The notes below the pieces were generated by a model that was not told the DNA's origin, did no database searches, and was given only the letters and a program-made list of their open reading frames with translations. DNA of 64,000 nt from Norana najaformis. Its lineage: Eukaryota; Annelida; Clitellata; Crassiclitellata; Hormogastridae. Positions 1-64,000 of the stretch are shown in pieces (the stretch's first letter is position 1; each line of letters begins with the position of its first letter). Location of the stretch: the NCBI GenBank assembly GCA_964023275.1, contig OZ029916.1, forward strand, positions 13,570,607 through 13,634,606. Reading direction: 5' to 3'. The position numbers and the translations under genes are program-made.

Positions 1-755
1 CAATGTTGTCGGGTAGCCAAGAGGGTCTGCAAAGAATGATGGACCGTCTGAACACCATATCAATCGAGTATGATATGAAAATAAATATCAAAAAGACAAA
101 GATCATGAGGATAAGCAAAGGAGAAGAAACAATAGTAAGAATAAACATCAATGGAGAGGAAATAGAACAAGTAAAAGAAGTCTGCTACCTGGGAAGCGTT
201 GTCACGCTAGATGCAAAATGCCACAAGGAAATTAAAAGAAGAATAGCAATCGGAAAGACGCATTCTCAAAACAAAAAGAGTTACTAACAGGAAAAATGAA
301 CAAGAACTTAAAGAAACGAATGATTAAAGCTCTGATATGGAGCGTGGTGTTCTATGGATCCGAAGCATGGACCATGGGAAAAGAGGACATGAAGAGATTA
401 GAGGCCTTCGAAATGTGGATTTGGCGCAGATGGAAAAACTTAGTTGGATGGAGCACATAACAAACGAGGAGGTGTTGAAAAGAGTTGAGGAAGAAAGATC
501 TATGATAGCTACAGCAAGAAGGCGACAGAGAAAATGGATTGGTCTGATTGATACTGAGAGGGGACTCACTCTTGAGAACCGTCACTGAGGGCAGAATGGA
601 GGGGAGGAGGACAAGAGGAAGACCCAGACAGATACTGCTGGATTGGATGATGACGGACGGATACACCAGGTTGAAAGAAGAAGCTCATCATTGAGAGGAG
701 TGGCGTCATCGGACGTTTGAACCTGCCTGAGGGCAGAGAACCAGAAGAAGAAATG
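1..755 (+). mobile_element. RTE-like LINE, 3' part of reverse transcriptase ORF, cut by window edge
   Basis: The frame open from base 3 to 287 reads as the thumb-side end of a non-LTR reverse transcriptase, with KINIKKTKIM and CYLGS motifs. After a frame change near 285 it continues through KKRMIKALIWSVVFYGSEAW and, after another near 400, to a C-terminal stretch resembling the WIGLI...GRMEGRRTRGRPRQ type. It stops near the GAAGAAGAAATG tail at about 745-755. The combination of a YLGS block, a YGSEAW block, an arginine-rich end and a short 3' end with a small tail resembles RTE-type LINEs, and the same kind of end occurs on the minus strand near 29975. The copy is dead, with at least two frame changes. 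The clade is from memory, so RTE-like is tentative. It lies downstream of the last visible SMPDL3 exon. Confidence 0.7.
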
Positions 756-799
756 ACGGAATTTTTGTTCTTAATAACATTTAACACCATTTAGGCTAG

Positions 800-872
800 T
801 GTAGGTAGCGCCTTTATGAGATATTTAAATGGCGCAATACCGAGTATCCTGATACATACATACATACATGGT
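800..872 (+). repeat. LINE 3' tip with (TACA)n tail
   Basis: The bases around 812-840 (AGCGCCTTTATGAGATAT then AAATGGCGC) match the hairpin-forming 3' end seen in the CR1-like LINEs of this window, and they are followed by a TACATACATACATACATG tail. Only the last 70 or so bases of the element are present. Confidence 0.45.
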
Positions 873-1526
873 CTGTGTGTCACCGGGACTTAGCCAAGTT
901 TTATTAAATTAAGTGCCATAATGTGAAGTTGTTGTTTAATGAGGTAATTGACAGAGCAGGTGCTTTGGAACGGATAGAGGCAATGGTCAGGTGGCAAAAG
1001 TTTAAGTCTTTAGGAGCGATGGGCCAGGGTTCTGCTCAATATCACCAGAAGGAACACAATAGAGTAAAAAGCGTCATTTTATTTTCTGAAAAGTAGAAAA
1101 AGTAGCAAAAGGCCGACCGTGGCTTAATAACACTAACACGGCAGCGCATAAATAGCAGGCAAATAGTCAATAGAAGGAGGTATAGGACAGCTGTCCATGA
1201 GTTGCCCATGGCGCCATAATTGACCAGGAACACTGAAAAAAGCGACATCACAGCAAGCTTTAAAGGAAGACAGGGTATATTCCGAAGAGAGTGAATACTT
1301 ACGACGCTGGCAGGAGACTAATGAGGACAGAAGGGAAGCTAAACGAGGCCAGTCTGTTATACCAAGCAGCCAATCTCCGTATATTTGACAAACAAAACTT
1401 ATCTGCCGGTGAACGGGGCTATAAAATTAGCATGCGTCGAAAATTAGAGAGGAAATTTGATAATTGATTTAGCAAAATCGTGGAATTTACGAAAAAATTA
1501 ATAAAATTTCAAAGACTTCCTGTTGG
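873..1526. other. Unassigned stretch, no gene seen
   Basis: No coding frame or RNA gene could be supported on either strand. I looked here for the next SMPDL3 exon (a HVPPG-type block should follow) and did not find it. Confidence 0.4.
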
Positions 1527-1605
1527 CGGCTTTGACTAAGCGCCCTTGTTCTCACGACTTAGCTTTTTGGCGCTAAAGAAATCTGTAGATTCGAATTCTA
1601 CTGCA
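1527..1605 (+). repeat. LINE 3' tail, family A (fragment)
   Basis: The order CACGACTTAGCTTT, GGCGCTAAAGAAATC, GATTCGAATTC is the degraded form of a tail found at 24170-24318, 29755-29900, 38560-38745 and 48985-49128. The better copies read GACTTAGCTTTCGTTGGGCG then TGTAGAAAT and end in GATTACGATTAC. Confidence 0.5.
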
Positions 1606-1687
1606 GTCTGTTGTATTTAAGTGCATGTTATGCTCTTATGTGAACTTATTACTGTAAAAGCATTTTAATTGTATAATTAAGATGAAC

Positions 1688-1851
1688 CTTGAGCCCTTCT
1701 GCGAATGCATCGGTCAACGTATCGTCCAGCCATTGAAACTGATTTCCTGGATCAGGCATCGAAGCCGTTACCTGGTTGTTGTCGTAGTACAGATTGGTGT
1801 TTAATCCCACGAGTAATATGTTTTCATTCAACTTCATTCTGTAGAATCCAC
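1688..1851 (-). CDS. SMPDL3: SMPDL3 exon with LNTNLYY motif
   Basis: This 164-bp exon starts after GGTCTGCAG and ends at AAG before GTTCAT. It encodes GFYRMKLNENILLVGLNTN then LYYDNNQVTASMPDPGNQFQ and WLDDTLTDAFAEGLK, collinear with SMPDL3. It ends on a codon boundary, where the family continues with a VYIxGHVP block that is not in the window. Confidence 0.88.
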
Positions 1852-4800
1852 CTGCAGACCCAAATTATGGCCTTGGTCACAATAAATCGGTTAGTTCTTC
1901 TTTATCCAATAAAACCGATCGTTTCAGGTTTGTTACCAAGCACATCAAATTTTAACGACTTGGAAGTAGTTTAACACATAGTTTTAGGTAAAGTAAACTA
2001 CTTCTTACAATACTTTTTTATGACTGGATTTGCTCGTGCCGTGGTAGACATAATAGAGTTAAAGACAACGCCCAAGATATGACCAGAACAAGCAAATAAC
2101 TGAGTCGCCTAGTTTTAAAGATTTAAGCCAGTCAAACTTTTTGCCGTCGATTGCCCAAAAGTAGAAATTCGGTTTGTTTCTGATGGGTAGAGAAGGAGAC
2201 TGAACCTCTTGAAAGGCAGTGGACAACAGCTGCGCCATTGTGTGACGAGATAAATTGGCAAACGAAGTGCGAATTTAAGTATCATCTGCACCCAAACGAT
2301 ATATCCCAGTGAATGATTGTCGAGCAACGCATCCAGTGGTGTGATGTAAAATGTAAACAAAAGATGACAAAGCACAGAACCCTGCGGAACACCACATGTC
2401 AACAAAGTGCTAGATGAATAATTAGGCCTATCATTTTAATATACTGATTAAGTGCGTGGGAGACCAAGATAAGTAGCAAAGCAAAGTAGGGCGGGACCAG
2501 ACAACCCGAACTAGATCTGGATAAGATGCAAAAGAAGGGAATGGTCCAGAATGTCAAAAGCAGCAGACAAGTCAAGAAAAACAGCTGCTATCACTCTACT
2601 CATGTCCATACAGCGCATGATGTCATTACGAAAAGCAAGAAGGACGGATTCTACTGAGTGAACTTATGATATGCTGACGGAAAGGGAATATTAACGAGTT
2701 TGAAGATAGACGAGATTGCATACGAATAATGACCCGTTCAAGAATTGCTGATGCAAAAATTTAGAGTTGAGATGGGTGGGTAATTAGAAAGGTCGCTAGA
2801 GTCTAGAGAAGGTTTCTTCCGTAAAGGATGAAATATGGAATGACAAAGTGGGACGAAAATGATCCTCCAACCAAGTGGCGGATTTAGCTATAGACGGCGG
2901 GGGGTTCGCCTCCTAGGTTAGATGGCAGCGCTCCTCATGGTGCATGGTGGACTGCCAGAATGCGGAAATGGTCTTGACTCCCACACAAGCAATCCTGGAG
3001 CCGCCACTGCTTCATCCAATGAGAATTTGATATAATGGTTGGATCTAGGACTTCAAAACACTTTCAGAAGAGATGTAAGAATAGTATGAAGAAGAGAAGT
3101 TTTATTCGGTGAAGAAAAGACGAGTGTCCGAAGTCCGAACCTACCACTGAAGCTTTTAAAAGCATTATGAGCTTGTGGCGCATGCCATCAGAAATCGGAA
3201 GTCAGTGGAGAATATGTAACACGAGATATATGCGAAAAGCACACGAGATGGCATGCAGTGTGTTTATCAGAACGCGTACTGTGTGCGTGTCCTTGTAATG
3301 TTCTTGTAACCACTTGGAAGCGACACTGGACCAGGAATTGACCTATTCTGAACAATGAATGACAACATATCGAAAATGTTTTTATCGTCTGCATCACATC
3401 TGCACCACAGACAGACCTACATCACTCGCTCTATGCCAAAGCTACTTCTACCCTAATTCATGTGCACTAGAGTTGACTATGGTGTTGTCATATATGCAGG
3501 TTTTCCTCTTGTTTTGCATTAGCCGACATCAGTATGTTTTAGCTTGGCTAACTGGTAGCATTCCAAAGTTTGGTTATATATCTAACTCCATGAGGGAAAG
3601 CTACATTGGTTGCCCAATGCCCATGCGAAGATGCACCGAGTTTAAGATTCTTAGGGTGATGCGTACTGCCTGACACCGTCTTATCTTAGCGAGCCAGATG
3701 TTTCAGTGTTATTCGAAACTGGATGCAGATTTCCTTTCTCTGCAACACAGGGTGATTTGGTTGTTTCCCCATCCCGTACGTCCACAATGCAACATGGTAG
3801 CTTCGTGCTGATCGGCCTCTGATCCTGGAACTGGCTGTCATGCAACCTGCGACATGAGTTTCTTGCCCTGTGCTCTTCCTTGGCTTAGACAGCATCCGAA
3901 CTCACTATACAGCTGCAATCGACCCTATCCAACATCCTAGGAAAAACATTCCGACTATGACCAAGACAGTTGCAACATGTTCATCGCAAGCATTGCATAA
4001 TTGTGACGTTCCTTCAAGAGCCCCTGTTTACATTTCATCGCTTTCAGTTAAGAAATCAATGTCAGAAGGTCATGTTTACTGTAACTCACTTCCTTTCGGA
4101 GTCAAGAAGTCAAAATTGCACAACATACGTAGGTTTGAGAAATTGGAGCCATAACGAAACTACCAAAATCCTACACATCATTCCCATACTGCAATTATTT
4201 CACGTGCTTTCCATTGAATAGAGAATCCAATCCAGTTCATTTATTTACTTATTAAAAACATTTATAACGCGCACATAGTCAGTAAATTTGAATCTGAGTC
4301 GCGGATGCATGTTCGCTAGATAGAGTTATGCAAAGATGGAGATGGAGTTATGGAAATGCCAGAGTAAAATAGTGAGTCTTGACAAGTGATTTAAATGATG
4401 GTAGCCATTTGGCAAGTCTAGCCTTCTGTAGTAGACGATTCCAAATACGAGAAGCACAGCAGCAGAAAACACGTGGTCCTACATTTGTTCTGAACTTAGG
4501 TTCTAGTGTCAGAAGAACGCAACAGCGTATAGAGTTATGATGGAAAGCTGGTATTCTTAGCTTTTAAAGTCAAGCTACAATCTTAAACTTAAAACACCTT
4601 TCAACGAAAAGTCAGTGAAACTCACAAAAGCGACCTAAGTTCTCTTGTCTTTCTCGGATTGCTTATCTTCCGTGGCCTGTCTCTGGAACCTCGTCAATCA
4701 TTACAGGTTCTGTCCAATCAATTTTGATTTTGAAATGCATATTAGCTTAGAAGCCACCATCGAGTAATGCATTACAATAATGGTGACATAAATTTTCCAG

Positions 4801-7800
4801 ATGAGATTAAATTACACTGTCTCTGCCAGGTAAGATCTTTGCTCGAGCGAAGGGCATATTCGCTGAAGCACCACAGAAGGAAGCAAAGTGGATTTATTCC
4901 AAAAGATCTACCTTGCACAGACAAGATTTCCACTTAAAACGTTCCTAGGCAGACCCGACAACAATGCCTACACCCACTATGGATTGCGGAAGGATTGCCA
5001 CTATGGAATACAGCTGAGTCTGTGGCTCTAAGTCCTAGCTGAGGCCTCTCTTCAAAGATTGTTGATCGCATGCTTGCCTTCCCTCTGTGCAGACACTCAG
5101 GCCTGCCGAAATTTCTAACCTGTCAGCTTAAGTCTGTTCTCAGCCGTGCCGCCCGGATCGTGGCCAACTTACCAGAATTATCGCATATATCGAAATATAT
5201 GCGAGAAACAATGCATTGGCCCCCAGTTGAGGAGAAAATTAAATGCAAGCTTCTTCTTATAGGGCGGGTTTCGATTGTTGGCTCGGCCCCAGAATACATC
5301 AGAGCTTCTTATTCCTGTCTCGAGCAAGCCGGGTCGGCAAACTGCGTTCTGCAGCCTGTGGAGATCTGATAGTCCCGCTCAGCGTACGATGGTTCGAGTT
5401 CACCGTGCTTTCTCATGTATTGGACCATCCTTACGGAACGATCTTCCTCTGAAATTTCCTTCCGAAACATCTCAAGAAATATTTTCGGCTTATCTAAGAC
5501 GCACCTTTTTAGAACTGTAAGATAGCATATTGCAGCGCATTTGTGACATTCTTTAAATACACTGTAAGTGCCTGGTACATACGTACATGCAATCTCAGTT
5601 GCGTACGGATGGAAAAGAACTACTTGAGTCATTCAAAGTCGACAAATGTCTTAGGCTGATGCTTGGATGACTTCCGATCTATTTGCGCTACTGAAGGACA
5701 AAACTGTAAAGTCCAGGTCCATTGCGCCACGACTGGAGGCGAACTAATCAAAGACCTGCAATAAGCAGACGTTGTCGCCTCGTTTGCAAAAATTCTAGAT
5801 GCGCTGTATTTGGCACTGGAGGTTATGGAAGAGAAAGCCAAGACCTTCGGACTGGAAATGAACTGTGGCAAAACAAAGATCCAAACCACTGTGGACCATA
5901 ACTATATAAGTTATTCTTGGGGACTCCTGTACATCCTGGGTTAAAGTTGATATTGGTGTTCCCCAGGGCTCGGTCCTTGGTCCTCTTTTATACGTTTTGT
6001 ATACTGCTGATATCCCTTCCCTCTTTACTAAACACTTGGCTGTTGGTCATTTGTACGCTGATGATGTCCAGGCTTTTGTTCAGGGACCTCCATCTGCACA
6101 ACTTGCTCTTGTTGGTAAGATTGATGCCCTTACTCACGATACTCAACATTGGATGTCCTGCAATCGTCTTCCCCTTAATCCTGCTAAGACTCAGTTGATC
6201 TGGTTTGGTTCTAAACACCGTCTCGCTCAGATTGGCTACTCTTGCTTATCTGAAGCTTCCCCTATTTTATGTTTTCGTCTAGTATTCGTAACCTGGGCGT
6301 TATACTTGACTGTAACCTTACCTTCGAAAACCATGTCTCTAGTTTGACTCGGTCTTGTTACTACCAATTAAGGCGCTTAAGAGTTGTTCGTCTTTCTGTT
6401 TCTTCCTCTGTCTTTACTACTATGATTCACGCCATGATATGCTGTCGCATTGATTAATGCAACTCTGTACTTCTGGTTTGCCTAAGTATTGGCTGTCTTA
6501 CCTTCAATCAGTACTAAATTCTGCGGCCAGGTTAATATCACGTCTTCCTCGTTTCTCTCATATCTCTGATTACATCATTCAGCAACTTCATTGGCTCCCT
6601 ATCCAATCTCGTATTCAGTTTAAACTATTATCACTGGTAATAAGAGCTCGCATGGGCCAGGCTGCAAAATATCTTTGTGATCTTATTCGGCCTCCACACT
6701 CTAGTACCTCATCCCGCCCTTTACGTTCTTTAGATCGTATGGATCTATTTGTTCCTTGTGTTAAGTCCTCCCTTGCTCAGCAAAGGGCTTTTGCTGTTGT
6801 TGGCCCATCTCTATGGAATGAACTTCCGCTAACGCTTCGTGCTAGGGTCACTGTTGTTAATAGAGCTCAGTCAGCTCGTTGTTTAAAGACGTTCTTATTT
6901 CCCAGGGGCTCTCACGCTGGAAGCGCCTCTGAGTAGTTTGTTCTGTAAGAAGCGCTGTATAAGTTATCAAATACAAATAGGCACTGGGCATGTTCTGATG
7001 CCTCGAGAATGAAGATGAGCTGGTGAATGCCTTCAGTTGCCTGGGAAGCCAGATGGTCTTCACGGACGCTAGCAATTCTGAGTTCAAACAACACATCTAA
7101 ATCACCAAGTCATGTACGTATGATAACTCTGAAAAAGCACATATGGAGCTCAAGTATTCAGCTGAATTAAGCCAACAGTTTCAAAGCTACTTGTGGACGA
7201 TGAGTTCGTCAAAGGCTTGTGAGGTGTTGATTACAGTTAGTTACAACGATTAAAACTAAAAGATCAGCTAACGAACGAAAAGAATATTCAATCTTCAAAG
7301 GTGCTACTAATTAACGTGCAGCTGAATTTTTACCAAGTCTAATGTATGATTCTATCGACCGAAAGCAGCACATAAGCGTCTGCGTAATAGCCTAATGATG
7401 ATATGATCCTATTATGCAGCAGGTGAATTATGTTGATGGTCATAATAGTAATCTACTAAATCTACGATCATGTTTGGCAAAATGAAGTAGACACTGACTT
7501 CTTCGGAAGGTTTCGTTGGCTGATGAAGTCGTGAACCATGGAGACCATATGTCCGCAATGGTGTGGTAGAAGATGTCGTTTCGGGGCGGAATCTGACTCT
7601 TGGGACTCCAGTCGTGGTTTCCAAGAACAGGAAACATGGGTGTATCAGGAAAGGAGTCGAAAAACAGTCGAGTCAGGTTATTTATGATATCTGCTACTTG
7701 ATTCTTCGATATATCAGCATTATGCGGTGTATCATCTCTGCAATAGTACAGAAATAGCATGTCACATACATACAAGCATCGTATCATATTACTCGCTTAG

Positions 7801-8130
7801 ACGCACATATGAGTATGATAGCCTATGGCTCGGTGGTTAGACTGAACGACCTACCGACTGATAGATTGTTTTCAAAGTAGAGCCGTTCAAGCGAAAAACC
7901 GTTGTTAAGCACGTGATTGACTGACCCTGTCCAGATGAGAAAGTCGACGTCTTGTTTGATCTGCCGCATGGCGCGCACAGATGAATTGATGAGCAGCCAG
8001 GGTGAATCGCACAGGTAGCTCCCGTACAAACCAGTGGAAGTGTCTTTGGGTGGACCACAAGACACACCTGTTGGACCACTCGTGTTGAACGTCGGATCCC
8101 AGTGCATGTCCGTTATATGCCAGAAGAATC
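1688..8130 (-). CDS. SMPDL3: Acid sphingomyelinase-like phosphodiesterase (SMPDL3 family), three internal exons
   Basis: Three minus-strand exons, 8130-7926, 7737-7499 and 1851-1688, join in phase through GT-AG introns into about 203 residues of a secreted metallophosphodiesterase that in known relatives cleaves nucleotide or phosphodiester substrates outside the cell or in lysosomes. Visible family marks, in order, are FWHITDMHWDPTF (metal-binding D-x-H), LCDSPWLLI, IWTGDDTPHNAD (metal-binding GD), PMFPVLGNHDWSPK (GNHD), IADIWSPW and GLNTNLYYD followed by DPGNQFQWLDDTL. The match to SMPDL3A/B is strong and collinear. Exon 1, with signal peptide and start, must lie above 8130, and the exons with the histidine cluster and C-terminus lie below 1688; neither was found. 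Both recognised donors in this gene read GTCAGT. The 5.6-kb second intron is full of LINE debris. No stop or frameshift occurs inside the exons, so the gene looks functional. Whether it is the 3A or 3B type cannot be decided. Confidence 0.9.
2105..3160 (-). mobile_element. CR1/L2-like LINE fragment, reverse transcriptase core
   Basis: Read on the minus strand, the piece runs from a degraded linker near 3130, through RT block A (AVFLDLSAAFDILDH at about 2600-2560), to GVPQGSVLCHLLFTFYITPL near 2400-2340 and a thumb-proximal piece ending SLTGLNL at 2115. Stops and frame changes are frequent. It lies in the large SMPDL3 intron and is itself interrupted at 2872-3009 by a short palindromic element. 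The 3' end, with C-terminal domain and tail, is missing. Confidence 0.7.
2872..3009. mobile_element. Possible short hAT-type MITE
   Basis: This 138-bp insert begins CAAGTGGCGGATTTAGC and ends GGAGCCGCCACTG, whose reverse complement is CAGTGGCGGCTCC. These ends match the CAGTGGCG termini of the two larger hAT-like elements at 40069 and 46440. Flanks CTCCAA and CATCCAA suggest a decayed target duplication, but they are not exactly adjacent to the ends. Confidence 0.45.
3340..3965 (+). mobile_element. CR1/L2-like LINE fragment, C-terminal domain, decayed
   Basis: The translation WLTGSIPKFGYISNSMRESY is a worn copy of the ARLIGGIPKYGHISSYIRDT block of better copies at 17.6 kb and 39.2 kb. Further on, TQGDLVVSPSRTSTMQHGSF and a LRHEFLA stretch match the same C-terminal domain. 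Several frame breaks are present. It sits in the SMPDL3 intron. Confidence 0.6.
4228..4570 (-). mobile_element. LINE 3' end fragment
   Basis: On the minus strand the translation CASRIWNRLLQKARLAKWLP then SFKSLVKTHYFTLAF is the usual end of a CR1/L2-like ORF2 (an LWNxLP block, then SFKSxLKTHLF). It differs in sequence from the tail families named elsewhere here, so it is a separate LINE lineage. Confidence 0.6.
4630..4805 (+). repeat. LINE 3' tail, family B (decayed)
   Basis: TTAGAAGCCACCATCGAGTA then ATGCATTACAATAATGGTG corresponds to the family B tail CTTGAAGCGACCATCGGTTG ... AGCATTATGATAATGGCG seen at 18.7 kb and 25.5 kb. Confidence 0.5.
5070..5600 (+). mobile_element. CR1/L2-like LINE, C-terminal domain, family C
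   Basis: The translation LKSVLSRAARIVANLPELSH then ISKYMRETMHWPPVEEKIK matches the block QSVLNCAARLVVNLPKFSH in the copy at 37.1 kb. The remaining C-terminus (a SCIGPSLRNDLPLKF block) is in other frames, so at least two frameshifts have occurred. It ends in a worn TACATACGTACATG tail near 5575-5590. Family C copies also occur at 26820 and 36935. Confidence 0.65.
5640..7095 (+). mobile_element. Older LINE reverse transcriptase, split by a second LINE
   Basis: The part at 5730-5905 translates as ADVVASFAKILDALYLALEV then MEEKAKTFGLEMNCGKTKIQ, an RT palm block from a lineage different from the CR1-like copies. At about 6975-7095 the expected next part follows: DELVNAFSCLGSQMVFTDAS. Between the two halves lies the LINE at 5908-6974, so this is a target interrupted by a later insertion. 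Both halves are fragments without start or tail. Confidence 0.6.
5908..6974 (+). mobile_element. CR1/L2-like LINE, 5'-truncated, from RT block to 3' hairpin
   Basis: It opens with VDIGVPQGSVLGPLLYVLYT, then has the active-site block YADDVQAF, LPLNPAKTQLIWFGSKH, NLGVILDCNLTFENHVSS, and the C-terminal domain at 6457-6936 (QSVLNSAARLISRLPRFSHI, LHWLPIQSRIQFKLL, VGPSLWNELPLTL). The 3' end has the GAAGCGCCTCTGAGTAG ... GAAGCGCTGTATAAG arm pair. Two or three frame breaks separate the pieces. The target just before it reads TATATAAGTTAT and the element ends TATAAGTTATC, a microhomology or duplication at the junction. Confidence 0.75.
7100..7440. other. SMPDL3 intron sequence without recognised repeat
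   Basis: No ORF, tandem repeat or LINE piece was recognised here. It is the 5' end of the long SMPDL3 intron, next to the exon at 7499-7737. Confidence 0.4.
7499..7737 (-). CDS. SMPDL3: SMPDL3 exon with GNHD motif
   Basis: This 239-bp exon is preceded by CTATTGCAG and followed by the donor GTCAGT. It encodes DDTPHNADISKNQVADIINN, the FPDTPMFPVLGNHDWSPKSQ metal site and IADIWSPWFTTSSANETFRR. It leaves one base (A) for the serine codon shared with the exon at 1851. Confidence 0.93.
7926..8130 (-). CDS. SMPDL3: SMPDL3 exon with first metal-binding motif
   Basis: This 205-bp exon follows the acceptor TTTCTAAG and ends ACAGG before the donor GTCAGT. It enters with two bases of a split codon and leaves with two (GG), completed by the A that opens the next exon to give the GDD of the metal site. 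It encodes GFFWHITDMHWDPTFNTSG through VDFLIWTG, including the LCDSPW block typical of the family. Confidence 0.9.
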
Positions 8131-8334
8131 CTTAGAAATTTTAAAGCACAAGAGGTAAAATAGTGCATCATAGAAACTTGATGTGCTGGTAGCGGTCGGC
8201 CTATATCATACACCAGAAACAGCCTTCTAGCTAATAACGTTTTAGACTACTGGCATTTAATAGCAGTCCTTCACACACATTGCTTAGCGCCATCGATTGA
8301 AGCATAGTTGTTACACAGTAGCAATACAAGAATT

Positions 8335-8425
8335 TAAGGTAATGAAAATTTTATAGCGCCTCCTAGGTATCTCTCGAAGGCGCTTGTAATGGAACCGAGA
8401 AGACGATGATGCGATATACGGCCAT
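8335..8425 (-). repeat. LINE 3' hairpin tip
   Basis: TTTTATAGCGCCTCCTAG then CTCGAAGGCGCTTG has the paired arms of the CR1-like LINE 3' end, here on the minus strand, with nothing coding attached. It lies upstream of SMPDL3 exon 8130-7926. Confidence 0.4.
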
Positions 8426-8489
8426 AAATAGAAGACGGTAAATAAGTATATGAACAATGAATTATATGAACAAATAATTAACTGTAGTA

Positions 8490-8850
8490 TTTAGCAGACA
8501 AATGCACACATATCCGAATACACGGCAAAGTACGGCTCCAAACTGCAACGCGTGCAAGCGAGGGGGGACTGGAAAGAGTGCGATCTGCAGGACAGACAGC
8601 AGAGCACTGGAATGCCAGCCATGATGATGCAGAGATGGAAGAGGAAATATGGAAGGCGATCGAAGTTCGCCGCCAGCAGACTACAGGAAAGTAAGCCATG
8701 ATGATGCTGCGAGGCAGGAAGAAGAGAGAAGGTCTGCGATTGAAGTCTGCCGCCAGGAACAGAACGGAAGGATAAACAGGAGCGGAAAAGCTAGTGGGGA
8801 TTCACTCTCAGCGAAGAGCCGAGAGGAATCTGCCCTCCACTGACACAAGC
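8490..8850 (-). repeat. Unclassified interspersed repeat, also at 47270-47650 in opposite orientation
   Basis: The reverse complement of 8510-8600 contains CTGCAGATCGCACTCTTTCC then TTTGGAGCCGTACTTTGCCG and TTCGGATATGTGTGC. The plus strand at 47510-47590 has CTACAGATCGCACTCTTCCT, TTTGGGGTCATACCTTGCCG and TTCATATCTGTGTGC. The two are clear relatives in inverted orientation. The copy here also holds an internal doubling of GCCATGATGATGC. No coding content was recognised. Confidence 0.5.
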
Positions 8851-10035
8851 TGCAACAGACGACATGACGCTCTGTAGAAATGAGTCGATGTCAGCAGAGT
8901 TAGGAGAGTGAAATTAGAGTATGTCTAAGAACATCGTAACTCTGTTTGCTGTAAATACGTTGTACACAGACTCGTTGTAAAGAAATTAAAGCATCGCTTG
9001 AACAATCTTCGTGAACAAACCACGACGCCGAGATAAACCTCGAAGAGACGCCAGTATCACCGTTAGCCACCAACAAATGTCTTAGACTGACCACCAAAAG
9101 TCTTTCTAAACATTACATCTCGTGGCAACAGTTCTAAACATTGCAGTGCTCCTTCCCATCGTTTTAAACTTCATTAAGATCAGTAAGAACCATAAGTTCA
9201 TCCGTAAGCAAGCAATGCTCATTTAGATAAAAAAAATTCCACCGTATAAACACGTAGAACCCAACCAACTCAGTCCAGTCCAGGGTTGACAGTTGACATG
9301 TCCAGAGTTCCTGGTCCGTGTTGCATTAAGGATAAGGAATGACTACAGCCGATGAAGCATGTGAAGCACGGTTTCGCTCACCACCTGGCACACCCTGGGA
9401 AGATGGCAGAAGTCGCGACGTCCGCACATACCTCTGGACACCAGGCATTCGTCAGTAGCCGCCCGGATGTTACAGAATTTTACCGTGATTGACGGTCAAC
9501 ACCACTCCAAAGACCCTGGCTCGCAGCTGCATTACCGAAACTGAGGCTTCAGGGTCGCAGACGGTATATACAGCTTACAGGTCGACACCTTCCAAACGGA
9601 AACCACTCAACCTGCTATAGGTCTAGCTATTCAAAGTCGCGGTCAGGCTTGGATGATAGGTGCCCGAGGACGTTGGGAATCGGCAGCAGAAACAGATATA
9701 TATATATAATTATATAAGGCAAACACGAAAACATCCGTCCGACTTAAATATATCTGTTTTCAACAAACTTAAAATGTTAAACCTAGGTCAGAATATGCAT
9801 TGATGTAAGATTAGTTAAATTATGTGCAAAATTTCAAACTAATTAATTGAGCGACATTTTATAAACTCACGAACGTATGCCGCTTGAAAGAGGCAATATT
9901 GCGTTCATAGAGAAAGAGGTTGGTCCAAGCGTGCATGTTTTCAAATACGAAACAGCTCAAATAAAATAGGTGAATTTTGTTTACGAATGCATATTTAAGT
10001 TGGCCGAATATGTATTCGTGTTTCGCGGATAGGCC
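8851..10035. other. Unassigned stretch upstream of the visible SMPDL3 exons
   Basis: SMPDL3 exon 1 should lie above 8130, but no signal-peptide exon with a phase-matching donor could be supported here. A short (TA)n run lies near 9695-9715. Nothing else is recognised. Confidence 0.35.
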
Positions 10036-11445
10036 TATGTGTTTCTGATCGTGTCTTCGTCTATATTTTCTAAATTTCCGACTTTCGTTTACGTTCCTGA
10101 TTTTTCGACATTCGAAAATGTTTGTGATTTTCCGAAATTCGTCAATACATTTTTGATTTTTTGGTCTTCGTCGATATGTTTCTAATTGTTCGACTTTCGC
10201 CTATATATTTCTGGTTTTCCGACCTTCGTCAACATGTTTTTGTAAGCCTGTGTCTGAATTGCTGACCTAGGTCTACATGTTTTTGATTTTGCGACCTTCG
10301 TCTATATGTTCCTAATTTACAACCTTCGTCTGTATTTCTAATTTACAACCTTCGACTGTATTTCTAATTTACAACCTTCGTCTGTATTACTAATTTACAA
10401 CCGTCGTCTGTATTTCTAATTTACAACCTTCGTCTGTATTTCTAATTTACAACCTTCGTCTGTAGTTCTAATTTACAACCTTCGTCTGTATTTCTAATTT
10501 ACAACCTTCGTCTGTATTTCTAATTTACAACCTTCGTCTATATGTTTCTAATTTACAACCTTCGTCTGTATTTCTAATTTACAACCTTCGTCTGTATTTC
10601 TAATTTACAACCTTCGTCTGTATTTCTAATTTACAACCTTCGTCTGTATTTCTAATTTACAACCTTCGTCTGTGTTTCTAATTTACAACCTTCGTCTGTA
10701 TTTCTAATTTACAACCTTCGTCTGTAGTTCTAATTTACAACCTTCGTCTGTATTTCTAATTTACAACCTTCGTCTGTATTTCTAATTTACAACCTTCGTC
10801 TGTATTTCTAATTTACAACCTTCGTCTGTATTTCTAATTTACAACCTTCGTCTGTAGTTCTAATTTACAACCTTCGTCTGTATTTCTAATTTACAACCTT
10901 CGTCTGTAGTTCTAATTTACAACCTTCGTCTATATGTTTCTAATTTACAACCTTCGTCTATATGTTCCTAATTTACAACCTTCGTCTGTATTTCTAATTT
11001 ACAACCTTCGTCTGTAGTTCTAATTTACAACCTTCGTCTGTATTTCTAATTTACAACCTTCGTCTGTAGTTCTAATTTACAACCTTCGTCTGTATTTCTA
11101 ATTTACAACCTTCGTCTGTATTTCTAATTTACAACCTTCGTCTGTATGTTTCTAATTTACAACCTTCGTCTATATGTTCCTAATTTACAACCTTCGTCTG
11201 TATTTCTAATTTACAACCTTCGTCTGTAGTTCTAATTTACAACCTTCGTCTGTATTTCTAATTTGCAACCTTCGTCTGTAGTTCTAATTTACAACCTTCG
11301 TCTGTATTTCTAATTTACAACCTTCGTCTGTATTTCTAATTTACAACCTTCGTCTGTATTTCTAATTTACAATCTTGTCTGTATATTTCTGATTTTTCGA
11401 TCTTCGTCAAAATGTTTCTCATTTGTCGACCTTCGTCTATGCTAC
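10036..11445. repeat. Minisatellite, 26-bp unit, about 40 uniform copies plus diverged edges
   Basis: The core from about 10300 to 11380 repeats CTAATTTACAACCTTCGTCT then GTATTT, a 26-bp unit, with near-identical copies. Some units read GTAGTT instead of GTATTT, and some are 28 bp with TATATG. Outer copies (10036-10300 and 11380-11445) are diverged, 28-30 bp long and richer in TTTTCGAC, the usual picture of an array homogenised from the centre. A run of variant units starting TATATGTTCC recurs 212 bp apart (10959 and 11171), so there is a higher-order repeat. The array does not keep a reading frame. Confidence 0.95.
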
Positions 11446-14387
11446 GTCTATACGAAAAGCAGCAGCAGCAGCAGTAGCAGTAGTATACCGATACTCAAGA
11501 ATTTGCATATGTCACGTTATAAGCGCATGTGGGTTTACGACTAATTGGTTTAGGCCTACCTATGTCGCTATCGTTCGTTGCCGCAACAAGCGCAGAACTC
11601 GAAAGCATCGTCAATATGAGATGGAGTGGCTGCATCAGCATCAGCAGACGACGTTGGTGCTTGATTTGCATCCTGTCGTTAGCCGTTAAGCCAATCCGCT
11701 GTCCGTTGTACAGTGACTACCGTTGCGTTTGTTCACTAACAAACATGACAAAAGCACGATGTACATACGTATCTGGTTATTCATATAACGCATTTTAGAA
11801 ACCCTTCAATTTCAGCTTATAAGCTCATGTTCTACAGTGTAGCTGATGTTCTGCAGTCGATCGACGTGTTGTTTAGCTTCCAAGATTGAACGGAAAGATA
11901 TTCGTTTCCAGCTTTATGCCTTATAGCAAGAAGCAATCCTATTTGCGGCCATTTCAATTTCATTAGCTACGATTTGGACGACACATGGCTGATTAAGCTA
12001 CACAATAGCATCACACGTATTGTGTCAAAACTCAAATCATTCTCAGCTAAAGTCAGAAAATGTTGTTGTCGCGCCCAAGATCAGCGGTCAACATGAAGGC
12101 GATTACGACACCCGCCAGAGGTCGCCGTTATGGCATCGGATAACATGCTAGGTCCTCCGATGAGCCTATCATGGGATGAGGACGTGAATCCCCACAGACT
12201 CCGACAGCGACAGCGAGGAACATGTATAGGGGATAGACAATGCAGCTGTCTGGTTATGAATGGACACCCCTTATACATTCGACGATCCCAGGGGAAGGGG
12301 GTCATGTTCGATGGACTTGTATAAAAGGGAATGCGTCCAGGCGAGTGGCAGAGATTAAGTTTCGAACGGATATCGGGCAGAAGAAGAACTCTCAAGATCA
12401 AACGTTAACTTTCTTTCCGCTAGTTTTATCAATTAATATATTCTTTATTAAAATATCGCTTCGTACTGAGCGAACCCACCACTTCTCTTTCCTGTTAGAC
12501 TAGAGGGGTATCGAGGATCGAGGACGTGACAGTTGTGAATTATGTAGGCGGACTCTTAAGGCGGTCATGAGACTCATGGGCCTACAGAACGGCCATGCGC
12601 ACGGTCTTCCATCCGTACAACAGGAGGGCACAGCTTGCCCCCAGGTGAAAAGGTTAGGGAAGTCAGCTTCAGGATGGGGCTGCTACAGGTGCAATTTTAC
12701 TTTAAGCTTTCTGTGTCAAATAACTAGTGAACTGATTAATGTGACAGTACAAAAGTGGTGTAACTACTGCCCCAAGGGCCCTCCCTGCAATGCAGGGGAC
12801 CGAACCTAGAAGAATACCCATATCTCGCTTGCCATTATTGTTCACCTATCCATTTTTCGACTCTACGAGTTTCATCAACATAGCTTTAACGTGCTATAAT
12901 CCAATTCTAACTTTAAAGCTTGGATCTGGTGAAAAGAATCGGAACATCTGGCTTTTTGTAGAAAGCCAAGGTACTTTGACTGCATTCATTCCACCAAAGT
13001 TGTAGGCCTAGCTGAAAATGGTCATTATTCATAGCTGTGGCAAGCTGCTGATACTTAGAATTAAAACAAGAACACTGACAGAATAGTTGACACGAATCCT
13101 GACTGAGATGTTTTGCCTAAATTGGAAGAAGACCTGAAATGATTGACAGTAGGTATAGAACTGCGGTGAATACTAATATGGATTAATGTGGATAGTCAGA
13201 GACTGTCTGGTTACATAGTACATTTAGCTCGATGCCAGAACATTTTGTAGAATTACTTCAAACGGTCACACTAATTGTCTAACGAACCCATTGTGACTTC
13301 GCTTAAATATCAGACAGTTTAGGTCTATGAGCGTTCTGGCTATATTTGTATCTGCTTTTGCCAGACCTAAGGAGTATGACAGAATCATATTTCAAGTCGA
13401 AACTGAACTGAAACTATCAGCTGAGTCAAACTGTAGGTACTTTGAAGTTTTGTTTGACTGAAGAGCAGAAATAGTAACAGGAACTGATAAGTGCAATTTT
13501 CATACCATCCAGCAAGAAGCAAATTCAGGGTCGAGCAAAAGCTGTTCCGCATTTTATCGTGATTGGTTCACGTGATCAGGACGCGTAAATTTGTTTTAAA
13601 AATAGAAGTTTTCCGTCGTTTCCGTTTGGGCTGTCGCGTGTAATCGAGTACTCGATTCCAAATATGAATCGGGTAGTTTTTAACACTCGAGTACTCGAGA
13701 ATTTCATAAAATTTCAGTTAACTAAATGCAAATACACCCCAAAGCCTAAAATGAATGCTTTCCACGCCACTTGTTACCAATTTTACATGGGGACATGGAA
13801 TTTGTACCTACGTCACAGATATCTACTCTGCCGTCACGCATGGTCTCCTATATATTAGGAGTCCATGAACCATGCCAACTCTTTTAAAGCTTTATACACG
13901 TCTTATGCCTCACTGTCTTTCGTCCTCCTTTCTATTTCAAGCTTCTGTTCTGTTCTGTTCTGTTCTTTCCGGGCTACCTGTTTCTGACAGCCTCATAAAG
14001 CTTTAATAGGTCAAAGCCAGTGAACTTCAAATACTGCTGTGGGTGAGGTCCACTTCCGCACCTCGTATACACTCTGAATGGCTTAAATTAATCGGTAGAT
14101 GGCTTGGTGTATAACAGAAAGTCATGAAGAAGAAATTAAATAATTGCCCCAACAGCAGCCTCTTATGCAGGACATATAAAGCCCATGTGGGAACAGTGCC
14201 ATATGGACTTCAATACATGTCCTATATATGGTAGCAACAGCAATTTAATATATCGGTATTGGTTCAAGCTAGAGGGCAGGCCTAAAAGGATCGGCTTGAA
14301 TATGTGAAAGCCCCATTTTGTTAATCTTTTAAAGTTCGCCTCACTGTTTTGTGCCAAAATGGGTGGAATCGGAACCATCTTAGGCCC
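11446..14387. other. Long unassigned stretch with two short simple repeats
   Basis: It holds an AGC/AGT trinucleotide run at about 11459-11490 and a (TTCTG)n run at 13942-13967. Small open frames near 11.5, 12.2 and 12.6 kb show no motif I recognise on either strand. No SMPDL3 exon 1 was identified. Confidence 0.4.
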
Positions 14388-15855
14388 TGTAGACTGAATC
14401 TATATATATATATATATATATTCTCGCCATGTTTATCAATTTCAATTGGTTTTACTAATGTATGAACTGTGCGTATTATTGACAGTTATGCGTATATTAG
14501 AATAAGCGTTTGTGTTGACTAACGTAATTACTCACTTAAAATACTTGGCCGGCTTAGGACGTTCAAACTAATCAAAATAGCAAGGCCAGCATAGGTTCTA
14601 AAAATATACTAAATACGGGGAACAAAGGATGGTTTTCTGAACTAATTTTACGAGAGATCAACGTGGATGTTGATGGATTATTTTATTCGCAATCTGTCAG
14701 AGTTTGCGAGTCATTACGAATGATATTTCAAACTGATGTTTCGATTGCCAGCCAATCGCGATTTTACTTGTGGGATTTTCGACCAATGGCGACACGTTGC
14801 TATTGGAAGTCGTCAGCCAATGAGGGGACACAGTGGACGCGATTCCTTATCCTTTGTAAACAAGTGAGCAGACGAAGATTTCATAGAAGGACTATGAAAT
14901 CGCTACAAATATTGGTGAAAGAGGCAGACGATAATTTCGGCCAATAGGAAACCTTATGACGATGGAAGATTCGCTGTGAAAACCGTTGAAGTAGTTAGTT
15001 CACGGCTGGATTTTGGACAGGAAAGTCCTCGTTGCGATTCAGCGTGACTCCGAGAAATAAGTGGTCAGTTGCCGACTTGTCAAGTCGAACTGCATTCTCG
15101 AATGATGAGCATATAAAGGCTCATGTTTTTACATGTAACTGGCCTGTGTTTCGGTTGTGAAATGACAAAGTTTTCGTAGAGAAACTAACGTCAGAAAGTT
15201 GTGGATTAAGTCCATGTAAGTGCGTCGATACGGACTTAGTGGCGTGAGTCGAAAGACAGCAAAGATGCTTCGTCTTCGATTCAACAGTGCAACTCCATCT
15301 CGTCAAGGAACCATTCCTTTGGACGGTTACGATCGAATCGGGTGAATTCCATTCCTTGAACTGCAAAGAACTCGCTTAAATTACCTACTACGAGAGACAT
15401 TTAATCGATGATCTACAAGGTACGTCGGCGTGGTGAATAGGATTGTTTGCGCAGAGACAACTCGTGGTGAGTGATAAGCTAACCATTCTACGTCGATGCA
15501 AATTCACTACAACTCACAGTGAAACTGTGTCAGACTTTTTCAAACAGTCAGTATGCAGAGGTAAAATGGCCATCCAAGCTTGTGGGTGGGTAGAATTATA
15601 GATTTAGGCTTGATAAGAAGCTGGCCTTAATTAAGCATTAATTAAGACCTTAATATCATTACAATTTCCGCTAGATATCACATGTTGATTTGAGTCTGAC
15701 CTATAATTATCATATCAGGAGACTAAACCCCAATTAACATGTGTATCTACCTACTGCCTAAACAAGCTTGTAGGTACCATGGTGTAATGTAAAGTGACTG
15801 CAATCTATAGTCACCAGAACTAGACAAGAGAGCATTAGACACAGGGGGGGTTACA
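14388..15855 (+). repeat. Unclassified 1.5-kb repeat, copy 1 (ends TGTA...TACA)
   Basis: This 1468-bp stretch is repeated at 21961-23487 at about 85-90% identity by eye. It starts TGTAGACTGAATCTATATAT and ends GGGGGGTTACA, with no protein-coding frame. Shared internal marks are AATAAGCGTTTGTGTTGACT, ATAGCAAGGCCAGCATAGG, GACTCCGAGAAATAAGTG and ATCCAAGCTTGTGGGTGGG. TG...CA ends without coding content would fit a solo LTR, but no target duplication is visible, so it stays unclassified. A (TA)n run sits near its left end. Confidence 0.75.
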
Positions 15856-17234
15856 TCCCCGGAACCGATTTGGCACCATACCGGCCCTACATTAGATTCA
15901 CACAGCTATTAGCCAAAGGCCGGTCAGTGGGTCGTCGACCGATCGGATATTACTATTACAGAAACAATTAAGTATAGCGACGCTAGTAGCAACATGGATA
16001 TAGAAGAAGATCCAAAAGACCGGCATCAACATCATCAGAGCAAAGGCCAACAGGATGGAGAAAGAAGAGCAGGAAAATGAGTAGAAGCCGGAGCACAGAA
16101 TAAGAGAAAACTTCTTCAACTGTTTACTGTATCGGGAAATCATACACCCTTCTCATCCTGCAGGTTGAATTACCAGCTTACAGCATTATTCTGCTCCCAT
16201 GAAGTGCAAAACTCACAATGAAAGAGTACCCTGCAGCAATCGAAGGAAAATGATGGACAGAAGAACCCACCAGAATAGGATGAAATAGGATGAACAAAAC
16301 GACGATGGACAAGAGTCATCAGACGGAGTATTGTTACAAAAGAGTTAAAAGGCGATTAAATTTCAAGAAAGGCCTCTTTCAGAAGGCCTGCTCCTCTAAT
16401 CAAATAATAAATTATGTAATTTAATTGTTATTGGTTAACTAAGAGCAACTATCGTTCTTCTTAAGAACGAGGCAGAGGAAATGGATTGGACACATAAATA
16501 CATATACAGATACGACTTATCTAAAGAAAGATAAATGAGACTTAGATTGGTAATGAGAGGGTAGGTAAACAACTGATGCGAAGATACAGTGGTTTACATT
16601 AACTTGCACCGTAACGCTGAATAAAAGCTGAATTAAGGATGAATTAAATTTGTATTACATTGGATTACACAGAGCAGGGTAAGTAAGACGTATCTCACAG
16701 TGGATTACAAGCTGACAAGTAAGACCGATTATCAGTATGGATAATTAATTTATTACAGAGCCGATCAGAATGGATCACAAAGGGCTGGATAAGTAAGAAA
16801 AAAAGAGGTTAGAAAGAGAGGGGAAGGAAATTGAAGGAACATACTAGCGACCTACACGGGGCACACCATTCAACCGTGGAAAAATTTGAATAGGGAATGG
16901 TCATCATGCAGAATGGAGCAATTGTTGATTATAGGGAAACAATCACGTGAATCGATGTTTGGGCCACCTCGTCGGAGAAAATTTGATCACTGCAAACCTT
17001 GAGGTCATGCATGAGCACGAGTTCAGTCGGTTTGCCAAATGATGAATATATTTAGCGAAACATATGTGGTTGCCGACGATGCGGCTGACGGTATTGGGGG
17101 AATTCAGGTGTCACTGTACAGATGAAAATTAAAGAATACACACCATATTCAGTATTATAGACGCCATGGCTTTCTAACTGGACTACGTCCTGAGGTGACT
17201 TGGCCGATAGCCGTATGATGGACAGTGAGGTGAG
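15856..17234. other. Unassigned stretch
   Basis: No supported gene or recognised repeat was found. The bases just outside copy 1 of the 1.5-kb repeat (GTGCCAAAATGG ... GGAATCGGAACC to its left and GGAACCGATTTGGCACC to its right) are partly inverted to each other, which could be a trace of another element around it. Confidence 0.35.
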
Positions 17235-18268
17235 GATGTCTGACTTGTAATTGTAATTTGAGATTTATAAAGCGCCTCTGAGGAAAAACTCAACAGAGGA
17301 GCTTCCGACCCGAAAGAATAAAATCAGTGTTACACAGTACAGTCTTCAGGCGGCTACGGAACACTGAGAGGGGGAGAGAAAGGAGCTCAAGTCGCAATTC
17401 TCGAGGGAGACGATTCCAGCAAGTTGGGCCAACGTAGGCGAAGCTTCTGGACTGGGCAGTAGCGGTGCGCATTCGAGGGAGGGACAAACAGGAGGTCCTG
17501 AGTGGCCGAGCGAAGGGTGCTACGGCCCGGCAACGAGGAGACCAAAGTGCAGAAGTCAACGAAGTAAAGGGGAGCAGAGCCAAGAACACAATTGCGCATG
17601 AGGGAGAGGATCTTAAAGTGGACACGATGCTGGACGGGGAGCCAGTGAAGAGTGTCACGAATATAAGACGAGATGTGGCCATATTTTGGAATGCCCCCAA
17701 TGAGACGAGCAGCAGAGTTGAGCACAGATTGCATCTTAGCAGTGTTGGCTAGCAATAGCCGGTAAAGATGGCGTTCCCAAAGTCAACCCTAGTGCAAATG
17801 AGGGCATAGACCAGAGTGGAGATAGCATGGAAGGAAAGAGTACGGCGAATGGTGCGGAGCTGACGAAGATGGTAAAAACAAGAGCGAGAGACGCTGTTAA
17901 CATGAGCAGACAGGGTAAGCTCCTGATCCAACACAATCCCGAGATCCGGGACCGTAGTAGAGAAGGAGATATCCGGAAATCTCTGGCGTAAGGAGGAGAA
18001 ATCAATCTTGGCGAGCTGCAAGCGGCCACCAAGCCAGATGAACTGGGTCTTATTACAGTTCAAACGGAGGCGATTGGAGGACATCCATAGGTCAAGGACA
18101 GATGTGGCATCGAGAATCCTCTGGACAAGGGCAGAGGCCGCCTCCGCCTGACCATGGGCGTAAGCCTGGGTGTTGTCTGCATACTGGAGGACGGCAACAC
18201 TCAGTGGGAGGAGGGTCCGAGCTAGATCAGAGGTATATAAAATATAGAGGAGAGGACCTGCCTCATCT
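17235..18268 (-). mobile_element. CR1/L2-like LINE, 5'-truncated, RT to 3' end
   Basis: Minus-strand reading starts at GPLLYILYTSDLARTLLPLS, then YADNTQAYAHGQAEAA (in place of the usual YADD), LDLWMSSNRLRLNCNKTQFI, VPDLGIVLDQELTLSAHVNS, and the C-terminal domain QSVLNSAARLIGGIPKYGHI, DTLHWLPVQHRVHFKILSL, FAYVGPTCWNRLPRELRLEL. It ends in the tail TATAAAGCGCCTCTGAGG (read on plus). There are two or three frame breaks. The copies at 38820-39536 and 49925-51790 are close relatives. Its 5' truncation point is near 18268. Confidence 0.82.
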
Positions 18269-18399
18269 CGGTTCTGTCGGATTATGCGGTGCGCCAAGCT
18301 GTGTGCCGTTGGTCGGTCTTTTTGCTGGCCTGTGTGGTTGGCAAGTACTCAGACACAAAGGCAGACGGGGTCTGTCGGTCCGCCTCCGTAAATGAGTTA

Positions 18400-18770
18400 C
18401 TTGTTCACTTGTGTGGCTGCCTACCCAACTGTCTGTCTACCTGCCTCTGCCTGTCTGTCTATCTGTCTGTATGTCTTTCTGTCTGTCATTCTGTTTACCC
18501 TGTCCAAAGCTTTGGAATTCGCCGCCCAGTTCTGTTCTATCAGTTTTTTGATGTCATTCAGGTCTAAATTCGAGACTCATCTGTTTCAAATTGCTTATCC
18601 ACCATAACCTAAATTTTGGTTTCTCTAATCTGTCGGAATTTGTTCTGGTTCCTCCAAAAGATTCTGATTTTTTAAAATTACGATTTCACTTGAAGCGACC
18701 ATCGGTTGTTGCTTTAAGCATTATGATAATGGCGCTATAGAAGTCATTAGGTTAGATTACAAGAGATCGA
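18400..18770 (+). mobile_element. LINE 3' end, family B, preceded by (TGTC)n
   Basis: A TGTC/TGCC tetranucleotide run at 18425-18492 is followed by the last part of an ORF2 (FRSKFETHLFQIAYPP at about 18555-18607) and the family B tail, ending GCATTATGATAATGGCG then CTATAGAAGTCATTAGGTTA. A better tail copy is at 25225-25518. Confidence 0.65.
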
Positions 18771-19744
18771 TTTATCTGTCTTTCCATCTATCTGTCTATT
18801 ATCTATATAATTTATCATTTATATTGATTTCAAAAACTGACAATGATACAAGTAAGTTTAACGTAAAGCAAGCAGACTTGTGCAAACGGCTGACCCAGAA
18901 GGGGAGACATCGGTCCGCTTAATAAGGACCACCTCTTAGCAAGCAATACGGATGGCGACGAAGAACCTAAGTTTGATTATTTATTTATATAGTGAAATCT
19001 GAACTAAGGGAATGAAAACGGGCTATATATTCATGATTTGCTAATCAAATAATCAAAATTAATAACTAAGAATATGCAACCTAATACAAATTCCAATCGT
19101 TTGCCATCATTTAGAAAGTTAGCAGGGTTTTTAAATAGCTGCAAGTTTGGCAAATGGAATAAGAGAGGCATGGTTAGATGTGTATTACAGGTTGAGCAAT
19201 GTAAACAGAGGCGGAACATAGAGATATATTAATACTTTAGCATATTTAGCATAATACTTTAATATATTAGTACTTTAGCAATTGTCATAGAAATATGCAT
19301 TCCATGCAATTTCCAGGAGACAGTGACTGTCGATAAAGACACCAAAAAATTACAAGAAACTATGATTTTGTGCAATTTGCTGTGTCAACATAGGTGTTGA
19401 GACTTTATATGGGAATGACTCTTATGCGAACAAAGTAATATACAATTTTCTCATTCAGAGTAAGAGATAACCTCTTTGCTTCAAACCGACCAGCAATTGA
19501 TTCAGGTTCCTTGTTATCATACTCAAACAAAATATCAAATAATTTGTTATGCAAAAGGCAGTTGTATCTTCAGCGGTTAAATAGTGTTGATTAGGTTATT
19601 ATGAATTCAGGAGGTCATTTATATATATGTGTGTGTGTGTGTATGTGTGCTTGTGTGTTACAGATAGCAAAGGACTTAAAAGCGACCTTTGGAATACTCT
19701 ATCTATCTAATTACCGGCCTGTGTACCTACCTTCTACCTAATTC
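18771..19744. other. Unassigned stretch with a (TG)n run
   Basis: A (TG)n microsatellite lies at about 19619-19660. No gene or LINE piece was recognised in the rest, which is AT-rich. Confidence 0.4.
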
Positions 19745-20190
19745 TATTATAATCTCCGAACTTGTATTGCGCCACTGTAATAACGCTCAAGGCATGGTCG
19801 CTGCTAAGCAAAATCGTTGTCCAAGCCAAATTCCATGGTAAATCCGGTCGGAAAGATAGTGATAGCTCCAGAAAACAACAGAGACAGGTTACGGAGGAAA
19901 TGAATCCAGGAAGAGGTGTTTTTAGTCCAGATCTGAAAGCCAAAACAGACTTTGCCGAGTGAACACTTGCGGGAAGAGTTCTAGGGTCTAGAGTCAGTGA
20001 CAAAAAATGTACGCCTGCCGAGAGCTGTTCTTTTCCACGGAATAGCAGCCAGCAGAAGATCTGGTCGAGTAGAGATAAGTCTTGGGAGTCTCGGGACAGA
20101 GTGAAGATAGTGAGGTTGGCTGAAATGTAGAGTCTTGTATACAATTAGTCCAGTCTTGAACATTATTCGCTTTTATACGGGCAACCAATG
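19745..20190 (-). mobile_element. LINE C-terminal domain and 3' tail, family B type
   Basis: On the minus strand the piece reads RLYISANLTIFTLSRDSQDL, SLLDQIFCWLLFRGKEQLSA and SVLAFRSGLKTPLPGFIS, the last part of a CR1/L2-like ORF2. It ends in a tail corresponding to CGACCATGCCTTGAGCGTTA ... CAGTGGCGCAATACAAG. Frame breaks are present. Confidence 0.6.
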
Positions 20191-20459
20191 CAACGATTTC
20201 AGGATCAGTGATGTATGTTCATACTTTGGAGTTTTAGTGATAGCTCTTGTCAGTGTATTTACTTACAATGTACATATACTTACCGACTTATTTACCTGCC
20301 TACCTACCCAACACCTACCTACTTACTTATCATTCAACTGATTTATCCAACCTTCCGTCATCTATTCGCCCACTTATCCCTATCCATCCATCCATTTATG
20401 CACCATAACAGACTAAATGCAGACTATAGAGCTGGCAATGTGTGTACTTATAGGAAAGT

Positions 20460-20640
20460 GTCACGATGGCCGACTGGTCAACACGTCGGCTCTTCATCTT
20501 TGCCCAATGGGTTCAAATCCCGAACCTGTCATGTGATAACGACATAGATTGCATTGTTTAAGTGTGCATATCCTCGGAGGCCATCATTGTCTATTTATGA
20601 GTGCCTCCTTAATTAAAAAAACTGCACTTATACACCAAGA
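20460..20640 (+). repeat. Probable tRNA-derived SINE
   Basis: GATGGCCGACTGGTCAACAC resembles a polymerase III A box, and GGGTTCAAATCCCGAACC, about 45 bases on, a B box; the spacing and the T-arm-like pairing fit a tRNA-derived head. The body continues to an A-rich end, TTAATTAAAAAAAC. There is no second copy in this window to confirm the family. Confidence 0.5.
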
Positions 20641-21505
20641 GTACTTGTATCTATACAAAGTACAAACGAAAAGTACACTTAACGCTCGGTTATAGGAAGA
20701 TAATCATGCAGGTTATGTTTCAAAGTATGATTGTGTATGTTTGGTTGTTTTGATTTTATAGATACGCTACGTGACAGGCAAGTGTAGTGCCTTTAATCGA
20801 CAGAACTCACAATCAGCACCATTATCTGGTCAGCCATGTGATTGAAGAACACGAGGCTAAGAAAAAATGAAATGATAGGCCTATTCATGTAGGCCTTGTG
20901 TTTGAAAAATAATGAAATGGTATGTATGTATGTTTGTGTTTATGTATGTATGTATATATGCATGCATGCATGTACGTGTGTGTAATGTAGGGCTGTAGGT
21001 ATTTTGACTGATGACGTGCAGATCCAGATCTGACTGGCCAGGGTAATCAGTTTGTCGCAGGGGAGGTAATGAAGCACAGGAATTTTTTTAGGCCTAACAT
21101 AGAAAGAGGTGGTGAAGGGTCAGAAACTTGCACAGAGACAGGGCTTGTAGCCTTGTATATCGAAGGTATGAATACATGTATAGGCTGAATGTTGATGATG
21201 AATTCTCTGCCCAAAGTCACGTCCAGTGGCTTTATGCCACCCGGGGATGAGATGAGTGAGGTGGTTTCCCGTTGCCTTCCTCAAAGACAACAGTGGGTGA
21301 GCAACTTGTCCAAGGTCGCTAAGCAATGGCTTGAAGCTTATAAATCCTAGGTCGAGAAATGTAAGACAAAGAGATCCAACACTTGGCCGGCGCTCCACAC
21401 TGCGGAGTAGATATGGGCCGGCTCTGGTTTCGCATGCCAACCGAGACACGAAGTCCCAAAATGTAGTCATATCGTCATCATCGTGACCAAATAAACATCA
21501 ACAAT
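20641..21505. other. Unassigned stretch with ATGT repeats and an L2/MIR-like stretch
   Basis: A (ATGT)n run lies at about 20922-20985. Around 21295-21345 the plus strand reads GGGTGAGCAACTTGTCCAAG then GTCGCTAAGC, which resembles the conserved 3' part of L2/MIR-type repeats (ACTTGCCCAAGGTCAC). No gene is seen. Confidence 0.35.
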
Positions 21506-21660
21506 GATAACGTGTTCTCTCTCTTTCTCTTTCTTTATTCTTTCTCTTTCTTTATTCTTTCTCTTTCTTTATTCTTTCTCTTTCTCTTTCTTTATTCTTT
21601 CTCTTTCTTTATTCTTTCTCTTTCTCTTTGTCTTTCTTTATATATATATATATATATATC
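21506..21660 (+). repeat. Pyrimidine-rich microsatellite followed by (TA)n
   Basis: Units of CTTTCTCTTTCTTTATT repeat from about 21512 to 21635, then TATATATATATATATATA to 21660. The small open frames across it are by-products of the repeat. Confidence 0.9.
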
Positions 21661-21960
21661 TGTTGATCTACATTTTGGCGGTAATTCTATCATCAACACC
21701 GCCGGCGCAACAGCTGGTGCAGAAAAGGCGGTTTAAGTTCCTTCGGTGCCTGTAGTTACCGTATTTGGTACAACTTGAACTTCTCTCGCTTCATCAACAG
21801 CCAGTCATCGATCGAACTGACGATGAGCGCCATCTCGCCATCTTTTGTCAGCGACGTCTCGTAAGCAGACAGCGCCATGCAGCTTATACAATCATCCCAC
21901 AACATCACTACTTTGATAATACGCGCGCCACGTCCGTCACCTGTTAACGAACTTATCGGT

Positions 21961-23487
21961 TGTAGACTGAATCTATATATGTTCTCGCTATGTTAATCAA
22001 TTTTAGTTGATTTTGCTATTGTATGAACTATGCATATAATTGACATGGTTTTGCGTATGTTAGAATAAGCGTTTGTGTTGACTAACGTGATTACTCACTT
22101 AAGATACATGGCCGGCTTAGGGCGTTTAAACTAACCAAAATAGCAAGGCCAGCATAGGCTCTAAAAATATAATAATTACGGGGAACAATGAATGGGTTTC
22201 TGAACTATTTTTACATGTGATCAACGTGGATGTAGATAAATTGTTTTATTCGCAATCTGCCAAAGTTTGCGAGTCATTTTGAAGGAGATTTCAAACTGAT
22301 GTTTCGATTGCTAGCCAATCGGGATTTTACTTGGGGGATTTTAGGCCAATGGCGGCACGTTGCCATTGGAAGTAGCCAGCCAATAGGGGGGCGCAGTGGA
22401 CGTAACTCCTTATCATTAGTAAACAAGGAGCAGACGATTCTCTCAACGAAGGACGCTGAAATCACTGCGAATGTGGGTGAAAGATGCAGACGACAATTTC
22501 GGCCAACCGTTTGACGATGTCGATTCGCGGTGAAAACCGTTGAAGAAGTTCAGTTCACGTTGGATTTTGGGCAGGAAGGTCCTAGTTACAATTCAGCGTG
22601 ACTCCGAGAAATAAGTGATCAGTTGCGGACTTGTCAAGTCGAACTGTGTTCTCGAATAATGGGCATACAAAGGCTCATGTATTACAGGTTCTTCACCTGT
22701 GTTTCGGTTGCGAACTGACAAAGTGTTCATAAAGAAACTAACGTCTGGAAGTTGTGGATTAATTCCATGTAATTGCTTCGAAACGGACTTAGCGGCGCGA
22801 GTTGAAAGTCTTCAACTCTACAGTGCAACCACATCTCGTCAAGGAACATTCCTTCGGACGATAACGATCGAATCGCGTGGATTCTCATCCTTGAACAGCA
22901 AGGAATTACCTCAAAATACCTTCTACGAAAGACTTTTATCCAATGGTCTACGAGGTATGTTGGCGTGGTGAAAAGAATCGCTTGTGCAGAGACAGCTAGT
23001 GGTGAGTGACAATCTTATCCTACCACGTCGATGCCAACTCACTGCAACTTACAGTGAAACTGTTCAGACTTCATCAGAGTCAGTACACAGGGGAAATGGC
23101 CATCCAAGCTTGTGGGTGGGTAGTGTTAAAGATCTAGGCTTGATAAGAAGCTGGCCTAATTAAGCATTAATTAAGTCATTGAACTATCTATAATACATTG
23201 ATTGATTTGCAACAATTGACTTTGTTCATTCTTATTCAATCAGACATTATAATACAAGATGGTAGTGGAAAGATACGAGCTATTGTAATAACATTACAAT
23301 TTCCGCTAGATATTGCATGTTGATTTGAGTCTGACCTATAATTATCATATCAGGAGACAAAACCCCAATTAACATGTATATCTGCCTACAGCCTAAACAA
23401 GATTGTAGGTACCATGAGGTAATGTAAAGTGACTGCCATCTATAGTCACTAGATCTAGACAAAGGAGCATTTAGAAAGGGGGTTACA
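21961..23487 (+). repeat. Unclassified 1.5-kb repeat, copy 2 (ends TGTA...TACA)
   Basis: This 1527-bp stretch is homologous to 14388-15855 from TGTAGACTGAATCTATATAT to GGGGGTTACA. It carries about 100 extra bases around 23175-23280 that copy 1 lacks. Flanks TCGGT and TCTAT give no clear target duplication. No coding content is seen. Confidence 0.75.
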
Positions 23488-24079
23488 TCTATAACTACTG
23501 TAATTGTTTTATTTCCAGAAGCACTGTCATTTATCCTGGTTTACTTCCTATCCGACTTCGCCCTATGCGCTCGTTCATCCCACACACCAACATCGATATT
23601 TTGTTCGTTCCTACGGCGTGTTTTAGTGCAAATGTGGCAAAAAATCACCGTATCATGCTACACTACATATATTCTTTCACATATTTTCACCAGGATGCAT
23701 CTAGACGCTTAGACTTCTATGGCCGTTGATACTGCGTTTATTTTATAATAAAAAACTTTAACGTTTTGTCAGTGAGCAGCTTAATGCTTACATCTTGCAT
23801 AACAATAAATGAAATGATTTAATTAATTATTAAATGATTTAATAATTAAGGGCGATATCGGATCTTATTGCCCTTACTAATCTCGTGCGTCGGCGGCCAA
23901 GATGGCGGTTGTTTTATTGTCTGTAGATAAGTTCGTCATATGCGAGATTTGCTCGATAAATTTTGAATGTTCGGACTTCTACTGTGACCGAGTACGTGTT
24001 TCGGAATTATTTCCTGAGTATGCCACCGATGTCATGTGTCTCTTCGGTGGCATGTGATCGAAGCCCTACCGTCGTTTTG
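23488..24079. other. Unassigned stretch with a short ORF starting at CAAGATGGCGG
   Basis: A frame of about 50 codons opens at the ATG at 23901 (MAVVLLSVDKFVICEICSIN...). Its KFVICEIC segment and CAAGATGGCGG start resemble the beginning of the LINE ORF1 at 52931 (MADTREFVVCEMLC), so it may be the stump of a LINE 5' end. The evidence is weak. Confidence 0.3.
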
Positions 24080-24318
24080 AATCAATCCACCTGTAAAGGG
24101 TGATTCTTCCTCTTCCCCTTATCTTTCTTCTCACTTCAGTTTCAAACACCATCCACCGTAGCCGTCCGACTGTCTGCCTGCCTGACTCCTGGATCTTGAC
24201 CAGGAACCGAACCCTTTTGCCCATCAATTTTGTTTTGACTAAGAGCCTGTGAATAAGCTGGTTCCCGCGACTTAGCTTTCGTTGGGCGCTGTAGAAATAT
24301 CGAGATTACGATTACTGG
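24080..24318 (+). repeat. LINE 3' tail, family A
   Basis: The best copy of this tail: GACTCCTGGATCTTGACCAG, GAACCGAACCCTTTTGCCCA, GTGAATAAGCTGGTTCCCGC, GACTTAGCTTTCGTTGGGCG, ending TGTAGAAATATCGAGATTAC. Related copies are at 1527, 29755, 38460 and 48900. Confidence 0.65.
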
Positions 24319-24566
24319 GTGACCAGCTGTCCAGGACCCGTACTTTCACGATACAGCACGTAAGCTTCGCAGAGGTCGGTCCACCTTTATGGAATAGTTT
24401 GCCTAGCACCCTAGGACATGAGATCCTTGGTCTTTCTTTATCTGTCTTCCGTTAGCGCTTGAGAACCATTCTGTTCGATCATGGGTCTGAGATGTCAAGT
24501 TGGGAGCGCCTCTGATGAGTCTCTCTTGGAGAGGCGCCATATATAAATCTGTGATTACAATTACAA
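24319..24566 (+). mobile_element. CR1-like LINE 3' end with hairpin and GATTAC tail
   Basis: It reads RSFAEVGPPLWNSLPSTLG-like residues over 24350-24420, then GGGAGCGCCTCTGATGAG, a short loop and GAGAGGCGCCATATATAAAT, ending GTGATTACAATTACAATT. It is a 5'-truncated stub of the same group as 17235-18268. Confidence 0.65.
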
Positions 24567-24904
24567 TTTTCACACATGTTTTCGTTTACGTTCCTGTTAT
24601 TTCAAATTTAAATTTCACTCTTTGTTACTGCTTCTGGCATATTTAGCCCACAATGTTCAGAAGGTCAAATCAAGGGCCATGTTGTGAAACCATATGGCAT
24701 GTCATCGCAGAAAATCTGCACAGTCATCTGGTCCACAAGGACACTGGCGTTATGGATGCTGCAATTCGCAACCGGTGCCACATGAGCCTAATTCACGCGG
24801 CTGCCTGTACTTTGAACTATAGCCTCTATTTCAAAATAGTTTAAAATCTGTCATAATTCACAAGGTACTACATTTAAGTCAGCCGACCTATCTACATTCC
24901 ATGC

Positions 24905-25168
24905 TCACCCACTAGTTAGCTACATCGGTAAGTGTGTTACCCAAGGAGCCTCTGTGCGTGAGGATTGCAGGTTCGCGTCCCGGTCGTGGCTTATTTCAGA
25001 GATTAAATCTCGGGCTAGTACGGTCCGTGCACGGGAACCTTAAATGGCGTGGCGCCCATTCAAACGGGCAGCGGTGGTGAAGGATCTCACCCGATAAATT
25101 CATTGTAAAATGAGCAGGGTCGCGGCCATACGATCGCTATATAAAACCTATACATTTACATTTACCCC
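24905..25168 (+). repeat. tRNA-derived SINE with (ATTTAC)n tail
   Basis: A-box-like TTAGCTACATCGGTAAGTG and B-box-like GCAGGTTCGCGTCCCGG mark a tRNA-like head. The body contains GATAAATTCATTGTAAAATG then AGCAGGGTCG and ends CTATACATTTACATTTAC. The 3' half recurs at 52640-52745, which supports a mobile family. Confidence 0.75.
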
Positions 25169-25224
25169 AACACTAGTAGATATTGCACTCGATAAATGGA
25201 CACTGTGACTCTTGCCGTGCCCTA

Positions 25225-25518
25225 TTGTGCCCTATACCCGTACAATACTGGGCTCTCGGGCCTTCTTGGTAGCTGGTGCCAAGCTTTGGAATTCTCTGAC
25301 CATTTCTTTGATGTCATTTCAGGTCTAAACTTAAGACAAGTCTCTTTCAACTTGCTTACCCACAGTAGTCTGGCTTCTGGTTTATCTGATCTATTAGAAT
25401 TCGACCCGGCTTCTCCAACAGTTTATGATTTTTAACTGCGATTTGACTTGAAGGGATTATCGACTGATGCCCTGGGCATTATGATAATGGCGCTATAGAA
25501 GTCTTTAGATTAGATTAT
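25225..25518 (+). mobile_element. LINE 3' end, family B
   Basis: It carries the end of ORF2 (a WN-S-F-DV-SG-L-TSLFQLAYP-like reading) and the tail CGATTTGACTTGAAGGGATT, ATCGACTGATGCCCTGGGCA, TTATGATAATGGCGCTATAG, AAGTCTTTAGATTAGATT. It is followed at once by another LINE stub. Confidence 0.7.
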
Positions 25519-25757
25519 ATGACTACACTACTACTGCACAGCGTCGCAGCTTCGCCGTTGTTGGCCCTGCCTCATGGAACAACCTGTCTGGTGACCTTAG
25601 GCGGGAATTCCTCTCTCTTCCTCCCTCTCTTTTCCGCAAGCGTTTGAAGACTGTTATTTTCCATTAGTCATGGGAAATTGGGCCGGGAGCGCCTCTGATG
25701 AGTTTTATCTTGAAGTGGCGCTTTATAAGTTTTTGATTACGATTACGATTACGATGA
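25519..25757 (+). mobile_element. CR1-like LINE 3' end with hairpin and (GATTAC)n tail
   Basis: It reads RRSFAVVGPASWNNLSGDLR at about 25548-25605, then FRKRLKTVIFH, then GGGAGCGCCTCTGATGAG, AAGTGGCGCTTTATAAG and GATTACGATTACGATTACGA. The FAVAG / NCLSGDLRHELLS wording is shared with the LINE at 49925-51790. Confidence 0.75.
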
Positions 25758-25960
25758 TGGATGTTTCGCGATACAGTGACTGACTGCTTTATCCACTAAC
25801 TGGTCGCAAGAAAATCACGTGATTTGGTTTGCATTGTAAGAAGTCCTTCGTTTTCATAATACAGTCACCGTCAGTCCGCACTTATGCTCTGTAGCAAACT
25901 TGACTTGATAGCTCTACAAGTTTTCACTCTTCATATTCAAGTGTTTGTGAAATAATAGAA

Positions 25961-26413
25961 TGGCACAACAAAACTTTTATGATAGGTATTTAGCAATACA
26001 GCGTGGCTAGAAATATATTGATTTTGAAGTTCCGTCATTGGGTACAGAAGAAACCGTTATGTTAAAGGAAGTTTTTACTGAATATTGTGACAATTCCGAG
26101 ACAAGATCGCTTGCAATTTAGGGGCAAAAAGCCAACGCTCATTGCGATTTGACCACTGGTAAACGATGGGACGAATAGAAGTTGGATTATTTAAGGCCAC
26201 AACTGACACATGAGATTCATGTCGCTTCAGTTACAAAACGTTCGAAGAGACATCTTCAAGATGCTGAAAGAATCAGCTATGCAAATTTTATAGCCCAAAA
26301 GAAATTCAATGCAAGATATCAACTTGGATCATGTTTAAGCTCATTGGCAATCGCACAAAGAGTTCGACCATTAAGCACGTCCGTAAAGGGGAAGGAAGAG
26401 GTCCGTATCTAAC
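25961..26413 (+). pseudogene. Broken reading frame of unknown family
   Basis: One frame from ATG 25961 reads as a 150-residue protein-like sequence: AQQNFYDRYLAIQRG, YIDFEVPSLGTEETVMLKEV then FTEYCDNSETRS, and a long open end with LDYLRPQLTHEIHVASVTKR and SYANFIAQKKFNARYQLGS. It is interrupted by about three stop codons, all TAG. The composition is protein-like, but I do not recognise the family; a dead transposon ORF or a processed pseudogene are both possible. Confidence 0.4.
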
Positions 26414-26819
26414 TCTGATATATGTCGGTATCAAAATTTGGTACATAGGCTATACCGTTATTTCAGCACAGCAAGTGCTGTAACACTAACTTCAGTCAGA
26501 CATCAGTCTGTTCTGCGCTGGATCTAATTAGAGTCCCTTTCTGAACGCGACAGTATCCGCGTACCCCACCCAGTAACAGCCCTTGCAAGATCAACAGAGT
26601 TAGTAAAAGGTCATAGAAATCCGTTGTATTGCAGATGTCCGCAAAGGTTGTAATACCGAAGATGGTAATAACAAATGCAGACAAGGGGAGGGAGGGGTCC
26701 AAAATAGTCTTTTTTATGGGTGTTCTTTATGAACGACCCAAAGACAAACGGCAGACAATCTAAATTCAACTTGTTCTTAGTCATTTTTAAAATTTTCGGC
26801 CTGATAGATGTGCAATCTG
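26414..26819. other. Unassigned stretch sharing pieces with 36300-36740
   Basis: GTCCGCAAAGG, ACAAATGCAGACAAGG and GGGGTCCAAAATAG recur in inverted form at 36315-36370, and TTTTTATGGGTGTTCTTTAT then GAACGACCC resembles 36700-36730. This suggests an old shared repeat. No gene was supported. Confidence 0.35.
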
Positions 26820-27080
26820 ACATGGGCCCAAAAAACATCAAAGAGCTCTGTGTTCCAGTCTTGGATCAGTCTGGTAGACAATCGCTGCGTTCTGCAGCTC
26901 ATCGGGACCTTCTTGTCCTACGCTTTCGTAGCGCAGGAACGCTTTCGAACTGTTCCTTCTAATGCACAAGAAAAAATTTCAGCTAAACTTAAGACGCATC
27001 TGTTTATAACTGGTAGACAGCAAGGGAGCAATGATTTTGAGAAGTATTTAAAAGTCGCTATATAAAGATTTGAATACATT
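26820..27080 (+). mobile_element. LINE C-terminus and 3' end, family C
   Basis: The frame reads WISLVDNRCVLQLIGTFLSY, then (another frame) AQEKISAKLKTHLFITGRQQ and GSNDFEKYLKVAIYKDL, the end of a family C LINE, matching the tail of 36935-37560. It runs into AT-rich TATA repeats. Confidence 0.6.
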
Positions 27081-27699
27081 ATATACATAGTATACATATG
27101 CATATATAAAGCATATCATAATTGCATAATATATATATATAAATTAGATATAAAATATACATAATTCCATAATTACACGATAATTTGTATATATATGTCA
27201 CTCATATATGATATGCATTATATGAACGTTCAAACTCTGTATGTGTTTGTTTGATGAATGAAAGCTGTGTAGGTGTGTATATATAGATATTAATAACAGC
27301 CTGTTTCAAAATTTATATTTTGGAACCCCACATTGGATGAAGAGGAACCTAAGATTCCTTCGTCCTAATATTGCCCTTTGCAGATGTAGGCCTATATATG
27401 TTGGACGACCTGCTTAACGAGCGTCAGTCGTCAGCCTGGCAGCGTTGGTGCAGTTGTTGTCGAGGCAACGCCTTAAGAGCATATCCCGGGTATGTGGAGA
27501 ACTTTTACTTCTGAAGAATAGCGCTTAGACCATTATTCATATTGTCTTAAAATTTCGGTATAATGCGTCAATTCGACTTAAATAGGCTAACAAAGGTTAT
27601 TTGTATAAACAAGCCTATAAATAAAATCATTTAAAATATCAGGTCAAATTGAAACGACAGTCCTCCTGGCAGTCGTTATGAAAAACGTCTCTGCCAGAT
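27081..27699. other. AT-rich unassigned stretch
   Basis: Runs of TATATA and ATACAT at 27080-27240 probably grew from the preceding LINE tail. No gene is seen in the rest. Confidence 0.4.
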
Positions 27700-28975
27700 A
27701 ATCAAAAACGTGCGCCCTCAATATACGATCGTATCTTCATCCTTCACACTCACAAGCAGTAAAGACAAAGCTCTTTCCATTTACCCGCCTGATACATCTG
27801 CCTTATCTGAAACCTAGTTCAATTTAAAAACAGCTTCTGTTCAATATCGAGACTGTGTTCCTCCTGGCTACCATCTCTACAGGGCACCCTGACCCTCCAA
27901 ATCATCGCACTCTGCCAACATAACGGTAGACATTGTCTTTCTCACCCTGCAAACTGCCGCCGTGCTAGATTCACCAGGTTACGTGTTCTGCTCTTTTGAA
28001 TGCGCATCAGTGACTCTTAGACTTCCTAAAACAAATCTTACTATCTTCAACGTCTATTACCTCCAACCTTCTGCTGTATTCAAGTCCTTCATTTGTCTTC
28101 TTGAAAAATTCACCACCATCCTCTCCATTGCCGCCAATACACTTCACGAATTCCTTATTACAGGCGATTTAAACATACGTGTTTATAATTCCTCCGATAT
28201 ATTTGCTTCCGTATTCCTCAGCATGTCAAATTCCCTACCCATATGCACAGTCACATATTCGACCTCATTATCATATCACCGCTTACCAGGCTATCATTTG
28301 ATATCTCTTTACCTTTTTATACACCATCCGATCATTATCGCATCCTCACGCTTTTAACATCCGACCTTCTCCACGTCCTGATCCCGTCTTCCATTATTTT
28401 ATTTCAATCAACTCTGAAGCCTTCAATCAAGATATCTACTGCTCAGACCTTTTTAAAACCCCCCAACTCCTTCGACGACATTCTCTCTTCTTACACCACT
28501 ACTTCTACCGCGATTCTTAACTAACACGCTCCTACTATTTTCAAATGCTGCTCCCACTCTAAAAATTCTTGTACAATTCCTATCTCCAGTCCTTCAATTC
28601 TTTCCGTCGACGCCTTGAGCGCGCTTACAAATGCACTCGTTATTCTCAACTTCTCTCTGTCCTTAAATCTGCTGCAAATAAATACCACCACCTTCTAGCT
28701 ATGACTAAAAGGATTTCACACCTCACTAGTTTATTAGTACCCTTCGTCTTCCTCTGCAATCTTTTCTTTCCAAAACCACCAACAATCTACCTGCTGTTGC
28801 CTCCTCCCCGTTGATGACTGTCCATCTCTCCAACCTCATTATCTGTCTTCCTACCAGATCAGAGACTAAAACATAATATCTGTTCAAATCTGTTCCAAAC
28901 TGGGCGAACCTACATCTAAATCTACATTCTTACTGAAAGACTGTGCATGTGTCCTTCTTCACTAAATAGTAATCC
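27700..28975 (+). mobile_element. CR1/L2-like LINE, endonuclease part of ORF2
   Basis: Successive frames give CVPPGYHLYRAPRPSKSSHS, AVLDSPGYVFCSFECASVTL, KTNLTIFNVYYLQPSA, EFLITGDLNIRVYNSSD (the GDxN motif of AP-endonucleases), HIFDLIIISPLTRLSFDIS and TPSDHYRILTLLTSDL (the SDH motif). These are the ordered parts of a LINE APE-type endonuclease. A linker YNSYLQSFNSFRRRLERAYK follows. The RT is absent; the element stops against the minus-strand LINE at 28980. Several frame breaks are present. Confidence 0.75.
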
Positions 28976-29745
28976 AATAACCCAAGAATTTCTATAGCGC
29001 CATTATAATAATGCTAAAGGAATCAATCGATGGTTGCTGCTAAGCAAACTTGGTCTGTTACCAATTTCGAGGGTGAGTCCAGTCAAAAGCCAAGAAGGAA
29101 ACGGAGAAGACACAGAAACAGCCTCTGGAAGAAACGAGTCCAGGAACACAAGGGTTTTTAGTCGAGGTCTAAAAGCCGATATAGAATCTGCAGAACGAAC
29201 GTTTGCTCGAAGACAATTTCAGAGTCTTGGGCTAGCAAAAGAGAAGGCACTCCCACCAAGGGCTGTCCGTGAGTCACAGTAGTTAAGACGACTAGAGACC
29301 AGGATATTTGCTACACAAACCAAGGCAGAAAAAGGAATATGACGCCTAACATAGGACTGACCTAAATATTGAGTTAATGTGTTCACTGAATCAAATACAA
29401 CACCTAAATAAAGAATCAAACAGCTGCGCTGTATGACAGAGTTACCAAAATGGACAGAATTCAGATTTAAATCTCTTCAGTTGTTGGGTAGTACCTAAAA
29501 GTATGAACTCAGTTTTGGATGGGTCTAAGAGAAGTCTATTTGTTATCTGCCGTCGATAATTGCACTCGGTTAAAGACCTCAGATAACAGAGTAAGAGAGC
29601 TGGAAGGTAAAAAAAACTGTCAAAGGAAATATAGAGCTGAGTATTATCGGCATTAAGATGATGTTTGAGACTACTTTGATCCAATAAAGTATTTAATGGA
29701 GCGGGTACAGAAAGAGAACAGGAAGGGACCGAGAACAGAGGAACA

Positions 29746-29905
29746 ACTGAAAGACTGCCACGCTGTCTCTCTGCCTGACTTTTGGATCTTGACCTCGAAC
29801 CGAACCCTTTTGCCTATCAATTTTGTAAATAAACTGGTCCCCACGACGTGGCTTTCGTTGGGCGTTGTAGAAATCTCGAGATTACGATCACGACACTGCA
29901 GTTGA
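29746..29905 (+). repeat. LINE 3' tail, family A, inserted in the larger LINE
   Basis: CTGACTTTTGGATCTTGACC, GAACCGAACCCTTTTGCC, AAATAAACTGGTCCCC, GTGGCTTTCGTTGGGCG and CTCGAGATTACGATCACG match the family A copy at 24170-24318. It fills part of the first gap in the minus-strand LINE. Confidence 0.65.
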
Positions 29906-29974
29906 GTGGTATCCGGGCCGACATTGATTTCCCAGTAAATACAGACTTAGTGCAGGAAGTAAGATTTGGAAGCC

Positions 29975-30711
29975 AGACTTCTTCTTCTTCCTTCTGGCTG
30001 GAATTAATCTCTCCTAGGAGAGGAGTCAGCCACATAAATCCTTCTTTTCCATTTGTTTCTATCTCCAGTATCTTCTTTCTTCAGTCTGAGAAGCTTTAGA
30101 TCTTGTTGAATCATGTTTCCCCATCTCTTCTTTTGTCTTCCCCGACTGCCGCGAACATAAACCTCTGCTGTCATAATTCTTTTAATGCAGTTTTCCTCCT
30201 CTTTGACCATACCATCTCAACCTGGCTTCTCGTACATTGTCTAATATACATGCCACTCCCAATTTCTGTCTGATATACTCATTCCTTTTCTTGTCTTTCA
30301 GTGAGATTTCAAGTATCCATCACAGCATTCTCATTTCTGTTCTCTCCAGCAGCTTATCCTCCTCTTTTGTCAGTGTCCTTACTTCTGCTCCTTATATGAT
30401 CACTGGTCTTATCATTGTTTTGTACACCTTTCCTTTGACTTGAACCGGTATTTTGACATCGCATAATACACTCGATAGGTCTTTCCATTTTTGCCACGCT
30501 GCCTTAATCCTGTTCTTAACATCATGTTTGCATTCTCCTTTAGCATTCGTTATCGACCCAAGATACTTAAAGGTTTCTACTTGTTTCAATACATTTCCTG
30601 TGAGGTCCTTGACCAAAAGTGTCTCATCTATTTTGGAGCATACCATGGTCTCTGTTTTATTAATATTTATTTTAAGACCCTTGCTGTCCAGTGCCCTCTG
30701 CCAATCAGTGA
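29975..30711 (-). mobile_element. RTE-like LINE, 5'-truncated, inserted in the larger LINE
   Basis: The minus-strand frame 30711-30392 reads GLKININKTETMVCSKIDET, LLVKDLTGNVLKQVETFKYL, GSITNAKGECKHDVKNRIKA, AWQKWKDLSSVLCD and VKGKVYKTMIRPVII. After frame breaks it continues to CIKRIMTAEVYVRGSRGRQK then KRWGNMIQQDLKLLRLKKED. It ends with a short 3' end and a GAAGAAGAAGAAG tail near 29975. This is a typical 5'-truncated RTE-type LINE. Upstream parts are missing. Confidence 0.8.
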
Positions 30712-31233
30712 AACGCCAGACCTGACACTGCAAACCAGTTCTCAAGGCGATGGCTCAAGATGGCGTAGTCAATAGTCTCGCATGCAGCAAATAGGTCAAG
30801 AAGTTACTTTACCATTGTCCACCGAGCAGATAATATCATTGCGGACAGAGAGAAGAGCCATTTCAGTTGACAAATTTCAGAAATATGTTGACTGGAAAGG
30901 GAGAGTTAAAGAGTTTGAAGACATGTGCCTCTAGTCGCTTTTTGAAGATACGAGTTTAGAAATAAAATTCAAGTTTGAAACTGGCCGATGATTTGACATA
31001 TTGCCAGCATCCAGAAGTGACTTCTTCTGTGGATAGACTAACGCATTGGAGAAATATGGAGGGAAAGAGCTCTCAGCCAGTGACAGATTAATTAATAACA
31101 ATATGGCGGCACCGGACGCATGAAAGCAGCTTTTGAGGAGGTGAATTGGAATTGCATATGAGAGGCATTGTTTGCCAGAGGAAGAGAAGACGAGTGATCG
31201 GATTTTCATCCAAATTTGTGGAAATAAGAGAAC

Positions 31234-32127
31234 TGTCAGAGAGTTCCTTTGAGTGTGTGTGTCATTAGGCTGAGAGTAACTTCTGTAGTTTTATTGTCTC
31301 TCTGGATATGCATGTCTTTACGATACGAAAGTCTTCTCAACGCGATTGTCCTCCAAACGTTTTCTAGGTTGATAGAGCTACATTACACAGAACGAGAATG
31401 TTCGCCTTGCCGGACTTTCAGCTCAGTCTATTCTAAACGATTGTCCGACCGACTCGTCGCCTATCTTGCCAGTTCTGCGTGTCTGAATGCAGCAATACAG
31501 ACTGACTTCTAACTTCTGACCGACTGCTCTGGCCGCTGACTTCAGACTAACTTCTGCTCTTGACTGCTGACTTCAGACTGACTTCTGCTCTTGACTTCAG
31601 ACTGATCTCTTGTCCGTGTCTGACATACGCTTATAAGAATTCTTTCCAGACCTTCTGCATTCCGGCTGTACTGCTAGTCGTCCCTGTCCTACTGACCTGC
31701 ACGTTAGACTAGTTTTCGCCTGTGTCCACCTCTATTGAGCCGCTAGGCTTCTCATAGATACCTATTCTGAGGTACCCGTACCTGCTCGCTACTGCAGCAC
31801 AACTAGTAATTATTATCATACTGCGGATGCTGCTTCGTCGTTGCTGCTGCTGGTGCTGGTGCTGCTGCTGCTGCCTGTGGATTTCTGCTCGGGTGGAATC
31901 TTTACTTAGATTGCCCCTCTAACCTAGTTCGCTGTATCTAGTCGTGGCCTCCTGTATCGGCGGCCGACTTCTGAAGATTATAAGTTACTTCTCAGAAATG
32001 GTCAAGGCAACATCTGTTCCTAATGTTTCACTGGCTAGTCTGAGCAACTGGCCGCTATATACCGAGGCAGCACTTAAGCAGTGTAATGTACTACAATAGC
32101 CTACTTACTTCCTTCAACTCCCTGATA
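31234..32127 (-). repeat. LTR (left copy; 3' LTR in element orientation)
   Basis: This repeat pairs with 34470-35363 with almost no differences. It contains a run of CTGACTTCAGACTGACTTCT units (about 31505-31610) and a GCTGCTGCTGGTGCTGGTGC run (about 31845-31875). Confidence 0.88.
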
Positions 32128-34469
32128 TCCCGTCCTGATTTCTAAAAGGCGAACGTCCTCGTTCGTTTAACATGCAGCCCTAAAGCTAAGAGTTGAACCT
32201 AGTGTTATGTGCCTACGACATGCAAATGAGAATGACGAGCAGCTAGATTGTCCTAAAGTTTCCCTGGAGCTGTGCACTTGCTCCACGAAATTAAAGGGTC
32301 TTAGTGCTCAATTAGTCTCATTAGGTTATGCGAGACCTAAGATCTAATAGCAATTCTACAGGCTAAAATGAAATAAACTATGATGGTCAGATCAGTTGGA
32401 ATCAGTTCTGGAGCGACTTGAAAGTGCTCCTGATCAGAGTTCTTCTGAATGAGTCCTTCACAATGTTCTGATCTGGTGTGACCCTTGGCTGAGATGGTAC
32501 GCTGTGCTTGTGTAACGTGACAGCGTCGAAGGCGAAGACATTTGCCTCGGTTGTCTCAGCTCGTTCGGTCATTCCATCATAGCGTTACATGAAACATAGC
32601 AGATAGAAACACACATATAGTTGCATGCACTAACAGGAATAGAATTATGCTTCAAGTCTTGAAAGTTACACACACACTAAAAGCCAAAACGTAACAGAAT
32701 ATTATAGCTGAAATGCTGAATGATGTTTGCATTTGGATCTCGATCTTCAATGAGGAATCTAAACTCATCTCTGGTTCAAATCTGTGGCTATCTGACTGGA
32801 TTACTTGCAGAAAAATCGTTAAACTGCTTACATAACTGGATTTTTGCTGACTGGCGACTGTCATGGATCTTCCTTACTTCATTACTTTACTTGGATGAAA
32901 TAGGCCAATGACAACGTTATCTTAGCATAGGCATGCTGACACGTCATGTGCAATTAAATTTGCCACGATCATTTACTGTTACCACGAACTATCCGACGTA
33001 ACATTCTGCCGCAGCTCAACATAAGTGACTCGTAAAAAAATGCAAATAAAAACTTTAATATACTCGTCAGAACACTTGACCGGAACCTCTACTACTTTGT
33101 GTGCGTCTCTCTGGCACGACAACTCGACTCTCATCATAACCTCGGCAACCAGGGAATTTACACGTCCTGCATTGCGCTAGATAAATCTGGCTTCACTCAC
33201 GTTAGCTTAATATCGTACAGACTTCGTGTTCAATCAGACTTCAGTGATATTCGCAAATATCTCGTGTTCAAACCCAACACTGCACATAAACTTTCAGCGT
33301 GCAGATCTGTAAGGTCTGCTTGTAATAATTAGTACTTCTCACGCGTCGGTGTCTAAATTACGATGCGTCAACCTATGGTGCACCAAAGTCAAGCCGCTAT
33401 CCGAATTATGCAGTTCTTAAATGCAGCGTTATGCTTATAATGCAATCCAGTAAATGCTGAACTGCGTCTTCATATTAAGTCAGCTTTAAACGATCCTGCT
33501 TGGAACCAAAATGAAGATTCGGCTTAGACCATTTACAAAATAAGTGCATAGTGCGAAGTGCTTTTTTTTACAGTGCATAAAACCAAATTTTAAAAGATAA
33601 GAGCGTAAAATGATAAACTTAGCGTACACTCTTCAATAGACCTATAAGCGATTAAAATATGTGGACTGTAAAATTCTAAATCCAAACATGTATACATTAG
33701 CAAGAAACAATTCTTTTAAATAAACACGGTTATAAATTCGAAAACTCTCATAACTGGGGCTTGAATGTTGACTAAACGTACTCGTATATAAGCTTGCTTT
33801 CTGATGGAAGTTGCGTTGCAAAGTCGCTGTTCGAAACTTGCTTAGTTACTTTACGAAATCTGTTGCAAAATTAACAGTAAGTTGATGAAGGACGAATATG
33901 ACAAACATCATGACAAAACTCAACGCTATATGATAGTGAACGATTCCGTGAATGAAGATTATGATGTGGAACCAAATGTATTACCATTATAATGTAGTAG
34001 AAAACATTCTGATCTCGTATACGACTCGTGGAATAGGCGACCTCTCTGCATGGCGATCGTGGGCCCTTGACGTCATGCAGACAGCGTCTGTTCCGTGGAT
34101 GGCGACGAGAGATGAAGGAGTGTAGGCTGAATCGGATCGTGATGACGGTTACAGACATCTTGGATCTGTGATCTGGTATGGCTGAATGTTGACAGATGCC
34201 GATTCTGGAGTGAATGGCAGTCGAAGAAAAGTTGAAATTACAGCACAGTAGAGCGGAAGACATGATTTTCATGATGCCGGTCTTCAGAACGTCAGATGAA
34301 ACGAATCGTTCAGAGATAGACAAGTTGAAAAGTTTGCTGAGCTGAATGGTTCTGTAGCTCACGTCTGAGTCACTCGCGTTGACATACGGGAACTGTGGCG
34401 GTGTAGGCTTGGCTCACTGGAGACGGTACAAGAAGGTACAAGGGCGTCGAACCAGGTTCTCGCACCAGC

Positions 34470-35363
34470 TGTCAGAGAGTTCCTTTGTGTGTGTGTGTCA
34501 TTAGACTGAGAGTAACTTCTGTAGTTTTATTGTCTCTCTGGATATGCATGTCTTTACGATACGAAAGTCTTCTCAACGCGATTGTCCTCCAAACGTTTTC
34601 TAGGTTGATAGAGCTACATTACACAGAACGAGAATGTTCGCCTTGCCGGACTTTCAGCTCAGTCTATTCTAAACGATTGTCCGACCGACTCGTCGCCTAT
34701 CTTGCCAGTTCTGCGTGTCTGAATGCAGCAATACAGACTGACTTCTAACTTCTGACCGACTGCTCTGGCCGCTGACTTCAGACTAACTTCTGCTCTTGAC
34801 TGCTGACTTCAGACTGACTTCTGCTCTTGACTTCAGACTGATCTCTTGTCCGTGTCTGACATACGCTTATAAGAATTCTTTCCAGACCTTCTGCATTCCG
34901 GCTGTACTGCTAGTCGTCCCTGTCCTACTGACCTGCACGTTAGACTAGTTTTCGCCTGTGTCCACCTCTATTGAGCCGCTAGGCTTCTCATAGATACCTA
35001 TTCTGAGGTACCCGTACCTGCTCGCTACTGCAGCACAACTAGTAATTATTATCATACTGCGGATGCTGCTTCGTCGTTGCTGCTGCTGGTGCTGGTGCTG
35101 CTGCTGCTGCCTGTGGATTTCTGCTCGGGTGGAATCTTTACTTAGATTGCCCCTCTAACCTAGTTCGCTGTATCTAGTCGTGGCCTCCTGTATCGGCGGC
35201 CGACTTCTGAAGATTATAAGTTACTTCTCAGAAATGGTCAAGGCAACATCTGTTCCTAATGTTTCACTGGCTAGTCTGAGCAACTGGCCGCTATATACCG
35301 AGGCAGCACTTAAGCAGTGTAATGTACTACAATAGCCTACTTACTTCCTTCAACTCCCTGATA
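34470..35363 (-). repeat. LTR (right copy; 5' LTR in element orientation)
   Basis: It is the same length as the left copy, 894 bp. The primer-binding-site-like sequence lies just outside it, at about 34467 and downward on the minus strand. Confidence 0.88.
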
Positions 35364-35610
35364 GAACCAAGAATGGGTGGCGTAGAATTAGGAGTTGAAA
35401 AGCCATTAGAGAATGGAATAGCAGAGAAGTTCAGCCTAATATTAGATATCTTGTCACCACAGAAGTTAGTGAAGCATCAGCCGCCAGAAACAGGACATCA
35501 TGCATCATCACTACATAAATTTGCGCCTACAGTGCAATTTGGCAAACGCTTCAGAATTCAGTATATTGAGATCAGACTTGCCTTGCAATCGCTTCGATTG
35601 AATTGACCCA

Positions 35611-36934
35611 CTTTGAAGCTGTTTATGGCTCAAACACACAGAGGCTTAAGTCGATCCTCTCAAACTACACGTATTGTCTAAACTAATAAACGAGCTAATA
35701 AACGAGCTGCCTTCGTCTCTGCAATCAATCAACCGCTGAATCGATCTCAGCCAACTGCGCTCGGCCAGCCTACGTAAGCTTAGGCCATCGGGCCAATAAA
35801 TGCAGCGGTTTGGGCGGCACGTTTCGAATCCCTGGCAGATGAGACGACGCACAGATGGAGCTATAAGCTTATGCGCATTCAGTTGCGTTCATCTGACCTC
35901 GAGACAATTCGCGCATGTTGGCCAGGGAGCTGAGTCATAATAATTACTCTACAGCTGGTCTAAAAATGGCGGCACGTTCGATGTCTGAACTGGTAAAACG
36001 TGGCTTTTCCCTGGTTTCCGTCAACTTTTAGCATGAAATAAATAGTGAATATATCTCCGCGTAGGTCTAGTAGTTAACTGAACATCGAGAGATAAATCGA
36101 AGTAAAGCGGTGAATTTGCGAGTGTTGCTGTTGTATCGTACATGGTAGAGCATACATACAAAGAAACAACTGAAGCAATAAAAGCTTTTCAAATTCGCAA
36201 CATATGTCCACACTCGGATAAAAACAAGGATGCAAAATCACACCGTGCCCTGCAATTACTTCGCAAGCATCAAGCGGCGATGGAGCATCAGAAGGGGTCA
36301 TCCATAAAGGATGTCCGCAAAAATTACCTACTTTGGACCCGGCCCTTTCTCTGCCGTGTTTGCATTTGTCTTCGTTTGGCATTACCCCGCATTACCCCGC
36401 CTGTCCCCTTTGCAACTGTCCGTACTCCAGAGCATTACCAAGGCCTAGATCAATTAAGCTACCCTACTGATCCTGCAGGACCAGCTGTACTGCGTTGCTA
36501 CTGCCACATCATGCAAAGGAACTGTAGTTAGAACCAAGGCAGTAAACTGTCTGCCGTCTGCCTGAAGTTGGTGCTTAAGGCAGAGGCTGTAGTGATAGAA
36601 CTAACTGTACCAAATTTAGATGCGGCCGTACGCACTGGGCATCACAACTCATGTCCCCCTCGCTTTGCCCGCATTTTTCCGAATTTTGGTTCCTCTGCCC
36701 TTTTTATGGATGTCTTATATGAACGACCCCAAATAGCCCACTTTCCATCAACTCGCGGCATACAGGTTCCATGAACATGGGCTGCCTTATGGGTCAGTAT
36801 CAGCTGAACACCCGAAGCCCATTTCTCCACAGCTAGCGATAATAAGAATTGTCTCTGTGAATATTTTAAGTGAGGTAGAGACCTTCAGCTGCCATGCAAA
36901 CGGTGAAATGTCCATGTCTGACCAGGTAAATTCG
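35611..36934. other. Mostly unassigned stretch with a possible SINE and a small ORF
   Basis: At about 35775-35842 the plus strand has AAGCTTAGGCCATCGGGCC and CACGTTTCGAATCCCTGG, A- and B-box-like, so a tRNA-derived SINE is possible. A plus-strand frame at 36142-36340 reads VEHTYKETTEAIKAFQIRNI, SHRALQLLRKHQAAMEHQKG, which looks protein-like, but I do not recognise it. Pieces near 36315-36370 and 36700-36730 recur at 26640-26745. Confidence 0.35.
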
Positions 36935-37620
36935 TTGTACAGGTCGTGCCACTATCAATACGGCGTCATCTATCATTCATCGCTGCAATAGTTTCACTTC
37001 ACTCCTTCGTCCTCACGCGTCTGGACTACTGCAACTTTATCTTCGCAGGTTTGTCAAAATTTCGTCTGTCAGCTCCAGTCCGTTCTGAACTGTGCTGCCC
37101 GTCTAGTGGTTAATCTACCCAAATTCTCTCATACATCAGATTATATGAGAGATATACTGCATTGGTTACCAATCGAAAAAGAATCAAATTCAAGATCCTG
37201 CTCTTCGGTCGGGCCTCGTTGGCTGGATACGCTCCTGAATACATACACGAGTTGTTCGTGCCGGTCAGTGCCCATCCGGGTCGTCAGTCGCTTCGCTCTT
37301 CATCCCGAGGAGATCTTCAGGTTCCTCGCTGCGGTACATCAGCATAACAACACCGAGCATTGTCCTGCATGGCTCCTTCTCTGTGGAACAGTCTTCCGAT
37401 AAACATTCGTTCTATTTCTGTTAATTTGGATCAAGAAACATTCTCTTCGTTAGTTAAGTCTCACTTGTTTAAATTAACTGGGCAGCCAAGTTCACAGCGT
37501 TTTTGTGAGGTTCTTAAAATGCGCTATATAAAAGACTAGATATATACATTCATAGTCATACATACATTGATACATACATAGATACATACATACTTACATA
37601 CATACATACATGTAAGTCCA
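36935..37620 (+). mobile_element. CR1/L2-like LINE, family C, C-terminal domain with (TACA)n tail
   Basis: The frames give QLQSVLNCAARLVVNLPKFS, SDYMRDILHWLPIEK, IKFKILLFGRASLAGYAPEY, FVPVSAHPGRQSLRSSSRGD, SLWNSLPINIRSISVNLDQE and SLVKSHLFKLTGQPSSQRF. The end ATGCGCTATATAAAAGACTA is followed by about 60 bp of ACATACATACA. Three frame changes occur. This is the best family C copy in the window. Confidence 0.75.
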
Positions 37621-38459
37621 AGTAAGTCGAAAATCAGGCGCCCATAGACCTATACGAAGTAGATTTATGCAAAGACAGATCCAGGATTACAGCAAAGGGG
37701 TGGCACATAGCGAGCGCGGAGCGCAAGCCTTCACGAGGGCCTGAGAGCGTAAACCCGGGTCAGAGGTCAGAGGAAAGGCCTGAAGAGTTTCTTCTTACGA
37801 AAGACATAATATTTGGTATTTTTCTTCCATTATATTTAGGTTTTCACGTTGTATTCTAGTCGAGATTGAAGCTTCATATCCGAAGTACAACATAACTTAA
37901 CATAGGCCGCTAACAGCAAATTTGTGTGCTCTACTATACCAGTTACAGATATAGGACTACATGGCTTTTTGGATTTTGTACTTTCGTGTTTTGACGTGTC
38001 ACTGCAACACCAGATTTTAAAATAATTGATGTAATATAATGAAACAGTCTTAGCTACGTCATACGAAGGCGGATTGCCAGACCTTTTCCTCGTCGTCTGA
38101 TCTACCAACCGACAGTGTAGGCCTACAGTGAGTGTACTCTTTTAAGCTGAGTTCACTAGGGAGCTCAAGTGGAGCAGTCATCTGAAAATATCTGTCAGCC
38201 TTGGCAGGGATTTGACAGTCCAGCACGCAAATCACTAGACCATTACACCCCCTCCCAACTTGACGAATAACACTGCCTTTAACAAATGTTTATTATAATT
38301 ATCGAAGCAATCCATTGAGCATACACATCGACTAACAAGTAGTGACATTATACTTGGCTTTTCTTAACGGAAGAAATTATGGATTGCTATAGGGCAAACG
38401 GCGCCGCTTTTCCTTTGTTTCCGTATCATCAACTCAAGACTGAAAATCGAATTTTTAAA
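37621..38459. other. Unassigned stretch
   Basis: No gene or familiar repeat is seen here. The bases around 37675-37740 (GGGGTGGCACATAGCGAGCG) are GC-rich compared with their surroundings. Confidence 0.35.
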
Positions 38460-38748
38460 GCTATCCTCTCCTGCTTCCGCTCCCGTACCACCTCATGACC
38501 ACCGTCGTCACCAACGATTTCCATCGTGGCACCATGTTGCCTCCTCTGCTTGACCGCCCTTGGATTCCGACCTGGAACCGAAACTGACCAAACAACCTGC
38601 CTTTAGCGGATTTGGTTTGACAGAGCTCCGAAGGATAAGCTGGTCTCCCTGACGCGACTTTTCTGTGGTCGCTGTACACGAGTACTTCTAAGGTTATTCG
38701 CTGATAATAATTATTCGCTGACTGCAGCCACATGCAGCGCATTTATAA
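38460..38748 (+). repeat. LINE 3' tail, family A (diverged)
   Basis: GATTCCGACCTGGAACCGAA, AGGATAAGCTGGTCTCCCTG, GACGCGACTTTTCTGTGGTC and GTACTTCTAAGG follow the order of the family A copy at 24170. Divergence is high. Confidence 0.5.
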
Positions 38749-38819
38749 GCACTATAATAAATGTAAACCTATGAAAATTAGCAAAAACAAAGGCCTAATG
38801 CATAGCATGTAACATTTTA

Positions 38820-39536
38820 AAATTGTAATTTGCAATTATAAAGCGCCTCTTAGAGGACAAATTCAGCAGGAGCTCTCCCGACCCGAACAAATAAAATCAA
38901 AATTAAACAGTAGTCTTCATGCAGTTCAGCAGGTGGGACCAACGTAGGCGAAGCTTCTGGACTGGGCCGCACCAGTTCGCATGCGGGGAACAAGCAGGAG
39001 ATCCTGCATGGGTGGCCGAGCGAAGGTAGCTACGCCCCGTCTGCGAGGAGACCAAAGTGCAGAAGTCAATGAGGTTAACGGGGACAGAGCCAGCAACACA
39101 GTTGCGCATAGAAGTGGGGATCTTAAAATGGACACGCTGCTGGATGGGGAGCCAGTGAAGAGTCTCGAATATAGGACGAGATATGTCCGTATCTGGGAAT
39201 GCCCCCAATGAGACGAGCAGCGGAGTTCAGCACAGATTGAAGTTTAGCAGTGTTGGCAAGCGACAGGCCAGTGAAGATGGTTTTACCAAAGTCAACCTGG
39301 TGCAAATGAGGGCATGGACCAGAGCCAAAATAGCATGGAAGGAAAGTGTACGGCAAATTGTACGGAGCTGACGAAAATTGTAAAAACAGGAAAGAGAGAC
39401 GCTGTTAACGTAAGCAGGTAGGGTGAGGGCTCCTGATCTAATGCAACCACGAGATCCCGGACCGTAGTAGAGAAGGAGATATCCGGAAATCTCTGGCTTA
39501 GAAAGGACAGATCGATCTTGACGACCTGCACATAGA
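38820..39536 (-). mobile_element. CR1/L2-like LINE, C-terminal part
   Basis: The minus strand gives IDLSFLSQRFPDISFSTTVR, NSVSLSCFYNFRQLRTICRT, LANTAKLQSVLNSAARLIGG, IPRYGHISSYIRD, QQRVHFKIPTSMRNCVAGSV and FAYVGPTC, parallel to the copy at 17235-18268. It ends in the tail TATAAAGCGCCTCTTAGAGG (read on plus). The 5' side stops at about 39536, where a possible solo LTR begins. Confidence 0.75.
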
Positions 39537-39538
39537 GA

Positions 39539-40027
39539 TGTGGCGGGGAACAGGCCGATCTCCTCTCGGTTAACACTGCTTCGGTTCTTTAAAGTCCGCA
39601 CAGCAAGGGTCCCTTTGAGCTATTCGGAGACGAACCAGCAACACAGTCAAAGGAAGTCGAGTTCAGAGCTTTTGTTTCTCCAGCAACTCAATCTAATCAA
39701 ACTCACAAACTACGAATCATCTACTATGCTACTATAACTTTCGATCTACAACTAAGTGTACTACGAACTCTTATATGGCGATAATGGCGAACTGCGTCTG
39801 CGATTACGCATACTGCAACCGCTACGGCAGCTACTCCTCCTTCTCGGGAACGCTGCTACTTCCACTGGTCCCTCTTTTATAGGGCGACGGCCCTAGCTTC
39901 AGGGGCCTGGGAGCCATGGCGCCAAAGGCGCCGATGCTCACACAAGTTTTGGCTCTGTGACGCCGAGGTAGGAGCATGTTCCCACAACTTTTTGGGCCAC
40001 GGAGATATCTACCTATGCCAGAGAACA
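39539..40027 (-). repeat. Possible solo LTR
   Basis: This 489-bp stretch has TG...CA ends on the minus strand (TGTTCTCTGGCATAGG ... TTCCCCGCCACA) and a good TATA box, CTATAAAAGAGGGACC, at about 39880-39865. It abuts a LINE piece abruptly. No target duplication is seen and there is no second copy in the window, so this is only a candidate. Confidence 0.35.
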
Positions 40028-40227
40028 AACATTAATACTATAAAAAATAATACAGTAATATATACTCTCAGTAGCGGATCCAAGGGGGCCAGTCCGGCCA
40101 TCCCCCATTTGATATTTACATAGGATGTGGCCCCCATCCCGAAGTATGGAGAAAATAAATTATGTGTAATCCGCCGCTTATATTACCATTCTCCGCGCCA
40201 TTCCCAGACCTACTTCATCCTGTGGGT

Positions 40228-40413
40228 CGCTGACTTCACCCGCCCAGACTTCGCTAGGCGCGCGGGGAACATTCCGCTGTGTACCCGCCCGGTGTCGCTT
40301 GGGGGAAGTCATCATGCGTCGCTGACCTCACTCCCCCTGGCGTCGCTAGGAGCGAGGGGAACATTCCACCGTGTAGCCCGCCCGGTGTCGCTTAGGGGAA
40401 AGGGGACACTTCT
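40228..40413 (+). repeat. Tandem duplication, 92-bp unit, two copies
   Basis: CGCTGACTTCACCCGCCCAG ... GGGGAACATTCCGCTGTGTA ... GCCCGGTGTCGCTTGGGGGA repeats with a period of 92 bp from 40228 and 40320. It is GC-rich, unlike its surroundings. A short TAGGGTTAGGGTTACAC follows it. Confidence 0.75.
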
Positions 40414-41014
40414 GCTGTGTAGGGTTAGGGTTACACAAAGGATCCTGCACATACAATTCTACACCATAAGCAACTTTTATACGTTAATGTACACACCGGC
40501 GAAATAAAAATCGTAACACTGTACAAATGGCTCAACTCTACTACAATCTTTCTTCGATGTCATCGGATGTCTGACAACATTCGTTTAGCTGTTATTTAGC
40601 CAAATATATTTTATTTTTAAAAATCAGTGAAAATGTCTGGAGAACCACATCTCAAGCGTTTGAAACGGACGACACTGTCATTTACTAAGATGAAGACAGA
40701 GGGAGCAGGAAGATCTGGCATAATTTCATTTTCATCACATTTTTCTTTAGGCCCCATATATATATATATAGTATATATATATAACTAATAAGAAATTGTT
40801 TCTATCTAGAAATTGTAATTTGGCCATCTATTCTCCGTCCAAACTGATCTGTTTCCGCCCAAACAGAATTGTTGACTTTCAATAACTTATCAGTGAATTT
40901 GCTAAACTCAACGTTTAAGAAATAAATTTAAATAATATGTTATATCAGGCAGTCCTGGCAGTAGCCTACAGCTTAGCCCGGCACAGATACTTGAGTTCTC
41001 GGTTTTCAACCCAT

Positions 41015-41112
41015 GCCTGTCCAATTAATTATTATTCACTTTCAAGCGACCATTGATTGATGCCTTTTGCGTTATGATAGTGGCGCTATAGAATTCTTCA
41101 GATTAGGTTACA
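41015..41112 (+). repeat. LINE 3' tail, family B
   Basis: TTTCAAGCGACCATTGATTG, ATGCCTTTTGCGTTATGATA and GTGGCGCTATAGAATTCTTC match the family B tail at 25440-25518. Confidence 0.6.
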
Positions 41113-41376
41113 CTAGAAGTGGTAAACAATAATGTAGTGTAATGTACTTCGCAGAAATGTAACTACTTCCAACACAAAATCTATGTCAGAGAGACCGGCT
41201 TAGGCATTCAAATCATATGCTTAGAGGTCAGGTTGTTGCATAATTTTCAGCTTTATGTCAAAATCAAAAGAGTTCGAGACAATGAGATGCTACGGTTAGA
41301 AATGTTTAAGATCTGGTACTATGAAGAAAGAAGGAAGTCGGGATAAGCGGATTTAGCAAACAATGCAAGTATATGG

Positions 41377-41476
41377 TGTTACGTGATGGGCTGGATATCA
41401 GCCCATCCTTGTTGTAAGCACACCTGTTAAAAGGCACAGCACGGGCAGTTGAATAAAGGACGTTAAACACGTAACA
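41377..41476 (+). repeat. Gypsy 5' LTR
   Basis: This 100-bp repeat runs from TGTTACGTGATGGGCTGG to AAACACGTAACA. A TGAATAAAGGACG stretch could be the polyadenylation signal. Confidence 0.9.
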
Positions 41477-44400
41477 TGGTGGCAGCGATTAAAACAGAAC
41501 AATGGAAGAAGTGAACCCACGACCACTGAACACGGGACTAAAACCCCCGCAAACACAGGTTATAGATGAAAATATCGCAGAAAATTGGAGTTTGTTTAAA
41601 CAAAAATGTGACAATTACGCGGTTCTTTGTAACTTGGCGCAGCAGACACGTGAGTACCAGATAGCTCTGTTCTTACACACAGTAGGCGACGAAGCCCTGA
41701 AAATATACAACGGTTTCGAAATACGGACGGAGCGGCATAATAGAACAATTGAAGAAATTATTGAGAAATTTGATGAATTTGCAATCGGAGAGATCAATGA
41801 AACACATGAAAGATATATTTTTAATAAACGAGAACAGAGAGAAGATGAAACTTTTGAATCATTTTATGCAGGAATAAGGACATTAGCCAAAACATGTAAA
41901 TTTTGTCACAAATGTGCGGACTCCGTTTTAAGAGACAGAACTGTTCTTGGAATTAAAGACGCAACAACACAGCAGACACTACTGAGAGAAAGAAAACGCA
42001 CACTGGAGACATGCATTGATATATGCAGAGCAGCCGAAAGGGCAACCAGTACTTCTAAGCTAATTAAATCAGAAGAGATTCACGCTATCAAGAAGCAAGG
42101 TCGAGACAGACCAAAAGACACAGAGTTGAAAAACTATAAAACAACTCGATGGACTAAACAAACTTCAGATATCAGAGAGAATTGCGATTTCTGCGGTCGA
42201 TTCCACCCAAAGGGTAGAAATGAATGTCCATCATGGGGACAGACATGCAGAGGCTGCGGATTTGCCAACTATTTTCAACGAGTCTGTAAGCAACGCAGAC
42301 CTAAACAAAAACTTACGGTGAAACAATTGGAAGACGACGATTCAAACTACACAGAAGAATTGGTCAACAGCATAGAAAACCAAAAACAGTCGAAGCGTGA
42401 CGTTAAATGTAAGATGTTAGTAAACGACGAAACAATTGTCACATTTCAAATAGATACAGGAACAACGGTAAATAGTCTACCCGTTTACTGAGTTGCTCAG
42501 GAGCGGAACAGATGAATTTAATAACCATCAACCATGAAAATATGAATATAGTTGCCTCTCTATCGGTGGTCGACAGATTCAAAAACGTATTTGACGAAGA
42601 ATTGGGATGTTTTGAGGGAAGTGTTAATCTAAAGGTAGACTCATCTGTTCATCCTGTTGTCATGCCTTCCAGAAGGATACCTCTCGCAATACGAGATCAG
42701 CTGAAACTCGAGTTAAATAGCATGACTCGATTGGGTGTTATAACCGAAGTAAACCAACCTACTCCATGGGTCAATCAAATTGTAATTGTGAAGAAGAAGT
42801 CCGGAAAATCACGCATATGTATTGATCCAAAGGAACTGAACAAGGCCCTACTGCGAGAGAGGTATTTACTGCCCACATTAGACGGCAACCTGCACAAACT
42901 GAGCCAATCGAAATTCTTTTCAAAGGCTGATTTGGCATCCGGATATTGGCACGTCCAACTAGACACAGAGTCAAGTTATTTGACGACATTTCAAACATGC
43001 TTCGGACGGTATCGATGGAAAAGGCTTCCATTTGGAGTCAAGGTGTCAGCAGAGATATTTGGGAAGAAGCTCATTGAAGCACTTGATGGTTTGCAGGGAG
43101 TGATTTGCATCGCAGACGACGTTATAGTTCATGGTAGAACCGACAGCGAACACGACCAAAGACTGGCGGAATTTTTGAAGAGATGTCAAGAAAAAGGCGT
43201 AAAATTAAATAAAGAAAAATTACAATTGCGGATGAGATCGATAAACTTCATGGGACACCAGATCACTGATAAGGGTCTAAACCCTGATCCAGAAAAGACA
43301 AGAGCAATTTTGGAAATGGAACCTCCAGATAATATTGAAGGGTTGCGACGAATTGTGGGCATAATAAATTACCTCGCAAGATATTTACCGAAGTTAACTT
43401 TCATCACGGAACCTCTCAGGAATTTAACGAAACGCGAAGTACCGTGGACATGGTCGGATACACAAGAGAAAGCATTCCAGAACGTCAAAAAACTGGTCAG
43501 TGAAGCTCCAGTGTTAGCCTTCTACGATCCAGCAAAGGAGCTGACGATTGAGAATGATGCGTGCGAATATGGGATCGGCTCAGCGCTACTACAGGAAGGA
43601 CGACCGGTGGCTTACGAAAGCCGAACACTGTCGGACGCGGAATCGAGACACGCTCAATTTGAAAAGGAGATGCTAGCTGTTGTCTTTGGACTCGAGAAGT
43701 TCCATTACTACGCATACGGACGCCATTCGACCATAGTAACTGATCATAAGCCTTTAGTGGCTATATGTACTAAGCCGTTATATAAAGCACCAAAGCGATT
43801 ACAGACGTTGTTGCTGCGCACACAGAAGTACAGTTTTACACTTTATACAGACCCGGAAAATCGATTCCACTAGCTGACGCTTTATCACGGGCACCACTGC
43901 CAAGCAAACCGAGCGAAGAGATATTTACTCTAAACAACGTATAATTTCTCCCGATCAAAGAGGAAAAGCTAAATGAAATTAGAAATGCAACAGAAAATGA
44001 CGAAACGATGAAACTGCTGAAGAACGTAATAATCCAGGGATGGCCGGGAGATGGATCACAACTGAGACCTGTCATCACACCACATTTTGATTATAGTGAT
44101 GAATTAACAGTACAAGATCGTATCATTTTGCGACGTGAACGAGTCTTTATTCCAATGTCATTACGACAGGACATGAAAAAGAAAATCCATGCAGGTCACA
44201 TGGGCATAAATTCATGTCTACGAAGGGCCCGTGATGTGGTCTTTTGGCCCGGGATGTCTAAGGAGATTAGACAAATGGTCGAAACATGCGACGTTTGTGC
44301 AACGTATAGCGACAAACAGCCTCCTGAAACGATTTTCTGGCATGAGGCTAACCGACCATGGCAGAGGGTGGGCACGGATCTGTTTACAATTGAGGATCGA

Positions 44401-45504
44401 TGTTATCTGATAACAGTTGATTTTTTCAGTGGTTTCTTCGAAGTAGATTTTTTTACAAGAGATGTCCAGCAAGACAGTAATAGCAAAGATCAAACAGCAT
44501 TTCGCTAGACATGGAATTCCAGATGTGCTGGTCAGTGACGGAGGTTCGCCATATGCGTCCGGTGCGTTCAAAAGATTCAGTACAGAATGGGGTTTCAAAC
44601 ATGAAATCACAAGTCCAGGAAATATTAAAGCCAACGGTGCAGCAGAAGCCGCGGTCAAGATAGCAAAAAGAATGATGAGACGATGTCAGACAGTGAAAGA
44701 GGATCCATTCATAGGATTATTAAATAAGCGTAACACTCCAACTGAGGGCATGGAAACAAGCCAAGCACAGCGGTTCTTTGGGAGACGCACCAAGACTTTA
44801 TACCAACAACGGCAGGGAATTTACGCACGTCTTGGGATGTAAATAAAGATGGAAAGATCAGAGACGCGAAACGAGCAAACGTAGCGCAACATGCGGACAA
44901 AAAAAGGAGAGACTTGAGACCCTTACAAGTGGGTAGCCCGGTAAGAATTCAGCCGTTGGCGCCAGAGGAACGTAAGTGGACACCTGCTGTCGTAACGTCA
45001 CGAAGGTCCAGCCGTTCTTACGAAGTAAGAACACAAGATGGACGCACTTACTGGCGCAACCGACAATTTCTGAGGCAGGCGGGGAACAGAAGTGAAGCTC
45101 CACGCGGCGAGGAAAGAATTAATTCATCAGAGAAAGAGGACGTGGATCAAACGATGCCTATCGCGAAAACAATAGAGAATGGAGACACATCGGAGTGTCT
45201 CAACGGAGGTGAAAGAAGTAACACGACATGTGAAGAGGAAGAATCCGGGATTACACGGATGATGGGATCAGCGGACATAACGGAGAATAACGGTGGACTG
45301 TATCCCACTCGAAGCGGCAGGACCATAAGGCCTGTTGTCGTTTAAACTGTTGATCGTTTGTTGATCGTTGATAGTTTGAACTGTTGATTGTTTGAACTGT
45401 TGATCGTTGAAATGTTGATTGTTTGAACTGTTGATCGTTGGACACTGTTGGGCACAATTTTAATAAGGCATGAAATAATTTTATTTTATTTAAAAGAAGA
45501 AAGA

Positions 45505-45607
45505 TGTTACGTGATGGGCTGGATATCAATCAGCTCATCCTTGTTGTAAAACACCTGTTAAAAGGCACAGCCCTGACAGTTGAATAAAGGACGTTAAACA
45601 CGTAACA
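45505..45607 (+). repeat. Gypsy 3' LTR
   Basis: This 103-bp partner of 41377-41476 is preceded by a purine tract. A small minisatellite of TGTTGATCGTTTGAAC-like units (45343-45443) lies between the end of pol and this LTR. Confidence 0.9.
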
Positions 45608-45656
45608 TATGGAACAAAATACAAATACCACAACCAGATTGAACTCTGTATATGTA

Positions 45657-45705
45657 TATAGCTATTAATTCTAATATATACAAAATATATTAAAATTAAT
45701 AGCTA
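45657..45705. repeat. AT-rich inverted repeat (hairpin)
   Basis: TAGCTATTAATTCTAATATA and ATATATTAAAATTAATAGCT are near-perfect inverted copies around a 5-7 base loop, inside the right part of the hAT-like element. Confidence 0.7.
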
Positions 45706-45838
45706 CGTAAATGCTCTAAAGGGCTTTGTCCCTGTAACGCCTGACCATCGGTTTTCCCATGGACCATACTGGAGCTTGGCCCCAGACGCGCATTATAAAC
45801 GCCCTTATAAACTTTCTGGATTCGCCACTGTATACTCT

Positions 45839-46431
45839 GATATTGCGTCACAAATTTTGCAAGTGTCGAAATATTTTTTTAAAAAATACGGCTCGTGAAG
45901 ACTGAAAGTTTCCTATTCGAGTGTATCTAGTATAATAAACTTTTCCAGTGGTTGTAAAAAATGACAAAAATTACAATAACATTCTTGTAGATTATATCGG
46001 ATATAATGTATAATTTTATCAACCTTAGGTCTGGACTTGGCTGAGGTTGGCTCACACAACTTTTTAACACTTCCCGGGCCTCTGCCTAGCTTAAGTACCT
46101 TATATACATCGTCATATAAAAATTAGATCCATTAGATACATTGGATAGGGAAGAATGTCCTGCACTGGACCTGGGTTATGTCCTGCATTGCGCCACATGT
46201 GGTACCTAAGCCGTACTTACAAATTAACGATTGTAGCGGCACCTAGCGAATGTCGTCGATATTAAAAATCACCAGGCGTCTTACGTTGCACAAACGAGAC
46301 CGTTTGACACAAATACAGCAGATCTTCAGTTTTAGGTAATAAATATAAAATATTTTACCCATGCATTCTCACTCAGTGTATTAAATGCCCGGTGCCGATT
46401 AAGCCTCAGTTTTTCAAAAACTATTTAGGTC
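45839..46431. other. Unassigned spacer between two hAT-like elements
   Basis: No gene or repeat was recognised. It is AT-rich, with no open frame of note. Confidence 0.4.
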
Positions 46432-46439
46432 GGTATATC

Positions 46440-47858
46440 CAGAGGCGAAAATCTGTACATAACTTTGGGGAGACGGCGCGATAGCGCCGAAAGTGTTTTG
46501 GCATTTTTGTTCGTAATGGGGGGACAGAGGGGGACAGTAAACATAAATGGGATGACAGAGACTACCCAAATATTCATTATTCATCAGTTGCATGCAGGTT
46601 ACAGAGTTCATATGACGATAAAGAGTAAACATCTAGATTCTAAGTAAAGGCTAAATAAGCCGAAACTGCTAATGACTTTTTAGTGAGGGACAACAAACAG
46701 ATGGCTTACTGTATGTTTTTTTGTACAATTTTCTACACATACTGTTGCAACTTGATTAAAGTGTTTGAACACTTTTATTCACAGTTGGTGAATAGGGGCA
46801 GTGTCAGTGAACAGAAATATAATAAATGGGGAGGTATGCAATCATCCATTTTGTAGTTTGGCACCTAAGATATTAGATCTTACGGTGGAACGGGAAATAA
46901 ATGTGCAAACAATTAATGAAATTTATAAATTATGGGATATGGGATTCAGTAATGGTAGGCCTATATGGGAACTTAGGGCCTATATGTTGTAATACGTACC
47001 CGATTTTTCTTTTTGCTGGAACTGAAACTTAACAATGACTGTTTGAGACGTTTGATTGAAGCATTCTTCGAAGATGCATCAGAAGTAGAAGCCATGGCTC
47101 GGAGCCTAGATCACTTAAACTATCGTTAACTAAACACGCAACAAGGTGCAACTACACCATATGCCGAACTCTGAGACAAATAGCAAGGAGTAGTAGTGAA
47201 TAATAACTATCTCAATAAATTCCTCAATAGCATCTTGCTGGTACGAAACCCGACTCTCTTTGTCTTTCTATATTTATCCTCCTTTCTAGTCCGGGCTATT
47301 TTCTTCATATGGTGGTCCTACTCCGCTGCCTTATCGCATATTTAGCATTCTATATTGCTCTCCCTGTAGGCCTATTGCGATACACGGTCTTATTTGGTCA
47401 TCCTAATGTGGTGGCAGACTTCAGTAGCATTTCATCTTCTCCCATCATACATCGCAGCATCAACCTCCCCTCACATTCCTGAGCTCCACCGTCCGTCCTA
47501 CAGATCGCACTCTTCCTTCCAGCTCCCATCCTAGGGTGAACGCGTTGCCTTTGGGGTCATACCTTGCCGTGTCTTCATATCTGTGTGCCTCTGTCTATCT
47601 CCTTTCCGCTGTCTGTCGTCTTCTCGTCTTTGCATGAGTCATGCCTACTTGTCTTAAAGTTCCTGTCTTTTATCATATAAATAATTTAATTCTACAATAT
47701 TTTATGATAAAAGTTTAATGAAGCAGGGGCACAGTGCTTGGTTTAGCTCTGCCCCCTACTCTTCCCCCATTAGAAGTTTCAACTTTGGGGGTAATCCCCC
47801 CAGTCAAAACTTTGGGGAGGACAGTCCCCTTCTGTCCCCCTCGTGATTTACGCCACTG
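46440..47858. mobile_element. hAT-like non-autonomous DNA transposon
   Basis: This 1419-bp element begins CAGAGGCGAAAATC and ends GATTTACGCCACTG, 12 of 14 bases inverted-identical. Flanks GGTATATC (46432-46439) and GGTATATT (47859-47866) form an 8-bp duplication with one mismatch. Both subterminal regions carry GGGGGACAG motifs. No transposase is present. The inner part 47270-47650 is a repeat also found at 8490-8850 in opposite orientation. Confidence 0.75.
47270..47650 (+). repeat. Unclassified interspersed repeat (partner of 8490-8850)
   Basis: It shares CTACAGATCGCACTCTTCCT, TTTGGGGTCATACCTTGCCG and TTCATATCTGTGTGCC with the reverse complement of 8510-8600. It lies inside the hAT-like element at 46440-47858. 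Confidence 0.5.
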
Positions 47859-48076
47859 GGTATATTGCACTGCAGATGGTGAAAATTGGGAATCATCTCC
47901 AGCATCTGCATCTTTTATTGTGTGCCAAATACAGGTCACCGGTGATTGATGGCCTGCATAAGGACAGACACGTCGCTTGCATTGGAGTCCCCAATTCTGA
48001 TTACATTTAATGAATGCAGCTAATAAAACAGCGCACCCCAACGAAGAAAAGTGGGTTCAATATATCATATGCAGAT

Positions 48077-48659
48077 TAGAGAGTGACACGGGGACAAAAC
48101 TTTGCTCCATCCCACCGTGGGACTGTTCCCATCGCCACCCCGTCCCCATCAGGTGTGTCCCCATACCCATCCCGTCCCCATCACGTCAGTCCCATCCCCG
48201 ACCCAATCACGTCAGTCCCATCCCCGTCCCCATTACCGTCATAGTGAAGCAAAAAGCAATGAAATGGTCACACATATGTGACCCAATCTGACAAAATGAG
48301 TCTTAAGTCGCAAAATCCAATTTTTTTAGAAACTGACATTATCTCCGGAACTGCAGTAGGCCTATTTGAAATATTTACATAAATGATATACCATGAATAT
48401 TCAAGAATTTCAGTATAGCGCTTAATTAGTTACACTGAGTAGGCAGAACAATTTAGAACAAAAAGTAATTGTCTATGCAGTGGGGAATTTTGGTAATGCC
48501 ACAACCGTTACAACGGGAATTACCTTGCTTGTATTTCCATTCTCACGGCATTACCGCAAGCCCCTATTCCATCACCGCAGTATTACCGTCGCTTCTGACA
48601 CCATTATCGTGGTAAAATCCGCGGTATTACCGCATTCCCCATTACCGTGTCACTCTGTG
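48077..48659. mobile_element. hAT-like MITE with GC-rich internal repeats
   Basis: This 583-bp element has ends TAGAGAGTGACACGG (left) and CCGTGTCACTCTGTG (right), sharing AGAGTGACACGG in inverted orientation. A perfect 8-bp duplication ATGCAGAT flanks it (48069-48076 and 48660-48667). Near the left end CCCCATC/CCCCGTC units repeat (48115-48240), near the right end ATTACCGC/ATTACCGT units (48520-48650). No coding frame is present. The 8-bp duplication and YAGAG-type ends fit hAT. Confidence 0.82.
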
Positions 48660-48667
48660 ATGCAGAT

Positions 48668-48899
48668 ACTGTGCACACTGACGGAAATGCACGGGGCCTA
48701 TTACATATGCCACAATTGCAATTCGGATGACTCGGAGTGATAAAAAGTAACCGCTTAAAACAAGTGTCTGCGATTTTAGCCCGTACGGTAGACCTATAGG
48801 CCAGTGTCATATTTTTTAGCTGAATGAACGTTTTGACGGTGTTTTGATAGTCTGATTAGAATAGGTAATCCATTCAAAACTGAAATTTCACCTTTTCAA
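48668..48899. other. Unassigned spacer
   Basis: No gene or recognised repeat is seen. Confidence 0.4.
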
Positions 48900-49128
48900 G
48901 AAATCCCACCCTGATCAGTCTTCCCATTTCTCCCAGCTTAAACATAACCAACCCTAACCTCTTCTCCCCTCCTCTCTGTGGTCTCCTGGTAACTGGACTT
49001 GGTGCTTGACATGGCATCATTAGACAACCCCACGAACTTGACGCAGCGCTCGTGAATAAGCTGGTGCCCTGCGCTTAACATTTAAGTAGCACTTTAGAAA
49101 TTTCGAGTTAACGATTACGATCATTTTG
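48900..49128 (+). repeat. LINE 3' tail, family A (diverged)
   Basis: CTCGTGAATAAGCTGGTGCC, CTGCGCTTAACATTTAAGTA, GCACTTTAGAAATTTCGAG and TTAACGATTACGATC follow the family A order. Confidence 0.55.
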
Positions 49129-49544
49129 TTTCACTGGCCTTTGAGACGCTTGACCCAATCAACAACAGAGGCACGGTCTTTCTCACGAAGGTTGCGCCTT
49201 GCCTCTCCTGCATTTCCGGTGACTTGAGTGAAACAAGTAATCGCTTCCAACAGTCGCAACGGGGATCCAACGCTTTAATGCAGTCAATTTTTCTGAGTAA
49301 CTTTATACTGCCGGATATTGATGAGTCGCAGTTGTGCCAAATACATGAGGCCCATTTCGTTTCCGGCCTGATTTACATAGCCTTTGGATGCAGAACACCT
49401 TCAGGAAAAAATTAAAATATAAATTTAAAAAAATAAAATATAAAAAATATTAGTGTGCTAGGCTGCAAAAATTGGCACCTTCCACTGTCTAGACCAAAAT
49501 AATGCCACTGCTAGAAGCCGAGATGGGTAAAGACAACCTAGGAG

Positions 49545-49594
49545 GAAGTTGCACACCTGGGTCGCTGATTTGTCGCAAGTGTTGCATGTTGTTG
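49545..49594 (+). repeat. 50-bp direct repeat, copy 1
   Basis: GAAGTTGCACACCTGGGTCG then CTGATTTGTCGCAAGTGTTG and CATGTTGTTG recur at 49840-49889 with one mismatch. The 245 bp between them hold no recognised gene. Weaker similarity extends upstream (TGCCACTG at about 49503 and 49793). Confidence 0.85.
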
Positions 49595-49839
49595 ATTCTA
49601 TAGCAAAGTTTGCTGAACGACAAATAAACCAACGACTTGTTGCGCAGATAATGATACCGATATCGCGCTACCCCTGTATTTAGAGAAAAACGAAGCAGAA
49701 ACTTTGAAAAATACCAAGAAAAAACTGATAACCAATACCGACATTAAAAACCGATAAAGACCCAGCTGTGCTTCATAATACCCGATGATAGTGCCACTGG
49801 TGGCCATCTGTTGTCCAAAATCTTAATCGTAGCATATGA

Positions 49840-49889
49840 GAAGTTGCACACCTGGGTCGCTGATTAGTCGCAAGTGTTGCATGTTGTTG
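49840..49889 (+). repeat. 50-bp direct repeat, copy 2
   Basis: It pairs with 49545-49594 at a period of 295 bp; 49 of 50 bases match. Confidence 0.85.
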
Positions 49890-49924
49890 CTTCTCTTGTA
49901 CGTAACTCCAACTTTCGTAATCCA

Positions 49925-51790
49925 AAATTTGTAAAGCGCCACTTCAAGGTATACTCATCAGAGGCGCTCCCGGCCCGACGACACAGAACCACTGGAAAAC
50001 AAGTAGATCTTCAAGCGCTTACGGAAGAGAGGGGTAGAAAGGCTGAGAAGTTCATGCCGAAGGTCACCAGACAGGCAGTTCCTAGATCTAGTGCCAGCCA
50101 CAGCAAAACTTCTGCGTTGAGCCGTGGCTGTTCGAGCCAATGGAACAAGCAAGTCACCCTGAGCCGCGAACAGAGCAGTCTGTGGCCGGGGACAGAGGAG
50201 ATCCGAACACAAAGCTCCCTTATAGGTATACAGAGGGGCGCATCCAGTGAGACAGTTACGTACAAGAGCCAGAATTTTGAATTTAATACCTTCCCGAATA
50301 GGCAGCCAGTGTAATTCCTCAGACATGAAGGCCGAGATGTGGCCAAACCTAAGGATACCTCCAATCAGGCAAGCAGCAGCATTTAGGACAGACTGAAGCT
50401 GCAAGATGCAAGAGAGACCTAAGCCTGCAAAGACAGCATTACCATAGTCAATCCTAGAGCAGATGAATACATGAATCAGAGTGGTTGTAGCCTGGGTTGT
50501 GAGGGAATGGCGTATAGTGCATATCTGGCGCAGGTGATTAAAGCACGTTAGAGAAACACTTCATATGCTCCAACAGTGTAAGCTCCTGATTCAGAGTCAC
50601 TCCCAGGTCACGAACTGAAGAGGAGAAGGTGATATGAGGAAATAGTCTGGGTAGACTGGTCAGGTCAGTCTTGGAAAGTTGAAGTTGGACATGGCTACCA
50701 ATCCACATGAACTAAGTCTTACCAGGGTTCAGACAGAGACGGTTTGGCCTCAAGCAGGCCTCGATTGCCTCTGACACCCGAAGCATTTCCTGGATTAAAG
50801 AGACAGCTTCAGCAGCTGGGCCATCAATATATGTCTGGGTTTCATCGGCATATTGGTGGGGCACTACCCCGGTCAGAGACAGGACACGGTCAAGGTCAGC
50901 GGTGTAGAGAATAAAAAGTAGAGGAGCCAGAACAGAGCCTACGGGAAACCCAGGGTGACCAAGGACCAGTCAGAGCATGTTGAGCCGAAGTTCACAGACT
51001 GAGAGCGACCAGTAAGAAATGAGCGGAACCATAAGAGAGCTGGACCGACTAGACCAGATGAAATCTCAAGGCGCTCCAGAAGAATACTGTGATCAACTGT
51101 ATCAAAGGTGGTGCTAATGTCAAAGAGAGCAGGAGGGTTAGGCCTACGTGACCCCTATCAAAAGCCCCAAGGGTGTCAGCTAATATACAGACAATAACTG
51201 ATTCTGTTAAATGAAACCTTTTGAAACCCGACAGAAGGGAATTAGCCTCAAGATACTGCAGTAATTGTGTCGACACGTGCTTTTCAACCAATTTGGACAG
51301 GAATGATAAGTTGGAGATGGGCCGATAATTAGCAATATCATTAATGTCTAGGTCAGGATGTTTCAGGGAAGGGAAAACAATAGCCCGTTTTTGGGAGGGG
51401 GAAGGGAGCCTTCACCCAAAATAGTGCTACACGGTAGATGCAAAAAGGCAACAAATCGTCCATAAATAGAAACGGCGGCAGAGGGTTCAGTTGGCAGGAC
51501 TTCGATGGTGATGACAGTAGTGGCCGACGCAGACCCTCCACGGAGATCGGCTCAAAGACTGACATCCTGTAGACCGTCAGAGGAAAAGACGGAGGAGTAG
51601 CGCCTTCAATTGAGCGGCGGACTGAATCCACCTTCTTTTGCATGAAGTCCAGGTAATCTCTGGTTGCGAATGATGGACATAAGGGAACTGCCTTTGAAGT
51701 GGTACGTCCAAGGATGCTGGAGAGCGACGTCCAAAGTCGGCATGGGTTGGATTTGTCTCTATCGATCAACGTCTCCCAAAATGGGCCCCC
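49925..51790 (-). mobile_element. CR1/L2-like LINE, longest RT copy in the window
   Basis: Read on minus from 51770: NPCRLWTSLSSILGRTTSKA, DYLDFMQKKVDSVRRSIEGA (linker), EGLRRPLLSSPSKSCQLNPL, then RT pieces EANSLLSGFKRFHLTESVIV and QYADETQTYIDGPAAEAVSL (active site reads YADE instead of YADD), then QLQSVLNAAACLIGGILRFG, EELHWLPIREGIKFKILALV, FAVAGTRSRNCLSGDLRHEL and RKRLKIYLFSSGSVSSGRER. The 3' end has paired arms AGCGCCACTT and AGAGGCGCTC around 49935-49970. Several frame breaks are present, and the 5' end is truncated near 51790. Confidence 0.82.
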
Positions 51791-52620
51791 TATAACGCGC
51801 CGTCAGAGGAAATCGTAGCTTGAGTCACAAGGGGATTTTGAACAGAGCGTGGCTTGATTGTTTGCATTTTATATAAAGAACAATTTGGATAACTGCAATA
51901 AATCTCATCATAGAATTGCGAAACCTGATGAGAATTATACCGCGACGATTCTAGCCGACAGTGATAATGATATAGTGAGCATCACTGGCAGATAGTGTGC
52001 TCTACGTTGTCTGCTTACTGATGTCAGACCCACAACACTGTTCATACGCTCGAACCAACGTTCCTATTGGCTCGAACTCGTCTCAAACTCTTCTATAGAA
52101 GTGGAACAATTCTTTTGCATGCAGAAGAGGTAAGTCTGACTTTTGGCGGGGGGCGGCGGTTTATAAACTTAACTGCAGTAGCCTACTTATATTAAAATTG
52201 TCTCTATTCTCAAGTCTTTGGTTTCATGTGTTGTCTTTGATACACATGTTTACATCGCAGGGGCGCGTTGTTGCGGGATCAGCATCGGAATTGAGAATTA
52301 AACATATGAGCACACGCGAATTTAATTTTTAAAGTTGTCCAGTTTTAAAGAATCTTCAAATTAATGTTAAAGTAACCGTTTGATTATCTGGGCAACTACA
52401 GTTACGATTAATATCGGCGGCTGCAGCACATTCATGGTTCGCTACAATCATCGGACTCGTTGTCCTTGATTTGCTATAATTTTCGCTCCTTCCTCCTTTG
52501 AATGCGTTTCTAACTTTCTGTCACTCTATCATTCTGATCTACTGACAGTTTTGAACTTCTATCACCCTTTTATATTGTATACCTATGAATGTAATAATGA
52601 ATTACTTCTGTCCAGGGGCT
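51791..52620. other. Unassigned stretch
   Basis: No gene or clear repeat is seen on either strand. The part next to the LINE may contain unread LINE linker. Confidence 0.35.
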
Positions 52621-52639
52621 GGCAATTTTTGTGAAACGG

Positions 52640-52745
52640 TCCCTTTTGTTGGTGATGGATCGCACCTGATAAATTCACTGAAAATTGAGCAGGGTCGATG
52701 CAGTACGAGCGCGATAGAAAAACGTGTACATTTACATTTACATTC
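52640..52745 (+). repeat. SINE, 3' half (same family as 24905-25168)
   Basis: GATAAATTCACTGAAAATTG then AGCAGGGTCGATGCAGTACG, GCGCGATAGAAAAACG and TGTACATTTACATTTACATT match the 3' half of the SINE at 24905. Confidence 0.7.
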
Positions 52746-52930
52746 TGGTTGCCGTATTTGTAAACAATATGGCCACCCAAGAATGCGAGATAAAGTAGAG
52801 CACTGCATGCTACCGGAAGGACTATTGAATACATAATTAAGTATTAAGTAAGTAACATAGTAACACAAAGTTTTTCAAAATACTTTTTTGGTCTCAGTAA
52901 AGTAAGAAGTCAATAGTTTCTGTGACATAT

Positions 52931-53908
52931 ATGGCGGACACGCGAGAGTTTGTTGTTTGCGAGATGTTGTGTTTTATAATGAATAAGTTTGGAAAAGTGC
53001 CGGAAAAAAATGTAAAATCGGTGGTAGTCAGTTTCTTCAAAGAGGAAGAAATAGGAGCTGGTAAAGAGTCGTTATATCAAGCGATAGAAAATATGAAGTT
53101 TGATGATATGCCCCGTTTGGTGAAACGGAAAGGCGATAACAAGGTGAAAATGGATGTTGACGACGTCTTTACCATGCTAAATCTGGTCGATGGGAAATTG
53201 GCTATTCAGAATCTACCGATATATGTAGCGCTTAACCTTGATAGAGTGCCGACCGTAAAACCCGAAGATCTTGACGTTTATATGCTGGCAACAATAGTGG
53301 CATCAATGGTGAAACAACTCAAATTGCAGGCTATATCAATAACGGAGTTCAACACAAAGGTTGGAACAATGGCTATCGATAATGTCAAGTCAAATTTGCC
53401 CGTCTCTGTTTCCGACGAACATGTTATTGGTGACTGTGTATCTGGATTGCCTTGTAATAAAAGTGCTAAATCAGACGACAAGGATCATACAACGGACAAA
53501 ACTATAGTCAATAAAACTTTGGTTGATAACAGAGATCAATATGCAGATGTCGTAGCCTTTCAGACCAAGGATAATGGGAATTGGGTTACGGTAGTAAAGA
53601 AAGGAAAAGCGGCTAGGCAACCTCAATGTAGAATTATGGGAAAGGGTGGAGAAAAGGTAAGTTGCTCGAAAGCTGAATCCGCAGGCAAAGAAAAGATGTG
53701 GCATCTCTTTGTGGGTTGCTTAGATCCTGACACAACAGAGGAGGACTTGAAGGGACACTTAGAAGAAAATGGATTACCCATAGCCAGTTGCCGTAAGCTT
53801 TAAGCTTGTCATCCGCTATGATCTGGTGAACGATGCTTTTGATGAAGATCTCTGGCCAGCTGGAGTTGAAGTGAGAGATTGGTATTTCAGTGGTCAGTCT
53901 ACTAATAA
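52931..53908 (+). CDS. LINE ORF1 protein
   Basis: The ATG at 52931 (MADTREFVVCEML) is preferred over 52922 because it opens ATGGCGG and matches the start of a similar stump at 23901. The frame runs about 290 residues to 53803. Residues near the end read KMWHLFVGCLDPDTTEEDLK then GHLEENGLPIASC, an RRM-like or ORF1-type C-terminal fold. A frameshift lies at about 53795; the adjacent frame continues FKLVIRYDLVNDAFDEDLWP then AGVEVRDWYFSGQST up to the transposon junction. In related LINEs ORF1 binds the RNA. The lysine-rich middle (VKKGKAARQPQ) fits that role. The function is inferred from position and likeness to LINE ORF1 proteins. Confidence 0.7.
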
Positions 53909-54351
53909 CACTGGCCAACAGAAAAAATTTTTTTCTTGTTGCCTTCGGTTTTAGACCTGTTCTTGGGGTAATTTGGGGCGCTGATTCAGAAAATGTCATT
54001 GGATTGAGTGCATCAGGTCTAGTTTCTGAGATATCGTCGATTTTGTAAAGAAAACCCAGTCCACTCTTTAAACGATGTCTTTGGCAAAACTAAAATGTCA
54101 TAATAAGCTTTATTTATGGCTAATTATAATTCTTGCTGATTCATATAATGCCTACATCCTTATAATGTAAAATCAGCATATCAGCATATCTTGCCGCATG
54201 CTGAGATATTGCTGATTCAACGAAATAACTATTCCGTAGCCTACAGCTTACTCAGCACTAAATTCATGGCCTCATTTAGAATTTATTTGTGCTTATACAG
54301 CGTTTCATGGTTTCGAACTATGTAAATAGATTATGCTGAAGTCAGCATTTA

Positions 54352-54370
54352 TAGCCTATATAAACCGCCT
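54352..54370 (+). promoter_or_regulatory. TATA box of the TIR transposon
   Basis: GCCTATATAAACCGCCTCCT lies about 140 bases before the transposase-like frame, inside the transposon, in the right orientation to start its transcript. Confidence 0.4.
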
Positions 54371-54500
54371 CCTGAAAGCTAGAGCAGCCGCAGTCGTCTT
54401 AGGGCATATTAAGAGTTGGTCGCAAGAACAATCTGTGAATGTGAGCATTAAATAACTACATGTTCTTACTATTTTTTAGGTTAGTCATTTAATTCCTCAG

Positions 54501-55475
54501 ATGCGAACATCCTTAAGGTTATGGCTACCTCCAGACGGAGCTGCATTAACCAACCAAATCGACAGTTCAAAACGTAGTCTGAAATGTGTGCTTTTAAATA
54601 ACGGCAACAAATTTGGTTCTATTCCAATCGGTCACTCCACCAGGATGAAAGAAGAGTACAATGCCATCTCTTTAGTACTGGAAAAGATAAAATACAAAGA
54701 ACATCAATGGGTAATTTATGTAGACTTGAAGATGGTAAATTTCCTCCTTGGTCAACAAAGTGGCTACACAAAGTATCCCTGCTTTTTGTGTCTTTGGGAC
54801 AGTAGAGCCAAGCATGAACATTGGACAAGAAAAGATTGGCCTTCGAGGAAAGACATGGTGGTTGGAGCTCAAAATGTAATCAAGGAATCTTTGGTGGCAC
54901 GAGATAGGATCATACTGCCACCACTACATATAAAGCTAGGCCTGATGAAACAATTTGTCAGGGCTTTGAATAAAGAAGGTTCATGCTTCGAATACATAGT
55001 ACACAAGTTACCAGGAATTACAATGGAAAAATTGAAGGCTGGAATCTTCGATGGTCCACAGATCAGGCAACTTATGAATGACCCACTTTTCATACCATCA
55101 ATGAATGAAATCGAATCTTGTGCCTGGTCTTCCTTTGTTCTTGTAACTAAAAATTTTCTTGGCAACAAGAAGGCAGACAATTATGCACAATTAGTAGAGG
55201 ATATGCTTCTTCATTTCAACAAGCTTGGCTGCAACATGAGCATTAAAGTCCATTATCTCCACAGTCACTTAGATCGCTTTCCAGAGAATCTTGGTGACTT
55301 CAGCGAAGAGCAAGGTGAAAGATTTCACCAAGACATCAAAACAATGGAAAATCGATATCAAGGAAGATGGGATGCACACATGATGGCAGACTATTGCTGG
55401 AATATTATGCGCGATTGTTCCGGCAGATGCCACACTCGGAAATCGTACAAAAGGAGCTTCTTCGGTGTCGAATGA
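54501..55475 (+). CDS. Transposase-like protein of unassigned superfamily (324 aa)
   Basis: The frame is intact. I recall similar proteins as multi-copy uncharacterised proteins in arthropods and cnidarians. Visible marks: IDSSKRSLKCVLL (D21), WVIYVDLKMVNFLLGQQSGY (D75), CFLC (C94, C97) followed by DSRAKHEHW (H105, H107), LPPLHIKLGLMKQFVRALN (140-158), VHYLHSHLDRFPENLGDFSE (250-269) and EQGERFHQDIK (E273). A D...D...C-x2-C...H...E order with a RNase H-like strand around D75 is what a DDE-type transposase would show; this is inference. Its place between matching inverted ends supports it. The N-terminus may be missing: a possible 39-bp intron (GT at 54441, AG at 54479) lies just upstream, so an earlier exon is possible. 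The start at 54501 is the first ATG only. Confidence 0.7.
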   Translation: MRTSLRLWLPPDGAALTNQIDSSKRSLKCVLLNNGNKFGSIPIGHSTRMKEEYNAISLVLEKIKYKEHQWVIYVDLKMVNFLLGQQSGYTKYPCFLCLWDSRAKHEHWTRKDWPSRKDMVVGAQNVIKESLVARDRIILPPLHIKLGLMKQFVRALNKEGSCFEYIVHKLPGITMEKLKAGIFDGPQIRQLMNDPLFIPSMNEIESCAWSSFVLVTKNFLGNKKADNYAQLVEDMLLHFNKLGCNMSIKVHYLHSHLDRFPENLGDFSEEQGERFHQDIKTMENRYQGRWDAHMMADYCWNIMRDCSGRCHTRKSYKRSFFGVE

Positions 55476-55798
55476 CTTGAAATTTTTATAACAAACTTGT
55501 TCTGTTTGGTATCATATAAGTACAGTTTCAGGTACTACCATTTTCTTTTAAGTATTTGTATTATTATGTTTATTTAGTGTATCACATAATAAATTGAGCA
55601 CTACATAATTATAGCTATAGCCTTATGTTTATGGGCGAGCAGAGGCAAGGACTGGTATATGGCATAATGTTCTATATCTCGAAAACTAGACCTGTTGGGA
55701 GAAAACTGGTGCCTTTTCTGGAATCAGCAGGTCAAATATACCCAGAAACAGTTCTAACATTTGAGGCAACAAATTATGTGTTGGCCAGTGTAATCAAT

Positions 55799-57191
55799 GA
55801 TGGATATGGCCATAAAAATTACAACCTACAATATGTATGGGTATAACCAAGGTAGTGTGTTTCTAAAGGAGTTGTGTAATTCTAACGATATTATTGCTGT
55901 TCAGGAACATTGGCTTGGGAAACATGCTTTAGACAAAATCTTGCATTTTCATGGTGATTTCAAGGGCTTTGCTTGGTCAGCAATGGACGAGAGACTTGAA
56001 ACTGGTCTTCTTATGGGAAGGCCTTTTGGAGGGTTAGGACTACTAGTTAGGAAAAGCCTGAATTTTGATGTTTCTTATGTCATGGTTCAATCTGACTGTC
56101 GCTGTGCATCGCTTAAACTCACCCTCAGTGGTGGCTTTCAATTGTTAATCATTATAGTTTATTTTCCATGTTATGAGGCGAGTTTAAAATATCAGACTGA
56201 GTTACTGGAATGCCTTGGATTTATAGAGAATTACATTCAGTCGTGTGATGCAAATGGCTTGATTATCTTAGGGGATATGAACTTTGAATGTCGAATTGAT
56301 AATAAGGGATTTAGACTATTTCACAGTCTTGTTAATGATTTCAATTTAATTAATGGAAAAGAGATATGTACATATGATGATAAATACACGTACATTAAAG
56401 AGTCTACTGGGCATCATTCTTGGATCGATCACATTTTTATGGACAAGAAGCTGTTTGCAAGACTTGTAGAATATAATATCGATGAAAATATTTTAAATCT
56501 CTCTGACCACCTTCCAGTAACCTGTTGTTTAGAATTGAAGGAACTACATACGCCAATAAAGATGAGGGGCCTGAATAATACTAGTGAAAATAAAGTGGGA
56601 GTGAGAAGATGGGATAAGGGTAATATACCTCTGTATTATGCACTAAGTGGTAGCTTGTTACAAAACATGTATGTTCCATATGATAACCTATCTTGTAATT
56701 GTGATGTATTCAAATGTAATCATTGGCAGTCTATAAATGATTATTACTGTTCCTTGGTTGACTCAATGTCTAAAGCTGCTGATAGGTCAATTCCCTTTCT
56801 AAAAGAGAACTCTTTAAAATATTATTGGAGCCCTGAGCTCAGGGATTTGAAGAAAGAGTCAATTGATGCTCATAATATGTGGGAAGTGTGTGGTAAACCG
56901 AAATCTGGAATAATTTATAATCTACGTAGAGATTGTAAATACAAATATAAATTAGCTATTAGACATGCTGCTGAATGTAAGGAGATGGATCTGGATGACG
57001 AAATAGCTCAACTCTATATTGCCAAAGATATGAATAAATTCTGGAAGAAATGGAATAATAAATTTTCTAAACGAAACCATATTCCAACTAATGTAAATGG
57101 TAAGATGAATGATCAAGATATTGCGGAAACCTTTAACAGGAGCTTTGCACAGAATAGTTTTGACTGTTATGAGGATGTTAGTTACAGGTAA
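55799..57191 (+). CDS. LINE ORF2, endonuclease part only
   Basis: The frame starts MMDMAIKITTYNMYGYNQGS and contains the AP-endonuclease blocks in order: DIIAVQEHWLGKHALDKIL (QEHW), RPFGGLGLLVRKSLNFD (GG block), LLIIIVYFPCYEASLKYQTE (VYFP), GLIILGDMNFECRIDNK (GDMN), STGHHSWIDHIFMDKKL (SxIDHI) and LNLSDHLPVTCCLEL (SDHLPV). These are the metal- and DNA-binding positions of the nuclease that nicks target DNA for LINE insertion. A linker with WSPELRDLKKESIDAHNMW follows. The frame stops at 57189 without a reverse transcriptase, so the element is cut off. The start codon overlaps the ORF1 stop once the inserted transposon is set aside. Confidence 0.8.
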
Positions 57192-59235
57192 TTTACTGGT
57201 AATTTTTAAATTACTGAATGCTTTTTACACATGAACTTTTTATTATCGTGTGCGCCCAGGTAACTTCTGTTAGACAAATCTCACATCTCCCTGCATATTG
57301 GCTTGGTTAATACCTTACAGATTAAAAAGCAGTGCTACTAGCCTGACATATTTACATTTCAAGTGCTGTTTAGTACTAAAGTTCATCAAAATAAAAGCAA
57401 TTATTCAATTTTCTGGATGTGGTTATCAAGATCTTTGGCATTACCAGTGTCACGGTGGTAAAACTATGGTGACACCAAAGCAACACAACCAGTAGCTGGG
57501 TCAGTGTTTTATGATGGATCCCTAAGTTTCACAATTTCCCTCTCTCTTGTAGCTGGGCAGTGGCAGAAGCCTGTCTTTTGTGTCCCAACACTGGTATATG
57601 CCACCTTGATTGTCACAACAAGTGTTGGGAAGGACAAGGAAACTAGGCAGTATGCGGACAAAATGGTGAAGCTTATTTTCCACCTTTCTTATTTCTGTGA
57701 GCTTTTCACGTTGGCATCAGTAGATCAGCGCAGACTTGCCAAAGCATTGGTGACTGTCACACTCATTTGCCATCTTTCAAGAGATTAGTGTGGCACAATT
57801 AGCAACTGGCTTTCAGATCTGCACAGTCCAGCTGGTTCACTGGAATCTAGCCTTTACAGGAGCTCATCATATGTTGTCGTTTATTAAGGAGTGTTGTGAG
57901 GACCTACTCAGGCTGAAGTGACATGCTAAGCCATGTGTGACTGATGGACTGCTGGGACATTGGAGACGATGATGATGATTATGATGATGATGATGATGCA
58001 GCCATAACCCCTTTCGTCATGAGTGGGTGGATAGGTAAGAGCAATGGATCCAGAAATCTATTACCAAATCCTAAACAACCTGGCATCTCTCCTTCCTGTG
58101 GTGGTCTAACCCATTCCTCGTTTTCTTCCTTCCCCATTGGAGTGCCAGGAGTCTGCACGTTTATCTATCAGTGTCTTGGTCCAGCTTATAAGGGCGCCAG
58201 TTATAACTGGGTTTAGCCAGTCTGTTGCCAACTTATCCTTTGGTCAGAGGCCTACCTCCACGGCTGAGATGGCTAATCATGGGCTTAAATTTGTTGATCG
58301 ACCCATTCCACATCCAGAGGGACAGACAGAATTGCTCACAATATACCTTACATAAATAAATTTATGAGAATACTGGTAAATTTGTGTAATTTTGCAATAT
58401 CATGTCACCATAAATTACTGATGCTTAATTTTGCAATATTACATTAAATTACAAGTAACATTCCAGTTGCTTCAAGTCCTACTTCTTCTTCTTTAGCTTG
58501 TAGTCCATCTACAGCGTACTAACCAATCTCATATATTTGGATATGTCTGATTGTATACAAGGGAGCTAATGTGGTCCATGTGAGATGACAAGTTGAGTAA
58601 GTAAAAAATACTTAATCAAAACAGCTTACATTTTATACACAAGTAAGATACTTAAGAGGGCATCAGGACAGAAATTCTTCAGTGCAAAAGTTGTAGACTT
58701 GTAGAGTGGTTTGGTCCTAACTATATTGTCTTAGTGGAAGCTTTAAGAGGAAGCTGGGAAGGATTGGCTGTTGAGCATTCCTGGTAATTTGCAGTGATTT
58801 CAACACTGTTTATACGTCTGCTCCTGAACCACTTAAAACTCTTGTTATGTGAAGTACAGCCAAATATTACTGGCATGTTGAAACGCCAAATCTGCTGCCA
58901 AAAAAGCTTAACACATACCGGAAATTGCCTTGCAAAGTGAGAATTTATGGCACTCAAAACATTCAGTTTTACAGTGCAGTGCACTCCACTAGTGGATCTC
59001 TGTCCACTGAGGCTTAACCTTTTCCTCTCATATACATGCCAGGTACCATCCTTGCTAAGGTGTAGGGTTTGCCAGGCATTTGCGATCAGGCCAGGTTTTG
59101 AATGTTGCTAATATTTCAGCTGCATTTTGCATGCCTTTGAGTTTGATGTTGAATTTTGATGATTTAAGAATTAACAATTATTATTAATTATAAGTATGTA
59201 TACATTGTAGTCATTGGTGAAAAAGTGCCACTGTC
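57192..59235. other. Unassigned stretch upstream of ECHS1
   Basis: A (GAT)n run lies at 57966-57998. Several small open frames exist on both strands without any recognised motif. No continuation of the LINE ORF2 was found. The last few hundred bases should include the ECHS1 promoter; no TATA box or other clear signal is seen. Confidence 0.4.
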
Positions 59236-59353
59236 ATGGCTTTGCTACAGCAGATTGTCACTACACTGATTCCAAGAAATGCTGCGCAAAAATTTCACTT
59301 GAAGTGTTTAAATATGTCGCCGTTCACCTTTTTTTGGCGGGGGAAATCAGAAG
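59236..59353 (+). CDS. ECHS1: ECHS1 exon 1 (start and transit peptide), predicted
   Basis: ATG 59236 opens [20 protein letters not shown] then [19 protein letters not shown], an N-terminus with spaced basic residues and almost no acids, as in mitochondrial transit peptides. It ends at a strong donor, AAG then GTATGT, leaving one base (G) that joins TG of exon 2 to give valine before TFKYL. About 40 residues precede the mature-type sequence, against about 30 in human. There is no sequence match to prove it; position, phase and composition are the evidence. Confidence 0.6.
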
Positions 59354-62300
59354 GTATGTATATTTATGTTGCATATTCATCTGTGTGGCAGTTATCAATT
59401 ACAGCATCTCCAATTCTGCCACTTCTCTTCAACCTGAGTACTGTTCTCATTCACAGTCGAACTGTCACTTGCAGCAGCTGGGAATTGGTCATTGGGTGAG
59501 TCTTCCTGTCACCAGACTCACTACTTGTAGACTCACTGAAGCAGTTTCTGGATTCACAGCACTTGATGTTATAGGTCATTTGCTGGTGTCTCTCTTGGGT
59601 TGTCTGCTTGTCTGTCTCCTTGTTTTTATATTCTGTTTGTTGTCTTTCTGTGAGATTTTCTGCCAGTTTATCTGTACAGCCACACTGTACAGATAGACTA
59701 GCAGAATAGGTGCAACTGACAAGGTCGAAACAGATTACTGTAATTATGTGTTTGAGGAAATATATAATTCTTAGTCATGGCCATTTTAACACATGTTATG
59801 GTTTTGCCTAGTGACATTCAAGTACCTCACAGTTAAATCAGTTGGAGAGAAATCTAACATTGGATTGATTCGCCTGAATGATCGTAGAACAATGAATGCT
59901 TTGACTTCAGTACTTGTCACTGAACTCAACCAAGTACTCTGGGACTTTGAACAAAATGAAAGCATTGCGTGTATGATACTGACCGGTGGTGAACGCGCCT
60001 TTTCTGGTCAGTCGCTTAGTATTTTGGCTTTGATATTTCTTTTCTTGGGTTTAATTTCTAGTCTTGGTCAACTTTTAGCTGTGTGATGCTGACAGTTTTT
60101 CAGCTGTTCTAATCTGGATACTTCAATACTCAGATCTAATCTAATGACTTCTATAGTGCCATTATCATGATGCCCAAGGCATCAATTAATGGTTGCTTCA
60201 AATGAAATCATAATCAAATTCATAATCCACTGGAGAAGCCAGGTCAAATTTCTATAGGTCAGAGAAACTACAGTGCAGTTCGTTTAAGACGAAAGACAGG
60301 GTACCAGCGTAAACATTTCGTCTTAACCGAATTTCTTATTAACCGTTAGGCAGACGTAAGCGCAGCATGCCAGCGAAAAACGCGTTATGGCTACATGATT
60401 AACTATGCAGCAGCAAATGACGCATAACCGTAGATGATCACGGTAGGCAACGAACTTTAGCGGCCATTTTTAGACGCGAGTGTCAGTAAACCGCTAGTCT
60501 GTTTCACGATGAAGCAGCAAGAGCGGGGTATTTTAAGGTTTTATGGAAGGGGTAAGGCCGATACATTCCATTATGACGCTATTTCAACAGCGAATCCGAT
60601 TGAATCCGAATTGGTCTCGGACAGAGAGAAGCCTTTGAACGAGGGTATAGTACCTGTAAATGTATGTGCTGATTGATTTGCGGCGGATGCCTATGTAGTT
60701 TGCACGGCACTTAGGAGAGCACTTAGGAGATTCTGACCATTGACCAGTGTCTTCTCCATATGGCAAAGACTTGTAAAAGTTAAGTTATGGTTGGTTGAGC
60801 TAATGAAAACAGATGAGTCTTTAAGTTTAGACCGGAATGACATCACAGAACTGACAGAACAAATCAGATTTGGCAGCAAATTCCAAAGCCATGGGACAGC
60901 AACTGAGAACACGAAAATCCAACAAGGCAGAGAAACCTGGAGTTAGGCAGTGCTGGGTATGCTAGTTAAAAAGAGATGAGTCTAAAGGTTTAGATCTGAA
61001 TAACATCAAGGAACTGATGGAATGCATAGTACTGGGCAGTGACTCCCAAAGCTGCAGACCAGCCACCAACAGTACTGTCCTGGTCCAAGGCACAGGAAGA
61101 GTCAAAGGGTCAGTTGATTTAGCGCTATCCATGTATTTGTTGGTTTGAGGGGTGAGAAAGGAGCAGAAGTAAGTTGGCTGATTGTGAACTCCTTGCCAGC
61201 ATGCCCAAGTATGGCCCATTTAATGTTTATGGGTATCCTGGCAGAGCTGTGAGAGATTTTAAACAGGGTTTGTTGCTAAATATGCATTCACTTTGTAGTG
61301 AATGCAGTGTGGGTGTATAAGATAAAAGGAATAGGCTTCAGAAGGATGTTGTTCAAGTAAAACCAGTGAGTGTGTCCTGACAGCGAAGTGAGGTGGTTGC
61401 TGGGGAGATTAAGAATGTTTGTATGACAGTGAACAGAAAAGAATGAAGATTAAAGTGAGCAGTGCATTGTGAATTCTTCTAGTGGGATCCAGCCGCAACA
61501 TTTTCTTTGCAGTCTAATGGTAGACTCTTATAAATATTCCTGATCTAGAAGCAGAGCAAGTGATTGGTTGAGACCCATTGCAGACTTTAAATATTCATAT
61601 CACTAGAGCAGCCTGTGATTGGTTGAGAATCAAATGCCGAACAAACCATAAATACCAAGTGCTTGATTTGAGATGTCAAATGTGCTTTCTGATTAATTTT
61701 GCAATAATGCTGTTATAAAATTATATTAAAAATTATAACGTGATCTGTTGCTCCACCATAATTTGATTTCTACAAATTTACATCTACCAGTAGTTCCAAA
61801 ACTCCAGTATTCGTGATGACTGTGAACTCAACCCTGATCCTTGCCACCTTGGAACTACAAACTTCTGCCATGTTAATCTTCATTCTATCCGGAATTATTT
61901 CTCTTTTCTACAAAATCACATTTTGGATCATACGGTAGATGTTCTTATTCTCAGTGAAACTTGTTTCCAGCCATCTGAGACACCTTCTTTAAATTCGGAC
62001 ATTGCTCCTTTTCTCTCTCCTACATGATAATTTCTCTAACTGGTAATCCATTTTACTGGCTTGGCTTATTCTTCACTGGGGACATGTCCTTCACTGTCTG
62101 TGCATGAAGTTGGTTCCGCTGTATTTAGCTTAGATTGGTGGTGACCCACTGCCTTTCACCTGTGATACCACCACTGTCCTGGCATCTTTTGGTGTTTCAG
62201 TCCAGCTGTAGCCTGTAGCTGGCAATCTACGTGCAAGGCCTCGTATCTGGTGCCATTGCTACAACACATAAAATAGAAGTCATTAGATTAGATTTGATAT

Positions 62301-63148
62301 GTTCAAGCTCTGTTGAATCATTGTTTGCATTTGCACTTTGCAGTTGGTGCTGACGTCAGAGAAATGAACATGCTTGAATTTCAAGATGTTCTAAATTCAA
62401 ATTTTCCTTCTGTTTTGTGTGAAGTGAGCAAATGTCGAAAGCCTGTTATTGCAGCTGTCAATGGTTATGCGGTAAACAAGACTTATTAATTTTGCCAGTT
62501 TTCTATTTGAATCTACTGTGGCATTGATTTCATATTAGACATACGTATCAAATTACTAGCTGCCATTTCAAATCCACAGTAGACTTGGAGAAACTGAGAA
62601 CATTACTTTGGAGTCACAAAGGCATCTGCATGAATGCTATGACAAGGGTTCATGTAAAAACATTCATCATAATATTTATTTCAGGCAGAGAGATAGAGAA
62701 AAGTGAGTTGTATCTGCATTGTTATTTAAATCAGTTCATAGTTAGAGTGGAAAATTATTTTGAGGGAAATGGAATCCACTTTTCCCACATGAAATTGGAT
62801 TAAAAATCAGCATTAATTCCTAATTAACAACGGGAGGTGAAACTAAATTGCTTATTTATTATTTCGTCATTATTGCATTCTGCTTTTGACTTAGGATGAT
62901 TCCAATGTTTGCCTTTCATGCTGATTTCCATTAATTTATTAAGTCACTAACGTGCTGCTTTTTTAATTGACAAAGTTTAATCATGACAGATGGCTGAAAA
63001 GGTGAAATTTAAAACTATGAATTGCTTAAGATTGTAAACTGTTGATAGGTTGGTGGAGGTTGTGAACTAGCAATGATGTGCGATATCATCTATGCGGGAG
63101 AGAATGCCGTATTTGCTCAGCCCGAGATTTCTCTTGGGACGATTCCAG
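59236..63148 (+). CDS. ECHS1: Enoyl-CoA hydratase, short chain, mitochondrial (ECHS1), exons 1-4
   Basis: Four exons join in phase through GT-AG introns and continue past the window. The product hydrates 2-trans-enoyl-CoA to 3-hydroxyacyl-CoA in mitochondrial fatty-acid beta-oxidation and in valine breakdown, as a hexamer in the matrix. Visible family blocks: [71 protein letters not shown] (substrate loop), [31 protein letters not shown] and [14 protein letters not shown]. The two catalytic glutamates of the family (in GGGCEL and QPEIS; Glu144 and Glu164 in the rat enzyme) are both present. Introns are 458, 2337 and 577 bp; the second is full of repeats. Exons from AGGTQRL onward lie beyond 64000. 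No break was seen, so the gene looks functional. Neighbouring transposons suggest no change in its role. Confidence 0.93.
59812..60006 (+). CDS. ECHS1: ECHS1 exon 2
   Basis: This 195-bp exon follows the acceptor TTTTGCCTAG and precedes the donor GTCAGT. It encodes [20 protein letters not shown] through [12 protein letters not shown], collinear with human [20 protein letters not shown] onward. It leaves one base for the next exon. Confidence 0.93.
60135..60268 (-). repeat. LINE 3' tail, family B, in ECHS1 intron 2
   Basis: On minus it reads TTAATTGATGCCTTGGGCAT then CATGATAATGGCACTATAGA and AGTCATTAGATTAGATCT, a family B tail. Confidence 0.7.
60269..60675 (+). mobile_element. Possible 5' end of a DNA transposon
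   Basis: The stretch starts near CAGTGCAGTTCG and has a perfect inverted repeat, TTAAGACGAAA ... TTTCGTCTTAA (about 60285-60335). A frame from ATG 60508 reads [20 protein letters not shown] then [20 protein letters not shown], resembling the N-termini of some transposon-derived proteins. It breaks off at about 60675 against LINE sequence. The family is not determined. Confidence 0.35.
60680..60935 (-). mobile_element. LINE C-terminal fragment
   Basis: The minus strand reads [20 protein letters not shown] then [18 protein letters not shown], the LWNxLP and FRSKLK blocks of a CR1/L2-like ORF2 end. Confidence 0.6.
60960..61262 (-). mobile_element. LINE C-terminal fragment
   Basis: The minus strand reads [56 protein letters not shown] and [19 protein letters not shown], again the end of a CR1/L2-like ORF2, related to but distinct from the piece at 60680. 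Confidence 0.6.
61800..62302 (+). mobile_element. Internally deleted LINE: endonuclease start joined to family B tail
   Basis: The 5' part reads like the beginning of a LINE endonuclease ([20 protein letters not shown] at about 61945-62010), yet at 62270-62300 the family B tail AGAAGTCATTAGATTAGATT already follows. The reverse transcriptase is missing, so the copy arose by internal deletion or template switching. It ends about 40 bases before the acceptor of ECHS1 exon 3. Confidence 0.55.
62344..62471 (+). CDS. ECHS1: ECHS1 exon 3
   Basis: This 128-bp exon follows TTGCACTTTGCAG and precedes the donor GTAAAC. It encodes [40 protein letters not shown] and GYA. It ends on a codon boundary. A LINE-derived insert ends only about 40 bases upstream of its acceptor. 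Confidence 0.93.
63049..63148 (+). CDS. ECHS1: ECHS1 exon 4, catalytic residues
   Basis: This 100-bp exon follows ACTGTTGATAG and precedes the donor GTACTT. It encodes [20 protein letters not shown] and [14 protein letters not shown] with both catalytic glutamates. It leaves one base (G) for an exon outside the window. Confidence 0.93.
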
Positions 63149-64000
63149 GTACTTGAATATTTAGTACTGTTTGTTCTTGAGATATTCATTTTTTTGCAAC
63201 TATTTTTGAAGACTCTTAATCGAATAAAGTGTCTGTAATGCATGTACTTCATGTGGCAGAGTACTTTTGTTGGGTGCATTTAGCATTTATTTATCCATGC
63301 ATGTTTTCTATTACTGGAGCTAGTAATAAATTGCTGAGAGATTAGAAACCATTTGCACCCATGTTGATCAAATCTGTTTTTTTATTTTTGTTTTGTTTAA
63401 GTTGTAAATTGTATTCCACCATTGACAGTCAGCAGTTTAAACTCAGTTCGTGTTCAACAGGTTGATTTAATTGATGAACAACTGGAACTTTTTTAAAATT
63501 GATGCTGATCATGAAACCTATAATCCTGTGATGTTTTGAATGGCAAAAATTGCCATTTTGATTCTAAAGCTACAAATTGCATCAAGAAATCAACATTTTT
63601 TGTGTTATAGGACAATAACCCCCTGGACAATAACCCCCCAGACAATAACCCCCGGGACAATAACCCCTCATGCAAAAAACCCCAGACAGTAACCCCCTAT
63701 GCTGATATATTAATTATGTAAATATACAGATAATGTATATTAATCATACAGTTTATATATTAATTTATTAGACATATACACCTCTTTTCGCACTCAAACG
63801 ACACTACACCATTTGCTAAATTTTTCGGCTTTATGTATACATAACCTTCAAAACTAAGTTTATCTTTTCCTTGATCAGATTTTATAAATTTCATCATGTA
63901 CAGAAATAGATCAAATTTTTAAACTTTGTATTTTCCATAAACCATTTCTATTATATATTAGTTGACCTCTTTCATGTTGTGTGGTAATTATTTCATGTCT
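63149..64000 (+). other. ECHS1 intron 4 (to window edge)
   Basis: Apart from the minisatellite, this is AT-rich sequence. The next ECHS1 exon (AGGTQRL block) is not found before the window ends. Confidence 0.6.
63611..63705 (+). repeat. Minisatellite, 15-bp unit, about five copies
   Basis: GACAATAACCCCCTG, GACAATAACCCCCCA, GACAATAACCCCCGG and two worn units follow in tandem. The minus strand therefore carries spaced GGGGG runs. It lies in the ECHS1 intron after exon 4. Confidence 0.85.

Follow-up and report, generated by a model that had tools for sequence, protein, structure and literature searches.

A 1,882-bp inverted-repeat transposon inside a LINE, with a frame that probably encodes part of a CMC-type transposase

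The segment at positions 53909-55790 of the DNA analysed here (a stretch of 64,000 bp, referred to as the window) is 1,882 bp long and contains one frame of 324 codons. The question that it raises is twofold: whether the segment is a transposon with recognisable boundaries, and whether the frame, which the initial annotation had described as an unassigned transposase-like gene, can be attributed to a known type of transposase.

Boundaries of the element and its setting in a LINE

Both ends of the element read CACTGGCCAACA inward, and the inverted repeat is perfect over 12 bp, located at 53909-53920 (plus strand) on the left and at 55779-55790 (minus strand) on the right. Each flank carries a TAA, i.e. 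a 3-bp target duplication, with the left copy at 53906-53908 and the right copy at 55791-55793; the left copy is preceded by an A and the right copy is followed by a T, the target site being A-TAA-T. Beyond the 12 bp, an imperfect inverted repeat runs to about 126 bp, at 53909-54034 on the plus strand and at 55674-55790 on the minus strand, with 70% over 100 bp in blastn. The local alignment of the two ends, taken as 220-bp stretches, scores 52; for comparison, 2,000 random 220-bp pairs were drawn, 17 of which lay too close and were dropped, and among the remaining 1,983 a single pair (with a score of 68) reached this value, the next best scoring 28.

The 12-bp ends alone are weak evidence, since the window contains 81 perfect inverted 12-mer pairs that are spaced 200-6000 bp, some of them with matching flanks (two among the 59 of the 81 pairs that were listed have matching flanking 3-mers). 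The ATAAT context surrounds 121 of the 1,322 plus-strand TAA of the window, and 0.37% of the positions in the window are the first letter of an ATWAT. The case for the element is carried by the long inverted repeat and by the LINE setting, not by the 12-bp pair alone.

The element splits a LINE (non-LTR retrotransposon) between its two reading frames: ORF1 is located at 52922-53803 (plus strand), with a tail that extends as far as the insertion point in a different frame, and the start of ORF2, at 55797-57191 (plus strand), begins six bases past the element. The ORF1 region is identified as part of a LINE because ORF2 carries an endonuclease domain (Pfam PF03372, E 1.6e-8). When the element and one TAA are removed in silico, the tail of ORF1 reads ...VRDWYFSGQSTNNQ*, and its stop overlaps the start of ORF2; this overlap supports the boundaries of the element, but only modulo three bases, because retaining the second TAA also preserves the frame. 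Since the element sits inside the LINE, we infer that it is younger than the LINE copy that it interrupts. The reading proposed earlier for this locus, a compact transposon with inverted repeats and a duplicated TAA, is thus borne out by the 12-bp ends, the repeats of about 126 bp and the interruption of the LINE.

Further copies, end-like words and neighbouring repeats

The 64,000-bp window contains neither a second copy of the element nor a second copy of the LINE. Besides the two ends of the element itself, the 12-bp end word has 13 further near matches in the window, with two mismatches at most, a number that exceeds chance: at least 13 near matches are reached in only two of 1,000 letter permutations. 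We have considered these words as the ends of non-autonomous copies and have rejected them as such, since, within 6 kb, none of the 13 is paired with an inverted counterpart that shares its 3-bp flank (the pair at 43895-44537 has a flank match of 2 bp) and they align to the ends of the element at scores of only 14-20. Repeats of subterminal motifs are a feature of plant CACTA elements, and GCTGATTC is found in four copies in the element and in five in the whole window; because 44 of 300 mononucleotide shuffles of the element also yield an 8-mer with at least four copies, these repeats have been discounted as evidence.

Several other repeats are located in the window. A nearly complete retrotransposon of the Ty3/gypsy type, at 41377-45608, contains reverse transcriptase, RNase H and integrase zinc-binding domains; its LTR-like repeats, 101 and 104 bp long, are 90% alike and start with TGTTACG, and a possible ATGG duplication is present. 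Together with the LINE, this retrotransposon identifies the host as a eukaryote, presumably an animal. A direct duplication of 895 bp (31233-32127 and 34469-35363, 99.8% identity, 3,236 bp apart) lacks TG..CA ends, its outer flanks having only GAA in common; the pair may be a recent duplication, or perhaps the two LTRs of an as yet unrecognised element. A diverged direct repeat of about 1.4 kb, at 14410-15857 and 21971-23489, consists of two pieces (83% and 90% identity) and is probably an interspersed repeat. A further direct repeat of about 600 bp (17417-18020 and 38927-39530, 83% identity) probably represents pieces of a LINE, since a weak match to reverse transcriptase (minus strand, 17749-18297, E 0.00044, below the family cut-off) overlaps with its first copy. 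At 10294-11384 a 26-bp unit is repeated in tandem about 41 times, and an array of 29-bp period lies just before it, at 10055-10239.

The 324-codon frame and its candidate landmarks

The frame is located at 54501-55475 on the plus strand, and its landmarks suggest that it corresponds to the catalytic part of a CMC-type DDE transposase. It lies in the longest stop-free run of the element, which comprises 331 codons, compared with a maximum of 212 in 1,000 mononucleotide shuffles of the element. The next-longest frame that is wholly within the element has 103 codons, is read from the opposite strand and lies inside the transposase frame, so that a clear second gene is absent. A possible polyadenylation signal, AATAAA, is present within the element at 55588-55593 (plus strand).

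The D, D, C-x2-C, H and E landmarks that had been noted as fitting a DDE transposase are recovered, as far as residue patterns can tell, in the following order on the plus strand: D21 (codon at 54561-54563) and D75 (54723-54725) as the proposed first and second catalytic aspartates; C94-x2-C97 (54780-54791), a C(2)C motif by the published definition and a proposed zinc-binding pair; L142-H143 (54924-54929), the published LH motif, with H143 standing in PPLH; H251-x4-H256 (55251-55268), an H(4)H motif by the published definition and a second proposed zinc-binding pair, for which H254 is an alternative last histidine; and E273 (55317-55319) as the proposed catalytic glutamate, with E269 and E270 as alternatives. 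The strict ordered pattern D-x18-C-x2-C...H-x4-H-x14-22-E occurs in 133 of 200,000 shuffles of the protein and a looser pattern of the landmarks in 909 of 200,000, figures that flatter the match because the pattern was chosen only after the protein was read.

The profile searches have returned no transposase. With hmmscan, run to a limit of E 10 with program filters that remove most matches above about 0.1, the sole Pfam match of the whole protein is ZapG-like (E 0.072, below its cut-off); when the protein is taken in three pieces, three matches are obtained (E 0.033-0.21), none of them to a transposase and all below cut-off. Transposase_21 (PF02992), the domain of EnSpm/CACTA, is absent among the matches of the whole protein and of the three pieces, and NCBIfam gives no match to the 324-aa protein. 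The sequences of the PDB give none up to E 10, hence neither RAG1 nor Transib.

These negative results bear on two other explanations of the locus. According to the first, the element would be non-autonomous, moved in trans, and would carry a captured host gene, the 324-codon frame being no transposase at all; we consider this very unlikely, because, although no transposase domain is detected by Pfam or NCBIfam and the 592 bp upstream of the frame have no long open frame, the frame carries the ordered set of D, D, C(2)C, LH, H(4)H and E, and no other frame of the element exceeds the 103 codons mentioned above. The second explanation concerns PIF/Harbinger elements, which duplicate TWA and are characterised by a DDE_Tnp_4-type domain and a Myb/SANT partner gene: on this view, the protein would be a Harbinger transposase that has diverged, and the TAA an instance of the TWA target. 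The TAA duplication has the 3-bp length that canonical Harbinger elements produce (PMC12730594), but the ends are CAC...GTG, C(2)C, LH and H(4)H are the signature of CMC, Pfam detects no DDE transposase and specifically no DDE_Tnp_4-type domain, and the element has no gene-sized second frame for a Myb/SANT partner; on this balance, a Harbinger origin is very improbable. A CMC-type transposase is the reading that we retain for the frame.

The protein family, which we take to be multi-copy and uncharacterised elsewhere, has not been recovered from the DNA collections that were searched: in the viral and genome contig collections, the protein search gave one pattern match each, neither of which was upheld by tblastn; degenerate patterns of conserved-looking peptides gave no match in the viral contigs and none in the genome contigs; and tblastn against phages and plasmids gave no match to the protein up to E 1. 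By their descriptions, these collections contain prokaryotes, viruses, plasmids and metagenomes, and the lack of relatives says little, because they are not animal genomes. A text search of the literature, a method that seldom catches peptide strings, has returned nothing on the peptides of the protein, on a CACTGG-ended transposon, on orphan proteins like this one or on new superfamilies recognised with AlphaFold.

Structures were predicted with AlphaFold without relatives in the input, both for the whole frame (pLDDT 34.0) and for residues 15-110 (pLDDT 38.3), and both models are too poor for use. In these poor models, two strands and a helix follow D21; the longer one places D75 after a strand, E273 in a helix and D21 outside any strand, and the shorter one has no strand immediately before D75.

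Several features suggest that the copy is incomplete. The 592 bp of the element that are located 5' of the frame contain stops in every plus-strand frame and no long open frame, as is seen at 54035-54500, where TATATAAA occurs at 54357; only 20 residues are left ahead of the first aspartate, D21, and larger members of the family presumably have about 100 or more. The frame likely covers only the catalytic part of the transposase, the N-terminal part having been lost. Since no recognisable N-terminal DNA-binding part is present in the remaining frame, the copy is probably not self-sufficient at present, i.e. it is non-autonomous. The stop-free run starts right after TTTTTTAG, which resembles a splice acceptor, and it is possible, to judge from this resemblance, that an unrecognised first exon lies upstream. 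The frame that the initial annotation described as intact is open throughout, but probably does not represent the whole transposase, considering the upstream stops and the 556-562 aa of the published Chapaev3 examples cited below.

Type of the element and comparison with known systems

The signature of the CMC (CACTA-Mirage-Chapaev) group reportedly goes back to Yuan and Wessler 2011. As summarised in a review, CMCT transposases have three acidic residues, 2C and 3H, with C(2)C and H(3-4)H between the second D and the E, and CMCT transposons have CA..TG ends in most cases and duplications of 2-5 bp (PMC12730594). D21, D75, C94-x2-C97, H143, H251-x4-H256 and E273 would correspond to this set, a match by motif position only, and the ends CACTGG...CCAGTG and the 3-bp TAA fit the ranges given. 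Chapaev transposases are described as having C(2)C, LH and H(4)H, with CAC/GTG at the ends of the elements, and Chapaev3 elements as duplicating a TWA that is flanked by A and T (PMC4079192): all three motifs are present in the protein, and the CAC/GTG tips and A-TAA-T agree with the description, in one copy only. The length differs, with 324 codons instead of the approximately 550 aa of a Chapaev3 transposase; because the 324 codons and the upstream stops read as truncation, we have not filed this copy as a full Chapaev3 element.

Counting against a CMC assignment are the lack of a profile or PDB match, the poor structure models (with D21 outside any strand in the longer one), the choice of the landmark pattern after the fact, the single copy, the aspartates that are 54 residues apart, and the short frame and element. 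The gene remains without a transposase profile match, but its type is assignable in outline, because the ends, the target and the residue landmarks jointly match the published definitions of CMC and Chapaev3. Judging from these sequence features, we regard it as highly probable that the element is a cut-and-paste DNA transposon of the CMC group. It is a new copy of a known group, and adds the assignment of a protein, not a new kind of element.

Within CMC, our best reading is that the element is nearest to Chapaev3 in its features, being Chapaev3-like by published descriptions and not by sequence. A different placement within the group is a serious contender, although we give it somewhat less than an even chance, and it overlaps with our reading, which claims the clade and a likeness to Chapaev3 only: EnSpm likewise has CAC..GTG termini and a 3-bp duplication in the account cited (PMC12730594), and the lack of a Pfam match to Transposase_21 or to any other transposase model has been counted in its favour, whereas the A-TWA-T target, LH and H(4)H fit the published features of Chapaev3 quoted above (PMC4079192), and the CACTA-related TRC elements of animals have CCC ends and 2-bp duplications in the three species with known ends that the cited text covers (PMC1636069). 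Retaining the Chapaev3-like reading, we also mention a more far-reaching and rather doubtful possibility, namely that the protein belongs to a distinct and widespread branch of the CMCT clade in animals, beside Chapaev3, EnSpm, Transib and others; its many genomic copies would sit in databases as uncharacterised proteins, and its elements would have CACTGGCC ends and A-TWA-T targets.

In the mechanism that we propose, the inverted ends would be bound by a transposase that has a DDE core of the RNase H type and that excises the element at its CAC/GTG tips; the element would be joined into A-TWA-T with a 3-bp stagger, and repair by the host would produce the TAA duplication. By analogy with RAG1 and Transib, C94/C97 and H251/H256 may hold one zinc ion, tying a helical insertion onto the core. 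If the assignment of the landmarks is true, proteins that are missed by Pfam and NCBIfam in the versions searched here would gain a mechanism (DDE cut-and-paste, with a RAG1-like zinc-tied insertion) and defined ends, which would let annotators spot such proteins and purge gene sets of them; the clade of Transib and RAG1 would also gain a family.

The closest likeness is to Chapaev3 (Merrow, Garfield and Conan, known from animals), with which the element shares CAC...GTG tips, A-TWA-T, C(2)C, LH and H(4)H. Published examples are Garfield_BM, with 2,289 bp and a 556-aa transposase (PMC4079192), and the Merrow elements of two lampreys, with 2,451 and 2,455 bp and 78 + 484 aa (PMC4079192), Merrow fragments of only 807 and 833 bp being listed there as well (PMC4079192); compared with these examples, the element measures 1.88 kb versus 2.29-2.46 kb, and its frame 324 aa versus 556-562.

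EnSpm/CACTA elements resemble the element in their CACT tips, their 3-bp duplication and the presence of C(2)C and H(3-4)H between the second D and the E (PMC12730594, PMC4158355), but the element has neither a Transposase_21 match nor a second gene, and is far smaller than Spm/En at 8.3 kb (PMC1636069). The same source describes CACTA/TRC proteins with about 80 residues between the aspartates and a CXXC (PMC1636069), and an L/M-H-x3-L-G motif in the animal and most of the fungal ones (PMC1636069); in the 324-aa protein, the aspartates are 54 residues apart and the motif reads L-H-x2-L-G.

RAG1 and Transib differ from the element in the size of their duplications, which is 5 bp (PMC7204232) as against 3 bp here, and share its CAC tips (PMC7204232). 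In RAG1, the published distances (PMC4914335) are 108 residues from the first to the second D, 254 from the second D to the E and 20 from the last histidine to the E, compared with 54, 198 and 17 in the 324-aa protein; the spacings around the proposed zinc site coincide, D708 being followed by C727 at +19 and C730 at +22, with H937-x4-H942 (PMC4914335), just as D75 is followed by C94 at +19 and C97 at +22, with H251-x4-H256.
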